Assembly: GCA_902588975.1 (NCBI GenBank)
Contig: CACIRJ010000005.1
Coordinates: 1-64,000 of the forward strand
Source of the DNA: an uncultured Pelagibacteraceae bacterium
GTDB lineage: Bacteria; Pseudomonadota; Alphaproteobacteria; Pelagibacterales; Pelagibacteraceae
Direction: 5' to 3'
Length of the DNA: 64,000 nt
The position numbers and the translations under genes are program-made. Positions 1-64,000 of this stretch are shown here, piece by piece (within the stretch, counting starts at the first letter, position 1; the number at the start of each line of letters is the position of its first letter). The notes under the pieces were generated by a model that worked only from the letters and a program-made list of their open reading frames with translations, searched no databases and was not told the origin of the DNA.

Positions 1-1
1 G

Positions 2-562
2 GTTTGGTCAGCAGATATGTTGATTGGTAAACAATTAACGGGCACTAGACTTGGAATACTTGGCATGGGTAGAATTGGTCAAAAAATAGCCAAAATAGCT
101 AAATCTTTAGGTATGATAATTCATTATCACAATCGTTCAAAATTAAGCGAAGAAAAAGAACAAGGCGCAACTTACCACGATAACTTAAATGATTTGATGA
201 AAGTCTCTGATGTCCTTTCGGTATGTTGTCCTGCATCTAAAGAGACAATAAATTTAATCAATAAAGATACACTAGAACTATTACCAAAAGGTGCAGTCGT
301 GACCAATGTTGCAAGAGGAGATATTATTGAAGATGAAGCTTTAATAGATGCTTTGGAAAGAAGAAAAGTTTATGCAGTTGGGCTAGATGTATACAAAAAT
401 GAACCAAATTTAAATCCAGGATATCTTAAACACAAAAGTGCTTTTATTCTTCCTCATTTGGGCAGCGCAACTAAAGAAACTAGAACCGCAATGGCTAATC
501 TAGCTATAGATAATATTGATGAATTTTTTAAAACAGGCGGATGCAAAAACAAAGTTAATTAA
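2..562 (+). CDS. D-2-hydroxyacid dehydrogenase, NAD(P)-dependent (5'-truncated by window edge)
   Basis: C-terminal part of a D-isomer-specific 2-hydroxyacid dehydrogenase, which interconverts 2-oxoacids and D-2-hydroxyacids in the cytoplasm. The frame is open to the window edge, so the ATG at 17 is probably internal. Visible are the nucleotide-binding motif GMGRIG (bases 62-79), the catalytic Arg in NVARGD, the Glu in NEP and the catalytic His in LPHLGSAT. The family is normally about 310-330 residues, so roughly the N-terminal 40% lies outside. Glyoxylate/hydroxypyruvate reductase-like activity is plausible, but the exact substrate cannot be read from the sequence. The following alcohol dehydrogenase lies 106 bases downstream. 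Confidence 0.9.
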   Translation, partial: VWSADMLIGKQLTGTRLGILGMGRIGQKIAKIAKSLGMIIHYHNRSKLSEEKEQGATYHDNLNDLMKVSDVLSVCCPASKETINLINKDTLELLPKGAVVTNVARGDIIEDEALIDALERRKVYAVGLDVYKNEPNLNPGYLKHKSAFILPHLGSATKETRTAMANLAIDNIDEFFKTGGCKNKVN

Positions 563-630
563 CAATCTCAAGTTGTAATTGGTAATTAAAATTATTCTAA
601 CTTTCTAGACATATTTTTTATTTCAATTTA

Positions 631-655
631 AAATTTATTTATAAAAAATAAATTT
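631..655. repeat. AT-only inverted repeat upstream of the alcohol dehydrogenase
   Basis: A perfect 10-base inverted repeat (631-640 and 646-655) with a 5-base loop, just upstream of the Shine-Dalgarno sequence (GAGAGG, about 657-662) of the gene at 669. It could be an operator or a weak hairpin. In such AT-rich DNA a chance origin is quite possible. Confidence 0.3.
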
Positions 656-668
656 AGAGAGGATAATA

Positions 669-1730
669 ATGAAAGCACAGGTTTTACATAAGTACGACCC
701 AGAAATGAAAGAGGGAACTTGGGTCACAAATCAAGAAATGCCTGATCCAAAAATAGAAAAGGCATCTGATGTAATAGTTAAAATTGGTGCAGCTGGTGTT
801 TGTAGAACTGATCTACACATAATTGAAGGAGTTTGGAAACATATTCAAGATCCAGACGGAAAACTACTTCCTTGCGTTATGGGTCATGAAAATGCTGGTT
901 GGATAGAAGATGTTGGAAAAGACGTTACAGAATTTAAAAAGGGAGATCCAGTAATTTTGCACCCACTTATATCTGGAACTGATGGGACGTGTCTTGACTG
1001 TAGACGAGGTAACGATATGCATGCTGCCGCTGGAGCTTTCCCAGGGTTAAGTATTAAAGAAGGTGGATATTCAGAACTTTTAAAAACAAGTGTGAGAAAT
1101 TTAATTAAATTGCCAACAGTATTGGCACCTAAAGATGTAGCTCCATTTTCTGATGCTGGTTTAACTGCTTATAGAGTTGTGAAAAAAGCCACTAGACATT
1201 TACTTCCTGGTCAAAGTTGTACAATCATAGGTGCAGGAGGTTTAGGACATATTGCTATTCAATGTTTAAAAGCAATGTGTGCAGCAGATATAATTATTGT
1301 AGAGAAATCAGAAAAAGCTCTTAAACATGCAATGGAGTTGGGCGGAGATCACGGAGTTTTGATTGATGGAAACGAAATTGAAAAAGTTCAAGAGTTAACC
1401 AAGGGAAAAGGTTCTGAGGCTGTAATAGATTTTGTTGGTGAAAAAGGATCGACTGCAATGGGAATTCAAATGACTTCAAATGGAGGTTTTTATTATATTG
1501 TGGGTTATGGAGAGGAGATCAAATCTTTAGCCGTAGATTTAATAATATCTGAAAAAACAATAGTCGGAAATTTAGTAGGAACGTGGTCTGAATTATATGA
1601 ACTCATGGAATTAGCTGATAGAGGAAAAGTCAAGCTATCTATGCAGGAATATAAATTAGATGATGCTAACAAAGCGCTACATGATCTTAATGATGGAAAA
1701 GTCAAAGGTCGTGCAGTGTTAGTTCCATAA
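669..1730 (+). CDS. Zinc-type alcohol dehydrogenase (MDR family, NAD-dependent)
   Basis: Medium-chain dehydrogenase/reductase, 353 residues, a typical length; it oxidises alcohols to aldehydes with NAD. Catalytic-zinc ligands are visible as Cys in VCRTDLH, His-Glu in MGHENAG and an Asp in FSDAGLTAYR. The NAD-binding glycine motif is GAGGLG. Only two of the four usual structural-zinc cysteines remain (Cys108 and Cys111); the expected first and fourth positions are Asp105 and Ala119. The ATG has a good GAGAGG ribosome site. The next gene, an ABC binding protein, follows after 24 bases, so the enzyme may act on what that transporter imports. The true substrate is unknown. Confidence 0.9.
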   Translation: MKAQVLHKYDPEMKEGTWVTNQEMPDPKIEKASDVIVKIGAAGVCRTDLHIIEGVWKHIQDPDGKLLPCVMGHENAGWIEDVGKDVTEFKKGDPVILHPLISGTDGTCLDCRRGNDMHAAAGAFPGLSIKEGGYSELLKTSVRNLIKLPTVLAPKDVAPFSDAGLTAYRVVKKATRHLLPGQSCTIIGAGGLGHIAIQCLKAMCAADIIIVEKSEKALKHAMELGGDHGVLIDGNEIEKVQELTKGKGSEAVIDFVGEKGSTAMGIQMTSNGGFYYIVGYGEEIKSLAVDLIISEKTIVGNLVGTWSELYELMELADRGKVKLSMQEYKLDDANKALHDLNDGKVKGRAVLVP

Positions 1731-1754
1731 TTAACAACAAAGAGAGGAAAAAAG

Positions 1755-3290
1755 ATGAAGACAATAAAAACTTGCGTAACCGCTCTAATATCAGCTTTGT
1801 TGGTATTTAGTCCTGTTGCGTATGCTGATAAGTGGAGTGATCAGTTTCCACATATCAAAGCAACTGGGGATATTCCTGGTGATTGTTCTTACGAGTCTAT
1901 GTCTAAGAAAAACTATAAAGGCAAGACGCTTAAGATTAATACACATGCTGTACCAGTCATGGGAGAGCCAACAGCTCTACATGCTGAGCAGTTCGCTAAA
2001 CTTACTGGAGCAAAAGTTGATGTTACTCATACACCAGCAGGTGACTTATATGCGAAAGCAATGGTACCATTTCAAGCTGGACAAGCTCCATATGACATCG
2101 TTTTTGGATTTTCAAACTTCATTAACGATTGGAGAAGATACTTAGAGCCAGTTCCAAAGAAATACGTTGAGATGAAACAAATGAAAGACGTTACACCGTC
2201 TCACATTGGTGTAGCATCTTGGGATGGTGTTATGTATCAGTTTCCGGTTGATGGTGACAGACATTATCTGAAATATAGAAAAGATGTAATTGATAATCCT
2301 GAGTACCAAAAACAATATAAGGAAGCTACTGGCAAAGAACTAAGAGTTCCTCAAACTTGGAAAGAGTATGGAGAAATGGCAGCTTACTTTAATAATTGGG
2401 ACTGGGATGGAGATGGCGAGAAAGAATACGGATCTGCTGAAGTAATGAAAAAAGACGATCTAATGTATGCTGCTTTCTATTCAAGATCTGCTGCTTACTC
2501 AAAAAATCCTAAAACACCTGGTGGTTTTTTCTTTGATTTAGAAACTATGAAACCACTAATTAACAATCCAGGTTTTGTTGAAGCTTTAACTGACTGGGTT
2601 GAGGCAACTAAATATGTTCCTCCAGGAGGAATAAATTTTGGTTTAGGTGATGAAATTGGATCATTTGGTGGAGGACAAACTTTGTTTAGTTTTTCATGGG
2701 ATGATGCATTTGTTGCTGCTATGCAACCAGATAGTCCAATAAACAATAAAGTTGGTGCTGCACAGTTACCAGGAGCAATGAAAGTTTGGAATAGAAAAAC
2801 TAACTCTTGGGATGAAGGCTTTAACCAAGCTCCTTTCTTCGTATGGGGATGGGCAGTTGGAGTAGCTAAGAAAAGTAAAGAGAAAGAAATGGCTTTCGAT
2901 TACCTATGTTTCTTCGCTAACGAAGCTAACCACCAAGCAGATATTGGAATTGGTAGATTTGGTGTAAACCCATTTAGAAATGATGACTTTAAAGTTGATG
3001 TATGGACACAAATTGGTTGGGATAAAGATATTGCTCAATCATATGTTGATACTCTTGCACAAATGGAACAAAGTAAAAATAGAGTATTTCCATTAAGAGT
3101 TCCTGGAACTTTTGAGTTTAATGCTGCATTGGCTACTGCTGCTGCAAAAGCATTAGCTGGTCAATTATCTCCACAAGCTGCTTTAGACGAAGCTGCTAAA
3201 CAGTGGGAAGATATACTTAACAGAGTAGGAAAAGATAACGTAAGAAAAGCCTATGCTGTTGGTGTAGCAATGGAAGATAATAAGCAATAA
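1755..3290 (+). CDS. ABC transporter solute-binding protein (family 1, sugar/polyol type)
   Basis: Periplasmic binding protein of 511 residues that would deliver substrate to the permeases encoded downstream. A Sec signal peptide is clear (basic start, hydrophobic core, likely cleavage after VAYA at residue 24). The body resembles family-1 extracellular solute-binding proteins, long version. A loop DWDGDGEKE (residues 216-224) matches the DxDxDGxxE calcium-loop pattern. Strong AGAGAGGA ribosome site. A perfect terminator hairpin follows the stop, which should give more binding protein than permease. The ATPases of this operon look like glycerol-transporter GlpS/GlpT, but this protein does not obviously match my memory of GlpV, so the substrate is left open. 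Confidence 0.88.
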   Translation: MKTIKTCVTALISALLVFSPVAYADKWSDQFPHIKATGDIPGDCSYESMSKKNYKGKTLKINTHAVPVMGEPTALHAEQFAKLTGAKVDVTHTPAGDLYAKAMVPFQAGQAPYDIVFGFSNFINDWRRYLEPVPKKYVEMKQMKDVTPSHIGVASWDGVMYQFPVDGDRHYLKYRKDVIDNPEYQKQYKEATGKELRVPQTWKEYGEMAAYFNNWDWDGDGEKEYGSAEVMKKDDLMYAAFYSRSAAYSKNPKTPGGFFFDLETMKPLINNPGFVEALTDWVEATKYVPPGGINFGLGDEIGSFGGGQTLFSFSWDDAFVAAMQPDSPINNKVGAAQLPGAMKVWNRKTNSWDEGFNQAPFFVWGWAVGVAKKSKEKEMAFDYLCFFANEANHQADIGIGRFGVNPFRNDDFKVDVWTQIGWDKDIAQSYVDTLAQMEQSKNRVFPLRVPGTFEFNAALATAAAKALAGQLSPQAALDEAAKQWEDILNRVGKDNVRKAYAVGVAMEDNKQ

Positions 3291-3302
3291 TTTTATAAAA
3301 CT

Positions 3303-3330
3303 TGTGGCCGTTTTTTAACGGCCACATTTT
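3303..3330 (+). terminator. Rho-independent terminator/attenuator after ABC binding-protein gene
   Basis: A perfect 10-base-pair stem (TGTGGCCGTT at 3303-3312 with AACGGCCACA at 3317-3326), a four-T loop and a short T run. It is one of the few GC-rich non-coding stretches here. It sits 12 bases after the stop of the binding-protein gene and before the first permease gene, so it probably terminates most but not all transcripts. Confidence 0.85.
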
Positions 3331-3351
3331 AAAATAATCCAAAAAAAAATT

Positions 3352-4218
3352 ATGAATTTTAAACACAAGTTTGTTTTTTTATTCCCAGGATTGTTTGTAC
3401 TTATTGGAATTTTAATTTTTCCAATTATTTTTACTATTAGATTAAGTCTTTCTGGATGGAATAGTTATACACCAGAAATGAACTTCATAGGTATCACGAA
3501 TTATATAAGGTTATTTACTGATGACCCGAGGTTTTGGGAGTCTTTTTTTAGGCTAAGTTTTTTATCGGTAACCACAGTTATTCTTCAATATGTTATCGGA
3601 TTTGCACTAGCGATGATGGTTTGGAGAGAAATAAAATTTAAAAGATTTTTTAGAGTAATTTTTCTCGTACCAATGATGACAACTCCAGTAATAATGACAG
3701 TTATTTGGAGAACATTTTTTCATGAGTCACTAGGTCCTGTAAATGATTTGTTAGGTGGATTAGGAGTAAAACCAATTTTGTGGTTGAGTGATCCAGTTAT
3801 TGCAAAGTTTACTGTTATAATTGTTGAGGTTTGGCAATGGACACCATTTATGTTTTTACTATTACTCGCTGGACTTTTGTCACTTCCAAAAGAACCCTTT
3901 TTGGCAGCCGCTATAGATGGAGCAAGTCCATTTAGAAAATTTGTTTATGTAACATTTCCTTTGATGGCTCCAATATCAATTGGAGCAATAATTATAAGAC
4001 TTATCGAGGCTTCAAAAATAATGGATACAGTATTTGTTTTGACTTCAGGAGGACCAGGTACTGCAACTGAGACCTCAAGTTTTTATATTTATATTAAAGG
4101 ATTAAGAGAATTTCAGATGGGTTATGCAGCAACCTTATCTTTCACTTATCTTGTAATAATGATTATCAGTTTAACGATAATAGCTAAAGTTTTAACCAAA
4201 CTAATGATCAAAGAATAA
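3352..4218 (+). CDS. ABC transporter permease (MalF/UgpA type)
   Basis: Inner-membrane permease of 288 residues with about six membrane helices, starting with a hydrophobic segment near residues 8-28. The coupling-helix (EAA) loop is visible near FLAAAIDGASPFRKFVYVTF, which contacts the ATPases. It belongs to the binding-protein-dependent sugar permease family and pairs with the next gene, three bases downstream. The start ATG follows an A-rich stretch with no strong Shine-Dalgarno. It lies just after the terminator hairpin, so its expression depends on read-through or on an unseen promoter. Confidence 0.92.
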   Translation: MNFKHKFVFLFPGLFVLIGILIFPIIFTIRLSLSGWNSYTPEMNFIGITNYIRLFTDDPRFWESFFRLSFLSVTTVILQYVIGFALAMMVWREIKFKRFFRVIFLVPMMTTPVIMTVIWRTFFHESLGPVNDLLGGLGVKPILWLSDPVIAKFTVIIVEVWQWTPFMFLLLLAGLLSLPKEPFLAAAIDGASPFRKFVYVTFPLMAPISIGAIIIRLIEASKIMDTVFVLTSGGPGTATETSSFYIYIKGLREFQMGYAATLSFTYLVIMIISLTIIAKVLTKLMIKE

Positions 4219-4220
4219 AT

Positions 4221-5069
4221 ATGAGCAAACTTTACACTTTTCTTAAATATTTCTTTATTACATTTTGGACTGTATTTGTTGTTGCACCATTTCTGTGGGC
4301 TGTATCAACGTCTTTTAAAGACTTCCAATCTGTAAATAGTAAAGTAACTTATATTCCTTGGTTAGATTTCGAACCAACATTGGAGGGTTGGAGAGTTTTA
4401 ATTAAGTCTCCTGCGAAAGGTGGAGTAGATATTGTTGAGCCCTATTTTAATAGTATTTTTGTAACTTGTACTGCTAGTTTAATAAGTATTGTTCTTGGAA
4501 CACTTGCTGCTTATGCATTATCAAGATTTACTTTTAAAGCTGGATTTGTAAGAAACAACGATATTACTTTTTTCTTCATTTCACAAAGAATCATGCCTCC
4601 AATTGTATTATCAATTCCTTTCTTTATTTTTCTAAGCACAATAGGATTGCTTGATAGTTTATTAGGTCTAGTGGTCGTATACATCGTTTTATTAATGCCA
4701 ATTGCTGTTTGGATTATGGTAGATTTTTTTAATAGAGTTCCAAAAGAATTAGATGAGACTGCATTAATTGATGGGTGTAATCCTTATCAAGCTTTCTATA
4801 AAGTTGTTTTACCAAATTCAATACCTGGTTTAATTGTTGCAGGAATGTTTTGTATTATTTTTGGATGGATAGATTTCTTTTTTGCATTTATTTTAACATT
4901 TACTGAAGTACAATTGTTACCTGTAAAAGTTGTTGCACTTAATTCATCAATAACACCATGGTGGAGCCTTTCGGCATCAGCTTTAGTCTCAGTTGCACCA
5001 TTAATAATTGTTGCATTTATAGTTGAGAGATATCTATCAAAAGGAAATTTATCAGGAGCATTAAAATAA
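4221..5069 (+). CDS. ABC transporter permease (MalG/UgpE type)
   Basis: Second inner-membrane permease of the importer, 282 residues, about six membrane helices. The EAA loop is visible as ELDETALIDGCNPYQAFYKV. It starts two bases after the preceding permease gene ends and its stop overlaps the start of the first ATPase gene by one base, typical of translational coupling. It forms the translocation channel as a heterodimer with the product of 3352-4218. In GlpPQST-like systems this is the GlpQ position. Confidence 0.92.
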   Translation: MSKLYTFLKYFFITFWTVFVVAPFLWAVSTSFKDFQSVNSKVTYIPWLDFEPTLEGWRVLIKSPAKGGVDIVEPYFNSIFVTCTASLISIVLGTLAAYALSRFTFKAGFVRNNDITFFFISQRIMPPIVLSIPFFIFLSTIGLLDSLLGLVVVYIVLLMPIAVWIMVDFFNRVPKELDETALIDGCNPYQAFYKVVLPNSIPGLIVAGMFCIIFGWIDFFFAFILTFTEVQLLPVKVVALNSSITPWWSLSASALVSVAPLIIVAFIVERYLSKGNLSGALK

Positions 5070-6148
5070 TGAATTTAATTGGAGAGAAAATTTCTTATAA
5101 ACCTGATGAGCAGTTTCATTTAAACGATGTCTCATTTAATTTTAAAAAAGGTAATTTGTATACCATTTTAGGCAGAACCTTATCTGGTAAGACTACACTT
5201 TTAAAAACAATTGCAGGATTATTAAATCCAGATCAAGGCTCAATTTCTTTTGAGGAAAAAGACTTTATTAAAATACCAGTTTGGGAAAGAAATGTTGCTA
5301 TGGTCTATCAACAATTCATTAATTATCCTCACTTAAATGTTTATGAAAACATAACTTTTCCATTAGAACAAAGAAAATTAAGTCCTGAGCAAATAAAAAA
5401 AGATGTAGATGAAGCTCTAAAAACTGTTGGATTAGTTGGATTTGAAAATAGAAAAATTCAGGAATTATCCGGTGGACAGCAACAAAGAGTTGCACTTGCA
5501 AGATCACTTGCAAAAAAAGCAAAAATTTTGTTGCTAGACGAACCGTTAGTTAATTTAGATTATAAACTTAGAGAGCAGTTAAGAGAAGAATTTAAAAGAA
5601 TTTTCTCAGAAGGACTGTCCCAAGATACAATTTTAATTTACTCAACAACAGATCCCCAAGAAGTAATGGAACTAAATGGAGAAGTAATTGTTTTAGATGA
5701 AGGGAAAGTATTACAAAAAGGGGCTGCTAAAGAGATTTTTGAAAATCCATCTAATTTAAAAGTTGCAGAAATATCAAATGATCCACCAATGAATGTTTTA
5801 AAGGGTTCAAAAAATTTAAAAAATCTGAATTTTGAGAATATTTCTTTAGAAATTCCAAATCATTTTAAGAATTTAGAAGATAAAGATTATAATTTTGGAA
5901 TTAGAGCTTCAGAAATTAAACTTGATGAAAATGGTGAAGAATTTGAAATAGAATTAGCAGAAATTAGTGGGTCAGAAACATTGCTCCACCTAAAAAGAGG
6001 AAATTCAAAAATAATTGCTTTAATCGAGGAAGTAATGAATTTTAAAATTCATGAGAAAGTAAAAATAAATTTTAATGTAAATAAGTTTTATGCTTTTGGA
6101 GAAGATGAAAAATTGGTTTCGTCGCCATATGGAGGAACAAATGGCTAA
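5069..6148 (+). CDS. ABC transporter ATPase, GlpS-like (consensus signature, no H-loop histidine)
   Basis: Cytoplasmic ATPase of 359 residues with a C-terminal regulatory/TOBE-like region. Walker A is GRTLSGKT (residues 35-42), the Q-loop region reads VYQQFINYP, the signature LSGGQQQRVALA starts at residue 133 and Walker B is ILLLDEP. The switch histidine is replaced by Thr194 (YSTTDP where MalK-type proteins have YVTHDQ). The overall pattern matches what I recall of rhizobial glycerol-importer GlpS proteins. It overlaps the permease gene before it by one base and the second ATPase gene by eight. The two ATPases are not duplicates and very likely form a heterodimer. Confidence 0.9.
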   Translation: MNLIGEKISYKPDEQFHLNDVSFNFKKGNLYTILGRTLSGKTTLLKTIAGLLNPDQGSISFEEKDFIKIPVWERNVAMVYQQFINYPHLNVYENITFPLEQRKLSPEQIKKDVDEALKTVGLVGFENRKIQELSGGQQQRVALARSLAKKAKILLLDEPLVNLDYKLREQLREEFKRIFSEGLSQDTILIYSTTDPQEVMELNGEVIVLDEGKVLQKGAAKEIFENPSNLKVAEISNDPPMNVLKGSKNLKNLNFENISLEIPNHFKNLEDKDYNFGIRASEIKLDENGEEFEIELAEISGSETLLHLKRGNSKIIALIEEVMNFKIHEKVKINFNVNKFYAFGEDEKLVSSPYGGTNG

Positions 6149-7214
6149 AATTGATTTATCAAATATTTCTCATACCTATAATCCTCTAGATTCAAAACCA
6201 ACATATGCTCTTAATCCGTTTTCAATGACATGGGAAAATGGCAAGCGGTATGCAATTTTGGGACCTTCTGGGTGTGGAAAAACCACAATGTTAAACATTG
6301 TTTCTGGACTAGTGAGACCATCCAAAGGTGAAATATTATTCGATGAAACACCTGTGACCGATTTAAAAACGGAAGATAGAAATATTGCCCAAGTTTTCCA
6401 ATTCCCTGTAATTTACAATACAATGACTGTTTATGATAATTTAGCATTTCCACTAAGATGCAGGGAATTTACAAAAGATAAAATTGAAGAAAGAGTAAAA
6501 GCAGTTTCAGATACTTTAAATTTATCTTCATTTTTAAACTCACCAGCGAGAAAATTAACTGCTGATCAAAAACAACTTATCTCTTTAGGTAGAGGGTTGG
6601 TTCGAGAAGACGTTGCAGCTGTTTTAATGGACGAACCTCTTACAGTTATAGACCCAGATTTAAAATTTAGACTTCGAAGAAACTTAAAAGAAATCAATGA
6701 ACAATATAAAACAACATTGGTTTATGTAACTCATGATCAAAACGAAGCTATGACTTTTGCCGAAAATATAATTGTTATGGATCAAGGTGAAATCGTACAA
6801 GTTGGATTGCCAAAAGATTTATTTGAAAAACCTAAAACAACTTTTGTCGGTTATTTTATTGGCTCTCCTGCGATGAATATTTTTCATTCAACTGTATCCT
6901 CTGATCATGAAGTAAAAATTAATGATACCACTATTAAGACAAATTCAAATTTAGGAAATTTAAAAGATAAAAATGTTAAACTCGGAATTAGATCCGAGTT
7001 CATAGAGTTGGCTGAAAAAGAAAAAAATAATACTGTTAAAATTAAACTTACAAGAGTTGAGGACTTTGGTAATTTTAAGCTTCTTACAGGAAAAATGGGT
7101 AATTTAGTGATTAAGTCAAAAGTAGAAAGAGAAAAACCCATTCCAGACGGAGAATTAAATTTATATTTTCCACCTGAGAAATGTTGCGTTTATTCTGATG
7201 AAAAATTAGTTTAA
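6141..7214 (+). CDS. ABC transporter ATPase, GlpT-like (degenerate signature, intact H-loop)
   Basis: Second ATPase, 357 residues. Walker A is GPSGCGKT, Walker B is AAVLMDEPLTVIDP and the switch His198 is present in YVTHDQ. The signature is degenerate: LTADQ (residues 139-143) in place of LSGGQ. This is the reverse of its partner, so the heterodimer should have one complete and one incomplete ATP site. I chose the ATG at 6141 over the in-frame ATG at 6090 because GGAGG stands at 6131-6135 and the family begins at this point. The C-terminal 100 residues form a TOBE-like domain. Confidence 0.9.
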   Translation: MAKIDLSNISHTYNPLDSKPTYALNPFSMTWENGKRYAILGPSGCGKTTMLNIVSGLVRPSKGEILFDETPVTDLKTEDRNIAQVFQFPVIYNTMTVYDNLAFPLRCREFTKDKIEERVKAVSDTLNLSSFLNSPARKLTADQKQLISLGRGLVREDVAAVLMDEPLTVIDPDLKFRLRRNLKEINEQYKTTLVYVTHDQNEAMTFAENIIVMDQGEIVQVGLPKDLFEKPKTTFVGYFIGSPAMNIFHSTVSSDHEVKINDTTIKTNSNLGNLKDKNVKLGIRSEFIELAEKEKNNTVKIKLTRVEDFGNFKLLTGKMGNLVIKSKVEREKPIPDGELNLYFPPEKCCVYSDEKLV

Positions 7215-7221
7215 AGGATAA

Positions 7222-8520
7222 ATGAAACTCCTAAATTTATCAGCACAACAACTTTTAAAAAAACTTAAAAATAAACAATTAACTTCCGTTGAACTTTGTA
7301 AAGCTTATATCAATCAAAAAAAAAAATATGATAAGAATATTCAGGCTTGGGAATATTTTAATGAAAAAAAACTACTAAGTGATGCAAAAAAATCTGACAA
7401 TCATAGAAAAAAATTAAAATCTTTAGGAGTTTTGCATGGTCTACCAGTAGCACTTAAAGATATTATCTCAACATCTGAAATGCCAACAAAATATGGCGCA
7501 AGAATAAAATTAAAAAAAAAAAATAATTTAGATGCTAAAATTGTTGAGCTCTTAAAAAAAGCTGGAGCAATAATTATGGGTAAAACTGTAACTTGTGAAT
7601 TAGCATTCTTATCGCCATCGAAAACTAAAAACCCACATGATTATTCAAGAACACCAGGGGGTTCATCTAGTGGCTCTGCAGCCGTTATTGCATCTGATAT
7701 GGCGCCATTATCAATTGGAACTCAAACGGGTGGATCTGTAATTAGGCCAGCCTCTTATTGTGGAGTTGTTGGTTATAAACCTACTTATGGATTAATTTCT
7801 AGAAATGGTGTTTTGCAAACATCATATAATTTGGATCAAGTCGGAGTATTTGGAAAAACAATTGGTGATGTAGAACTTTTATCGAAAGTTTTGTTTGCTA
7901 GAGATGATGCAGATGAAACAACAACAAGTATTAGTTTTCTTAATAAAAAAATTAAAATAAAAAAATCAAAATTTGTTTTTTATAAAACCAAACGCTGGAG
8001 AAATGTTGATAGTATTTCAAAAAAATCATTTAATAAATTTATTTTAAATAATAAAAAAATAGTAAAAGTTGAGACTGCTCCCAAATATTTTGAAGATATG
8101 ATTGATTGTCATACAATTATATACGAGACAGAGATGGCTCAAAATTTCCATCATTATTACAAAACTTCAAAAGGAAAACTTTCTATAGAAATTAAGAAAG
8201 CAATTATTAATGGACTAAAACATTCGGCAAAAGATTATGCTTTAGCTTTAGATGCGATGAGAACATATTCAAAAAACTTAGATAATATATTTGAAAGGTT
8301 TGATGCAATTATAACGCCAAGCAGTTGCGGAATCGCAGACAAAGGATTTAAGACAACTGGTAGTCCAGAATTTAATAAGATTTGGTCTCTAGCACATGTT
8401 CCATGCATTTCACTGCCAATTTTAAAAGGCGAAAAAAATTTACCTTTAGGATTGCAAATCATAGGCAAAAAATTTGAAGATCTAAGCATGTTAAAGCATG
8501 CCAAAATATTCAAGAAATAG
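7222..8520 (+). CDS. Amidase-signature family hydrolase
   Basis: Amidase of 432 residues that hydrolyses carboxylic amides to acid and ammonia; the substrate is not evident. The Ser-Ser-Lys catalytic set is visible: Lys in LPVALKDI, the glycine/serine-rich PGGSSSGSAA with the bridging Ser, and the nucleophile Ser in QTGGSVIRPAS. It starts seven bases after the second ATPase gene, so it belongs to the ABC operon. This suggests that an amide-containing compound, or a breakdown product of the transported substrate, is processed. It could be mis-annotated as GatA, but no gatB or gatC lies nearby and the length is short for GatA. Confidence 0.85.
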   Translation: MKLLNLSAQQLLKKLKNKQLTSVELCKAYINQKKKYDKNIQAWEYFNEKKLLSDAKKSDNHRKKLKSLGVLHGLPVALKDIISTSEMPTKYGARIKLKKKNNLDAKIVELLKKAGAIIMGKTVTCELAFLSPSKTKNPHDYSRTPGGSSSGSAAVIASDMAPLSIGTQTGGSVIRPASYCGVVGYKPTYGLISRNGVLQTSYNLDQVGVFGKTIGDVELLSKVLFARDDADETTTSISFLNKKIKIKKSKFVFYKTKRWRNVDSISKKSFNKFILNNKKIVKVETAPKYFEDMIDCHTIIYETEMAQNFHHYYKTSKGKLSIEIKKAIINGLKHSAKDYALALDAMRTYSKNLDNIFERFDAIITPSSCGIADKGFKTTGSPEFNKIWSLAHVPCISLPILKGEKNLPLGLQIIGKKFEDLSMLKHAKIFKK

Positions 8521-8537
8521 AGATAATTCACAAACAT

Positions 8538-8556
8538 TTACAATCATAGATTGTAA
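8538..8556. promoter_or_regulatory. Perfect 8-bp dyad, candidate operator or weak terminator
   Basis: TTACAATC, a 3-base ATA loop, then GATTGTAA: a perfect 8-base dyad 17 bases after the amidase stop, with no T tract after it. Its placement upstream of the TRAP operon fits an operator for a dimeric regulator, but it may also be a transcript end for the ABC operon. Confidence 0.4.
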
Positions 8557-8594
8557 TTAAGTGAAAAATCCTCAGTTTTTTAAAATGACTCTAA

Positions 8595-8619
8595 GATGCA
8601 TATATGCTTTAAATGCATC
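8595..8619 (+). repeat. Inverted repeat in the leader of the TRAP binding-protein gene
   Basis: GATGCAT (8595-8601) pairs with ATGCATC (8613-8619) across an 11-base loop; an overlapping alternative is the palindrome GCATATATGC (8598-8607). It lies about 28 bases upstream of the start codon and could be a leader hairpin or protein-binding site for the TRAP operon. Confidence 0.35.
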
Positions 8620-8646
8620 AGTTAATTAACTTAAAGAGGAGAAATA

Positions 8647-9777
8647 ATGATTAAAGAAAAAAAACTATTGAAGGGTAAAACTCCTTCAAGACGTAAATTC
8701 TTTAAGGCTGCTGCTGCGACTGGTGTTGCTGCTGTAGCTGCATCATCTTTAGCTGCTCCAGCCGTTGCCAAAGAAAGAATTGAAGCTTCTATGGTAGCTA
8801 CATGGGGAAGAGATTTCCCAGGTTTAGGAACTGGTGCGCAAAGATTTGCTCAAAGAATTACAGACATGAGTGATGGAAGAATTCAAGTCACTTACTATGC
8901 AGCAAACGAAAGGGTTAAAGCGTTTGACTCATTTGATGAAGTTGCTTCAGGTAACTCGCAAATGTATCACGCTGCTGACTACTACTGGGTTAAAAAAGAT
9001 CCGGCTTGGGGTTACTTTACAGCTGTACCTTTCGGTTTCACTTACACTGAAATGAACGCATGGATTAGATTTGCTGGTGGTCAACAATTATGGGATGAAC
9101 TATCAGACAAATTCGGTCTAAAAAACTTTATGTGTGGAAGCACAGGAGTTCAAATGGGTGGATGGTTTAATAAGAAAATTAGAAGCCCTAATGACTTCAA
9201 AGGTCTTAAAATGCGTATGCCTGGATTAGGTGGACAAGTTATCGGTAAACTTGGAGGATCTCCAGTTTCACTTCCTGGTGGACAAATTTACGAAAACCTT
9301 GTTTCTGGTGCAATTGATGCAACAGAGTGGGTAGGTCCATGGAATGATGAAGCTATGAAATTCCAAGAAGCTGCTAAATACTACTACTATCCTGGAATGC
9401 ACGAGCCAGGATCTATGTTAGCATGTGGTACTAACAAATCTTGGTTTACAAGCTTATCAAAATCAGATCAGCTATTAATTGAAGCTGCAGCTGCGATGGA
9501 AAATGACGTTATGATGTCAGAGTACAACGCTAAGAATGGTGCTGCGCTTGCAAGATTAATAAACGATCATGGTGTTAAACTAGAGAAGTTTAGCGACAAA
9601 GTTTATGATGGTTTTGCTAAAGCTGCTAATGAAGTATTTGAGGAAACAAGAGCAAGCAGTGGTCTCGCTGAGAGAATCCACTCTAGTTTCTTACAGGCTA
9701 GAAAAGACATTGGTTCTTGGACCAACTTGTCTGACTCACCTTACATTTCTCAAAGAAACAGAGCATTAGGAATGTAA
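8647..9777 (+). CDS. TRAP transporter solute-binding protein, TakP-like (2-oxoacid type)
   Basis: Periplasmic TRAP binding protein (DctP superfamily), 376 residues. The N-terminus carries a twin-arginine signal (SRRKFFK at about residues 14-20, then an Ala-rich segment ending AAPAVAKE), so it is probably exported folded by Tat. Motifs such as TGVQMGGWF, LKMRMPG, SGAIDATEWVGP and YYYYPG closely match my memory of Rhodobacter TakP, which binds 2-oxoacids such as pyruvate; databases often label this group mannitol/chloroaromatic. Strong AGAGGAG ribosome site. A terminator hairpin follows before the permease genes. Confidence 0.9.
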   Translation: MIKEKKLLKGKTPSRRKFFKAAAATGVAAVAASSLAAPAVAKERIEASMVATWGRDFPGLGTGAQRFAQRITDMSDGRIQVTYYAANERVKAFDSFDEVASGNSQMYHAADYYWVKKDPAWGYFTAVPFGFTYTEMNAWIRFAGGQQLWDELSDKFGLKNFMCGSTGVQMGGWFNKKIRSPNDFKGLKMRMPGLGGQVIGKLGGSPVSLPGGQIYENLVSGAIDATEWVGPWNDEAMKFQEAAKYYYYPGMHEPGSMLACGTNKSWFTSLSKSDQLLIEAAAAMENDVMMSEYNAKNGAALARLINDHGVKLEKFSDKVYDGFAKAANEVFEETRASSGLAERIHSSFLQARKDIGSWTNLSDSPYISQRNRALGM

Positions 9778-9797
9778 TCTAACTAAATTTAGTTATT

Positions 9798-9827
9798 AAA
9801 GGGCCCTTAATTGGGCCCTTTTTTTTT
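9798..9827 (+). terminator. Rho-independent terminator/attenuator after TRAP binding-protein gene
   Basis: Stem AAAGGGCCC (9798-9806) with GGGCCCTTT (9813-9821), loop TTAATT, followed by a run of T to 9827. It lies 20 bases after the binding-protein stop and before the two permease genes, so it should limit permease transcription relative to the binding protein. Confidence 0.9.
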
Positions 9828-9850
9828 AAACAAAATCGAGTATTACTTAG

Positions 9851-9864
9851 GTATTTTAAAATAC
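9851..9864. promoter_or_regulatory. 14-bp perfect palindrome abutting the small-permease start codon
   Basis: GTATTTTAAAATAC at 9851-9864 ends one base before the ATG at 9866, where a Shine-Dalgarno would be expected and none is visible. It could be an operator, a translation-blocking hairpin, or a chance AT palindrome. Confidence 0.35.
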
Positions 9865-9865
9865 T

Positions 9866-10855
9866 ATGGTGGCAAAAAATTCAAATCTTTCTCTATATCT
9901 CAGAATAATCAGTTATTCAGTTTTAGCTTTTACTTTAGCATTTCTTATTAATAATGTTTTAACAGTTTGGAGTGATTGGCCAGGAATAAAAAAAATTTTT
10001 TCACATCATGAGATGTTTGGATTTAAGAAAAAAGCTCTAGAGGGATCTGATTTAAATTATGGTTATATGCAAATTGGATTGTATTTGATTTGTATTGCTG
10101 CAGTCGTTTTTTATGTTTTTAAAACATACAGTCAAACTTTGGAGCAAGATTCAAAAATTTTATCAAGATTTTCAGCATATCTTGTTAGATCATCATTTTG
10201 GGCAGTATTTTTAGTTGGCGTAGCTGACTTCGTTATATCTTTTATGGTTGTTGAAAGATTATGGGAAGCAATCTTCAGTCCTGAAGTAAAAGCATTGATG
10301 GTTAAAGCCCCAGTCAGAATTACTTATATTCACTTTCCAATAATATTAATCTCTTTCGTGATTGGATATTTTACGAAATCAGTTGGCTTTATTTGGCTAG
10401 CAGTATTGGTTGTAGTAAGTGAATTCGTAATTGTATTATCAAGATTTATATTTTCATACGAACAAGCATTTCAAGGGGATCTAGTTAGATTTTGGTATGC
10501 TGCACTTTACTTATTTGCTAGTGCATACGCTTTAATTCATGAAGGGCACGTAAGAGTTGACGTACTCTATTCTTCTTTTAGTGAAAAAAAGAAGGCATGG
10601 ACAAATATGGTTGGATCGGCAGTTCTGGGAGTACCACTTACATTAATAGTTATATTTTTAGGTCTAAACGGAAAAGCCAGCATAATAAATGGTCCTGTTG
10701 TAGCTTTTGAAGTTACGCAACAAGGATCTAATGGTCTCTATCTTTTATATTTGATGGCTGTTTATCTAGCTGTTTTTGCTGTTACGATGTTAATTCAATT
10801 TACTAGCTATTTTATGGAAAGTAGTCACAAAATTTTAAAAGGTGTCAAAAATTAA
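9866..10855 (+). CDS. TRAP transporter small permease (DctQ family), N-terminally enlarged
   Basis: Inner-membrane small subunit of the TRAP transporter, 329 residues. The C-terminal half (roughly residues 170-310, with EGHVRVDVLYSSFSEKKKAW) is the DctQ domain with four membrane helices. The N-terminal 165 residues add about four further hydrophobic segments not found in the usual 160-200-residue DctQ. It works with the large permease three bases downstream and the binding protein upstream to import substrate using a sodium or proton gradient. The start codon has no clear ribosome site and follows a palindrome. Confidence 0.85.
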   Translation: MVAKNSNLSLYLRIISYSVLAFTLAFLINNVLTVWSDWPGIKKIFSHHEMFGFKKKALEGSDLNYGYMQIGLYLICIAAVVFYVFKTYSQTLEQDSKILSRFSAYLVRSSFWAVFLVGVADFVISFMVVERLWEAIFSPEVKALMVKAPVRITYIHFPIILISFVIGYFTKSVGFIWLAVLVVVSEFVIVLSRFIFSYEQAFQGDLVRFWYAALYLFASAYALIHEGHVRVDVLYSSFSEKKKAWTNMVGSAVLGVPLTLIVIFLGLNGKASIINGPVVAFEVTQQGSNGLYLLYLMAVYLAVFAVTMLIQFTSYFMESSHKILKGVKN

Positions 10856-10858
10856 ATT

Positions 10859-13522
10859 ATGGAAACATTCTTTTTAGCTGTTCTAGTTGTGATAATGATT
10901 GTTGCTCTTGCATCGGGTTACCCGGTTGCTTTTGCACTACCTGGTTCAGCTATAATTGCAATTGGTTTAGCTGCATTTTTTGGCTACATATTTGAGGGAG
11001 ACTCCAGTGCCTTTTTTGCAGTAGATGGACCTATAGAATGGCTCGTTGCTGGTATTACAAATTTTAGGAGTAATTACTGGGATGTAGAAACAGATACTTT
11101 GATCGCAATTCCTTTATTTATTTTCATGGGAATTATGCTTCAAAAATCAAAAATTGCCGAAGACTTATTAATAACAATGGGCCAATTGTTTGGACCAATT
11201 CCTGGTGGTTTGGGAATTTCTGTTATATTTGTTGGAGCTCTATTAGCAGCAACGACTGGTATCGTTGGAGCAACTGTAATTGCGATGGGACTAATCTCGT
11301 TACCAACGATGTTAAATAACAAGTATGACAGACAACTTGCTAGCGGAATAGTTTGTTCATCAGGAACATTAGGTCAAATTATTCCTCCATCAATTGTTTT
11401 AATTATTATCGCTGACCAGTTGGCAAGTGCATCTGATGTTGCAAACAACTTAAGACAAAATGATTATAAAGCCTTAACTGGTGAATTTAATATGCCAGGT
11501 GAATTTAGAGTAGGTTCATCAAGTGCAGGTGATATGTTCTTAGGAGCACTTTTACCAGGCCTTGTCTTAGTTGCTCTTTATATGATCTATGTATTTATTT
11601 TTGCTAGAATAAAGAAAGGTGTTGCACCGCCAGTTCCATTTAAAGGAAATTTTGATTTAAAATTTTGGTTAAGAGTAGTTGTAATTATCATACCACCACT
11701 TGCATTAATATTCGCTGTATTAGGTTCAATTTTAATGGGTATTGCTACTGTAAACCAAGCAGGTTCAATTGGAGCAATTGGTGCCACTTTGATGGCTGGT
11801 TATAGATTATATGAAGGAAAGAAAAGTGCGTTCTATCCTTTAATTTTAATTATTGGATCTCTAATTCCAATTACATTCTTTGCTTCAAATTATGAATTAA
11901 ATGTAAAAAATTTGGAGGAAAGAGATTTAAGCGCAATCTTTATTACCGCTTTCTTTGTGGTCATACTTGTATACGGAATAGGTTGGAGTTTTTGGAGAAC
12001 TTTTAAAACAGAAAATGTTTTAAAAGAAGTTGTAACAGAAACTTGTGTGACTACTTCAATGGTATTTATTATCCTTTTAGGAGCAGCAATGCTTACTTCA
12101 GGATTTAGAGCTTTTGGGGGAGAAGAATTAGTAAGAGACTTTTTACAAGATTTACCAGGCGGTTTTTGGACACAATTTGTTGTTGTGATGATTGTAATTT
12201 TCTTGCTAGGATTTTTCCTAGACTTTATTGAAATTGCAGTTGTTGTTGTTCCAATAATTGCACCAATATTATTAGCTGAAACAGGTGCTAACGTCACAGC
12301 CGTTTGGTTGGGAGTTATGATTGGTGTTAACTTACAGACTTCATTCTTAACGCCACCATTTGGATTTGCACTCTTTTATTTGAAAGGCGTAGCTCCAAAA
12401 ATTGTTAAAACACTTGATATTTGGAAAGGTGTTGTGCCTTTTATAATTCTTCAGCTTATAGGATTGGGAATAGTTGGTGCATACCCTAGCTTAGTAAATT
12501 ATCTGCCAAATAGAGTATATTTAACTTCGAATGTTGCTCCTCCACCAATGAATCCTAAATTACAGTACTGTTTGCAAGAGTACAAATTTGCAAGATTTGA
12601 TACCAACGGTGAGACAATTAAAAATGCAATATTAAAATTTCAATCTGAGGCACCGACTAATCTGCCAGATGATAAAATGGAAATTTTAGAAGATCATTTT
12701 GATAGTGCATTAGGAACTTTTGCTCTAGTCGACAAATTAAAAAAAGTAGAGGTTGAATACAACGCATATGCTGTTGATTATAGGGATCTGCATTTCACTG
12801 TTAGAAAAAAGCAAAAGAAAATACTTAAATTAAATAAAAAAATAGAAAAATATAAAGCAGAGATTAGAAATTTAGATGATGACGAATTAGATGAGAAAAA
12901 TAAAATAGAATTAAGAATTGAAGATGTTAAACTTGAAATTGAGGAAATTCAAAACTCAATCCCTGAAACTTGGCAAGCTAAGAATTCAGAATTCGACAAA
13001 ATAAATAAAGCTAAAAATACAACAACAAAAAGATATAGAAAGAATGTAGATGAAGCCTACGATTTACTTGATCAGTTTGTATTGTTCATAAACGATGGAG
13101 TAAAACTTCAAGAAGTATCAAAAGATATTAAACAGTTAGATTATTTTATAGCTATGGAAAGCAATACAAAAGTATATGAAAGATCAGTTACAATTATGGA
13201 TGGATTGTTTGACAAGTTGAGTGAGATATCTGGAATGGATGAATTTTTAAATAGTGTGGATGATTTATTATCAATGGTTGACTCAGATGAACTTGATCCA
13301 ATGGCGATTAGAACAAAATCAAAAGAGGTTGTTGAGTTATTCAATAAAGAAGTTAGCTGGAGAGCAAATGCTAAAGAAAACTTAATGCCAAAACTTGAGG
13401 AATATAATAATGCAATCAAAGAAACAATTGGATTAAGGTTGCAGTCTAAACTAACCAAAGAGCAAGCTATCTATGTATCTAAATGTAATTCAATACATAG
13501 AGATATTTCACTAAATTTTTAA
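10859..13522 (+). CDS. TRAP transporter large permease (DctM family) with long coiled-coil C-terminal tail
   Basis: Large TRAP permease of 887 residues; the family is usually about 425-450, with longer forms near 600. The membrane part runs to about residue 550 (ending near SLVNYLPNRVY), with DctM-like stretches such as IVGATVIAMGLISLP and SFLTPPFGFALFYL. Residues about 553-887 form a highly charged soluble tail with a strong coiled-coil candidate at about 645-705 rich in Lys and Glu. No domain is recognised in the tail. The stop overlaps the convergent gene on the other strand by four bases. Base composition is like its neighbours, so there is no sign of a recent insertion. Confidence 0.9.
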   Translation: METFFLAVLVVIMIVALASGYPVAFALPGSAIIAIGLAAFFGYIFEGDSSAFFAVDGPIEWLVAGITNFRSNYWDVETDTLIAIPLFIFMGIMLQKSKIAEDLLITMGQLFGPIPGGLGISVIFVGALLAATTGIVGATVIAMGLISLPTMLNNKYDRQLASGIVCSSGTLGQIIPPSIVLIIIADQLASASDVANNLRQNDYKALTGEFNMPGEFRVGSSSAGDMFLGALLPGLVLVALYMIYVFIFARIKKGVAPPVPFKGNFDLKFWLRVVVIIIPPLALIFAVLGSILMGIATVNQAGSIGAIGATLMAGYRLYEGKKSAFYPLILIIGSLIPITFFASNYELNVKNLEERDLSAIFITAFFVVILVYGIGWSFWRTFKTENVLKEVVTETCVTTSMVFIILLGAAMLTSGFRAFGGEELVRDFLQDLPGGFWTQFVVVMIVIFLLGFFLDFIEIAVVVVPIIAPILLAETGANVTAVWLGVMIGVNLQTSFLTPPFGFALFYLKGVAPKIVKTLDIWKGVVPFIILQLIGLGIVGAYPSLVNYLPNRVYLTSNVAPPPMNPKLQYCLQEYKFARFDTNGETIKNAILKFQSEAPTNLPDDKMEILEDHFDSALGTFALVDKLKKVEVEYNAYAVDYRDLHFTVRKKQKKILKLNKKIEKYKAEIRNLDDDELDEKNKIELRIEDVKLEIEEIQNSIPETWQAKNSEFDKINKAKNTTTKRYRKNVDEAYDLLDQFVLFINDGVKLQEVSKDIKQLDYFIAMESNTKVYERSVTIMDGLFDKLSEISGMDEFLNSVDDLLSMVDSDELDPMAIRTKSKEVVELFNKEVSWRANAKENLMPKLEEYNNAIKETIGLRLQSKLTKEQAIYVSKCNSIHRDISLNF

Positions 13523-14538
13523 ACTGTAAGTTTATCAATTAATTCTGATCTTGTATAAAGACCCAAGTCTTCTGCCTTGGACTTTAATTTTTCATTAATC
13601 TCTTTTAATTTTGGAACATTTAAATTAAGCTTATTTGCAATTTCTATAATTGAACCAATTATTGGATCTATTTCTAATGGTTTGCCAGCATTTAGATCTT
13701 GAGCTGTCGAAGGTCTATGGCCTATAATTGAGACTCCGCCTTTAATTCGATCCTCAATTGATATATTGAATTTAACTCCAATTTTTTCTCCAACTTGTTG
13801 GCATTCTTGCATTAAAACTTTTATTAAATTGTAAGTCTCTGGATCATTACCCATCTCATCCATAGTCTTATTCGTTAGAGCACTTACTGGGTTGAACGAA
13901 CAGTTTCCCCACAGTTTCACCCAAATTTCGTCTCTTAAATTTTTCTTCTGAGGAGCTTTTAAACCCCCTTCTATGAATAAACTTGAAATTATTTTTAGTC
14001 TTTCTGATCTGGTTCCATCTGGTTCACCTAAAGAAAATCGTTCACCATTACCATTATGTTTAATAACACCTGGCTCTAATATCTGACAAGCTGGATAAAC
14101 TACACAACCAATTGCTCTTTCAGGTCCAAGAGTTTGCCATATATTTCCACCTGGATCCACACTTTCAACTATTTGATTGTCTAATTTGGTACCTGTATTA
14201 GCTTTATAAAAGTACCACCAAGGCAACCCATTAATGGCGCATATAATTGAAGTTTTTTTACCCATAATTGGTTTTAAGCTTTCTGAAATTTTACTAATAG
14301 CATTAGCTTTTACAGAAATAATTATGAAATCTTGTTCCTCCAAATCTTTAGGATTGTCAGTTACATCAAATTTAAAATTAACTTTATTGTCATCCCTTAT
14401 AAAAGTTAATCCATTTTGCTCTATTGCTTTTTTATGTTCTCCTCTAGCAATTAAAGAGACTTGTGCGTTTGTTTTTTTTAGACTTGTAGCAATAAATCCA
14501 CCAATAGATCCTGCTCCAAATATACAAATTTTAGTCAT
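13519..14538 (-). CDS. Ketopantoate reductase family (ApbA/PanE) oxidoreductase
   Basis: NADPH-dependent reductase of 339 residues. The N-terminus MTKICIFGAGSIGGF holds the GxGxxG nucleotide-binding motif, and the C-terminal helical domain contains the family Lys-Trp-Asn-like stretch (VKLWGNCSFNPVSALT) with the catalytic Lys. Family members reduce 2-dehydropantoate to pantoate for coenzyme A synthesis, but many paralogues act on other 2-oxoacids. The neighbours (acyl-CoA synthetase and gamma-glutamyltransferase, co-directional, one-base overlap) are not pantothenate genes, so the role is uncertain. Confidence 0.82.
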   Translation of the reverse strand: MTKICIFGAGSIGGFIATSLKKTNAQVSLIARGEHKKAIEQNGLTFIRDDNKVNFKFDVTDNPKDLEEQDFIIISVKANAISKISESLKPIMGKKTSIICAINGLPWWYFYKANTGTKLDNQIVESVDPGGNIWQTLGPERAIGCVVYPACQILEPGVIKHNGNGERFSLGEPDGTRSERLKIISSLFIEGGLKAPQKKNLRDEIWVKLWGNCSFNPVSALTNKTMDEMGNDPETYNLIKVLMQECQQVGEKIGVKFNISIEDRIKGGVSIIGHRPSTAQDLNAGKPLEIDPIIGSIIEIANKLNLNVPKLKEINEKLKSKAEDLGLYTRSELIDKLTV

Positions 14539-16046
14539 TAGTTCACTAATCCAAACTTTTTAGCTAAAGTATTTCTTTGTAGTTTACCTGTTGCACCTTT
14601 AGGAATTTCATTTACAAAAAATATTTTCTTTGGAATTTTAAATTTCGCAAGTTTTTCATTTGCATAAATTTTTATATCATCTTCAGTACACTTCATACCT
14701 TCTTTTATGATTATTGCGGTAGCTATATCCTCTCCAAGCATTTTATCCTCATATCCAAAGCAAACAGCTTGCTCAATATTTGGATGATCCATAAGAATGT
14801 TATCGACTTCTAAAGGCGAAATCTTTTCGCCACCTTTATTAATTATTTCCTTTAATCTTCCGGAGATTTTCAGATAACCATCTTTATCAAAATATCCCTG
14901 ATCTCCTGTTCTAAACCAACCATCTGAAAAGCTATTTTTGTTTGCATCTGGATTATTTTCATATCCAGATGTAACATTTTCACCTCTAATACAAACTTCT
15001 CCCTCTTCTCCTTGATTCAAAATCTTGTTATTATTATCCATAATACAAACTTCTGGCCCAGCAGGAATTCCTACAAATCCAGGTTTTTGGGACTTAGGCG
15101 GTAAAGGATTTGAGGTCATTTGATGAGTAGCTTCCGTCATCCCATATGCTTCTATTACTGGACAATTAAATACCTCGTTTAGTTTTTCAAATACAGCTGG
15201 AGGCAGAGATGCTGATGATGATCTTAAAAATCTAAGATTTAATTGCTTAGCAGTTTCTAGATTTTTATCTGCTCTCATCAATATTGCTTGATGCATTGTT
15301 GGTACTCCAGAATACCAAGTTATTTTCTCTCTTTTTGCATTATCTATAAATTTTAATGCATTAAATCCACTACTTGCACATACAGATGCCCCTACCTTCA
15401 TAGATGCAGCAAGAACTGCAATTAAGCCATGAATATGAAATAATGGCATAATATTTAGACAATGATCTTTATCAGTTAAATTAAGACTTTTGGAGATATT
15501 ATCTGCCGAAGAAAAAATATTTTTATTTGTTAATGGAACAATCTTAGGTCTTGATGTAGTGCCCGAAGTATGCAGCACAAGAGCTTCATGGTCTTCGCCT
15601 GGCAAAATATAATCACTGCTTTTTTCAAAAAGATTAAAATCACCGCTTAAAGTATTTCCGTCTGATTTTATTTCGCAAACAGGAATTTTTAATTTATTTG
15701 CGACTTCTACTACTGGATTTTTAGAATTTTTCTCTACAATCACTATCTTTGGCTTTAAATCCTCTAGGTAAAATTCGAATTCTTCAGATTTATAGTTAGG
15801 GTTTAAAGGTGCAGCAGACATGTAGCTTGAAATCGCCAAAAAACTAGTTGCCATGTAAGGACCGTTTGGCAAAACTATTGCTGCACGATCTTTATTATTA
15901 ATACCATTACCTGATAATTGTTTTGAAATTCTTTCTATTAATGATTTTAAATCAACAAATTTTAGTGGAGAACTATTTTCAGATGTTATTGCAGTTAGAT
16001 TATCATTTTGTGATTCTATAATATTCCTAACAATTCTAGAGTTCAT
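14538..16046 (-). CDS. AMP-dependent acyl-CoA synthetase/ligase
   Basis: Adenylate-forming ligase of 502 residues that activates a carboxylic acid to its CoA thioester through an acyl-AMP. The P-loop-like motif LHTSGTTSRPKIVPL, the AYGMTEATHQM motif, the hinge region GRLKEIINKGGEKI and the C-terminal catalytic Lys in PKGATGKLQR are all present. The TSGTTSRPK variant resembles what I recall of oxalyl-CoA synthetases (yeast Pcs60, plant AAE3), so a small dicarboxylic substrate is a reasonable guess but unproven. It overlaps the reductase gene by one base and sits five bases after the gamma-glutamyltransferase gene. Confidence 0.85.
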   Translation of the reverse strand: MNSRIVRNIIESQNDNLTAITSENSSPLKFVDLKSLIERISKQLSGNGINNKDRAAIVLPNGPYMATSFLAISSYMSAAPLNPNYKSEEFEFYLEDLKPKIVIVEKNSKNPVVEVANKLKIPVCEIKSDGNTLSGDFNLFEKSSDYILPGEDHEALVLHTSGTTSRPKIVPLTNKNIFSSADNISKSLNLTDKDHCLNIMPLFHIHGLIAVLAASMKVGASVCASSGFNALKFIDNAKREKITWYSGVPTMHQAILMRADKNLETAKQLNLRFLRSSSASLPPAVFEKLNEVFNCPVIEAYGMTEATHQMTSNPLPPKSQKPGFVGIPAGPEVCIMDNNNKILNQGEEGEVCIRGENVTSGYENNPDANKNSFSDGWFRTGDQGYFDKDGYLKISGRLKEIINKGGEKISPLEVDNILMDHPNIEQAVCFGYEDKMLGEDIATAIIIKEGMKCTEDDIKIYANEKLAKFKIPKKIFFVNEIPKGATGKLQRNTLAKKFGLVN

Positions 16047-16051
16047 TTAAA

Positions 16052-17635
16052 TTAATAACCTTTTGCGTATCCATCTTTTCTTGGATCTGAACCGCCAACT
16101 AAATTTCCTTTTTCTCTATCTATTTGAATTGCTTGTCCACCTCCATGAGTACCATCTATATACTCAACATTATGACCGACTTCTTTTAAATTATTAAAAA
16201 TTTTTTCATCAATACTTTTCTCTAATTTATAAATGTTATTGAAATGGAAAGCTCTAGGAAATGAAATGGCTTGTTGAGGAGTTAAGTTATAATCAATAAT
16301 GCTATTTAAAACGTGAACTTGTCCTACAGGTTGATATTGTCCTCCCATTACTCCATAAGATAATTCACATTCTCCTTTGTTGTTCATAACTATTCCAGGA
16401 ATTATGGTATGTAGCGGTCTTTTTAATCCTTGAATACAATTAGGATGACCTTCCTCAACTCTAAAATTAGTTCCTCTATTGTGAAGAACCACTCCAGATT
16501 TATCACCTGTTATTCCAGAACCAAAAGCATAGCAAACAGAATTTATTATTGAAACTACATTTAAATCTCTGTCTACTACACTTAAATAAACTGTTTCAGG
16601 ATGGTTTGGAATATTTAGATCTCCTACATCTGCGCAGCCATTAATAGATATATTTTTTGAGATATTATCTATATTTTGTTCACTTAATATTTTTTTTAAA
16701 TCTAAATCCACAAATTCTGGATCACCAATATTTTCTTCTTTAAGTTTATAAGCCTGCTTTGTAACTTCTGCTTCAAGATGGAACCTTTCAAATGAATTCA
16801 CATCATATTTTTCAATACCTAACTTTTCTAATAATTTCATCATTACTAAAACTGTTATTCCAGGGCCACTCGGAGGACATTGATGAATGATAATATCTCT
16901 ATATCTATCTGATAAAGTATCTGACTTAATAGTTTTTTGCTTATGGAAATCTTCAATTGTATGTAAGCCCCCAAACTCTTTTAAAGTTTTAACTAAATCT
17001 TCAGCAATTGATCCTTCATAAAATTCTTTAACTCCATTTTTTGAAATTTTTTCGAGAGTCTCTCCAAGTGCAGGATTTTTATTTACCTCATTAAATTGAT
17101 AACTTTTACCATTATTTAGCATATGTTTTCTAGAATATGGGTTATGGTTAAGTTTATTAAATACGTTGCTCCAGGCGTTAGCAACAACTTTAGTCACTTT
17201 AAAACCATTCTTTGCAATATCTATACCTTTGTGAAACAACTCCTCAAAATCGAGTTTTCCAAAATCATTATGAATTGAATTCCAAGCATCTAATGCACCA
17301 GGAATAGTTACTGCATGAGGACTTGTTAAACCAATTTTATCTATATTGTTTTCCTTGAAATAATCAAAATTTGCTTTTGATGGAGCAATACCTGATCCAT
17401 TATATGAAACAGGGTCTTTGCCATTCATTTTTATTATTGCAAAACAATCTCCACCTATACTTGTAGCATTAGGCTCTGCAACAGACAGAACAACAGAAGC
17501 TGCAATAGCTGCATCCACAGCATTTCCACCTTTTTGCAATATTCTAAGAGCTTCTTCTGTAGCTATTGGATGTGATGTTGCGGCCATACCATTTGAAGAA
17601 ATGGCATCTTTATCTTTTGTTGAATGATTATTCAT
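16052..17635 (-). CDS. ggt: Gamma-glutamyltransferase family protein (putatively cytoplasmic)
   Basis: Ntn-hydrolase of the gamma-glutamyltranspeptidase family, 527 residues. The precursor would self-cleave before the Thr in PETVYLSVVD, where the family nucleophile Thr stands, giving large and small subunits. The N-terminal GNAVDAAIAASVVLSVAEP and the C-terminal SYGVMGGQYQPVGQ are family hallmarks. Unlike the E. coli periplasmic enzyme it shows no signal peptide, as in the YwrD-like branch. It could hydrolyse gamma-glutamyl amides or a related lactam-like substrate. It is the first gene of the minus-strand trio and diverges from an MFS transporter gene 30 bases away. Confidence 0.88.
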   Translation of the reverse strand: MNNHSTKDKDAISSNGMAATSHPIATEEALRILQKGGNAVDAAIAASVVLSVAEPNATSIGGDCFAIIKMNGKDPVSYNGSGIAPSKANFDYFKENNIDKIGLTSPHAVTIPGALDAWNSIHNDFGKLDFEELFHKGIDIAKNGFKVTKVVANAWSNVFNKLNHNPYSRKHMLNNGKSYQFNEVNKNPALGETLEKISKNGVKEFYEGSIAEDLVKTLKEFGGLHTIEDFHKQKTIKSDTLSDRYRDIIIHQCPPSGPGITVLVMMKLLEKLGIEKYDVNSFERFHLEAEVTKQAYKLKEENIGDPEFVDLDLKKILSEQNIDNISKNISINGCADVGDLNIPNHPETVYLSVVDRDLNVVSIINSVCYAFGSGITGDKSGVVLHNRGTNFRVEEGHPNCIQGLKRPLHTIIPGIVMNNKGECELSYGVMGGQYQPVGQVHVLNSIIDYNLTPQQAISFPRAFHFNNIYKLEKSIDEKIFNNLKEVGHNVEYIDGTHGGGQAIQIDREKGNLVGGSDPRKDGYAKGY

Positions 17636-17665
17636 AATAGAACTGTAATTTCATAAAAAATATAA

Positions 17666-18874
17666 ATGATCAATAAAATAAATAAAAGTATTCTAATTTT
17701 TTCTGTATTTGCCTTTGGCTTTTTTATATCAAATTTACTGAGATCAATTACCGCAACATTAACACCTGCTCTTTCAACTGAATTCAATTTAAGTGCCGCA
17801 AATCTTGGACTTTTAGCTGGAGGATATTTTCTAGGGTTTTCGCTCATGCAAATTCCTACTGGTATGTTATTAGATAGATTTGGCCCAAAAAAAGTTATCG
17901 GATATTTATTAATCATTGCTCTTATTGGAACTATTTCATTCGCTTTTGCTAAAAGTTTTGCAGGTTTATTAATTTCTAGAGTTTTCATTGGTGTAGGTGT
18001 TGCCGCTTGTTTAATGGGCCCTTTAACTGGTTACAGAGTATGGTTTGAAGAAAAGTATCAACAACGTGCAAATTCTTGGATGTTGATGGTTGCAAATTTT
18101 GGATTTGTTGCATCAACTCTACCAGTTCAAATTTTATTACCAATAATTGGTTGGAGATCTATTTTTTTAATTATAGCCTCTTTAATTTTAATAAGCATAA
18201 TATTAATATCAATTTTAATACCTTCATGGGAAACCAAAAGAGATGAAGATCAAAAAAATAATCTTCAAAGTCTTTCTTACATATGGAAAAATAAATTCTT
18301 TATAAGCTTAGTACCGCTTGCATTTTTTAATTATGGAGGCGTTCAAGCAATACAAACATTGTGGGCTGGCCCATGGATGCTAAATGTAACAGGTTATGAT
18401 GCAATACAAAGCGCGACAGGTTTATTTTGGATAAATGTAACAATGCTTTTTTCTTTCTTAATATGGGGATATTTTTTGCCAAAACTATCTTCCAAGGGAA
18501 TTGACAGTATGAAAATTGTAAAATTTACCCTTCCTGTAAGCTATATAATTTTATTTTTAATAATCATAATGGGAGACAAAGCTGGTGCAACCATGTTCAC
18601 TCTTTATATTTTATCATCAATAGTAATTTCTTTAACCCAACCAGCAATAGCATTAAATTTTCCTACTAAACTAGCAGGAAAATCTTTAACTTCATTCAAT
18701 GTATTTTTATTTTCTGGTACTTTTTTTGTACAGTGGATAATTGGTTTAATAATAGATTTTTCCACAAATTTAGGTGCTACTATTACAATGAGCTATCAAA
18801 TTTCTTTTTCAATTTTTTTATTTTTATGCATTTTAAGTTACTTATTTTTTTTAATATTAAATAAAAATGAATAA
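17666..18874 (+). CDS. Major facilitator superfamily transporter
   Basis: Inner-membrane carrier of 402 residues with about 12 hydrophobic helices. The loop between helices 2 and 3 carries the MFS signature as MLLDRFGPKKVIG. Substrate and direction cannot be deduced. It diverges from the gamma-glutamyltransferase gene with only 30 bases between starts, so the promoters must lie partly inside the two genes. Its end overlaps the next transporter gene by eight bases. The antisense frame at 17632-17988 is a shadow of this gene. Confidence 0.88.
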   Translation: MINKINKSILIFSVFAFGFFISNLLRSITATLTPALSTEFNLSAANLGLLAGGYFLGFSLMQIPTGMLLDRFGPKKVIGYLLIIALIGTISFAFAKSFAGLLISRVFIGVGVAACLMGPLTGYRVWFEEKYQQRANSWMLMVANFGFVASTLPVQILLPIIGWRSIFLIIASLILISIILISILIPSWETKRDEDQKNNLQSLSYIWKNKFFISLVPLAFFNYGGVQAIQTLWAGPWMLNVTGYDAIQSATGLFWINVTMLFSFLIWGYFLPKLSSKGIDSMKIVKFTLPVSYIILFLIIIMGDKAGATMFTLYILSSIVISLTQPAIALNFPTKLAGKSLTSFNVFLFSGTFFVQWIIGLIIDFSTNLGATITMSYQISFSIFLFLCILSYLFFLILNKNE

Positions 18875-19769
18875 AAATTTTATTGGATATTTTTTATTAT
18901 TGTTTCAGCCACTTTTTATGGCTAGTAACTTAATTGTAGCAAGGGGTGGTGTTGATGATGTTCCTCCTATATCTTTATCTTTTTGGAGATGGTTTATTTT
19001 TTTCATTATTTTATTTGTACTAAATTATAAGTATTTAGTTGAAAATTTTCAGACTATTAAAAAAGAGAGTAAAAGAAGTTTTTTTCTAGGTTTGATGGGA
19101 TGTGGTGTTTGTGGAATATTTCCATATATGGCTGGTTCATCTACAACCATTGTTAATATGGGAATTCTTTATACTTCTTCACCAATATTTATAATTTTAA
19201 TCTCATATTTTCTTTTTAAAGATAAGATAAATATTTTTCAATTTATTGGCTTACTTTTTTGTCTAGTTGGAGTGTTTGCTGTAATTTTAAAGGGCGATAT
19301 CAATTTACTTCTTGAATTGAAATTTGCTTCTGGAGATTTTTGGATGTTAGGAGCAGCATTAGGCTGGGCGATTTACACAGTAATGCTTTTTCAATGGAAT
19401 TCAGAACTTAATTTTTTTCCAAGACTAACAATTATATCTTTCTTTGGTTTTTTATCTATTTTGCCTTTTTATTTTATAGAGCATATTTATTTTGAAAAAA
19501 CTTTATTTAATGAAGAATTTTATTATTGGATTTTGTTTGCAGCAATTTCTCCAGGTATAATTGCTTTCTCATTATACACATTAACTATTAAATATTTAGG
19601 ACCATCAACAACTGGTTTTACACTATACCTCTATACAATTTATGGAGCTTTTTATGGAATAATATTTTTTTCTGAGATTTTGGAAAATTATCATTTAATA
19701 GGTACCATATTTGTATTTTTTGGTATTTATTTGGTAAGAAGAAAAAGTAAAAATGAAATTAAAGCCTAA
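18867..19769 (+). CDS. EamA/DMT-family transporter
   Basis: Drug/metabolite transporter superfamily protein, 300 residues, about 10 membrane helices in two EamA repeats (roughly residues 5-140 and 155-295). Family members export or import small metabolites and amino acids; nothing in the sequence indicates the substrate. It overlaps the MFS gene by eight bases and the hydrolase gene by 17, so these three genes are likely co-transcribed. The pore-facing small-residue stretch AALGWAIYTV at the start of the second repeat is typical of the family. Confidence 0.88.
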   Translation: MNKNFIGYFLLLFQPLFMASNLIVARGGVDDVPPISLSFWRWFIFFIILFVLNYKYLVENFQTIKKESKRSFFLGLMGCGVCGIFPYMAGSSTTIVNMGILYTSSPIFIILISYFLFKDKINIFQFIGLLFCLVGVFAVILKGDINLLLELKFASGDFWMLGAALGWAIYTVMLFQWNSELNFFPRLTIISFFGFLSILPFYFIEHIYFEKTLFNEEFYYWILFAAISPGIIAFSLYTLTIKYLGPSTTGFTLYLYTIYGAFYGIIFFSEILENYHLIGTIFVFFGIYLVRRKSKNEIKA

Positions 19770-20565
19770 AATGTTATTTGCAAAAATTCTGTTTTATATT
19801 TTTATTATTTATTTTGGAGTTTCTTTAATAGTTTATTTTTATCAAAGAAAATTATTATACCATCCTGGTGAAAATAATTATTTAGATGAGGGACCTTTAT
19901 CTCACAAAATCGAAAAAGTAAGTATTCAATCTGATAATGATCTAGTTGGATGGTATTACAAAAAAAATAATAACTTTAAAACCTTACTTTTTTTTCACGG
20001 AAATGCTGGAAAATTAGATAATAGAATTTATAAACTTAATGAGTTTGCAGATTTAGATTTAAACTATTTAATTTTTGCATATAGAGGCTTTAGTGGAAAC
20101 AAAGGCAAACCAACAGAAATTGGACTTTATAAAGATGCAATTAAAGCCAAAGAATGGCTTAATCAAAACAATATAGAAGATAAAGATATTGTTCTCTATG
20201 GAGAGTCTCTTGGTACTGCTGTAGCAATAGAGACCGCAAGTAACAATTTATTTGCAGGTATAATATTAGAGTCCCCTTTTACATCCATGGAGATTCTGGC
20301 GCAAAAATATTACCCATATCTTCCTGCAAAAATTATTTTAAAAGATAAATACAAATCTATTGAAAAAATTAACAAAATAAAGTTTCCTATGCATGTGATG
20401 CATGGGAAAAAGGATAATATTGTACCATTTTATATGGGTGAAGAAATATTTAATAAATATGTTGGTGTTAAGTCAAATTATTTTAATGACAACGACGACC
20501 ATATGATGGAATTTAATAAAAATTTAATTCAATCAATCGACAATTTTATAAAAAGTTTAAATTAA
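19753..20565 (+). CDS. Membrane-anchored alpha/beta hydrolase (Bem46/ABHD13-like)
   Basis: Serine hydrolase of 270 residues with an N-terminal membrane anchor (about residues 8-28). The nucleophile elbow is YGESLGTA (GxSxG), the likely Asp lies in HGKKDNIVPF and the His in DDHMMEF. An FFHGNAG oxyanion-type motif precedes them. This layout matches the Bem46/ABHD13 group, whose bacterial function is poorly known. The ORF overlaps the transporter gene by 17 bases; an internal Met at residue 7 (19771) would remove the overlap, so the start is uncertain. The catalytic domain would face the periplasm or the cytoplasm depending on anchor orientation. Confidence 0.82.
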   Translation: MKLKPKMLFAKILFYIFIIYFGVSLIVYFYQRKLLYHPGENNYLDEGPLSHKIEKVSIQSDNDLVGWYYKKNNNFKTLLFFHGNAGKLDNRIYKLNEFADLDLNYLIFAYRGFSGNKGKPTEIGLYKDAIKAKEWLNQNNIEDKDIVLYGESLGTAVAIETASNNLFAGIILESPFTSMEILAQKYYPYLPAKIILKDKYKSIEKINKIKFPMHVMHGKKDNIVPFYMGEEIFNKYVGVKSNYFNDNDDHMMEFNKNLIQSIDNFIKSLN

Positions 20566-20613
20566 GACATAATTTAAACAAATCCACATCACTTTTAAAT
20601 TCTAATTTTAGAT

Positions 20614-21177
20614 ATGTTTAAATTCCTTTTATTACTTTTTTTATTAATATTGCCAACAAAACTTAGTTCAGAAATAAATAATGATTACTATGATAACAAT
20701 TATTTTCATATTGGAAAAATGAACTCTTACAATAGTGAGTTCATTCTATATTTTAAAACACGGAAGAAAGCTATTTTAGCAAAGGGAGAATTTTCTAATT
20801 ATATTAATGATTTTCCACAGGACTTATACTTATATGATAAAAATTTAAATAAAGATTACCCTTTAATTTCGTATGACTGGTTTCCAAAAAAAGTTAAAAA
20901 AATATCAAAAAAATATAATTACCCGCTTTTCCCAGAGGATTTTGCTTACTATTTATTAAATGACAACAACACTTTAATTTTGATAAGTGCAAAAAAAAAT
21001 TTTAATGAAAATTTAAAATATGACATAAAAAATAATAAGTTAGAAATTGCTAAGACTTCTGGCAAATTAAATTTTATAATCTCTTCTTATGCTGAAAACT
21101 GTGGTTATAAATCTCTAAAAAATAATTTTGAGTGCAATATCTATAAACCTTTAATTTCTAAAAATTTGCTTAATTAA
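20614..21177 (+). CDS. Hypothetical protein with signal peptide
   Basis: Unrecognised protein of 187 residues. A hydrophobic N-terminus (about residues 2-18, ending near KLSSE) looks like a Sec signal peptide, so the mature protein is probably periplasmic. The rest is rich in Asn, Lys, Tyr and Asp, with two Cys close to the C-terminus (ENCGYKS and FECNIY) that may form a disulfide. No known domain is seen; a loose similarity to invasion-associated-locus-B-like periplasmic proteins is only a guess. It follows the hydrolase gene by 48 bases and overlaps the end of ftsY, on the opposite strand, by eight bases. Confidence 0.6.
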   Translation: MFKFLLLLFLLILPTKLSSEINNDYYDNNYFHIGKMNSYNSEFILYFKTRKKAILAKGEFSNYINDFPQDLYLYDKNLNKDYPLISYDWFPKKVKKISKKYNYPLFPEDFAYYLLNDNNTLILISAKKNFNENLKYDIKNNKLEIAKTSGKLNFIISSYAENCGYKSLKNNFECNIYKPLISKNLLN

Positions 21178-22087
21178 CTTGGGTAAAAGCATTTGCAAAC
21201 TTTTCAGCTTCAAATATTTGTAAGTCATCCTCTTTTTCTCCAAGCCCGAGACCAACAATAGGTACTTTATATTTCTTTGAAATCGCAATCAATATCCCAC
21301 CTTTTGCAGTTCCATCAAGTTTTGTCATTATGATACCTGTGATTGGAAGTAATTTGTTAAATTCTTCGAGTTGATTAATTATATTTTGTCCCGATGTTGC
21401 ATCTAAAACTAAAATAACCTCGTGAGGCGCTGTTTCATCACTTTTTTTAATTACATTTCCTATTTTTTTTAATTCATCCATTAAATTCTTTTTATTTTGT
21501 AATCTTCCTGCCGTGTCTACTATTACTTGATCTATATTTTGACTTTTAGCTATTTCCATTGCTTTAAAAGCAACTGAAGCCGGATCTGAACCAGGATCTG
21601 ATTTTACAATTTTAGCATCAACCCTGTTAGCCCATTCTTCTAATTGATCAATAGCAGCCGCTCTAAATGTATCGCATGCTGAAAAAAGAACTTTATTATT
21701 ATTTTGTATAAATATTTTTCCTAATTTTCCAATAGTAGTTGTCTTACCAACTCCATTAACACCTGAAACTAATATTATATTTGTCTTTTCTTTTTTTAAA
21801 AAAAAATCTTTCTTTTCTAAGGGTGTCATTAGTTCTAAAATATAATTATTAAGTATTTCGAAAACTTCCTTGATTGGATCATTTTTAGGATCAATCTTTT
21901 TTTGAGCAATTATAGATTTTATCTCTGATGCTGCATCTATGCCCACATCTGAGCTGATCAAGAATTCTTCTATTTTATCAAGAGTTGCATCGTCAATTTC
22001 TTTCTTAACTATTATTTCTTTAAGGCCTGATGCTATATTGCTTGCACTTCTTTTAAATCCGATTTTAAATTTTTCAAAAATACCCAT
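21170..22087 (-). CDS. ftsY: Signal recognition particle receptor FtsY
   Basis: SRP receptor GTPase, 305 residues, which docks Ffh-ribosome complexes at the inner membrane for co-translational insertion. It has an N domain (about residues 1-95) and a G domain with GVNGVGKTTTIGKL, the DTAGRLQ motif and TKLDGTAKGG. The acidic A domain of E. coli FtsY (497 residues) is missing, as is common in alphaproteobacteria, so membrane binding would rely on the N-terminal basic helix. Its start overlaps the dapF stop by one base. ffh lies divergently less than 1 kb away. Confidence 0.95.
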   Translation of the reverse strand: MGIFEKFKIGFKRSASNIASGLKEIIVKKEIDDATLDKIEEFLISSDVGIDAASEIKSIIAQKKIDPKNDPIKEVFEILNNYILELMTPLEKKDFFLKKEKTNIILVSGVNGVGKTTTIGKLGKIFIQNNNKVLFSACDTFRAAAIDQLEEWANRVDAKIVKSDPGSDPASVAFKAMEIAKSQNIDQVIVDTAGRLQNKKNLMDELKKIGNVIKKSDETAPHEVILVLDATSGQNIINQLEEFNKLLPITGIIMTKLDGTAKGGILIAISKKYKVPIVGLGLGEKEDDLQIFEAEKFANAFTQVN

Positions 22088-22911
22088 TATATTTTGATAT
22101 TAATCTTTTCAATTTCAGATACAGGACCTCTCATTTTTATATTTAATTCATTATCAATTTGAATATTTAAAATTCCTGTCGAAAATTCTATTTTTGAATT
22201 ACTGTTTTGTAGTTGATTTAAATTAGCTGCGACTGCTGTTGCACATGCTGCAGTCCCGCAAGCTTTTGTTAAACCTGCACCCCTCTCCCAAACTTTAATT
22301 TTGTAATGTTGTTCACTAATTTTCTGAGCTATTGTGACATTGCATTTCTCAGGGAAAACTTCATGATTTTCTATTAATGGTCCATATTTTTTTAAATTTA
22401 TTTTTTCTATATCCTCGCAAAAATATACGATATGAGGGTTTCCAACATTCACTGCAATACCACCATTCATTTTATTTCCGTCAATATCAATCATACCAAG
22501 TGATAGATTTTTAGTATCAAGATTTTTACTTAAAGGAATTTTGTTCCACTCTAAATTTGGAGTTCCAATTATCGTTTCAACATCTTTATCATTAAGAACT
22601 TTAGATTTTAATATCTTTGAGGATACCGAAATTTCAATTTCTTTTTTATTTTTTTCAATACTTAGTAAATAAGCAACACATCTAGTTCCATTTCCACATG
22701 CATCTGAGCGGCTTCCATCCGAGTTAAAAAAAGCAACATCAGCATCAGCTTTTTGACTTTTGTTTATGTAGATCAACTGATCGCACCCTATGAAATCTCT
22801 GTCACAAATTTTTAAGATTTGGTCATTTGATAAGTTTAAACTATTTATTCTCTGATCAATAATAACAAAGTCGTTACCCAATCCGTCCATTTTAAATGCT
22901 TCAAATTCCAT
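22087..22911 (-). CDS. dapF: Diaminopimelate epimerase
   Basis: Cytoplasmic epimerase of 274 residues that converts LL- to meso-diaminopimelate for lysine and peptidoglycan synthesis. Both catalytic Cys are visible in DACGNGTRC and KACGTAACA, in the N- and C-terminal halves of the two-fold fold. It is first in a two-gene minus-strand unit with ftsY (one-base overlap). In many alphaproteobacteria a tRNA methylthiotransferase gene (mtaB) lies between these two, but not here. The upstream region is shared with the divergent ffh leader. Confidence 0.95.
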   Translation of the reverse strand: MEFEAFKMDGLGNDFVIIDQRINSLNLSNDQILKICDRDFIGCDQLIYINKSQKADADVAFFNSDGSRSDACGNGTRCVAYLLSIEKNKKEIEISVSSKILKSKVLNDKDVETIIGTPNLEWNKIPLSKNLDTKNLSLGMIDIDGNKMNGGIAVNVGNPHIVYFCEDIEKINLKKYGPLIENHEVFPEKCNVTIAQKISEQHYKIKVWERGAGLTKACGTAACATAVAANLNQLQNSNSKIEFSTGILNIQIDNELNIKMRGPVSEIEKINIKI

Positions 22912-22931
22912 ATAAATAATACTTAACTTAT

Positions 22932-22960
22932 TTATTGACTTTTTGAACCTCTAATATAAT
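22932..22960 (+). promoter_or_regulatory. Candidate promoter for ffh leader and operon
   Basis: A perfect -10 hexamer TATAAT at 22955-22960. The -35 is ambiguous: TTGACT at 22935-22940 has a short 14-base spacer, while TTATTG at 22932-22937 has a 17-base spacer. Transcription would begin near 22966, exactly where the structured leader begins. Confidence 0.55.
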
Positions 22961-22965
22961 TTACG

Positions 22966-23070
22966 CGCACTTCCGCAAAATACAGCAATTTGCGGTGTCT
23001 TTGGAAACAAAGAGATCGACACCAGTCAGCGAGGGTTCGCCCACTGGTGCGATACTTGCTGTGCGAAATT
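22966..23070 (+). promoter_or_regulatory. Structured leader RNA of ffh (ffh cis-regulatory RNA candidate)
   Basis: A GC-rich island of about 105 bases ending directly at the ffh ATG. Readable helices: closing stem CGCAC (22966-22970) with GTGCG (23061-23065); hairpin CCGCAAA (22973-22979) with TTTGCGG (22989-22995); CTTTG/CAAAG (22999-23012) with a GAAA loop; ACCAGT/ACTGGT (23021-23026, 23043-23048) enclosing GGG-TTCG-CCC. The loop TACAGCAA (22981-22988) can pair with TTGCTGTG (23056-23063) next to the start codon. No Shine-Dalgarno and no SRP RNA GGAAGGAAGC motif are present. A candidate structured RNA before the SRP protein gene has been published for Ca. P. ubique; this appears to be that element. 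Confidence 0.8.
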
Positions 23071-24429
23071 ATGTTTGAAAATTTAACTAATAAATTTGAA
23101 GAAATTTTTTCTTCATTAAAAAAAGCTCCTTCTCTTGATGAAAAGCAAGTTGATGAGGGTTTAAAAAGTATAAGGTTGGCTTTATTAGAAGCCGATGTTT
23201 CTTTAGACGTAGTTAAGGAGTTTATTAGTAGAGTTAAGCCCAAAGCGCTAGGTCAGGAAATTATAAGGTCAACTTCTCCCGGAGATATGGTTGTAAAAAT
23301 CGTTTATGACGAAATAACATCTTTTTTAGGTGATAAGAATTCTGAAATTACCCTTAATGCTGTCCCTCCAGTTCCAATCATGTTAGTTGGATTGCAAGGT
23401 TCAGGAAAAACCACAACAACCTCAAAATTAGCAAAATTTTTAGAAAAAAATAATAAGAAAAAAGTAATGATGGCTAGTTTAGACGTTTACAGACCTGCCG
23501 CGCAACAGCAATTGAGACTTTTGGGTGAACAAAATAATATTGAAACTTTGCCAATTATAGAGGGCCAGCTTCCAGCTGATATTTGTAGAAGAGCTTTAAG
23601 TGCTGCAAATTTAAATGGTTGTGAAGTAGTTTTATTTGATACCGCTGGAAGAACACAAATAGATTTTCAAATGATGAATGAAATTAAACAAATTGAAACT
23701 ATTATTAATCCTGCAGAAACTATACTAGTAGCAGATTCTCTAACAGGTCAAGTTGCTGCTAATGTAGCCAAGGAATTTAAAAATACAGTAAATTTGAGCG
23801 GTATTATACTTACAAGAGCAGATGGAGATGGAAGAGGTGGAGCAGCATTGAGTATGAAATATGTTGCTGAAGTACCCATAAAGTTTCTTGGTGTTGGAGA
23901 AAAAATTGAGAATTTTGAAGTTTTCCATCCTGATCGAATTGCAAATAGAATTTTGGGAATGGGAGATATCGTTTCCTTAGTTGAAAAAGCTTCAGAAGAT
24001 TTAGATCAAGAAAATTTAAAGAAAACAGAAGAGAAACTTAAAAAAGGTCAATTCTCGATGGAAGATTATCTTTCTCAATTACGTCAAATGAAAAAGATGG
24101 GTGGAATAGAAGGCATAATGTCATTTCTCCCTGGAGTTTCAAAAATTAAATCACAAATGGATCAATCAGGAATAGATGAAAAAATTATAACTCAAAATGA
24201 AGCTGTTATTTTATCAATGACAAAGCAAGAAAGAGAAAATCCTAAAATTATAAATGGATCAAGAAAAAAAAGAATTGCTAATGGCTCAGGTACAGACATT
24301 GCCACTATCAATAAGTTGTTAAAACAATTTAAGATGATGTCAGAAATGATGAAAAAAATGTCTAAAGGAAACATGAAAGGAATGGCGGATAAAGGGATCC
24401 CGCCTGAACTATTTAATCAATTAAAATAA
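23071..24429 (+). CDS. ffh: Signal recognition particle protein Ffh
   Basis: SRP GTPase of 452 residues that binds signal sequences and SRP RNA. N domain, then a G domain with GLQGSGKTTTTSKL, DTAGRTQ and TRADGDGRGG, then a methionine-rich M domain (about residues 300-452) with MKKMGGIEGIMSFLPG and several KMM-type runs. The start is placed at the ATG at 23071 (MFENLTNKF), the normal family start; the open frame extends 27 codons further upstream through the structured leader but that stretch is RNA, not protein. It heads an operon with rpsP, trmD and rplS and then leuCDB. Confidence 0.95.
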   Translation: MFENLTNKFEEIFSSLKKAPSLDEKQVDEGLKSIRLALLEADVSLDVVKEFISRVKPKALGQEIIRSTSPGDMVVKIVYDEITSFLGDKNSEITLNAVPPVPIMLVGLQGSGKTTTTSKLAKFLEKNNKKKVMMASLDVYRPAAQQQLRLLGEQNNIETLPIIEGQLPADICRRALSAANLNGCEVVLFDTAGRTQIDFQMMNEIKQIETIINPAETILVADSLTGQVAANVAKEFKNTVNLSGIILTRADGDGRGGAALSMKYVAEVPIKFLGVGEKIENFEVFHPDRIANRILGMGDIVSLVEKASEDLDQENLKKTEEKLKKGQFSMEDYLSQLRQMKKMGGIEGIMSFLPGVSKIKSQMDQSGIDEKIITQNEAVILSMTKQERENPKIINGSRKKRIANGSGTDIATINKLLKQFKMMSEMMKKMSKGNMKGMADKGIPPELFNQLK

Positions 24430-24443
24430 AGGAGATATAAGTA

Positions 24444-24860
24444 ATGTTAAAAATGAGACTATCAATGGGAGGTACTAAAAAAAGGCCAGTATATAAAATT
24501 GTTGTGGCTGATAGTAGATTTCCAAGAGACGGAAGGTTTATAGAAAAATTAGGTTTTTATAATCCGTTATTACCGAAGGATAAAAAGGAAAGAATTGGCT
24601 TAGATTCCGAGCGAATTAAATATTGGTTAGGTCAAGGAGCTCAGCCAACAACAAGAGTTGCAAGGTTATTGGGAGAAAACGATATAATGCCAATGCCTGA
24701 AAAAGGAAACAATCCTCAAAAAGCAATTCCTAAAAAAGATAGAAAAAAAGCTGACGATGGTGGAGAAGCGAAACCAGAAGGAGATGCATCTAAACCAGCA
24801 GAAGCACCTAAGGAAGAAGCTAAACCAGCAGAAGCACCTAAGGAAGAAGAAAAAAAATAA
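24444..24860 (+). CDS. rpsP: 30S ribosomal protein S16 with low-complexity C-terminal tail
   Basis: S16 of the small ribosomal subunit. The conserved core (about residues 1-80, beginning [20 protein letters not shown]) is followed by about 58 residues rich in Lys, Glu, Pro and Ala. The tail includes a ten-residue sequence repeated twice ([10 protein letters not shown]-type), encoded by a 30-base tandem repeat. Long tails on S16 occur in other alphaproteobacteria. GGAG ribosome site upstream. The stop and the trmD start overlap in TAATG. The usual next gene, rimM (16S processing factor that binds S19), is absent here. Confidence 0.95.
24791..24850 (+). repeat. 30-bp tandem repeat (two copies) inside rpsP
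   Basis: Two adjacent 30-base units (24791-24820 and 24821-24850) differing at the last base, each encoding the decapeptide KPAEAPKEE plus Ala or Glu in the S16 tail. It is likely to vary in copy number by slippage. Confidence 0.9.
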
Positions 24861-25555
24861 TGTTAGAAGCTCGTATATTCACACTCTATCCAGATTTTTT
24901 TCCAGGCTATTTAGGCCAAGGTATTTTTGGTAAAGCACTATCAGAGAATAAATGGAAAATAGATACTGTGGATATAAGAGAGTATGCATTTGATAAGCAT
25001 AAAACTGTTGATGACACTCCTTATGGAGGAGGTGAAGGTATGTTAATGAAAGCAGATGTATTAGCAAAATCAATAGATAAGAATGTTAAAGATGGCGAAA
25101 AGATTATTTATCTAAGTCCAAAGGGTAAGTTGTTCAATCATCAATTAGCAAAACAACTATCTCAAGAAAAAACAATAAATATAATTTGTGGACACTTTGA
25201 AGGAGTTGATGAAAGATTGTTAAAAACAAGAAATATTGAGGAAGTAAGTATAGGAGACTTTGTTTTATCTGGAGGTGAAGGAGCTTCGTTTGTAATTCTT
25301 GATGCAATTTTAAGATTTATTCCTGGTATTCTTGGTAATACAAATTCAGCTAAAGAAGAAAGTTTTGAAAACGGACTTTTAGAGTATCCTCAATTTACAA
25401 AACCTCAAATATGGGAGGAAAAAAGTGTTCCAGATGTGCTATTATCAGGCGATCACGCCAAAATTAAAGACTGGCGTTTATCTCAATCTGAGGCTATAAC
25501 ACGCGACCGAAGACCGGATTTGTGGCAATTATATAAAAAGACTAAAGAGAATTAA
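24860..25555 (+). CDS. trmD: tRNA (guanine-N1-)-methyltransferase TrmD
   Basis: SPOUT-family enzyme of 231 residues that methylates G37 of tRNAs using S-adenosylmethionine and prevents +1 frameshifting. The knot region is visible in [13 protein letters not shown] and [11 protein letters not shown], and a C-terminal domain contains RDRRPDL. It begins within the rpsP stop codon, so it is translationally coupled, and ends one base before rplS. It is normally preceded by rimM in the rpsP-rimM-trmD-rplS operon. Confidence 0.95.
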
Positions 25556-25556
25556 A

Positions 25557-26138
25557 ATGAAGACAATTGAAGAAATTAATCAATCTAAAGTAAAAAAAAT
25601 TATTTCTGAGAGAAAGCATCCAGAATTTTTCCCAGGCGATATTGTTAAAGTAGGAGTTAGAATAACTGAAGGAAAAAGAGATCGTATTCAATATTTTGAA
25701 GGTGTGTGCATTGCAAAAAAAAATAGAGATATCAATTCTTCTTTTACTGTAAGAAAAATTTCTTTTGGTGAGGGTGTGGAAAGAACATTTGCTCTATATA
25801 GTCCGATTGTAGATACAATTAAAGTTGTAAGGTCAGGAAAAGTTAGAAGAGCCAAGTTATATTATTTGAGAGATAGAACAGGTAAATCTGCAAGAATTGC
25901 AGAAAAAATTAAAAAGAAAATAGGTATAGATGTCGAAACTAAGATTCACGAAGTAACAGAAGAAAATGTTATGCCTGATACAGAGCAAAAAACAGCAGAC
26001 AGCCCACAAGATACCAATAAAGATGCTCCAAAAGTAGAAGCGAAAAAACCAGAAGATAAAAAAGAAACTAAAGAAGAAACCCCATCAGTAGAAAAAAAAA
26101 CTGATGAAAAAAAAGAAAATCCTGAAGTAAAAAAATAA
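25557..26138 (+). CDS. rplS: 50S ribosomal protein L19 with charged C-terminal extension
   Basis: L19 of the large subunit, at the 30S-50S interface. The conserved core covers about residues 1-118 ([36 protein letters not shown]). It is followed by about 75 residues dominated by Lys, Glu, Asp, Pro and Thr with no predicted fold; the usual L19 is 115-125 residues. It is separated by one base from trmD and by nine from leuC, continuing the operon into leucine biosynthesis, an arrangement shared with other alphaproteobacteria. Confidence 0.95.
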
Positions 26139-26147
26139 TTTTTTACA

Positions 26148-27551
26148 ATGCCTCAAACTATATACGATAAAATATGGAATGATCACCTTGTTCATCAACA
26201 AGAAGATGGGACTTCACTTTTATTTGTTGATAGACATTTAATTCATGAAGTTACTAGTCCACAAGCATTTGAAGGTTTAAGAAATTCAAATAGAAAAGTT
26301 AGACAACCTTCTTTAACTTTAGCAGTAGCAGATCACAATGTTCCAACAACGGATAGATCAGTTCCTATTACTGACAAAGATTCAAAAATACAAATCGAGA
26401 CACTAGAAAAAAACTGTGCAGAATTCGGAATAAATCTTTTTGGAATGAAGGATAAAAGACAAGGAATAGTTCATATTATTGGTCCAGAACAGGGATTTAC
26501 ACAACCTGGAACTATTATCGTTTGTGGTGATAGTCACACTGCTACTCACGGAGCATTTGGTGCATTAGCATTCGGAATTGGAACTTCGGAAGTGGAACAT
26601 GTCTTGGCAACACAGACTTTAGTTCAAAAAAAATCAAAAAATTTTAGAATAAACGTTAATGGATCTCTTCCTGTTGGAGTAACATCTAAGGATGTAATAT
26701 TACAAATAATCGGAAAAATTGGTACAGCTGGTGGAACTGGTTATGTAATTGAATATGCTGGAAACTTAATTTCGAATTTAAGTGTCGAACAAAGAATGAC
26801 GATTTGCAATATGACAATTGAAGGTGGAGCAAGGGCTGGATTAATAGAGCCAGATGAAAAAGTTTTTAATTATTTAAAAGGTAAACCAATGTCTCCAAAG
26901 AATTCAAATTGGGACAAAGCATTAGAATATTGGAGTAAATTAAAGTCTGATGGTGATGCAGTATTTGACAAAGAAATCAGTCTAGAGGGCAAAGATATTA
27001 AACCAATGGTAACTTGGGGAACTTCGCCTCAGGATGTAGTAGATATTGATGGAATTGTTCCTGATCCTGAAAATGAGCAAAACGAAGACAGAAAAAATTC
27101 TATTAACAGGTCATTAAAATATATGGGTTTAAAGCCAAAAACTAAAATAAAAGATATTAGAATTGATAAAGTTTTTATCGGAAGTTGCACAAATGGAAGA
27201 ATTGAAGATTTAAGAGAAGCTGCAAAAATCTTAAAAGATAAAAAAATTGCTCCTCATGTAAATGCAATGATAGTTCCTGGTTCAGGATTAGTAAAACAAC
27301 AAGCAGAGCAAGAAGGTTTAGATGTAATATTTAAAAATTCTGGATTTGAATGGCGTGAGCCAGGTTGTTCAATGTGTTTAGCTATGAATGCAGATAAGTT
27401 GAAGCCAGAAGAAAGATGTGCATCAACATCAAATAGAAATTTCGAAGGAAGACAAGGACGAGGTGGAAGAACTCATTTAGTTAGTCCAGCTATGGCTGCT
27501 GCAGCTGCTATATCAGGAAATTTAGATGATGTTAGAAAATACAATAGTTAA
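26148..27551 (+). CDS. leuC: 3-isopropylmalate dehydratase, large subunit
   Basis: Aconitase-family 4Fe-4S enzyme of 467 residues which, with LeuD, isomerises 2-isopropylmalate to 3-isopropylmalate in leucine biosynthesis. Cluster cysteines are visible in FIGSCTNGR and in [11 protein letters not shown]; the substrate-contact region [19 protein letters not shown] is intact. Its stop is followed immediately by the leuD ATG. It lies in the ribosomal-protein operon after rplS, so leucine synthesis may be tied to growth-rate control. leuA is not in the window. Confidence 0.96.
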
Positions 27552-28157
27552 ATGAACAAATTTTCAACATTAAAAAGCATTCCTGCATATTTACCAATTG
27601 TAAATATCGATACAGATATGATTATTCCAAAGCAATTTTTAAAAACAATAAAAAGAACAGGACTTGGAAAAAATTTGTTTTATGAAATGAGATATGACGA
27701 AAAAGGTAAAGTAGTAGATGACTTTATCTTAAATAAATCCCCATATGATAATTCTAAGATTTTAATTGCAGGGAATAATTTTGGATGTGGATCTTCTAGA
27801 GAACATGCGCCATGGGCACTTTTAGACTTTGGTATCACTTGCGTTATAAGTACTAGTTACGCAGATATATTTTATAATAATTGTTTTAAAAATGGAATAT
27901 TGCCTATTAAAGTTAATGATGAACAGATAAAAGAACTTTCTGAATATTCTAAGAGACAAGAAGAAATTGCAATAAACTTACCAGATCAAAAAATAATTTT
28001 TGGGAATAAAGAAATCAAATTTGAATTAGATGAATTTAAAAAAAAATGTTTAATTGAGGGACTAGATGATATTGCACTGTCTTTGGAAAAGTCTAATAAA
28101 ATAATTTCATTTGAAGAAAAATTAAAATCCACAAAGCCTTGGATATTTAATGATTAA
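27552..28157 (+). CDS. leuD: 3-isopropylmalate dehydratase, small subunit
   Basis: Swivel-domain partner of LeuC, 201 residues, normal length. Motifs include [15 protein letters not shown] near the N-terminus and [20 protein letters not shown], which shapes the active site. It begins directly after the leuC stop and overlaps leuB by eight bases, so the three genes are translationally coupled. Confidence 0.96.
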
Positions 28158-29259
28158 AGTCAAAAAGAGAAAATTCTTATTATTACCAGGTGATGGTATT
28201 GGTCCCGAGGTTATTGGTGAAGTTAAAAAGATTATAACTTGGTTTAATGTAAATAAATCTCTTGATTTTGATATGGAAGAAGCTTTAGTTGGAGGAGCAT
28301 CTTACGACAAGCACGGAACACCGATTACAGATGAAGTATTTTATAAATCATTAGAATGTGAAGCAGTCATTTTAGGAGCTGTGGGTGGACCAAAATATGA
28401 TAATTTAGATTTTTCCAAAAGACCTGAGAGAGCTCTTCTTAAGCTAAGAAAAGAATTAAAATTATTTGCAAATTTGAGGCCTGCAATTTGTTTTAAACAA
28501 TTAGTTGAGGCATCTACCCTAAAACCTGAAATCGTATCAGGTCTAGACATTATGATTGTTAGAGAATTGACAGGTGGTATTTATTTTGGTGAGCCGAGAG
28601 GTATCAAGCCAATTGATAATGGTGAACGTAAAGGAATAAACACTCATACTTATACTTCATCAGAAATTAAAAGAGTTGCTAGAGTTGCATTTGATCTAGC
28701 AAAGAAGAGAAACAATAAAGTTACTTCCTGTGAAAAATCAAATGTTATGGAAGCAGGTCAATTATGGAAAGAGGAAGTTCAAAATCTTCACGATAAAGAA
28801 TTTAAAGATGTTGAGTTAAATCATATGCTTGCAGATAATTGTGCAATGCAACTTTTGAGAAATCCAAAGCAATTTGATGTAATTGTGACAGATAATTTGT
28901 TTGGTGATATGTTGTCAGATGAAGCATCTATGCTGACGGGATCTTTAGGTTTATTACCTTCAGCTTCTCTGGGTGCAAAAAATAAAGATGGTGAAATGAG
29001 AGCAATGTATGAGCCTGTTCATGGATCTGCTCCAGATATTGCTGGAAAAGGAATTGCAAATCCAATTGCAACCATCTTGAGTTTTGCAATGGCCCTGAGG
29101 TACTCTCTTGACTTAGATAAAGAGGCTGATGACTTAGAAAAAGCAGTGCAAAATGTACTAGATGATGGGTTAAGAACTAAAGATATTATGTCAAAAGGAA
29201 CAAAAGAAATTTCAACTTCTGGTATGGGAGATGCGATTATTGCATATTTGCAAAAATAA
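28150..29259 (+). CDS. leuB: 3-isopropylmalate dehydrogenase
   Basis: NAD-dependent oxidative decarboxylase of 369 residues giving 2-oxoisocaproate, the third step of leucine biosynthesis. It starts with [12 protein letters not shown]; the family signature region reads [20 protein letters not shown], and the substrate Tyr lies in [10 protein letters not shown]. It overlaps leuD by eight bases. After its stop comes a 32-base AT-rich gap before dmdC; no terminator is visible, so read-through is possible. Confidence 0.96.
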
Positions 29260-29291
29260 AAAAATTAACTTAATTTGATATTATTAAATTT

Positions 29292-31052
29292 ATGACTGTT
29301 TATTCCGCACCTGTGAAAGATATGATGTTCTTATTTGAACATCTAAAAGATAATAAAAATTATAACGAAATTGAAAAATATAAAGAAGTCACATCTGATC
29401 TAGTAAAAGATATCTTAGAGGAAGCTGCAAAAATTAATGAAGAAATGCTTCTTCCTTTAGCAAAAGCTGGAGACGAAAATCCTTGTGTCTATGAAAATGG
29501 AGTAGTTAGAACCCCTCCAGGTTATAAAGAGGCATATTCAAAATTTATAGAAGATGGATGGGTATCTTTAACTTGTGATCCAAAATATGGTGGCCAAGGA
29601 ATGCCAAAAACTGTAAGTGCTTTTTTTGATGAAATGCTTTCATCATCAAGTTTATCTTTTAAATTATATAGTGAATTAAGTATAGGTGCATACAATTGTA
29701 TTTTGAGTCATGCAACTGAAGAAATCAAAAACACATATCTTCCTAAAATTGTTGAGGGTAAATGGAGTGGGACAATGTGTTTAACAGAGCCTCAATGTGG
29801 AACAGATTTAGGATTAATAAAAACAAAGGCAATTAAAAATGAAAATGGTACTTATAATATAAGTGGACAAAAAATCTTTATTACTTCTGGTGACCACGAT
29901 TTAACTGAAAATATTATACACCTTGTTTTAGCAAGAACGCAGGATGCACCAAAAGGAACGAAGGGGATAAGTTTATTTTTAGTACCAAAATATGAAATTA
30001 ATGATGATGGATCAATTGGTCCAAGAAACGGCGTCAATACTGTTTCAATTGAATCAAAAATGGGTATTAAAGGTTCACCCGCATGTGTATTAAGTTTTGA
30101 TGATGCCAAAGGCTATATGATCGGACCAGAGAACAAAGGCTTAAATTCTATGTTTACAATGATGAACTTAGAAAGAATTGTTGTCGGTATACAAGGATTA
30201 GGTCTATCTGAAACAGCTTATCAAACTGCTTTAAGTTATTCAAAAGAGAGAAAACAAGGTAAATCAAATAATAATTCTAATGGAGAAACAGATTTAATTA
30301 TTAAGCACGCAGATATTCGAAGAAGTTTATTAAATATGAAGTCTATAATTGAGGGAGAAAGATCCTTATCTTTTTGGATGGCCCAGCAGGTAGATGTAAG
30401 CTTAAGTCATAGTTCAGAGGAAGTAAAAAAAGATGCATCGGATATTGTAGGTCTTATGACCCCAGTAATTAAGTCATTTTTTACAGATATGGGTATGGAA
30501 ATAACCAATGAAGCAATTCAAGTTTTTGGTGGCTATGGTTATACAAAAGACCAAGGGATAGAACAATTATTTAGAGATAATAGAATTACACCTATTTACG
30601 AAGGAACTAATTCTGTGCAGGCAATTGATTTTGTATTTAGAAAAATTAGTCAGAAAAAAGTTTTTGAAAATTTTATGAAATATGTAGATACAGAAATTCA
30701 AAATTGTTCAAAAGTAGACAATTTAAATGAACATGTAAAAAAAATATCTGAATTAAAAAATATATTGTCAGATTTCACGGACTGGATATCTCCTAATGGC
30801 AATACGCCAAAAGACGATATAAGCGCATCATGTAACGATTATTTAAGATTTTTTGGTTATTTTTGTCTTTCATTTATATGGCTAAAAACAATGAGAAAAA
30901 GCTATGAAAATTTGGAAAACAATAAAGAGTTTTATGAAGATAAATTAAATACAGGAAATTATTATTTTGACAAAATTTTGCCTAGAGCTGAGAGCCATTA
31001 TAAATCTGCTATTTCTGGTAGTAAATATACTATGAGCGCAAAATTTAACTGA
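29292..31052 (+). CDS. dmdC: Acyl-CoA dehydrogenase, likely methylthiopropionyl-CoA dehydrogenase DmdC
   Basis: Flavoprotein of 586 residues, the long form of acyl-CoA dehydrogenase typical of DmdC, which oxidises 3-methylthiopropionyl-CoA to methylthioacryloyl-CoA in the DMSP demethylation pathway. Visible are the FAD/substrate loop CLTEPQCGTDLG, GQKIFITSGDHD, and the catalytic Glu in IYEGTNSVQ. The assignment to DmdC rests on length and on the adjacent dmdB and dmdA genes. It overlaps dmdB by one base. A general acyl-CoA dehydrogenase role is the alternative. Confidence 0.88.
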   Translation: MTVYSAPVKDMMFLFEHLKDNKNYNEIEKYKEVTSDLVKDILEEAAKINEEMLLPLAKAGDENPCVYENGVVRTPPGYKEAYSKFIEDGWVSLTCDPKYGGQGMPKTVSAFFDEMLSSSSLSFKLYSELSIGAYNCILSHATEEIKNTYLPKIVEGKWSGTMCLTEPQCGTDLGLIKTKAIKNENGTYNISGQKIFITSGDHDLTENIIHLVLARTQDAPKGTKGISLFLVPKYEINDDGSIGPRNGVNTVSIESKMGIKGSPACVLSFDDAKGYMIGPENKGLNSMFTMMNLERIVVGIQGLGLSETAYQTALSYSKERKQGKSNNNSNGETDLIIKHADIRRSLLNMKSIIEGERSLSFWMAQQVDVSLSHSSEEVKKDASDIVGLMTPVIKSFFTDMGMEITNEAIQVFGGYGYTKDQGIEQLFRDNRITPIYEGTNSVQAIDFVFRKISQKKVFENFMKYVDTEIQNCSKVDNLNEHVKKISELKNILSDFTDWISPNGNTPKDDISASCNDYLRFFGYFCLSFIWLKTMRKSYENLENNKEFYEDKLNTGNYYFDKILPRAESHYKSAISGSKYTMSAKFN

Positions 31053-32680
31053 TGAATAAATATAATCATAACTTAGATAAAAATCCTTCAAATTATGTCC
31101 CGTTAACACCGCTTAGCTTTCTAGAAAGAGCAAAAGATATTTATCCAAATTATGAGGCTTTAGTATATGAAACAAAATCTTTCACATGGACTGAAGTATT
31201 TAACAGGTGCATCAAATTTGCAAGTGCACTAGAGAAAATTGGTATTGTTGAAGGAGACACAGTCTCAGTTATGACCTTTAATACTCCAGAGATTTTTGAA
31301 GCACATTATTCTGTCCCTATGACAGGAGCCGTTTTAAATACAATTAATTCAAGACTTGATGCAAAAACTGTTGCTTATATTTTAGAACACAGTGAAGCAA
31401 AAGTATTAATAATAGATAGACAATTGCATGCAGTTGCAGAAAAGGCTTTATCAACTTTAAAAGAAAAACCAATCGTAATTGATGTTCAAGATGATTTTGC
31501 TGACCAATCCTTGTTAAAAAAAATTGGAGATAGAGAATATGAGGAATTTTTAAGCACCGGTGATGAAAATTATATTTGGAAAAAACCAAAGGATGAATGG
31601 CAAGCAATTTCTTTAAGTTATACGTCTGGAACAACCGGAAACCCAAAAGGTGTTGTTTATCATCATAGAGGCTCTTATTTAATGTCAACAGGTAGTGCTG
31701 TTGCTTGGAATATGCCAAATAGATTAAATTTTTTAACAGTTGTACCAATGTTCCACTGTAATGGATGGGGGTACCCGTGGACAATACCAATGCTAAATGG
31801 AAAAACAGTTTGTTTAAGAGCTATTGATGTAAAAAAAATATTTGAATTAATTGAAAAGCACGACATTACCCATTTTGGAGGTGCACCTATTGTACTTAAT
31901 ATGATAACAGGTGCATCACAAAATGATATCAAAGAATTAAAAAACAAAGTTTATGTTTTAACTGCTGGAGCACCACCTCCAAGTATTATTTTCAAAAAAA
32001 TGAAAGCATTAGGATTTGAGGTAATGCATGTCTATGGTTTAACAGAAACATATGGACATGTTTTACAATGTGCTTGGAACGATGAATGGAATGGTTTTGA
32101 AGAAGACAAAATTAATGAAATTAAAGCAAGACAAGGTGTGAGATTTCCAAACACAGAAGGAGTGGTTGTTTTAGATCCAGAAACTATGAAACCCGTGCCT
32201 ATGGATGGAGAAACCATTGGCGAGATAATGATCAAAGGTAATGTTGTTATGAAAGGGTATTTTAAAGACAAAGAGGCCACTGAAAAGGCTATGAAAGATG
32301 GATGGTTTCACTCTGGTGATTTGGCAGTTATTTATCCAGATGGATACATCAAGGTTAAAGATAGGTCGAAAGATATTATTATTTCAGGTGGAGAGAATAT
32401 TTCTTCTATCGAAATCGAAAACACACTTTCTAAGCACCCAGCTGTTTCAATTGTTGCTGTAGTAGCAAAACCAGATGAGAAATGGGGAGAAGTTCCATGC
32501 GCATTTATAGAGAAAGTGGCAGATAAAGAGACAAATGAAAAAGAATTAATCGATTTTTGTAGAGAAACTCTAGCAGGGTTCAAAATTCCAAAAAAAATAG
32601 ACTTCTGTGAACTTCCAAAAACATCAACAGGTAAAATCCAAAAATTTGAATTAAGAAAAAGAGCTAAGGAACTTACTTAG
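31052..32680 (+). CDS. dmdB: Acyl-CoA ligase, likely methylthiopropionate-CoA ligase DmdB
   Basis: Adenylate-forming ligase of 542 residues. Motifs: YTSGTTGNPKGVVYHHRG (nucleotide loop), VYGLTETYGH, and a C-terminal region with KDIIISGGENISS and the catalytic Lys in TSTGKIQK. DmdB activates 3-methylthiopropionate, the product of DmdA, with ATP and CoA. The one-base overlap with dmdC and the closeness to dmdA (65 bases) support this over a general medium-chain ligase. The family also accepts other short acids such as propionate and butyrate, so the enzyme may be versatile. Confidence 0.88.
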   Translation: MNKYNHNLDKNPSNYVPLTPLSFLERAKDIYPNYEALVYETKSFTWTEVFNRCIKFASALEKIGIVEGDTVSVMTFNTPEIFEAHYSVPMTGAVLNTINSRLDAKTVAYILEHSEAKVLIIDRQLHAVAEKALSTLKEKPIVIDVQDDFADQSLLKKIGDREYEEFLSTGDENYIWKKPKDEWQAISLSYTSGTTGNPKGVVYHHRGSYLMSTGSAVAWNMPNRLNFLTVVPMFHCNGWGYPWTIPMLNGKTVCLRAIDVKKIFELIEKHDITHFGGAPIVLNMITGASQNDIKELKNKVYVLTAGAPPPSIIFKKMKALGFEVMHVYGLTETYGHVLQCAWNDEWNGFEEDKINEIKARQGVRFPNTEGVVVLDPETMKPVPMDGETIGEIMIKGNVVMKGYFKDKEATEKAMKDGWFHSGDLAVIYPDGYIKVKDRSKDIIISGGENISSIEIENTLSKHPAVSIVAVVAKPDEKWGEVPCAFIEKVADKETNEKELIDFCRETLAGFKIPKKIDFCELPKTSTGKIQKFELRKRAKELT

Positions 32681-32745
32681 ATTTCTTTCAAATAAACAAC
32701 TTACTTTCTTTACAAATAGATAAAAAGATGACACTAAGCTAAAAA

Positions 32746-33855
32746 ATGAAAAACTTTTCTATTGCAAAATCAAGAAGACTTAGAGGTACGCCTTATACAT
32801 CAAGAATTGAAAAACAAGGTGTTACAGCTTACACAATATACAATCATATGTTGCTTCCTGCTGCATTTGGTTCTTTAGAAGACTCATATCATCATTTAAA
32901 AGAGCATGTTCAAGTTTGGGATGTGGCTGCTGAAAGACAAGTAGAGATTACTGGAAAAGATGCTGCAAAATTGGTTCAACTTATGACTTGTAGAGATCTT
33001 TCGAAATCAAAAGATGGAAGATGTTATTATTGTCCAATCATAGATGATAATGCTGGATTAATTAATGATCCAGTTGTTCTAAGATTTAATGAGAATAAAT
33101 GGTGGGTTTCTATTGCAGATACGGATGTAATCTTATTTGCAAAAGGATTGGCAATTGGAAATAAATTTGATGTAAATATTATCGAACCCGAAGTTGACAT
33201 TATGGCTGTGCAAGGGCCTAAATCTTTTAAATTGATGGAAAAAGTTTTTGGAGAAAAGATAACAAAATTAAAATTTTTTGGTTTTGATTATTTTGATTTT
33301 GCTGGAGCCAAACATTTAATTGCTCAATCAGGATGGTCTAAACAAGGTGGATATGAAATTTATGTAGAGAATAATGAGGCGGGTTTAAAACTATACGATC
33401 ATTTATTTGAAATTGGAGATGAGTTTAATATTAGAGCAGGATGTCCTAATTTAATTGAACGTATCGAAAGTGGATTACTTTCTCAAGGAAACGATATGGA
33501 TAATGGAGACAACCCATACGAATGTGGCTTTGATAAATATATTAATATTGATAGTGATGTTGAATTTTTAGGAAAAGAGCAATTAAAAAAAATAAAGTCT
33601 GAAGGAATTAAAAGAAAACTAATGGGCGTTAAAATTGATACTGATAAAATAAGCGTAACTGGTTCAATGAATTTAACAGATGAAAAAAATAATATAATCG
33701 GAGAACTACGATCAGGTTGTTACAATCCAACTTTTAAACAGGTAATTGGTATAGCTATGATAAAAAAACCGTATTTTGAAGCAAAGCAAACATTCAAAAT
33801 TGATATAAATGGTAATAGTTTTAACGGAACAGTTTGCGATTTACCTTTCATTTAG
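32746..33855 (+). CDS. dmdA: Dimethylsulfoniopropionate demethylase DmdA
   Basis: Tetrahydrofolate-dependent demethylase of 369 residues, the length of the Ca. P. ubique enzyme, which moves a methyl group from DMSP to THF and leaves 3-methylthiopropionate. The sequence closely follows my memory of the Pelagibacter protein ([63 protein letters not shown]). It belongs to the GcvT fold but is distinct from glycine-cleavage T protein. The 65-base gap upstream of it is the largest in the dmd cluster and may hold its own promoter, though none is obvious. Confidence 0.96.
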
Positions 33856-33869
33856 TATAAATCTTTAAA

Positions 33870-34880
33870 ATGACTAATATAGCTATCATCGGTGCAACCG
33901 GTAATGTTGGAAGAAAGACACTAGAAGTTATAGAAAAAAAGGATATTAAATTTAATAAACTTTTTTTAGTAGCTTCTTCTAATAGTGCTGGAAAAAAAAT
34001 AAGTTTTAAGGGCAAAGATTATGAAGTCCATGATCTTGAAAAATACGATTTTTCAAATGCAAATATAACTTTTTTTGCAGCAGGTGGTAAAATTGCAGAA
34101 CAATATGCAGAAAGTGCAGCAAAATTAACAACTGTAATTGATAATTCTAGTTTTTTTAGAATGGATCCTGACGTTCCACTTATTGTACCTCAAGTGAATG
34201 CAGAAAAAATTAATGAAATGAAAAAAAATATTGTGGCAAATCCTAACTGCTCAACAGCTCAGTTAGTATTAGCTCTTAAACCATTACATGATTTATATAA
34301 AATAAAAAGAGTAATAGTTTCCACCTATCAATCTGTTTCTGGAGGCGGAAAAGCACCTATGGATGAATTGATTGAACAAACTAAATCTTATCTTGATGGA
34401 AATTCTGTTGAATCTAAAAATTTTACTAAACAAATAGCTTTCAATATCATTCCTCACATTGATGTTTTTTCGGATGATGGATACACAAAAGAAGAATTGA
34501 AAATGACTAATGAAACAAAAAAAATACTGGACAATAATATAGAGCTAACAGCTACATGCGTTAGAATTCCTGTTCTTGTATCACATTCAGAATCAGTAAA
34601 TATAGAGTTTGAAAATCCTTATTCTCTAGAACAAATCAGAGAAGCATTAAATAATGCTGATGGTTGTAGCGTTATAGATAAAAGAGAAAATGGAGGATAT
34701 AGTACACCAATAGAAGCAACTGGTAGTGATGAAACATTTATCTCAAGAATTAGAGATGATAAAACAAAAGAGAATTCAATTAATTTGTGGATCGTTTCAG
34801 ATAACCTATTAAGAGGCGCCGCATTAAATTCTGTTGAAATTGCAGAAACAATAATGAAAGCAAATCAAAATGGAAAATAA
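33870..34880 (+). CDS. asd: Aspartate-semialdehyde dehydrogenase
   Basis: NADPH-dependent enzyme of 336 residues reducing aspartyl phosphate to the semialdehyde, a precursor for lysine/diaminopimelate, threonine and methionine. N-terminal IIGATGNVGRKTLEV binds NADP; the active-site Cys lies in ANPNCSTAQLVLALKPLH; a catalytic His region is VRIPVLVSHSES. It is 14 bases downstream of dmdA and overlaps sdhC by 11 bases, a position between sdh and other genes seen in several alphaproteobacteria. Confidence 0.95.
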   Translation: MTNIAIIGATGNVGRKTLEVIEKKDIKFNKLFLVASSNSAGKKISFKGKDYEVHDLEKYDFSNANITFFAAGGKIAEQYAESAAKLTTVIDNSSFFRMDPDVPLIVPQVNAEKINEMKKNIVANPNCSTAQLVLALKPLHDLYKIKRVIVSTYQSVSGGGKAPMDELIEQTKSYLDGNSVESKNFTKQIAFNIIPHIDVFSDDGYTKEELKMTNETKKILDNNIELTATCVRIPVLVSHSESVNIEFENPYSLEQIREALNNADGCSVIDKRENGGYSTPIEATGSDETFISRIRDDKTKENSINLWIVSDNLLRGAALNSVEIAETIMKANQNGK

Positions 34881-35250
34881 TCCTTTATCTCCTCATATTC
34901 AAATTTATAGATGGCATGTATCATCTTTAGTTTCAATATCTCATAGAATTACAGGAATAATAAATATATTAGCAATAACTTTAATTTGTATCTTTTTTAT
35001 TTTTTTTTCATTTAGCGAAGGAAGTCATGAATTTATAAAATTATTCCTCCAATCTTTTATTGGGAAATTTTTCATCTTGGGTATTACATGGTCTTTTAGT
35101 TTTCAAATCTTAAGTGAGATAAGACATTTAATTATGGATTTTGGTTATGGATTTGAGTTAAAAACCACAAAAATTACTGGCTTAATTGTAATATTTGGAT
35201 CTTTTATATTAACCGTTTCAATTTATTTAATAGGACGAAATTTATTTTAA
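34870..35250 (+). CDS. sdhC: Succinate dehydrogenase cytochrome b556-type subunit SdhC, heme-ligand His absent
   Basis: Membrane anchor of respiratory complex II, 126 residues, three hydrophobic helices. The quinone-site segment SISHRITG keeps the Ser and Arg of the family and EIRHLIMDFGYGFEL is clearly homologous. By hand alignment with E. coli SdhC (YHVVVGIRH) the heme b ligand His84 is Gln79 here (FQILSEIRH, codon 35104-35106). SdhD also lacks its ligand. The gene overlaps asd by 11 bases and sdhD by one. Confidence 0.9.
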   Translation: MENNPLSPHIQIYRWHVSSLVSISHRITGIINILAITLICIFFIFFSFSEGSHEFIKLFLQSFIGKFFILGITWSFSFQILSEIRHLIMDFGYGFELKTTKITGLIVIFGSFILTVSIYLIGRNLF

Positions 35251-35579
35251 TGAGAGCAGTAACAAAAAAATGGGTATTTTTAAAAGTGAGTTCTCTCATA
35301 TTAGTACCTTTGATGTTATGGTTTGCTTTAAATTTGGTTAGTATTTATGACAAAAGCTACTTAGAGATATTAACTTTTCTAACTTCTCAACCTTCAAAGT
35401 TTATATTTAGTCTTTTTCTTATTTTTGCTTACTTTTTCTCGGCATTAAGCATCAGCGAGGTTTTTGAAGACTATATTAAAGATGAAAAAATCAAAAATGC
35501 CGCAAACAAAGCTTTAAATTTTTTTGCTATAACAATTCCTTTAATTACAATATTTGCAGTATTTAAAATAACTATATGA
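35250..35579 (+). CDS. sdhD: Succinate dehydrogenase membrane anchor SdhD, heme-ligand His absent
   Basis: Second membrane anchor of complex II, 109 residues, three hydrophobic helices. The quinone-site Asp-Tyr pair is kept in [10 protein letters not shown]. The heme ligand His stands 12 residues before this Tyr in E. coli (HAWIGMWQVLTDY); here that position is Phe63 ([13 protein letters not shown], codon 35436-35438), and no His occurs anywhere in the protein. It was identified by position between sdhC and sdhA and by the EDY motif, since SdhD is poorly conserved. It overlaps sdhA by four bases. Confidence 0.88.
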
Positions 35580-37351
35580 AATCTTATAATATTATAGATC
35601 ATGAATACGATGTCGTTGTCCTTGGCGCTGGAGGTTCTGGCCTAAGAGCTGCGGTTGGCTTAAGTGAAGCTGGATTAAAAACTGCATGCATTTCTAAAGT
35701 CTTTCCAACCAGAAGTCATACATCAGCTGCCCAAGGTGGAATTTCAGCAGCCCTTGGAAACATGGGAGAAGACGATTGGCGTTGGCATATGTACGATACT
35801 GTAAAAGGAGCAGATTGGTTAGGCGATCAAGATAGTATTGAATATTTGTGTAAGGAAGCTCCAAAAGCAGTACTAGAATTAGAAAAGTATGGTGTTCCTT
35901 TTAGTAGAACAGAAGATGGAAAAATTTATCAAAGACCATTTGGTGGAATGACAAAAAATTATGGAAATGGAATTGTACAAAGAACTTGTGCTGCAGCAGA
36001 CAGAACTGGTCATGCAATTCTCCACACATTATATGGTCAAGCACTTAAACATAATACAGAATTTTTTATTGAATATTTTGCATTAGACTTAATTATGAAA
36101 GATGGACAATGCAAAGGTTTAATTGCTTGGAATTTAAATGATGGAACAATTCATCGTTTTAGATCTCACATAACAATTATAGCCACAGGGGGATATGGGA
36201 AGGTGTATTACTCAGCAACATCTGCACATACTTGTACTGGTGATGGTAATGCAATGGTATTAAGAGCTGGATTACCTCTTCAAGATATGGAGTTTGTACA
36301 ATTTCACCCAACAGGAATATATGGACACGGAACACTTATTTCTGAAGGTGTAAGAGGTGAAGGTGGATATTTGGTAAACTCTAAAGGTGAAAGATTTATG
36401 GAGAGATATGCTCCCAATGCAAAAGATCTTGCATCAAGAGATGTAGTTAGCAGATCAATGTCTATTGAAATCAATGAGGGAAGAGGTGTTGGTAAAGATC
36501 AAGACCATGTTCATTTATATTTAAGTCATTTAGATAAAAAAGTTATTGAAGATAGATTGCCAGGCATTACTGAGGCAGCAAGATTATTTGCAAATGTAGA
36601 TGTAACCAAAGAACCGATACCAGTTGTTCCAACAGTTCATTATAATATGGGTGGTATACCAACAAATTATAAAGCTGAAGTTTTAACAGTAAACGGATCT
36701 CAAAAAACAGTCCCAGGTTTGATGGCGATTGGTGAGGCTGCGTGCGTATCTGTGCATGGAGCAAATAGATTAGGTTCAAATTCACTTATTGACTTGGTTG
36801 TTTTTGGAAGAGCAGCAGCAAAGAGAGCAGCGGAATTGGTAAAACCTGGAACGCCTCACGAAGAAGTTAGTGAAAGCGAAACTGAAAAATGTCTAAATAG
36901 ATTTGATAAGCTAAGGTATGCAGAGGGAGATAATGGAACTGCTGAACTTAGACTGGCGATGCAAAAAACAATGCAGTCTAAATGTGCTGTATTTAGAACT
37001 GAAAAGAATCTTAAAGAGGGTGTAGACGAGATCAGAAAAACATATGACGGCATGGAATCGATTTCTGTTAAAGATAAATCGTTGGTATTCAATACTGATT
37101 TAGTTGAGACTTTAGAATTTGATAATTTAATTAGACAAGCAATAACAACTGTAGATTCTGCATATCACAGAAAAGAAAGCAGAGGAGCTCATGCTCGTGA
37201 AGATTATCCGAAAAGAAATGATGAAAAATTTATGAAACATACATTATCTTGGTGTGATGGAAAAAATACTAAAATTGAATACAGAGATGTACATACTTCA
37301 ACATTAACAAATGAAGTCCAATATTTTCCTCCACAAGAAAGAGTGTATTAA
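35576..37351 (+). CDS. sdhA: Succinate dehydrogenase flavoprotein subunit
   Basis: Catalytic subunit of complex II, 591 residues, which oxidises succinate to fumarate on the inner face of the membrane. FAD-binding motif [13 protein letters not shown] near residue 14; the His for covalent FAD attachment lies in [10 protein letters not shown]; the active-site region includes [17 protein letters not shown] and [14 protein letters not shown]. It overlaps sdhB by one base. The length and motifs are entirely normal, in contrast to the altered membrane anchors. Confidence 0.97.
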
Positions 37352-38124
37352 TGGTTCAATTAAATTTACCACAAAACTCAAAAGTTAATAAAGGTAAATA
37401 TTTTAAAGACAAAACCGGTTCAAAGAATATCAGAAAAGTAAATGTTTACAGATGGGATCCATCAACTGGAGAGAACCCAAGAATAGACACATATGAAGTA
37501 GACATGGATAATTGTCCATCTAAAGTTTTAGACATACTAAATAAAATTAAAAACGAAATTGATCCAACACTTGCATATAGAAGATCTTGTGCGCATGGAG
37601 TTTGTGGTTCTTGTGCAATGAATATGGGTGGAAAAAATGGTCTTGCATGTACTAAGCCACATGCAGAAATCAAGGGAGATATAGATATATACCCTTTGCC
37701 TCACTTAAAAGTAAAAAAAGATTTAATAGGAGACTTAAGTGGATTATATAAACAATACCAATCCATTGAACCTTGGTTAAAAAATAATTCAAAAAGTGAA
37801 ACAACAGAAATTCATCAATCTCCAGAAGATAGAGCTAAACTTGATGGAGCTTATGAATGTATAATGTGTGCTTGTTGTTCTACTTCATGTCCTAGTTATT
37901 GGTGGAATGGCGATAAGTATTTAGGTCCTGCAGTTTTATTACAAGCTTATAGATGGATAATGGATAGCAGAGACGAAGATAGAAAGGAAAGACTTCAAAA
38001 GGTTGCAGATGAACTTAAGCTTTATAGATGCCATACGATTTTGAACTGCACTAACGCATGTCCAAAAGGATTAAATCCAGCAAAAGCTATTGCTGAGATA
38101 AAGAAAATGCTTGCAACCACATAA
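37351..38124 (+). CDS. sdhB: Succinate dehydrogenase iron-sulfur subunit
   Basis: Electron-transfer subunit of complex II, 257 residues. All three cluster sets are present: 2Fe-2S in [15 protein letters not shown] with a later Cys in GLACTK, 4Fe-4S in [15 protein letters not shown], and 3Fe-4S in [17 protein letters not shown]. The Trp-Trp of PSYWW next to the quinone site is conserved. So electrons can reach the quinone site even if heme b is missing. Methylmalonate-semialdehyde dehydrogenase follows 20 bases downstream. Confidence 0.97.
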
Positions 38125-38144
38125 TTACTTATTTAAATACATCC

Positions 38145-40605
<2,461 letters not shown>

Positions 40606-40608
40606 TTA

Positions 40609-41769
40609 ATGAATATTCACGAACACCAAGCAAAGAATATACTTAGAAAATATGGAGCTAAAGTTCCGGATGGAGTTTATGCTCTAGATGTAAATGAATT
40701 ATTGGAAAAAGCTAAAAATCTTAAAACTGATAAATATGTGTTGAAAGCACAAATTCATGCTGGAGGCAGAGGTAAAGCTGGTGGAGTTAAAATAGTAAAT
40801 GATTTAAAAAGTCTTGAAACAGAGGCAAAATCCTTGCTTGGAAAAAAATTAATCACTCATCAGACAGGACCTAGCGGAAGAATTGTTAAAAGATTATATG
40901 TCGAAGTTTCATCTAACATTGATAAAGAATTTTATTTGTCTTGTGTTGTAGATCGTGCTAGCTCAAAGATAGCTTTTATCTCAAGTGATCAAGGGGGTAT
41001 GGATATAGAAGAAGTCGCAATCAAATCTCCTGAGAAAATTTTAACAACAAAAGTAGATTTAGATAACGAAATATCTGATGAAAATTGTAATAAAATAATA
41101 AGTATTTTTAATCTAGATGAAGAAACAAAAGAACAAGGAATTAGTCTAATCAAGTCCATATACAAATTATTTATAGAAACCGATGCTAATTTAATCGAAA
41201 TTAATCCTTTAATTTTAACAAAAGAAAAAGAGTTGATTTGTTTAGATGCAAAAATGAATTTTGATGGAAATGCTTTATTCAGACATCCAGAGCTAATTGA
41301 GTTGAGAGACCTCAATGAAGAAGAAGAAACAGAGATAGAAGCTAGCAAGCATGATTTAGCATATATTAAACTTGATGGAACAATTGGATGCATGGTTAAT
41401 GGAGCTGGGCTTGCAATGGCAACTATGGACATAATTAAATTATATGGAAAGGAACCAGCAAATTTTTTAGATGTTGGTGGTGGGGCTTCTAAAGAAAAAG
41501 TGGCAGCTGCTTTTAAAATAATTTTATCAGATAAAAATGTTAAAGGAATATTGATTAATATTTTTGGCGGAATAATGAGATGTGATGTTCTTGCCCAAGG
41601 TGTTGTGGATGCAGCAAAAGAAATAAAAATGAATGTTCCTTTAGTTGTAAGATTGGCCGGAACAAATTTTGAAGAGGGAAAAAAAATACTTGATAATTCA
41701 GGTCTTGAGTTAATTTCTGCTTCTGATTTATCAGATGCTGCTAAAAAAATTGTAGAGGCTATTAAATAA
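40609..41769 (+). CDS. sucC: Succinyl-CoA synthetase beta subunit
   Basis: ATP-grasp subunit of 386 residues that, with SucD, makes ATP or GTP from succinyl-CoA. Begins [16 protein letters not shown]; nucleotide-binding [12 protein letters not shown] and the [13 protein letters not shown] region are typical. Its stop is directly followed by the sucD ATG. The long open antisense frame at 40989-41795 is a codon-bias shadow. Confidence 0.97.
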
Positions 41770-42645
41770 ATGTCAGTTTTAGTTAATAAAAACACAAAGT
41801 TAATTTGCCAAGGTTTTACGGGTAGTCACGGAACTTTTCATTCAGAGCAAGCAATTAAATATGGAACAAATTTAGTTGGAGGAGTAACACCAAAAAAAGG
41901 TGGTCAAACTCATCTAGATAGACCAGTATTTAATACAGTAAAGGAAGCAGTCGATAAAACTGGTGCCAACGCAACTATGATTTATGTTCCTGCGAAATTT
42001 GCATCCGCAGCAATCATAGAAGCCATTGAAGCTAACTTAGAATTAATTGTTTGTATCACTGAGGGAATACCAGTTCTTGATATGATTAAGGTCAAAAAAA
42101 AGTTACTTAATTCAAAATCAAGATTAATCGGTCCCAATTGTCCAGGGATAATTACGCCTGATGAATGCAAGATCGGAATAATGCCAGGAAATATACATAA
42201 AAAGGGTTCTGTTGGTATTGTATCAAGATCTGGAACTTTGACCTATGAGGCTGTCGCACAAACTACAGAGAATGATTTGGGACAATCAACATGTATAGGT
42301 ATAGGTGGTGATCCAATAAATGGTACGAACTTCATTGATTGTTTAGATTTATTTTTAAAGGATGAGGAAACTAAATCAATTTTAATGATTGGTGAAATAG
42401 GAGGATCAGCTGAAGAAGAAGCAGCTGAATTTGTAAAAAATCATGAAATAAAAAAACCCATGGTTGGTTTTATTGCAGGAGTTACAGCACCACCGGGTAG
42501 AAGAATGGGACATGCAGGGGCCATAATATCAGGTGGTAAAGGTGGGGCTAAAGATAAGATCAAAAAAATGGAAGATTGTGGCATAGAAGTAGCCACATCA
42601 CCTTCAGAAATTGGAAAAACATTGTTAAATAAATTGTCCAATTGA
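41770..42645 (+). CDS. sucD: Succinyl-CoA synthetase alpha subunit
   Basis: CoA-binding and phosphohistidine subunit, 291 residues. CoA-binding N-terminus [16 protein letters not shown]; the phosphorylated His is in [16 protein letters not shown]. Its ATG follows the sucC stop without a gap. A 30-base AT-rich spacer separates it from sucA. Confidence 0.97.
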
Positions 42646-42675
42646 AAACAAAATTTAGTATTATAATAAAATAAA

Positions 42676-45573
42676 ATGAGTTCTCCTAAAAATCTGGAAT
42701 ATAAAAAAACATCGTTTTTAAATAAGACCAATAGTGCATTTATTGAAGAAATGTATGTAAAATTTATAAACAAAGATCCATCTCTCTCTGAAAGTTGGAT
42801 TGAATATTTCTCAAGTGTAGATGAGGATATGAAGATATTAGTCGACGAGATAAATGGACCGTCGTGGAAACCTTTTTCAAAAAAAATTAATATTGAGGAT
42901 GTCGAGAAAACAGCTAAAGAAAACGAAAAAAACAAAGATAACTCTAGCAAGTTTAATTTCCAAGTAATTGCAAATTCAAATAAAAATTCAATAAGTGCTG
43001 TAGCCTTGATAAGAGCTTATCGGCTAAGGGGACATCTATTATCAAAATTAGATCCTTTAGAATTGATGAAGTCAGAATATTTAGACGAATTACATCCTGA
43101 GTACTATGGTTTTAAAAAAGAAGATTATGACAAAGAAATTTTTCTTAACGGAATAATAAATAAAAAAAGTGCAAATATTAGAGAAATACTCAGGTTTTTA
43201 AAAAAAACTTATTGTGGCCCTATAGGTTATGAATATATGCATATTTCAAATCCAACTGAGAGAATGTGGTTTAGAGATAGGGTTGAAAAAGACGAAAATG
43301 CACTCAAGTTTACAAAAAATGGAAAGCAAGCGATTTTAAATAAATTAATACAAGCAGAGGGCTTTGAAAAATTTTTAAATACAAAATATGTTGGTACTAA
43401 AAGATTTGGTTTAGATGGCGGAGAAAGTCTAATACCTGCTCTTGAGCAAATTATAAAAATTGGAGGACAATCTAAAATAAAAGAAGTTAAAATAGGAATG
43501 TCACATAGAGGAAGACTAAATGTTTTAGCAAACGTTTTACAAAAATCTTATAAAAGAATTTTTAATGAATTTGCTGGTGAAATGGATGGATCAGAAGATG
43601 GTGCTGGAGATGTAAAATACCATTTAGGAGCCTCATCTGATAGAGAATTTGATGGAAATCCTGTACACGTAAGTTTAACAGATAATCCTTCACACTTAGA
43701 GGCGGTTAATCCTGTTGTTCTTGGCCAAACCAGAGCTAAACAATTTTTCCACAAAGACAAACAAAGAAATAAAGTTATACCAATATTAATTCACGGCGAT
43801 GCTGCATTTGCAGGACAAGGAATAGTAGCAGAGTGTTTTGCGATGTCAGGACTTCCTGGTCATAACACTGGAGGGACAATCCATATTATTGTTAACAACC
43901 AAATTGGATTTACAACAAGTCCTAGATTTGCGCGATCTTCCCCTTATCCTTCTGACGTAGGTAAAATGGTTGATGCACCAATCATCCATGTTAATGGAGA
44001 TGATCCTGAGGCAGTTGTTTACGCAACTAGAATAGCAACTGAGTTTAGATTAAAATTTAATAGAGATGTTGTAATTGATTTAATATGTTACAGAAGATTT
44101 GGACATAATGAGGGAGATGAGCCATCTTTCACCCAACCACTTATGTACAAAAAAATTAGATCTCATCCATCTACAATTAAAATTTATGGTGAAAAGCTCG
44201 TAAATGAAGGACTTTTTACGAAACAAGATTTAGATCAACAAATTATTGATTTTAAAAATTTATTAGATGATCAATTTAAAAATGCCAAAGATTATAAACC
44301 TAAAATTAGGTGGTTTGAGGGAACTTGGTCGAGATATAAACCTGAAAGAGGTAAAGATAAAAGAGGTGTAACTGGATCAGATTTGAAAATTTTAAATAAT
44401 ATTTCTGACAGAATACATGTTTTTCCGACTGATAAAAATATTCACAAAACCATAACAAAAATTATGGAAAATAGAAAAAAAACTATTAATGAAGGCTCAG
44501 GAATTGATTGGGCAACAGCTGAGTCTTTAGCATTTGGTTCATTATTAGTTGAAGGTTATCCAGTAAGGTTAGTAGGTCAGGATTCTGGTAGAGGTACCTT
44601 TAGTCAAAGACACTCAGTTTTAAGAAATCAAATTGATAATTCAAGGTACATACCTTTAAACAATATATCTAGTAACCAAAAAAATTTTGAAATTGTAGAT
44701 AGTTTTTTATCTGAACTTGCAGTTTTAGGATTTGAATATGGATACAGTTTAGTAGAACCGAATACATTGACAATTTGGGAAGCTCAATTTGGAGATTTTG
44801 CAAATGGTGCACAAGTAATTATTGATCAATTTATATCATCTGGTGAAAGAAAGTGGAAAAGAGCATCAGGACTTGTTATGTTATTACCCCATGGTTATGA
44901 AGGACAAGGTCCAGAGCACTCTTCTGCGAGATTAGAGAGATTTTTACAATTATGTGCAAATGATAATTTACAAGTTATGAATTGTACTACACCTGCAAAT
45001 TATTTTCATGCTTTAAGAAGACAGATGCACCGTGATTTTAGAAAACCTTTAATTATAATGACACCTAAGTCACTTTTAAGAAATAAATATTGTGTATCAA
45101 ATTTAGAAGATTTTAGTAAAAAAAATTCTTTTCATAGAGTGCTATGGGATCATGCTAGAGATACTAAGCAAAAAAGTTTTATTAAGTTAAAAGAAGATAA
45201 AAAAATTAGAAAAGTAATATTATGCTCTGGAAAAATTTATTTTGATCTTCTCGCGGCAAGAGAGAAACTAAAAATCAATGATGTGATTTTGTATAGAATT
45301 GAACAACTATATCCTTTCCCTGCAAAAAGTTTGGTTAAAGAGCTAAAACCATTTGCAAAAAATTCAAAATTTTATTGGTGCCAAGAGGAGCCCAAAAATA
45401 TGGGTGCTTGGTTTGCTGTTAGAGATTATATACAATGGACATTAGAGACTATTAAGGCTAAAAACAATGCAATTTCTTACATTGGAAGAAGTCCAGATGC
45501 TACACCTGCTACAGGTTATGCAAGAAGACATAATTCTGAACAACAAGAAATTATAAATAAAGTATTTGAATAA
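42676..45573 (+). CDS. sucA: 2-oxoglutarate dehydrogenase E1 component
   Basis: Thiamine-diphosphate decarboxylase of 965 residues, normal length, that begins oxidation of 2-oxoglutarate to succinyl-CoA. Motifs include GMSHRGRLNVLANV, GDAAFAGQGIVAECFAMSGL (with the cofactor-binding region following) and HGYEGQGPEHSSARLERFLQ. The N-terminal stretch with FLNKTNSAFIEEMY matches the E2-binding arm. sucB begins one base after its stop. Confidence 0.97.
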   Translation: MSSPKNLEYKKTSFLNKTNSAFIEEMYVKFINKDPSLSESWIEYFSSVDEDMKILVDEINGPSWKPFSKKINIEDVEKTAKENEKNKDNSSKFNFQVIANSNKNSISAVALIRAYRLRGHLLSKLDPLELMKSEYLDELHPEYYGFKKEDYDKEIFLNGIINKKSANIREILRFLKKTYCGPIGYEYMHISNPTERMWFRDRVEKDENALKFTKNGKQAILNKLIQAEGFEKFLNTKYVGTKRFGLDGGESLIPALEQIIKIGGQSKIKEVKIGMSHRGRLNVLANVLQKSYKRIFNEFAGEMDGSEDGAGDVKYHLGASSDREFDGNPVHVSLTDNPSHLEAVNPVVLGQTRAKQFFHKDKQRNKVIPILIHGDAAFAGQGIVAECFAMSGLPGHNTGGTIHIIVNNQIGFTTSPRFARSSPYPSDVGKMVDAPIIHVNGDDPEAVVYATRIATEFRLKFNRDVVIDLICYRRFGHNEGDEPSFTQPLMYKKIRSHPSTIKIYGEKLVNEGLFTKQDLDQQIIDFKNLLDDQFKNAKDYKPKIRWFEGTWSRYKPERGKDKRGVTGSDLKILNNISDRIHVFPTDKNIHKTITKIMENRKKTINEGSGIDWATAESLAFGSLLVEGYPVRLVGQDSGRGTFSQRHSVLRNQIDNSRYIPLNNISSNQKNFEIVDSFLSELAVLGFEYGYSLVEPNTLTIWEAQFGDFANGAQVIIDQFISSGERKWKRASGLVMLLPHGYEGQGPEHSSARLERFLQLCANDNLQVMNCTTPANYFHALRRQMHRDFRKPLIIMTPKSLLRNKYCVSNLEDFSKKNSFHRVLWDHARDTKQKSFIKLKEDKKIRKVILCSGKIYFDLLAAREKLKINDVILYRIEQLYPFPAKSLVKELKPFAKNSKFYWCQEEPKNMGAWFAVRDYIQWTLETIKAKNNAISYIGRSPDATPATGYARRHNSEQQEIINKVFE

Positions 45574-46848
45574 ATGAGTGAAAAAATATTAGTTCCAGTT
45601 TTGGGAGAAAGTATTACAGAGGCTACGGTCACGAAATGGTTAAAGAAAAAGGGTGATAACGTAGTTGCTGATGAAGCTGTAGTAGAATTAGAAACTGACA
45701 AAGTAAACTTAGAAGTTCCTGCACCTGCGAGTGGTGTTATATCAGAGATCAACTCAAAAGATGGTGATACAGTCGAAGTTGGAACTGTATTAGGAATGAT
45801 TTCAGAAGGTGGTGCTCTTAAAGAAGAAAAGGAAGCTGAGCCGGTTAAAGGAAACGTTGAAAAAAATAATGTAATAAATTTAGAAATCGAAAAGAAAAAA
45901 GATACAAAAAAAACTCAAGAACCTTTATTGCTTGACGAAGAACCATTGGTATTAACTGATGAAGTTAAAGAAACCAAGCCTATTAAACAAAATAAAACAC
46001 TTTCTCCTGCTGTAAGAAAAATGGTTGTTGAAAATAAAATTAATTTAGATGAAGTAAAAGGGACAGGTAAAGATGGTAGAATTTTAAAAGGTGATTTAAT
46101 AAGTTTAATGGGAGCTAACCCTCAACCTAACGAAAGAAAAATTCAATACGGCGAAGAAGAACGAATTAAAATGTCAAGACTAAGACAAACGATTGCTAAA
46201 CGTTTAAAAGAGGCTCAAAATAATGCAGCTATGCTTACAACGTTTAATGAGGTTGATATGTCAAATATAATTTCAATGAGAAAAGATAACCAGGAAGATT
46301 TCCAAAATAGTTATGGAATTAAACTTGGCTTCATGTCCTTTTTTGTGAAAGCTTGTATAGTAGGATTAAAATTATTCCCTGCAATAAATGCTGAAGTTGA
46401 AAATGATGAAATGGTTTACAAAAATTATTATAATGTGAGCTTTGCAGTAGGAACTGAAAAAGGATTAGTAGTTCCAGTATTAAAAAATGCTGATGAAATG
46501 TCTTTTGCTGACATTGAAAAAAACATAAAAGATCTGTCAGACAAAGCAAAAAATGGCAGTCTTACCATAGAGGATCTTCAAGGGGGAACGTTTACAATTA
46601 GCAACGGAGGTGTTTATGGATCAATGTTATCTACTCCTATTTTAAACCCTCCACAATCAGCAGTTCTTGGAATGCATAATATTGTTGAAAGACCTGTTGT
46701 TGTTGATGGTGAGATAAAAGCTAGACCTGTAATGTTTTTAGCATTGTCTTATGATCATAGAATAATTGATGGAAAAGAATCTGTGAGTTTTTTAAAAACT
46801 GTTAAAGAAAACTTAGAAGATCCAAGAAGGTTATTTTTAAATTTATAA
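45574..46848 (+). CDS. sucB: 2-oxoglutarate dehydrogenase E2 (dihydrolipoamide succinyltransferase)
   Basis: Core subunit of the 2-oxoglutarate dehydrogenase complex, 424 residues. One N-terminal lipoyl domain with the lipoyl-Lys in [12 protein letters not shown], a charged linker, a peripheral-subunit-binding domain ([21 protein letters not shown]) and a catalytic domain ending with the His-Asp motif in [11 protein letters not shown]. The order sucA-sucB-lpd with near-zero gaps shows that this lipoamide dehydrogenase serves the complex. Confidence 0.97.
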
Positions 46849-46849
46849 T

Positions 46850-48247
46850 ATGTCAGAAAAATTTGATGTTACAGTAATTGGTGGTGGTCCTGGTGGTTAT
46901 GTTTGTGCAATTAGATTGTCTCAACTTGGACTTAAAACAGCATGCATAGAGTCTAGAGGATCTCTAGGAGGGACATGTTTAAATATTGGATGCATCCCAT
47001 CAAAAAGTTTACTTAATTTATCTGAAAAATTTCACAGTGCTAAAAATTTTGAAAAAATTGGAATCGAGACTGGAGAAATAAAACTCAATTTAGATAAAAT
47101 GATGAAAAATAAAGACAAAGCTGTAACAGTTTTGACTAAAGGAGTTGAATTTTTATTCAAAAAAAACAAGGTCACTTATTTTAAAGGCAAAGGTTCATTT
47201 GAGAACGAGAATTCAATAAAAATTGAAGGCTCTGAAGGCACTAAAATAATTCAAACTGATAAAACAATAATCAGTACAGGATCAGAGCCAGTTTCATTGC
47301 CTGGAGTAGATTTTGATGAAGAGAGAATTCTTTCTTCAACTGGAGCCCTATCTATTCCCAAACTCCCAAATAAAATGATTGTTGTTGGTGGAGGATATAT
47401 AGGGTTGGAAATGGGATCAGTTTGGTCAAGACTTGGCACTGAAGTCACAGTCGTTGAATTTTTAGATCATATTACGCCTGGAATGGATCGAGATATTTCA
47501 AATGAATTTATGAAAATATTAAAGAAACAAGGTATAAAATTCAACCTTAATACTAAAGTTGATAAAATAACTAAAAACTCTAACGGTGTGACGGTTGAGA
47601 CTTCACAAAATGATGGCCAAAAAGTTAAACATGATGTTGATGTTGTTTTAATTTCTGTAGGAAGAAGACCTTATACTAAAAACTTAAATTTAGATAAAGT
47701 TGGTGTAAAGTTAGATGAAAAAGGAAGAGTTAATGTAAATAAAAATTTTGAAACAAATGTTAAAAATATTTATGCAATAGGTGATGTTATTGATGGCCCA
47801 ATGTTAGCCCATAAAGCTGAAGAGGAAGGAATTGCTGTTGCAGAATTAATAGCAGGTCAATCAGGTCATGTTAATTATGATATTATTCCTGGAGTTGTTT
47901 ATACGTCTCCCGAGGTTGCTTATGTTGGCAAAAGCGAAGAGCAATTAAAAAAAGAAAACATAGGGTACAAAATTGGTAAATTTCCTTTTATGGCAAATTC
48001 AAGAGCCAAAGCAATTAATGAGCCAGAGGGTTTTGTAAAAATTTTGGCAGACCAATCAACTGATAAAGTGCTTGGTGTACATATTATTGGTCCTCATGCA
48101 GGAGAAATGATAGCTGAGATGGCTGTCGCAATGGAATTTGGAGCTAGTTCCGAAGATATTGCAAGAACATGTCACGCACACCCAACATTTTCTGAAGCTA
48201 TAAAAGAAGCAGCATTATCAGTAGATAAAAGACAAATTCACTCTTAA
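46850..48247 (+). CDS. lpdA: Dihydrolipoamide dehydrogenase (E3)
   Basis: FAD enzyme of 465 residues that reoxidises the lipoyl group and makes NADH. FAD motif VIGGGPGGYVCAIR, redox-active disulfide in GGTCLNIGCIPSKSLL, NAD motif VVGGGYIGLEMGSVW and the catalytic His-Glu pair in HAHPTFSEA near the C-terminus. It starts one base after the sucB stop and ends three bases before a convergent gene, with no terminator visible in between. Confidence 0.97.
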   Translation: MSEKFDVTVIGGGPGGYVCAIRLSQLGLKTACIESRGSLGGTCLNIGCIPSKSLLNLSEKFHSAKNFEKIGIETGEIKLNLDKMMKNKDKAVTVLTKGVEFLFKKNKVTYFKGKGSFENENSIKIEGSEGTKIIQTDKTIISTGSEPVSLPGVDFDEERILSSTGALSIPKLPNKMIVVGGGYIGLEMGSVWSRLGTEVTVVEFLDHITPGMDRDISNEFMKILKKQGIKFNLNTKVDKITKNSNGVTVETSQNDGQKVKHDVDVVLISVGRRPYTKNLNLDKVGVKLDEKGRVNVNKNFETNVKNIYAIGDVIDGPMLAHKAEEEGIAVAELIAGQSGHVNYDIIPGVVYTSPEVAYVGKSEEQLKKENIGYKIGKFPFMANSRAKAINEPEGFVKILADQSTDKVLGVHIIGPHAGEMIAEMAVAMEFGASSEDIARTCHAHPTFSEAIKEAALSVDKRQIHS

Positions 48248-48250
48248 TAA

Positions 48251-48895
48251 TTATTTTTCTACATTCAATAAAGCAAATCTTTTAAATTTTTCTTCAAGTT
48301 TTATTTTATTATTATTTGCAAAGTCTTTTATTGCTTTTTCAACACTTTCAATTTTTGTAATACCTGCAAAATCATCACAAACAATTCTAGAATTATTTTT
48401 CATGTTGTCGTAAAGTTTCTGTAAATCACTTAAAACTGTATCGTAACTATGGCCTCCATCTAAAAATACGAAATCAATTTCACTTAAAGGAACTTTTTCT
48501 AAAGTCACCCTTGTGTCTCCCTCTATTAGCTCAATATTTTGCGAAAATTTCTTTAAAAAATTTTGAACAGATATCTTTGAATTTAAATTTTCTTTTTTTA
48601 TGAAATTATAATAGATAGTTTTAAGTGGATTCGAAAACTTTTGATTTTCAAGAAATTTAGGTTCGATCTCATCTACACTTGATGTTTTAGTAGATCCAAA
48701 TAAATCTAATCCGTAATATCTAAAATCACTACCAAAATTTGTCTTTAATAATTCACATATATTTCTTGATGTAACACCACAAAAAACACCGATTTCTAAT
48801 ACATTTTTTGGCTTGTATTCCTCAACTAAACTCAAAAAATTATCCCCATAAGGTTTTTTTAAACCTGATTTTCTCCAGTAATAATTATATTTCAT
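48251..48895 (-). CDS. Class I SAM-dependent methyltransferase
   Basis: Protein of 214 residues with the methyltransferase motif I VLEIGVFCGVTSRN and a later acidic motif DFVFLDGGHSYDTVLSDL, as in the Methyltransf_24 group that also includes some cephalosporin-hydroxylase-like proteins. The substrate is unknown. It stands alone on the minus strand between the TCA operon and priA, 51 bases from the divergent priA start. Confidence 0.75.
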   Translation of the reverse strand: MKYNYYWRKSGLKKPYGDNFLSLVEEYKPKNVLEIGVFCGVTSRNICELLKTNFGSDFRYYGLDLFGSTKTSSVDEIEPKFLENQKFSNPLKTIYYNFIKKENLNSKISVQNFLKKFSQNIELIEGDTRVTLEKVPLSEIDFVFLDGGHSYDTVLSDLQKLYDNMKNNSRIVCDDFAGITKIESVEKAIKDFANNNKIKLEEKFKRFALLNVEK

Positions 48896-48946
48896 TTGAT
48901 CTATTTATATATTTTTAAGATATAAAAAAACTAAAATTAAATATTT

Positions 48947-50902
48947 ATGAAATATCCAGTTTTGTTGCCAAATATATTTGATTATCCTTTTACCTATGAA
49001 AGTAATATTAAATTAAAAGCAGGAGATTATGTAAAAGTTCCATTTGGTAAGAAAAATATTATTGGTGTAATTTGGGATTTTTTTGAAGAAAAGAATAATA
49101 AGGAATTTAAATTAAAATCTATAATTGAAAAAATTCAAATTGAACCACTAAGTAAAAAGACAATGAATTTTCTAAAGTGGTTTTCTAATTACAATCTTGT
49201 ACCCCTAGGAATGTGTTTAAAACTGCATTTGATTAATGACGAAAATTTAAAAATAAAAAATGACAGCGATCTATTAAAATATGATCTATCAAGCAAAAAA
49301 GAAAGTTATCAACTTTCTGAAGAGCAAGATAAGGCTTATAAAGAGTTATCTAAAAATGATAGCAGTTTTAGAGTTCATTTACTGCAAGGTACAACCGGTT
49401 CAGGAAAAACAATAGTTTATTTTAAAGCTATTGAAAAAATTATAAATATAGGATTGCAAGCTCTAATTTTATTACCAGAAATAGGACTAACAAATGAATT
49501 TGAAAAAAAATTTAAATCTTATTTTGGATTTGAAGCTGCAGTTTGGCATTCAAAAGTCAGCCCAAAAAAAAGAAAAATTATATGGAATGGATTATCAGCA
49601 GGAAAAATTAAAGTAGTACTTGGAGCAAGATCATCCTTATTTCTGCCATTCAAAAAATTAGGTTTGATAACTGTAGATGAAGAGCACGATCAATCTTATA
49701 AACAAGATGAAGGAATTATCTATAATGCTAGAGATATGGCAATATCAAGAGCTAAACACGAAAATATTCCAATAAATTTAGTAACTGCAGTTCCATCAAT
49801 CGAAACATATGAAAATATTAAAATTAAAAAATATAATTACTCAAGATTGCTTAATCGATATAAGGGTGCAAATTTACCTAAACACCATGTTATCGATCTT
49901 TATCAAAATCAACTAGCGACCAAAAGTTCTATATCTCTCAAAACTCTTGAAAAAGTAAAAGAACATTTAAATAAAAAAGATCAAGTTCTCTTTTTCATAA
50001 ATAGAAGAGGTTTTGCACCCTATGTTTTATGTAAAAAATGTTTAAATGTTTTTACATGCCCAAGGTGTTCTATAAATTTAGTATTTCACAAAAATAAAAA
50101 AATTCTTTTGTGTCATTACTGTGGATATAATTCAAAATTAAATAGAGATTGTAAAAAAGGAAATGTTTGTGAGTTTGTATTTAGTGGACCTGGGGTGGAA
50201 AAAATTGCAGAGGAAGTTAAAAACCTTTTTCCTAATAAAAAAACAATAATTTTTTCTAGCGACACAATGAATAAAGCATCTGGCAAAGATAAATTGAATA
50301 AAATTATATCTGGTGAAATAGATATTCTTGTAGGTACTCAGTTAATATCAAAAGGATTTCACTTTCCAAAATTGAATTGTATTGTTGTATTAGATATTGA
50401 TTTAACTTCTCAAGGACACGATCTTAGGAGCACTGAAAAAAATTTACAACTTTACCATCAGTTATCAGGAAGAGCAGGTAGAACCGGCAAACCGGCTAAT
50501 ATTTATTTCCAAACATACAATTTAAAACCAGAAGTTATAAATCAAATTACAAATGAAGATCCTTTTAAATTTCTAGAAAATGAATTAAATTTAAGAAAGA
50601 GGAATAATCTACCACCCTACGAAAGATTTATCGCTTTAATCTTATCTTCATCAAATGAAAAAAAACTTGATATAGATGCTGTAAAACTTAAAAATATTTT
50701 ATCAAAATCTATAGATGCAAAAATTTTAGGACCAGTAAATGCTCCAATATATAGAATTAATCAAAAATTCAGAAATAGATTATTAATAAGGGCAAAAAAA
50801 ACATCTAATGTTCAGAAAAAATTGAAAGATGTATTGAAAGATTTTCAACTCTCCAAAGGAATGAAACTTTCAGTTGATGTTGACCCTATCAGCTTCAATT
50901 AG
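48947..50902 (+). CDS. priA: Primosomal protein N' (replication restart helicase PriA)
   Basis: 3'-to-5' DNA helicase of 651 residues (E. coli 732) that reloads the replisome at stalled forks. Walker A QGTTGSGKTIVY, Walker B VDEEHDQSYK and the motif V/VI region GTQLISKGFHFP and SGRAGRTG are present. The zinc region has CKKC, CPRC and CHYC pairs, but the fourth pair is spaced as CKKGNVC rather than CxxC. Motif III reads TAVPS in place of SATPS. A SAR11-specific variant of a functional enzyme seems most likely. Confidence 0.93.
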   Translation: MKYPVLLPNIFDYPFTYESNIKLKAGDYVKVPFGKKNIIGVIWDFFEEKNNKEFKLKSIIEKIQIEPLSKKTMNFLKWFSNYNLVPLGMCLKLHLINDENLKIKNDSDLLKYDLSSKKESYQLSEEQDKAYKELSKNDSSFRVHLLQGTTGSGKTIVYFKAIEKIINIGLQALILLPEIGLTNEFEKKFKSYFGFEAAVWHSKVSPKKRKIIWNGLSAGKIKVVLGARSSLFLPFKKLGLITVDEEHDQSYKQDEGIIYNARDMAISRAKHENIPINLVTAVPSIETYENIKIKKYNYSRLLNRYKGANLPKHHVIDLYQNQLATKSSISLKTLEKVKEHLNKKDQVLFFINRRGFAPYVLCKKCLNVFTCPRCSINLVFHKNKKILLCHYCGYNSKLNRDCKKGNVCEFVFSGPGVEKIAEEVKNLFPNKKTIIFSSDTMNKASGKDKLNKIISGEIDILVGTQLISKGFHFPKLNCIVVLDIDLTSQGHDLRSTEKNLQLYHQLSGRAGRTGKPANIYFQTYNLKPEVINQITNEDPFKFLENELNLRKRNNLPPYERFIALILSSSNEKKLDIDAVKLKNILSKSIDAKILGPVNAPIYRINQKFRNRLLIRAKKTSNVQKKLKDVLKDFQLSKGMKLSVDVDPISFN

Positions 50903-50937
50903 CCCATTAAATCTTACCATTTTTCACAATCTGAGCC

Positions 50938-50966
50938 TTGAAGACTGATAATTCGTATGTTATCTA
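50938..50966 (+). promoter_or_regulatory. Candidate promoter of the atpHAGDC operon
   Basis: TTGAAG (50938-50943), a 17-base spacer and TATCTA (50961-50966), in the 102-base gap between priA and atpH. It is the only good sigma70-like pair seen there; the match to consensus is moderate. Confidence 0.4.
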
Positions 50967-51004
50967 AGCGAAATTTTAAACATCTTCACAATTGAGAGTA
51001 TAAA

Positions 51005-51559
51005 TTGAGCGAAAATAAAATATCAATAACTTCTAATAACAGTTATGCCCAAGCATTATTTGAGCTGGCTAACGAAGATAAATCTCTAGCAAAAGTAGAG
51101 GAACAAGTCGTTGCAATTAGTAGACTCATAAATGAAAGTGAAGAATTTAGATATTTAATCAAAAACCCTACGACTAGTATTGAGGATTTAATTAAAGTTA
51201 TTGAAACAATTTCTGAAAAAAACAATTTTGATAATCTTTTAAAAAGATTTCTAGTTTTTTTAATTCAAAAAAGAAGATTTTTTTATTTAGAAAAAATTTT
51301 AAGTGACTTTTTAGAGGTATGTTCGAAAGCTAGAGGTGAAATAAAAGCAGAGCTTTTTTCAGCTAAAGAACTTAATGAAACAGATATTTCTAAAATTAAA
51401 GAAGAGCTATCTCAAAACTTTGGAGCAAAGATACAGTTAAATTATAAATTTGACCCAAGTTTAATTGGTGGCTTGGTATTAAAAGTAGGAAGTACAATGG
51501 TAGATAATTCTATTAAAAATAAACTGCAACAAATTCAAAAACAAATGATAGAGGCATAA
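51005..51559 (+). CDS. atpH: ATP synthase F1 delta subunit
   Basis: Delta subunit of 184 residues, linking the F1 head to the peripheral stalk. The N-terminal helical bundle starts SENKISITSNNSYAQALFELA; the C-terminal part ends SLIGGLVLKVGSTMVDNSIKNKL. The gene begins with TTG at 51005: no in-frame ATG lies near the conserved N-terminus. It heads the F1 operon. As in other alphaproteobacteria the F0 genes are elsewhere. It is directly followed by atpA. Confidence 0.93.
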   Translation: MSENKISITSNNSYAQALFELANEDKSLAKVEEQVVAISRLINESEEFRYLIKNPTTSIEDLIKVIETISEKNNFDNLLKRFLVFLIQKRRFFYLEKILSDFLEVCSKARGEIKAELFSAKELNETDISKIKEELSQNFGAKIQLNYKFDPSLIGGLVLKVGSTMVDNSIKNKLQQIQKQMIEA

Positions 51560-53080
51560 ATGGAAATAAATCCTTCAGAAGTAACAAAAATATTAAAAGA
51601 ACAGATAAAAAAACTTGGCGATAGAGCTGAGGTTTCAGAGGTCGGACAAGTATTATCTGTTGGAGATGGAATTGCAAGAATTTATGGCTTGGATAATGTT
51701 CAAGCAGGAGAAATGGTTGAGTTTTCTGATGGCTCTAAAGGAATGGCATTAAACTTAGAGAGTGACAACGTTGGTGTTGTTATATTTGGCGATGATAGAG
51801 AAATTAAAGAGGGTGATACTGTAAAAAGAACTGGTGCGATTGTAGATGTACCAGTTGGAAAACAACTTTTAGGAAGAGTTGTTGATGGATTAGGAAATCC
51901 AATTGATGGAAAAGGAGCTTTAGATAAAAGTTTAGAAAGAAAAAGAGTTGAAGTTAAAGCTCCAGGAATTATTCCACGACAATCAGTTGGAGAACCAATG
52001 CAAACAGGTTTAAAAGCAATTGATAGCTTAATTCCTGTTGGAAGAGGGCAAAGAGAACTTATAATTGGAGATCGTCAAACTGGTAAAACCGCAGTAGCTA
52101 TCGATACAATTATTAATCAAAAGAAAATTAATGAGTCGGACGATGAAAGTAAAAAACTTTATTGTATATATGTTGCAATTGGACAAAAAAGATCAACTGT
52201 TGCTCAGATTGTAAAAACTTTAGAGGATGCGGGTGCAATGGAATATACGACTATAGTTTCCGCAACAGCCTCAGACTCTGCGCCTCTTCAGTTTTTAGCT
52301 CCTTACACAGGATGTACTATGGGAGAATATTTTAGAGATAATGGAATGCATGCTTTAATTATTTACGATGATTTATCTAAGCAAGCAGTCGCATATAGAC
52401 AAATGTCATTATTATTAAGAAGACCACCGGGGCGTGAAGCATACCCAGGAGATGTGTTTTATTTACATAGTAGATTATTAGAAAGAGCTGCTAAATTAAG
52501 TGATGAAAATGGCGGAGGTTCTTTAACTGCGCTACCAATTATTGAAACACAAGCAGGCGATGTCTCTGCATACATTCCAACAAATGTAATATCTATTACA
52601 GACGGGCAAATATTTTTAGAAACTGAACTATTCAATCAAGGAATTAGACCAGCAGTAAACGTTGGATTATCCGTATCTAGAGTTGGATCAGCTGCACAAA
52701 CTAAAGCTATGAAATCTGTGGCTGGATCAATTAAATTAGAATTAGCTCAATACAGAGAAATGGCAGCTTTTGCTCAATTTGGATCTGATTTAGATGCATC
52801 TACACAAAAACTTTTAAATAGAGGTTCGAAGTTAACTGAACTTTTAAAACAAGGACAGTATTCTCCCATGACAGTTGCAGAACAAGTTATATCAATTTTC
52901 TGTGGTGTAAAAGGTTATTTGGATGATATTGAACTTAAAGATGTAGCAGACTTTGAAAATAAAGTTCTACAAAAGTGTAAATCTGATAAGCCTGAGATTA
53001 TGGAGTCTATTGCCAAAACTGGGAAGATTGAGGAAGACATTGAAAAACAATTAGTAGAATTAATTAAAGGAATTAAATAA
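51560..53080 (+). CDS. atpA: ATP synthase F1 alpha subunit
   Basis: Non-catalytic nucleotide-binding subunit of the F1 hexamer, 506 residues. P-loop [13 protein letters not shown]; the Arg finger region is within [13 protein letters not shown]. The N-terminus [19 protein letters not shown] is typical. It starts at the base after the atpH stop and is six bases from atpG. Confidence 0.98.
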
Positions 53081-53086
53081 TCATAA

Positions 53087-55391
<2,305 letters not shown>

Positions 55392-55392
<1 letters not shown>

Positions 55393-55790
55393 TGAGTAAT
55401 CTTTTTAATATAGATATTGTTAATCCAGAACAATCTTTTCTTTCTAAAGATAATGTATTTGAGGTTGTAATACCTGCTGTAGAAGGAGAGATTGGTATTC
55501 TTAAAGACCATATTCCAATTATCTCTTTTTTAAAACCAGGTATAATTAGAGTATTCTCTGCGTCTGAGGAACAAAGTTTCTATGTTGAGGATGGTATTGT
55601 CGAATTTAAAGACAATACATTATCTGTATTAACTAGTTCAATTTTTGATTTAAAAGATGCTGATAAAAATTTTGTATCTGAATCGATTAGTAGTGCTGAA
55701 GCAGAATTATCAAAAGATAATATTGATGATCAAAAAAGATTTCTTTTAAACCACAAAGTCGAAGTTCTAAAATCTATAAGTATTAATTAA
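55392..55790 (+). CDS. atpC: ATP synthase F1 epsilon subunit
   Basis: Epsilon subunit, 132 residues, a regulator of F1 rotation and hydrolysis. The N-terminal beta-sandwich (NIDIVNPEQSFLSKDN, AVEGEIGILKDHIPII) is complete and the C-terminal helical hairpin is present. It ends the operon and its last eight bases overlap the end of rppH on the other strand, so no terminator fits between them. Confidence 0.95.
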
Positions 55791-56259
55791 CTACTTTTTC
55801 TAGTTCTTTTTGAATTTCTTGGTAAACATGAAGTTTGAAATCTACAACTTTAGTTGTTAAATCTTTAATATCTATCCATTTCCAATCTAAAAATTCAGGA
55901 TGTTTAGTTTTAATGTTAATCTCATTTTCCTCTCCATTAAACTTTACAATAAACCACTTTTGCTTTTGGCCTTTATATTTTCCTTTCCAAATAATTCCTA
56001 AGAGGCGATCAGGAAGATTGTAAGTTGTGTATTTGCTTATTTCTTTAATTAATTCTACTGTCTTTATGCTTGTTTCTTCTTTAAGTTCTCTCAACGCTGC
56101 TTCAAAATAATTTTCACCTTCATCAATACCGCCCTGAGGCATCTGCCAAAAATCAGCAGGATTATCAATTCTTTTTGCCACAAATATTTTATTTTCTTTA
56201 TTTAAGACTGCGATTCCTACACCATTTCTTAATGGGAGGTTTTGAAATTTTTCTTTCAT
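55783..56259 (-). CDS. rppH: RNA pyrophosphohydrolase (Nudix) RppH
   Basis: Nudix hydrolase of 158 residues that removes pyrophosphate from 5' ends of mRNA and so starts decay. The Nudix box is GGIDEGENYFEAALRELKEE; LPLRNGVGIAVLNK and QMPQGG are typical of RppH/NudH. It is the last gene of the long minus-strand operon, two bases after ctpA. Confidence 0.93.
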   Translation of the reverse strand: MKEKFQNLPLRNGVGIAVLNKENKIFVAKRIDNPADFWQMPQGGIDEGENYFEAALRELKEETSIKTVELIKEISKYTTYNLPDRLLGIIWKGKYKGQKQKWFIVKFNGEENEINIKTKHPEFLDWKWIDIKDLTTKVVDFKLHVYQEIQKELEKVVN

Positions 56260-56261
56260 TA

Positions 56262-57395
56262 TTAACCATTTAATAACTTGAGAGCAAATTCCAACTGGTT
56301 ATCGGTATCTGTATTTATTCTAAATTCGTCTGAACCTTCAGCAATAACTATATCTGGATTTACACCTACTCTTGAAATCGATTTACCTGATGGGAGATAA
56401 TATTTGGAAACAGTAAGTCTTATGGCACCCTCATTTTCTAAAGGAATAATTGACTGAACTGACCCTTTTCCATATGTACTCTCTCCTACTAATATTGCTC
56501 TTTTGTGATCTTGTAATGCTCCTGCAACAATTTCAGATGCTGAAGCAGACCCATAATTAATTAAAATAACCATTGTTTCTCCATCAATAATATCTCCTTT
56601 TTTTGCAAACCATTTTCTATTTTCATACTTTCTTTTACTTTTTGTTGAAACTATCTCTCCATTTTCTAAAAAATAATCTGAAATCTTTATTGCTTGAGAT
56701 AACAATCCACCAGGATTATTTCTTAAATCTAATATGTAATTTTTAATTTTCTTATTTTTCTTAAATTCTTTGATTTTATTTTTTATTTGTTTACTACTAT
56801 TCTCATTGAATGATGTTAATCGTATATAACCTGTCTGATTATCTTTTATTTCAGACTTTACAGATGCAACTTGTATAATTTCTCTTGTAATTGTAAATAT
56901 TAGTGCTTTTCTTTCCCCCCTTCTTCTAACAGTAATTTCTATATCAGATCCAACTGGACCTCTCATCAATTCTACAGCTTCAGAAAGAGTTTTTCCTTGA
57001 ACTTGAATATCATCAATTTTAACGATGTAATCTCCAGCTTTAACACCAACCTCCTCAGCTGGCGAGTTATCAATTGGAGAAATTACTTTTACGACACCAG
57101 CCTCCATGCTGACTTCAATGCCTAATCCTCCAAATTCTCCACTAGTCTCAGTTTGCATATTTTTAAACGAGTCCGGAGACATATATGCTGAATAAGGATC
57201 TAAAGATTGCAAAACGCCGTTTATAGCAGCATCCATTGCTTCACTCTGATTTACTTCATCAACATATTCTTTATTAATTTTATCTAAGACTTCACTGAAT
57301 AAATCAATTTTTTTGTAAATATCGTTCTCATTACTAAAAACTGGATTTGTAAATAAGAAAAAAAATAAAGAAATTATTAAGTATACTTTTTTCAT
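56262..57395 (-). CDS. ctpA: Carboxy-terminal processing peptidase (S41 family)
   Basis: Periplasmic serine protease of 377 residues. Signal peptide at residues 1-21 (cleavage near NPVFS), PDZ domain at about 85-170 (GGLGIEVSMEAGVV, VGVKAGDYIVKIDD) and a catalytic Ser-Lys core with GSASASEIVAGALQ and GKGSVQSI. It probably trims periplasmic or envelope proteins. It overlaps rsfS by four bases. In many alphaproteobacteria rlmH, and often a murein peptidase gene, lies between rsfS and ctpA; here there is none. Confidence 0.95.
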   Translation of the reverse strand: MKKVYLIISLFFFLFTNPVFSNENDIYKKIDLFSEVLDKINKEYVDEVNQSEAMDAAINGVLQSLDPYSAYMSPDSFKNMQTETSGEFGGLGIEVSMEAGVVKVISPIDNSPAEEVGVKAGDYIVKIDDIQVQGKTLSEAVELMRGPVGSDIEITVRRRGERKALIFTITREIIQVASVKSEIKDNQTGYIRLTSFNENSSKQIKNKIKEFKKNKKIKNYILDLRNNPGGLLSQAIKISDYFLENGEIVSTKSKRKYENRKWFAKKGDIIDGETMVILINYGSASASEIVAGALQDHKRAILVGESTYGKGSVQSIIPLENEGAIRLTVSKYYLPSGKSISRVGVNPDIVIAEGSDEFRINTDTDNQLEFALKLLNG

Positions 57396-57742
57396 ATGAT
57401 CAGTTTTTCTTTAGGAATTAATTCTGACCACATTTTTTCTAATTCATAAAATTTTCTTTTCTCAGGATTGAAAATATGAACAATTAAGTCGATCCCATCT
57501 ACAAGCTTCCAATCATTGCTATCTTTTCCTTCAATTTTACAATTATTCACACCGTTAATTTTTAATTTTTCAAAAACTTGTTCAGATAAAGCTTGAATAT
57601 GTCTTGATGATGTACCACTAGCTATAATCATGAAGTCTGCAACTGATGATTTTCCCTCGAGATCTATTGAAACTATGTCTAAGGCTTTATTAATATCAAG
57701 CGTTTTGATTATTTCATCTTTAAGAGCTGATATTTTTTCCAT
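57392..57742 (-). CDS. rsfS: Ribosomal silencing factor RsfS
   Basis: Protein of 116 residues that binds L14 and blocks subunit joining when growth slows. The conserved region DFMIIASGTSSRHIQALSE and the later NDWKLVDGIDLIVHIFNPE are present. It lies downstream of nadD (17 bases) and overlaps ctpA by four bases. Confidence 0.93.
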   Translation of the reverse strand: MEKISALKDEIIKTLDINKALDIVSIDLEGKSSVADFMIIASGTSSRHIQALSEQVFEKLKINGVNNCKIEGKDSNDWKLVDGIDLIVHIFNPEKRKFYELEKMWSELIPKEKLII

Positions 57743-57759
57743 TAATTAAATTAAGAGTA

Positions 57760-58302
57760 TCAAATTTTTCTTAATTGAGAAGATGAAATATTGACTTTAT
57801 TAAACTTTATAAATTCAACTGCTTTTTTATTATATTTCTTAAATGATTTAGATTTAAAAGCCTTTGATTTGTATCCATTTCGATCAAATACCAATATTTT
57901 GCACATTTTAGTTATTGAATTGTACCCCTTCCATTTATGAAAATTTATTAGATTATCTGCCCCCATTAAAAAAAATATTTCTGAATGTTTAAATTTTTTT
58001 TTTAAATATTTAATTAAATCTACTGTACGATTTGATTTTATTATTTCTTCAAAACATTTAACTTTTATAAATTTATTGTTCTTATTAATTTTTTTTGCAT
58101 AAGCTGTTCTTTTATATAGATCATTTGGATTATTTTTTTTAAATGGATTTTGTTTTGTTATAGCCCATATAACTTGGCTCAAATCATAATTTTTTTTTGC
58201 TAATTTAGAAATTCTTACATGACCAACATGTGCTGGATCAAACGATCCACCAAGTATACCAATCTTTTTATTTTCTAATTTGCCCTGAACCATAAACTTC
58301 AT
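57760..58302 (-). CDS. nadD: Nicotinate-nucleotide adenylyltransferase
   Basis: Enzyme of 180 residues that adenylates nicotinate mononucleotide in NAD synthesis. Nucleotidyltransferase motif GILGGSFDPAHVGHVRI; the C-terminal ISSSQLRK matches the ISSTxIR motif. The ORF starts inside proA (35-base overlap); an ATG three codons on (58293) is an alternative start with a 26-base overlap. Either start puts the gene in tight coupling with proA. Confidence 0.92.
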   Translation of the reverse strand: MKFMVQGKLENKKIGILGGSFDPAHVGHVRISKLAKKNYDLSQVIWAITKQNPFKKNNPNDLYKRTAYAKKINKNNKFIKVKCFEEIIKSNRTVDLIKYLKKKFKHSEIFFLMGADNLINFHKWKGYNSITKMCKILVFDRNGYKSKAFKSKSFKKYNKKAVEFIKFNKVNISSSQLRKI

Positions 58303-59515
58303 ATTTATAACTTACTAACTGATTTAGACCGACAGGACCTCTCGGTGGCAAAGTGTTTGTTGAAATTCCAACCTCTCCACCAAAACCAAATTCTCCTCCG
58401 TCAGCAAATTGTGTTGATGAATTTTGAATAGCAATAGAGCTTTTTACATTTTTAATAAAGAATTTTGCTGTATTTTTGTTTTTGGTTACTATTGCATCTG
58501 TATGCATAGTTCCATATTTGTTTATATGGGCGACTGCTTCTTTGACATCATTCACTAATTTAACCGAAATAATTGGTGAAAGATGTTCTTTTGACCAAGT
58601 ATTATTATTTGTAGGATATGTTTTGCCTTTGAATAATTTACTTATTTTTCTATCAGCTAAAATTTTACAACCACTTTCAGCGAGTGAATTTAAAATTAAA
58701 TTTACTGATTTTGATTTACTTTTATGTATTAAGAGAGTTTCAGTTGCACCACATATACTAGTATTTCTCAACTTAGCATTTAATACTATTTTGTTTGCCA
58801 TATTATCTTCTGCCTCTTTATCAATATATGTATGACAAATTCCTTCCAAATGACCAATAACCGGCACCTTTGAAAGTTGTTTAACTTTTTTTACTAAATT
58901 TTTTCCACCTCGTGGTATTACAACATCAATGGAGTTTTCCATTTTTGATAATAAATAATCTACGAGTTTTCTGCTTTTATTGTTTATAAACTGGACGTAA
59001 TTTTCGTTTACTTTATTTTTTTTTAGAGCTTTCCTAAATAAATTTACTAAAATTTTATTACTATTGTAGGCTTCGGAACCACCTCTTAATATAACAGCAT
59101 TTCCAGATTTAAAACATAGTGCTGATACATCCGAAGTAACATTGGGTCTACTCTCAAATATTACACCTATAACTCCTATTGGTATTGTAACTCTTCTAAT
59201 TTCAAGTCCATTTGGTCTTTTCCATTTGGAAGTTACTTGATTAACTGGATCTTTAAAAGAATTAATAGTTTTAACAGAGTCAATTATACTTTTTAATTTA
59301 TTATTATTAATAGCGAGTCTTTGAATTAAGTTTTCTTTTATTTTTTTTCTTTTTGCATAAAAAATATCTTTCTTATTTTCACTAATAATTTTATTCTTAT
59401 TAATCTCAATTAATTTTACAAAATCTTTTAAAACTTTATTCTTTTTTTTTGAACTAATACTTGAATTCAAAGCTTTTCTAGAATTTAATCCAATTTTTTT
59501 AAGTAGTTTACTCAT
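58268..59515 (-). CDS. proA: Gamma-glutamyl phosphate reductase
   Basis: NADPH-dependent reductase of 415 residues making glutamate-5-semialdehyde for proline. The catalytic Cys lies in RNTSICGATETLL; the NADP region VIFESRPNVTSD and RGGSEAYNSN are typical, and the C-terminal GFGGEVGISTNTLPPRGPVG is a family signature. Its start overlaps the proB stop by one base. Confidence 0.96.
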   Translation of the reverse strand: MSKLLKKIGLNSRKALNSSISSKKKNKVLKDFVKLIEINKNKIISENKKDIFYAKRKKIKENLIQRLAINNNKLKSIIDSVKTINSFKDPVNQVTSKWKRPNGLEIRRVTIPIGVIGVIFESRPNVTSDVSALCFKSGNAVILRGGSEAYNSNKILVNLFRKALKKNKVNENYVQFINNKSRKLVDYLLSKMENSIDVVIPRGGKNLVKKVKQLSKVPVIGHLEGICHTYIDKEAEDNMANKIVLNAKLRNTSICGATETLLIHKSKSKSVNLILNSLAESGCKILADRKISKLFKGKTYPTNNNTWSKEHLSPIISVKLVNDVKEAVAHINKYGTMHTDAIVTKNKNTAKFFIKNVKSSIAIQNSSTQFADGGEFGFGGEVGISTNTLPPRGPVGLNQLVSYKYEVYGSGQIRK

Positions 59516-60621
59516 TAAATTTTAACCATATCATCTTTATGTATAACCTCAGACTTTGTAACATAGCCTAAAAGATTACTAATTTTGTTAGAATGTTCTC
59601 CTTTTATTTTGGATATCTCATCAGATGTAAAACTGCTCAACCCTCTAGCAAATTCTTTGTTATTTTTATCTAAAATTCTAACATGATCACCTTTAACAAA
59701 TTTTCCTGAAACTTTTCTAATACCTGCAGCTAATAAACTTTTTCCATTTTTTAAAGCATTTAAAGCACCATCATCTATAATAATTTCCCCTTTTGGAGAT
59801 ATAGAGCTAATTATCCATTTTTTTCTTGCATCTAATTTAGATACTTTTGGCAAAAACCATGTCCCAGAATTGTGTTCCAGTATATTTTTAATTGGTCTTT
59901 TAATTAAACCATTTGCAATAGCCATATAGCAACCCGAGACTTGACATACTTTTGCAGCATCAATTTTCGTTTTCATTCCACCAGTACCATACTCACTTGT
60001 GCTTTTACTTGAAAAATTTTCAATTTTAGAATCAATATTTTTTATTTCTTTAATCAATTTAGCATTTTTATGAATTTTTGGGTTTTTAGAATACAATCCA
60101 TCAACATCAGACAATAATATTAAGCAATCTGCACCTGATATTTGTGCAACTCTTGATGCTAATCTGTCATTATCTCCATATTTAATTTCAGAAGTTGCAA
60201 TACTATCATTTTCATTAACAACAGGTACAAAATTAAGCTCAAATAAGTTTTCGAAAGTTCTTTTAGCATTTATAGCTCTTCTTCTTTGTTCAGTATCTTC
60301 CAAAGTAATTAGAATTTGAGAAATATTTATTTTATTTGAGCTAAATGTCTTTTTAAAAAGATTCATTAATTCTATTTGTCCAATTGATGCAACAGCTTGG
60401 CTCTTATCAAGCTTTAAAGTTTTTTTATTTAATTGTAATTTTTTACACCCTAAAGCAATTGCTCCAGAACTCACTATAACAATGTTCTTTTTAAGTTTTT
60501 GTAACTCTTTAATATCTTTAGCAAATTCCAAAAGCCATTTTTCTCTAATAATTTTATTGTCATTTATTAATAAAGATGAACCTATTTTTATTACTACAGT
60601 TTTGGAGTCCTTAAGATACAT
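59515..60621 (-). CDS. proB: Glutamate 5-kinase
   Basis: First enzyme of proline synthesis, 368 residues: an amino-acid kinase domain (about 1-260; VIKIGSSLL, VSSGAIALG, VNENDSIATSEIKYGDND, GTGGMKTKIDAA) followed by a PUA domain (about 275-360). It overlaps obgE by 11 bases and proA by one. The presence of proBA beside obgE is a common alphaproteobacterial order. Confidence 0.96.
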   Translation of the reverse strand: MYLKDSKTVVIKIGSSLLINDNKIIREKWLLEFAKDIKELQKLKKNIVIVSSGAIALGCKKLQLNKKTLKLDKSQAVASIGQIELMNLFKKTFSSNKINISQILITLEDTEQRRRAINAKRTFENLFELNFVPVVNENDSIATSEIKYGDNDRLASRVAQISGADCLILLSDVDGLYSKNPKIHKNAKLIKEIKNIDSKIENFSSKSTSEYGTGGMKTKIDAAKVCQVSGCYMAIANGLIKRPIKNILEHNSGTWFLPKVSKLDARKKWIISSISPKGEIIIDDGALNALKNGKSLLAAGIRKVSGKFVKGDHVRILDKNNKEFARGLSSFTSDEISKIKGEHSNKISNLLGYVTKSEVIHKDDMVKI

Positions 60622-61594
60622 AGTTTACCAACTTTGATTTTATATCTGATACTGATTTTTTATCCATTGTTGACATTAAAAAGATATTTTTTTTTAATTT
60701 ATTCTTAAGTTTTTTTATCTTCTCTTTTTTTTCCTCTTCATCTATTAAGTCAGTTTTATTTAAAACTACTATTTCTTTTTTTTTAACTAAATCTTTACTG
60801 TATTTTGACAATTCTTTTCTGACTTGATTGTAAGAAATAAATAAATCATCTTCAGTTATATCTATTAAATGCAGCAAAGTTTTACACCTTTCTATATGTT
60901 TTAAAAATTTTATCCCAAGACCAGTTCCGGTATGAGCGCCCTCAATTAAGCCTGGTATATCTGCTAAAGTAACTTCTTTGTCATCATAACTAGCAACCCC
61001 AAGATTTGGATTAATTGTAGTAAATTTATAGTTTGCTATTTTTGGATTTGCACTCGTCATTGATGCAAGCAAGCTGGATTTCCCAGCATTGGGCAATCCT
61101 ATAATACCGATATCAGCAATTGTTTTTAGTTGAAGCCAAATCCAAAATTCCTCTCCTTGACTCCCTTTAGTAAATTTCTTTGGGGCTCTATTGGTTGAGG
61201 ACTTAAACCTTGTATTTCCAAATCCTCCTTTACCCCCGCTTGCTACTAAAAATTCCTCTTTCTGACTTTTAAAATCATAAATAAGTGTTTTATTATCTTC
61301 TTCAAATACTTGTGTTCCCAAAGGTACTTTTAAATATAAATCTTCACCACCTTTCCCAGTTTTGTTTTTTCCACTGCCATCCTTTCCTCTTTCAGCTTTG
61401 AAGTGTTGTTGATACCTGTAATCAATCAAAGTATTAAGATTTCTTTCACTTATAAGAATTACAGATCCTCCTTTCCCTCCATCGCCGCCATCAGGGCCAC
61501 CAAACTCTACAAATTTTTCCCTACGAAAACTTGGAGATCCTGACCCTCCGTTACCAGCTTTTACATATATCTTAACTTGATCTAGAAATTTCAT
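60611..61594 (-). CDS. obgE: GTPase ObgE/CgtA
   Basis: Ribosome-assembly GTPase of 327 residues. Glycine-rich Obg domain at about 1-155 (GGDGGKGGSVILI), G domain with GLPNAGKSSLLA, the DIPGLIEGAHTG switch region and the NKTD motif. The variable C-terminal OCT domain is missing, as in other short Obg proteins. It lies 27 bases after rpmA and overlaps proB by 11 bases. Confidence 0.96.
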   Translation of the reverse strand: MKFLDQVKIYVKAGNGGSGSPSFRREKFVEFGGPDGGDGGKGGSVILISERNLNTLIDYRYQQHFKAERGKDGSGKNKTGKGGEDLYLKVPLGTQVFEEDNKTLIYDFKSQKEEFLVASGGKGGFGNTRFKSSTNRAPKKFTKGSQGEEFWIWLQLKTIADIGIIGLPNAGKSSLLASMTSANPKIANYKFTTINPNLGVASYDDKEVTLADIPGLIEGAHTGTGLGIKFLKHIERCKTLLHLIDITEDDLFISYNQVRKELSKYSKDLVKKKEIVVLNKTDLIDEEEKKEKIKKLKNKLKKNIFLMSTMDKKSVSDIKSKLVNYVS

Positions 61595-61621
61595 ATAACA
61601 ACTATGTGAGTGTTGTATCTA

Positions 61622-61876
61622 TTAATTGGGCTTTACAGAAACGTAAGTTCTATCAGATTTTGATTTTTTAAACTCTACTTTACCTTTAACAACTGAAAAA
61701 ATCGAATGGTCTTTACCCATGCCAACATTTTCTCCAGGAAATATTTTAGTTCCCCTTTGTCTTACAATAATGTTGCCAGGCACAACCATCTCGCCACCAT
61801 ATTTTTTCACACCCAGTCTACGACCTGCACTATCTCTTCCGTTTCTTGACGATCCACCTGCTTTTTTCGTTGCCAT
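61622..61876 (-). CDS. rpmA: 50S ribosomal protein L27
   Basis: L27 of 84 residues whose N-terminal arm reaches the peptidyl-transferase centre. The start [16 protein letters not shown] and [13 protein letters not shown] are highly conserved. No extra N-terminal cleavage sequence is present, unlike in Firmicutes. It lies ten bases after rplU. Confidence 0.97.
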
Positions 61877-61886
61877 AAATTACTTT

Positions 61887-62288
61887 TTATTTAGCTGCTT
61901 CCTTAGTTTCAACTGTTTTTTTTGATGGTATTTCTTTTCTTTTTTCTGCTTCAGAAATAACTTTACCATCTTTTGAATAGATCTTACTTATTCTTACCAT
62001 TGTGAATTTTTGTCTATGACCATTTTTTCTTCTCGAATTTTGTCTTCTTCTTTTTTTAAAAATAAGAACTGTTCTATTTTTTCCATTTTTTATTAATTCA
62101 GCTTCAACTTTAGCTCCACTAATAGTTGGCTCCCCTAACTCTAAATTTTTATCATCTCCGTAAGCTAGTATTTCATTAAACTCTATTTTTGAATTTTCTT
62201 TTGAATCTTCCAGCTTTTCAACTTTGAGAATCTCTCCAGCTTTCACTTTATACTGTTTACCACCTGTTTGAATTACTGCGAATGACAT
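61887..62288 (-). CDS. rplU: 50S ribosomal protein L21 with C-terminal extension
   Basis: L21 binds 23S rRNA. The core (about residues 1-103: FAVIQTGGKQYKVKAGE, KRRRQNSRRKNGHRQKFT) is normal; about 30 residues rich in Lys and Glu follow. First gene of a nine-gene minus-strand unit from the promoter at 62315-62342. AGGG at a suitable distance before the ATG can serve as ribosome site. Confidence 0.96.
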   Translation of the reverse strand: MSFAVIQTGGKQYKVKAGEILKVEKLEDSKENSKIEFNEILAYGDDKNLELGEPTISGAKVEAELIKNGKNRTVLIFKKRRRQNSRRKNGHRQKFTMVRISKIYSKDGKVISEAEKRKEIPSKKTVETKEAAK

Positions 62289-62314
62289 AGTTAACCCTGA
62301 TTTTTATAGTGAGC

Positions 62315-62342
62315 AATATAGTCTGGGTTGCATCATAGTCAA
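62315..62342 (-). promoter_or_regulatory. Promoter of the rplU-rpmA-obgE-proBA-nadD-rsfS-ctpA-rppH operon
   Basis: On the minus strand TTGACT (62342-62337), a 16-base spacer and TATATT (62320-62315), a close match to the sigma70 consensus. Transcription would start near 62308, leaving a leader of only about 20 bases before rplU, too short for an L21-type leader RNA. Confidence 0.75.
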
Positions 62343-62352
62343 GGTTAATAAC

Positions 62353-63072
62353 TTAGAAATTATCCTTTAAATCCCTCAATTTTTTGAAATTTTCTAGATC
62401 ATTTGACTTAAGAAAAATGTTACAATTAAGTTCCACACCAATCGTCGATGGCATACTAGTTTTTCCTTGTTTAATTTTTTCTTTAATTTCTTTAATTTTT
62501 TTTAGTAATTCATTGTTATTGGAATCTTGTGTTAAACAAAATTCAGAATTCTTTAAAGTATACTCATGTCCACAATAAATTTTTGTATCTTTATCTAAAT
62601 TTTTTAAAATTTGTAGTGAGTTGTACATTTGCTCATAACTCCCTTCAAAAATCCTTCCACACCCCAAAGAAAATAAAGTATCTCCTGTAAAAATTAACTT
62701 ATTTTTAAAAAAATGAAAACAGATATGACCTATTGTATGACCAGGGACATGATATATTTTTGCTTCAAAAATATCTTCTTTCCAAATTTCACCATCATTT
62801 AAGCAAATATCAATCTGAGGTATTCTGTTTTTATCTCCGATATAACCCACTACTTCTGCATTAAATTTTTTTTTTAATTCCTCATTCCCGCCAACATGGT
62901 CATGATGATGATGTGTATTTAATATATATTTTAAATTTAATTTATTTTTCTCTAAATAATTTATAATTGGATCTGCTTCACCAGGATCAACAACACAACA
63001 ATTTCTATTAGCTTCATTGATTAAAATGTAAGAAAAATTATCTTCCAGACACTTAATAATTTCCACTTTCAT
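62353..63072 (-). CDS. gloB: Hydroxyacylglutathione hydrolase (glyoxalase II) family
   Basis: Metallo-beta-lactamase-fold hydrolase of 239 residues that releases D-lactate and glutathione from S-lactoylglutathione. The metal-binding motif THHHHDHVGG is intact, with further ligands in VPGHTIGHICFH and the Asp in FTGDTLFSLGCGR, and the C-terminal CGHEYTLKN matches GloB. It lies one base from metW. Glyoxalase I is not in the window. Confidence 0.92.
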   Translation of the reverse strand: MKVEIIKCLEDNFSYILINEANRNCCVVDPGEADPIINYLEKNKLNLKYILNTHHHHDHVGGNEELKKKFNAEVVGYIGDKNRIPQIDICLNDGEIWKEDIFEAKIYHVPGHTIGHICFHFFKNKLIFTGDTLFSLGCGRIFEGSYEQMYNSLQILKNLDKDTKIYCGHEYTLKNSEFCLTQDSNNNELLKKIKEIKEKIKQGKTSMPSTIGVELNCNIFLKSNDLENFKKLRDLKDNF

Positions 63073-63669
63073 TTAACTTTCTATTAAAAATATACCTAAG
63101 TGAGAGTCAAGATTTTTATAATTTAAATTTGACTCATTTATTTCTGAAATTCGACTTTTTTTTAAAGCGATAGACTTAAATATTTTAATATTCTTAGTAC
63201 TGCAAAAATTATAAAAATCTTTAATTGTGCACATATGTAAATTTGGCGTGTTATACCACTCATGAGGTAAATTTTCCGTTACAGGCATTGTGCCTTTGAA
63301 CAATAATTGCAGTCTAACTCTCCAGTAACCAAAATTAGGTATGGTAACAATTACTTTTTTTCCTACTTTAAGTAATTCATTAATTACTAATTCAGGATTC
63401 AGAAATGCTTGTAATGTTTGGCTTAAAATAACGTAATCAAAAGACGATTTAGGAAATTGTTTTAAATCGCTTTCAGCATTCCCTTCTATAACAGTTAATC
63501 CTTTTGATAAACAATTTTGAACTTTTTCTTTAGAAATTTCTAATCCACGAATATCTTTAGTTCTGTTTTCTTGTAAAAATTTCATTAAGTCTCCATTGCC
63601 ACAACCAACGTCGAGAACTCTAGTATTTTTCTCTATCAAATTAGATATAATATTAAATTCTTCTTTCAT
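63073..63669 (-). CDS. metW: Methionine biosynthesis protein MetW
   Basis: Methyltransferase-fold protein that accompanies MetX homoserine O-acetyltransferase in methionine synthesis. Motif [12 protein letters not shown]; later [17 protein letters not shown] and [20 protein letters not shown] are typical of MetW. The start is set at the ATG at 63669 ([13 protein letters not shown]), where the family normally begins; the frame extends to an ATG at 63705. Either choice overlaps metX (17 or 53 bases), indicating coupling. Confidence 0.9.
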
Positions 63670-64000
63670 TAATAATTTTGTAGGTTGAATTAATATAATC
63701 GCCAAGTGTTTTTAGGAAACTTGGAACATCAAGCAAAAATGAGTCATGTCCCTTATCAGATTCTATTTCAACAAATCCGACATCCGCACCAATAGAATTT
63801 AATGCTATAACTATTTCTCTATTCTCCGATGTTGGATACAACCAATCTGATGTAAATGATATTACAAAAAATTTTGTTTTAGTTTTTTTGAATGCATCAG
63901 ATAAATTTCCTTTGTACTGTTTGGATAAGTCAAAATAATCCATTGCACGAGTTATATATAGATAACTATTAGCATCAAATCTATCAACAAATACAGATCC
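63653..64000 (-). CDS. metX: Homoserine O-acetyltransferase MetX (C-terminal part, cut by window edge)
   Basis: C-terminal end of an alpha/beta-hydrolase-fold acyltransferase that activates homoserine for methionine synthesis. Reading through the window edge gives [20 protein letters not shown], the MetX hallmark. The catalytic Asp lies in [10 protein letters not shown] and the His in [12 protein letters not shown]. The ATG at 63943 is internal, not the true start. metW follows on the same strand and overlaps, the usual metXW arrangement. Confidence 0.92.

Follow-up and report, generated by a model that had tools for sequence, protein, structure and literature searches.

A putatively heme-free complex II in SAR11: absence of both heme b ligands from the membrane anchors SdhC and SdhD

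Complex II (succinate dehydrogenase) of a SAR11 bacterium is very probably (about 0.85) a working succinate:ubiquinone oxidoreductase which descends from the type C enzymes and no longer binds heme b. This reading is preferred because both heme ligands are absent, both glycines located four residues after the ligands (ligand+4) are replaced and the residues of the quinone site and of the cofactors are kept, and because yeast and Tetrahymena provide natural examples of a complex II without heme. It was reached for a stretch of 64,000 nucleotides from an uncultured Pelagibacteraceae bacterium (contig CACIRJ010000005.1, positions 1 to 64,000), hereafter the window, to which all coordinates refer. 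An earlier note on this DNA had proposed a complex II without heme b, possibly as an iron- and heme-saving trait. On the grounds just given the heme-free part of that proposal is upheld, while the saving motive, discussed below, did not find the same support.

Four genes in the order sdhCDAB were identified in the window:

34870 to 35250, forward strand: sdhC, membrane anchor of 126 amino acids (open reading frame; TIGR02970, PF01127)
35250 to 35579, forward strand: sdhD, membrane anchor of 109 amino acids containing no histidine (open reading frame; TIGR02968; fold match to E. coli SdhD)
35576 to 37351, forward strand: sdhA, flavoprotein, with the FAD-attachment residue His48 kept (TIGR01816, 958.8 bits)
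37351 to 38124, forward strand: sdhB, iron-sulfur subunit; the 11 cysteines of the E. coli protein are all kept, as are the quinone-site residues Trp185 and His228

The operon is intact and is followed downstream by genes for methylmalonate-semialdehyde dehydrogenase, malate dehydrogenase (mdh) and sucCD. Just upstream of asd and sdhC, a dimethylsulfoniopropionate demethylase gene is located together with acyl-CoA synthetase and acyl-CoA dehydrogenase genes (29292-33855); an ffh sRNA motif (RF01793, 58.2 bits) lies at 23005-23057.

SdhC scored 109.6 bits against the NCBIfam equivalog TIGR02970 (cut-off 52.3) and 91.3 bits against PF01127, and SdhD scored 48.2 bits against the equivalog TIGR02968 (cut-off 41.8). 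The predicted models of SdhC and SdhD had pLDDT values of 86.9 and 92.8, respectively, and showed three long helices and one short helix each. Based on the equivalogs and the fold matches, the two proteins belong to the SdhC and SdhD anchor families, as type C requires. A PDB sequence search with SdhD gave no match up to E 10, and a Foldseek search gave nothing at E of 0.001 or below; E. coli SdhD was still among the top rows, with a TM score of up to 0.82. A second sdhC/sdhD pair was considered and rejected: a PF01127 profile search of the window's assembly, which is 77% complete, returned sdhC and sdhD as the sole matches, and a single TIGR02970 match was found in G011, another member of the same genus.

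The heme ligands were numbered after SdhC and SdhD of E. coli K-12, and the corresponding codons were located as follows:

35104 to 35106, forward strand: CAA, SdhC Gln79, at the heme ligand His84 (alignment with E. coli)
35436 to 35438, forward strand: TTC, SdhD Phe63, at the heme ligand His71 (sequence and structural alignment)

Type C anchors carry one heme-ligand histidine each; in the window Gln79 and Phe63 were found instead. Both substitutions, as well as the complete lack of histidine in SdhD, had been claimed in the earlier note, and they are confirmed by alignment with E. coli K-12 and, for SdhD, by structure. The SdhD model was superimposed on E. coli SdhD (2wdq_D) over 105 residues (3 to 107 on 11 to 115) with an rmsd of 1.8 and a Z score of 13.2, a value to be read with the first unrelated row at Z 8.9, helical bundles being able to come near by arrangement alone. 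Since both ranges are 105 residues long the alignment is gap-free, and it places Phe63 on His71, Ser67 on Gly75 and Asp74-Tyr75 on Asp82-Tyr83. The SdhC model matched the E. coli SdhC chains with Z scores of 12.2-12.8, with end offsets that differed by one residue, so that the register of SdhC rests on sequence, namely the IRH motif. A shifted alignment with SdhC His86 of this motif as ligand was rejected, the motif fixing His86 to E. coli His91. Sequencing error was likewise dismissed: SdhC and SdhD proteins identical to those of the window, encoded with a few silent differences, occur in isolate AG-910-E21 (L217), and the change is found throughout the clade.

The residues at the ligand+4 positions, together with two residues which may pair with SdhC Glu83, are encoded at the following positions:

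35116 to 35118, forward strand: GAG, SdhC Glu83, at the conserved Gly88 (ligand+4), proposed substitute for a heme propionate
35448 to 35450, forward strand: AGC, SdhD Ser67, at the conserved Gly75 (ligand+4; alignment with E. coli)
34945 to 34947, forward strand: SdhC Arg26 (E. coli Arg31), kept in every row, both of the clade (55 of 55) and outside SAR11 (165 of 165)
35283 to 35285, forward strand: SdhD Lys12, at E. coli Arg20, a lysine shared by 54 of the 55 clade rows

Clade rows are those of the loss clade in the tree described below, and outside rows those of Pseudomonadota other than SAR11. Glutamate replaced SdhC Gly88 in all 53 genomes labelled g1, g5 or g6 and in each of the 55 loss-clade rows of a tree from which this column had been left out; the 55-row and 147-record tallies given below picked the loss clade by Glu88, and the evidence for this residue is taken from the genus labels and the tree. 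Outside SAR11 the same position was glycine in 160 of 165 rows. All 55 clade rows carry Ser, Thr or Asn in place of SdhD Gly75; the glycine is present in 157 of 163 outside rows. SdhC Arg26 would match yeast Sdh3 Arg97, provided that the structural alignment is gap-free before it. SdhD Lys12 is a possible partner of SdhC Glu83; at its site all 9 sister rows carry Arg, and Lys also occurs in 3 of 3 rows of the ligand-keeping g8.

The catalytic parts of the enzyme are largely unchanged. The quinone-site pair of SdhD was found at:

35469 to 35474, forward strand: SdhD Asp74-Tyr75 (E. coli Asp82-Tyr83), kept (alignment with E. coli)

The equivalents of SdhC Ser27 and Arg31 and of SdhD Asp82 and Tyr83 were unchanged throughout the 55 clade rows, in agreement with the statement in the earlier note that the quinone-site residues are kept. 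Its further statement that all SdhA and SdhB motifs are kept holds for the 11 cysteines of SdhB and the FAD histidine of SdhA. SdhA was 53.6% identical to its E. coli counterpart and agreed at six of seven checked residues, Thr254 being Ser. Based on alignment with E. coli, the residues for covalent FAD and three iron-sulfur clusters expected of type C are present in SdhA and SdhB. In comparison with L209, dN/dS was 0.088/0.778 for sdhC and 0.072/0.705 for sdhD, i.e. about 0.1; for the other five relatives dN of the anchors ranged from 0 to 0.27 and dS from 0.015 to 1.65, several of the dS values being near saturation. By these ratios both genes are under purifying selection.

The distribution of the ligands within the order Pelagibacterales (SAR11) was determined from an order-wide search, in which 173 of 197 genomes matched and part of the matches were fetched, and from a search of named-genome contigs, in which the best 80 of at least 583 confirmed stretches were kept, 62 of them from Pelagibacterales. 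The 24 order genomes lacking an SdhC match may reflect gaps. An uneven sample of 147 records with distinct titles was obtained, chosen by match score and in which one species may recur, so that the numbers are sample counts and not population shares; L081 (incomplete match) and L036 (a 10-base stretch) were left out. Both ligands were absent in 89 records, one was absent in 43 and both were kept in 14, at least one ligand thus being absent in 132 of 147; in the remaining record (L018) the SdhC ligand is kept and the sequence ends before SdhD. Glu88 was present in 116 records, comprising the 89 without both ligands, 25 with SdhC His84 only and two with SdhD His71 only. In another 16 records the SdhC ligand was replaced by Tyr (15) or Asn (1) and Gly88 by Cys, Ser or Asp, with SdhD His71 kept; those of the 16 that carry a label all belong to family f2. 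The remaining 15 were unchanged at both SdhC sites, and in 14 of these both histidines were seen. Both ligands were kept in g2, g3, g4 and g8. The alignment of many SAR11 anchors, which the earlier note had recommended as a check, thus identifies the loss as a trait of a clade. The trait is also polymorphic within SAR11 and was reached stepwise, a point which that note had missed.

The order of the changes was reconstructed by parsimony on a tree of 87 rows (73 SAR11, 14 outgroup) based on SdhC, SdhD and partial SdhA, from which the four trait columns were excluded; 46 of its 84 inner branches were starred, and one outgroup row was misplaced to the wrong side. The first step was the replacement of SdhD Gly75 by Ser, on the branch from which a clade including L234 (AG-439-C13, CACIPU010000023.1) arises. 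L234 is the sister of the loss clade, has both histidines and already carries Ser at SdhD 75; by its residues it appears to be a transitional form. In the second step a single branch acquired Glu for SdhC Gly88 and Phe for SdhD His71, Glu88 then remaining constant in 55 rows. In the third step SdhC His84 was lost four separate times under Glu88, three times to Gln and once to Phe; one of these losses (L061) sits on a weak fork. Such repeated loss of His84 after Glu88 is what a relaxed need for the ligand predicts. A separate branch in family f2 lost SdhC His84 and Gly88. Two rows (L065 and L071) have His at SdhD 71, and parsimony is compatible with either reversal or retention. A more general interpretation, which is somewhat more likely than not, is that bacteria reach a heme-free complex II, the commonest form in SAR11, in a repeatable manner: the glycine notches would close first and the histidines would then drift, twice in SAR11 and once with a mirror image of the yeast change (SdhC Gly to Glu), L234 standing at the first step.

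Outside SAR11, 165 rows from Pseudomonadota were compared, namely 89 of a class sample, 58 further loci and 18 non-SAR11 rows from the best 80 of at least 583 stretches. In the class sample 153 genomes matched, the SAR11 genomes G000 and G001 among them, and its rows were the 30 top-scoring loci plus a further 59, most of which matched less well. Both sites were readable in 160 of the 165 rows; both histidines were kept in 156 and one was lost in four (L115, L116, L148 and L336). All four losers had at least one ligand+4 glycine changed, compared with two of 156 keepers (Fisher exact p = 5.7e-7, the rows being treated as unrelated). The glycine change lay in the histidine-keeping subunit, or in both subunits, in three of the four, and three of the four come from assemblies of 1.5 Mb or less. 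L115, L116 and L148, which represent three alphaproteobacterial families, have one ligand replaced by Tyr and a ligand+4 glycine by Glu or Ser. In L336 (genome G452, 1.5 Mb, family f149) the SdhD ligand is Tyr and SdhC Gly88 is Cys. No match to ALAD was found in G452, and this organism may resemble the heme-auxotrophic Bartonella, described as unable to make heme in the relevant passage of PMC3483173; a heme auxotroph which drops the heme of complex II would be a separate case. The two keepers with changed glycines, L126 (G242, 1.4 Mb) and L157 (G228, 1.3 Mb), have both glycines replaced (Asp/Asp and Asp/Ser, respectively). They are possibly transitional first-step forms; alternatively, they may be counter-examples, in which case the glycines would not decide whether heme is bound.

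Two other explanations of these data have to be weighed against a heme-free enzyme. Heme b might still be bound through non-canonical ligands (SdhC His25, His86 or another residue) or through its propionates only. Five histidines are left in the SdhC of the window, among them His25 (E. coli His30) and His86 (E. coli His91), and within the clade 53 of 55 rows retain the equivalent of the former and all 55 that of the latter; in the other two rows, one of them L044, His30 is Thr. The E. coli axial-ligand mutants reportedly retain heme, by the title of a cited study, and crystal structures of the ligand mutants His84Met and His71Met exist, as known from titles. Given the five histidines and these mutants, a weakly or oddly ligated heme is possible, foremost in the 25 records keeping His84 and the two keeping His71. 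However, both are about as common where the ligands are kept (among the outside rows, His30 in 156 of 165 and His91 in 145 of 165), and little about heme can be read from their presence. The IRH histidine of SdhC, which the earlier note had named as the residue that could overturn its reading, does not do so: the His91 equivalent accompanies the regular ligand in those 145 rows. In addition, Glu and Ser or Thr now occupy the ligand+4 glycine sites, the SdhD of the window has no histidine to offer, and the yeast enzyme lacks heme even with one histidine remaining. Retention of heme by such means is therefore considered improbable.

It is far less probable still that the anchors are decaying and that complex II has lost its attachment to the membrane or its function. 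They do evolve faster than SdhA, with dN of 0.07-0.27 compared with 0.009-0.064 for partial SdhA in the same five pairs (the near-identical L217 being left out). Against decay, dN is far below dS in both sdhC and sdhD, the equivalents of Arg31, Asp82, Tyr83 and Ser27 do not vary among the 55 rows, the operon is intact and lies near mdh and sucCD, and the structure predictions give a confident fold for either anchor.

For the heme-free succinate:ubiquinone oxidoreductase we infer the absence of bound heme, a salt bridge of Glu83, a changed packing of the anchors and catalytic competence. Electrons would pass from succinate to FAD, through the three iron-sulfur clusters of SdhB and to ubiquinone at the site formed by SdhB, SdhC and SdhD, as in the heme enzyme. 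The structural role of the heme, that of joining SdhC to SdhD in the membrane, would be taken over by direct packing: SdhC Gln79 would lie opposite SdhD Phe63 at the former position of the iron, SdhC Glu83 would replace a heme propionate and pair with SdhC Arg26 or SdhD Lys12, and SdhD Ser67 would fill the matching notch. In E. coli the heme of complex II lies off the electron path, according to the relevant part of PMC3290573, and a heme-free variant is significantly active and supports growth on succinate, which bears out the contention of the earlier note that the heme-less E. coli enzyme keeps activity.

Why the heme was given up is a different question. The proposal that it was dropped as an iron- or heme-saving adaptation in the course of open-ocean streamlining is compatible with a heme-free enzyme and is regarded as doubtful. 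It fits the absence of at least one ligand in most sampled SAR11 records, and the ligand-keepers include g2 and L239, a MAG titled DeepCast_200m; the small assemblies of three of the four outside losers and the lack of an ALAD match in G452 also point to saving or to genome reduction. On the other side, two enzymes of heme synthesis and the heme ligands of the bc1 complex are kept. Ferrochelatase was found in 20 of 20 Pelagibacterales genomes, and ALAD (hemB) matches in 13 of 13. Cytochrome b of the bc1 complex was found in 19 of 20, the miss being the incomplete genome of the window, with both H-X13-H pairs in all 19. A general loss of heme in SAR11 is ruled out by these three proteins; the loss is confined to complex II and does not extend to heme use at large. 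The saving motive is further weakened by similar-sized genomes with ligands, since near-complete genomes of the ligand-keeping g2, g3, g4 and g8 are as small (1.0-1.3 Mb) and 17 of 19 assemblies of 1.5 Mb or less in the class sample keep both ligands. Moreover, the origins are too few, and drift after a pocket-closing change fits equally well. The ALAD matches of three genomes, all of ligand-keeping genera, were interrupted: one internal stop was present in each of two g2 genomes (G001:C1:717145-718074 and G007:C1:411426-412355), and the match in G158 was split over two frames (G158:C1:1029466-1030418). These interruptions could be frame ends or real decay.

No report of a heme-less complex II in SAR11, or in a wild-type bacterial SdhCD, was found in the open-access literature, most subscription journals lying outside the search. 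Heme-free complex II is already known from yeast, from ciliates and from E. coli fumarate reductase (type D). What appears to be new is a bacterial descendant of type C with both ligands lost and a mirror-image Glu, for which a second family shows a repeated loss and intermediates still exist. In SAR11 the same operon occurs naturally with two, one or no heme ligands, and the group has cultured members, so the role of the heme in assembly, stability and superoxide control is testable by comparison rather than with crippled mutants. Why complex II has an off-path heme is an old open question, as stated in the relevant part of PMC3290573. According to a passage of PMC12636525, no heterotrophic group is more abundant in the surface ocean than SAR11; a heme-free enzyme in this group, if true, would therefore be very common. 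TIGR02970 labels the ligand-less SdhC, which scores above its cut-off, "cytochrome b556 subunit", and this naming hides the trait: automatic annotation calls a likely heme-free SAR11 protein a cytochrome b556.

Among the closest known cases is complex II of S. cerevisiae (PDB 9QDL/9QDM), heme-free by cryo-EM and spectroscopy according to the relevant passages of PMC13066397. There, Tyr108 of Sdh4 stands at the ligand position, and Glu112 replaces the glycine and bonds Sdh3 Arg97 instead of a propionate; Glu112 lies four residues after the ligand position, as does the Glu of SdhC in SAR11. The two enzymes share the type C fold, the quinone site, a replaced ligand and the ligand+4 change from glycine to Glu. 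Unlike the enzyme of the window, which lacks both ligands, yeast keeps the Sdh3 histidine, bonded to Tyr108. In SAR11 the Glu lies in the other subunit (SdhC), as a mirror image, the facing pair is Gln/Phe, and the case is bacterial, clade-wide and accompanied by intermediates.

The type D complex II of Tetrahymena thermophila, in which heme b is absent and cardiolipin sits in the heme place (described in part of PMC10227065), is likewise a wild-type succinate dehydrogenase with two core anchors, the absence of heme in SAR11 being deduced here from protein alignments. Its eight hydrophilic and seven membrane subunits and its divergent anchors contrast with the plain four-gene operon of SAR11. 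SdhCDAB of E. coli (type C, 1NEK) agrees with the window in gene order, in its folds, at the quinone site and at almost every FAD and iron-sulfur residue checked, and differs in having His84/His71 with Gly88/Gly75, where the window has Gln/Phe with Glu/Ser. The fumarate reductase of E. coli (type D, 1KF6/1L0V), a two-anchor enzyme placed in the heme-less class in the relevant part of PMC10238741, resembles the window in its two membrane anchors, which by sequence have no heme ligands. Unlike fumarate reductase, the window encodes SdhC/SdhD equivalogs, its SdhC scoring 15 bits against the FrdD family PF02313 (cut-off 25), and its SdhA matches the forward-type TIGR01816. It also differs from type F (Mycobacterium Sdh1, with a single six-helix anchor and a Rieske cluster) in having two separate anchors with one cysteine in total, located in SdhC.
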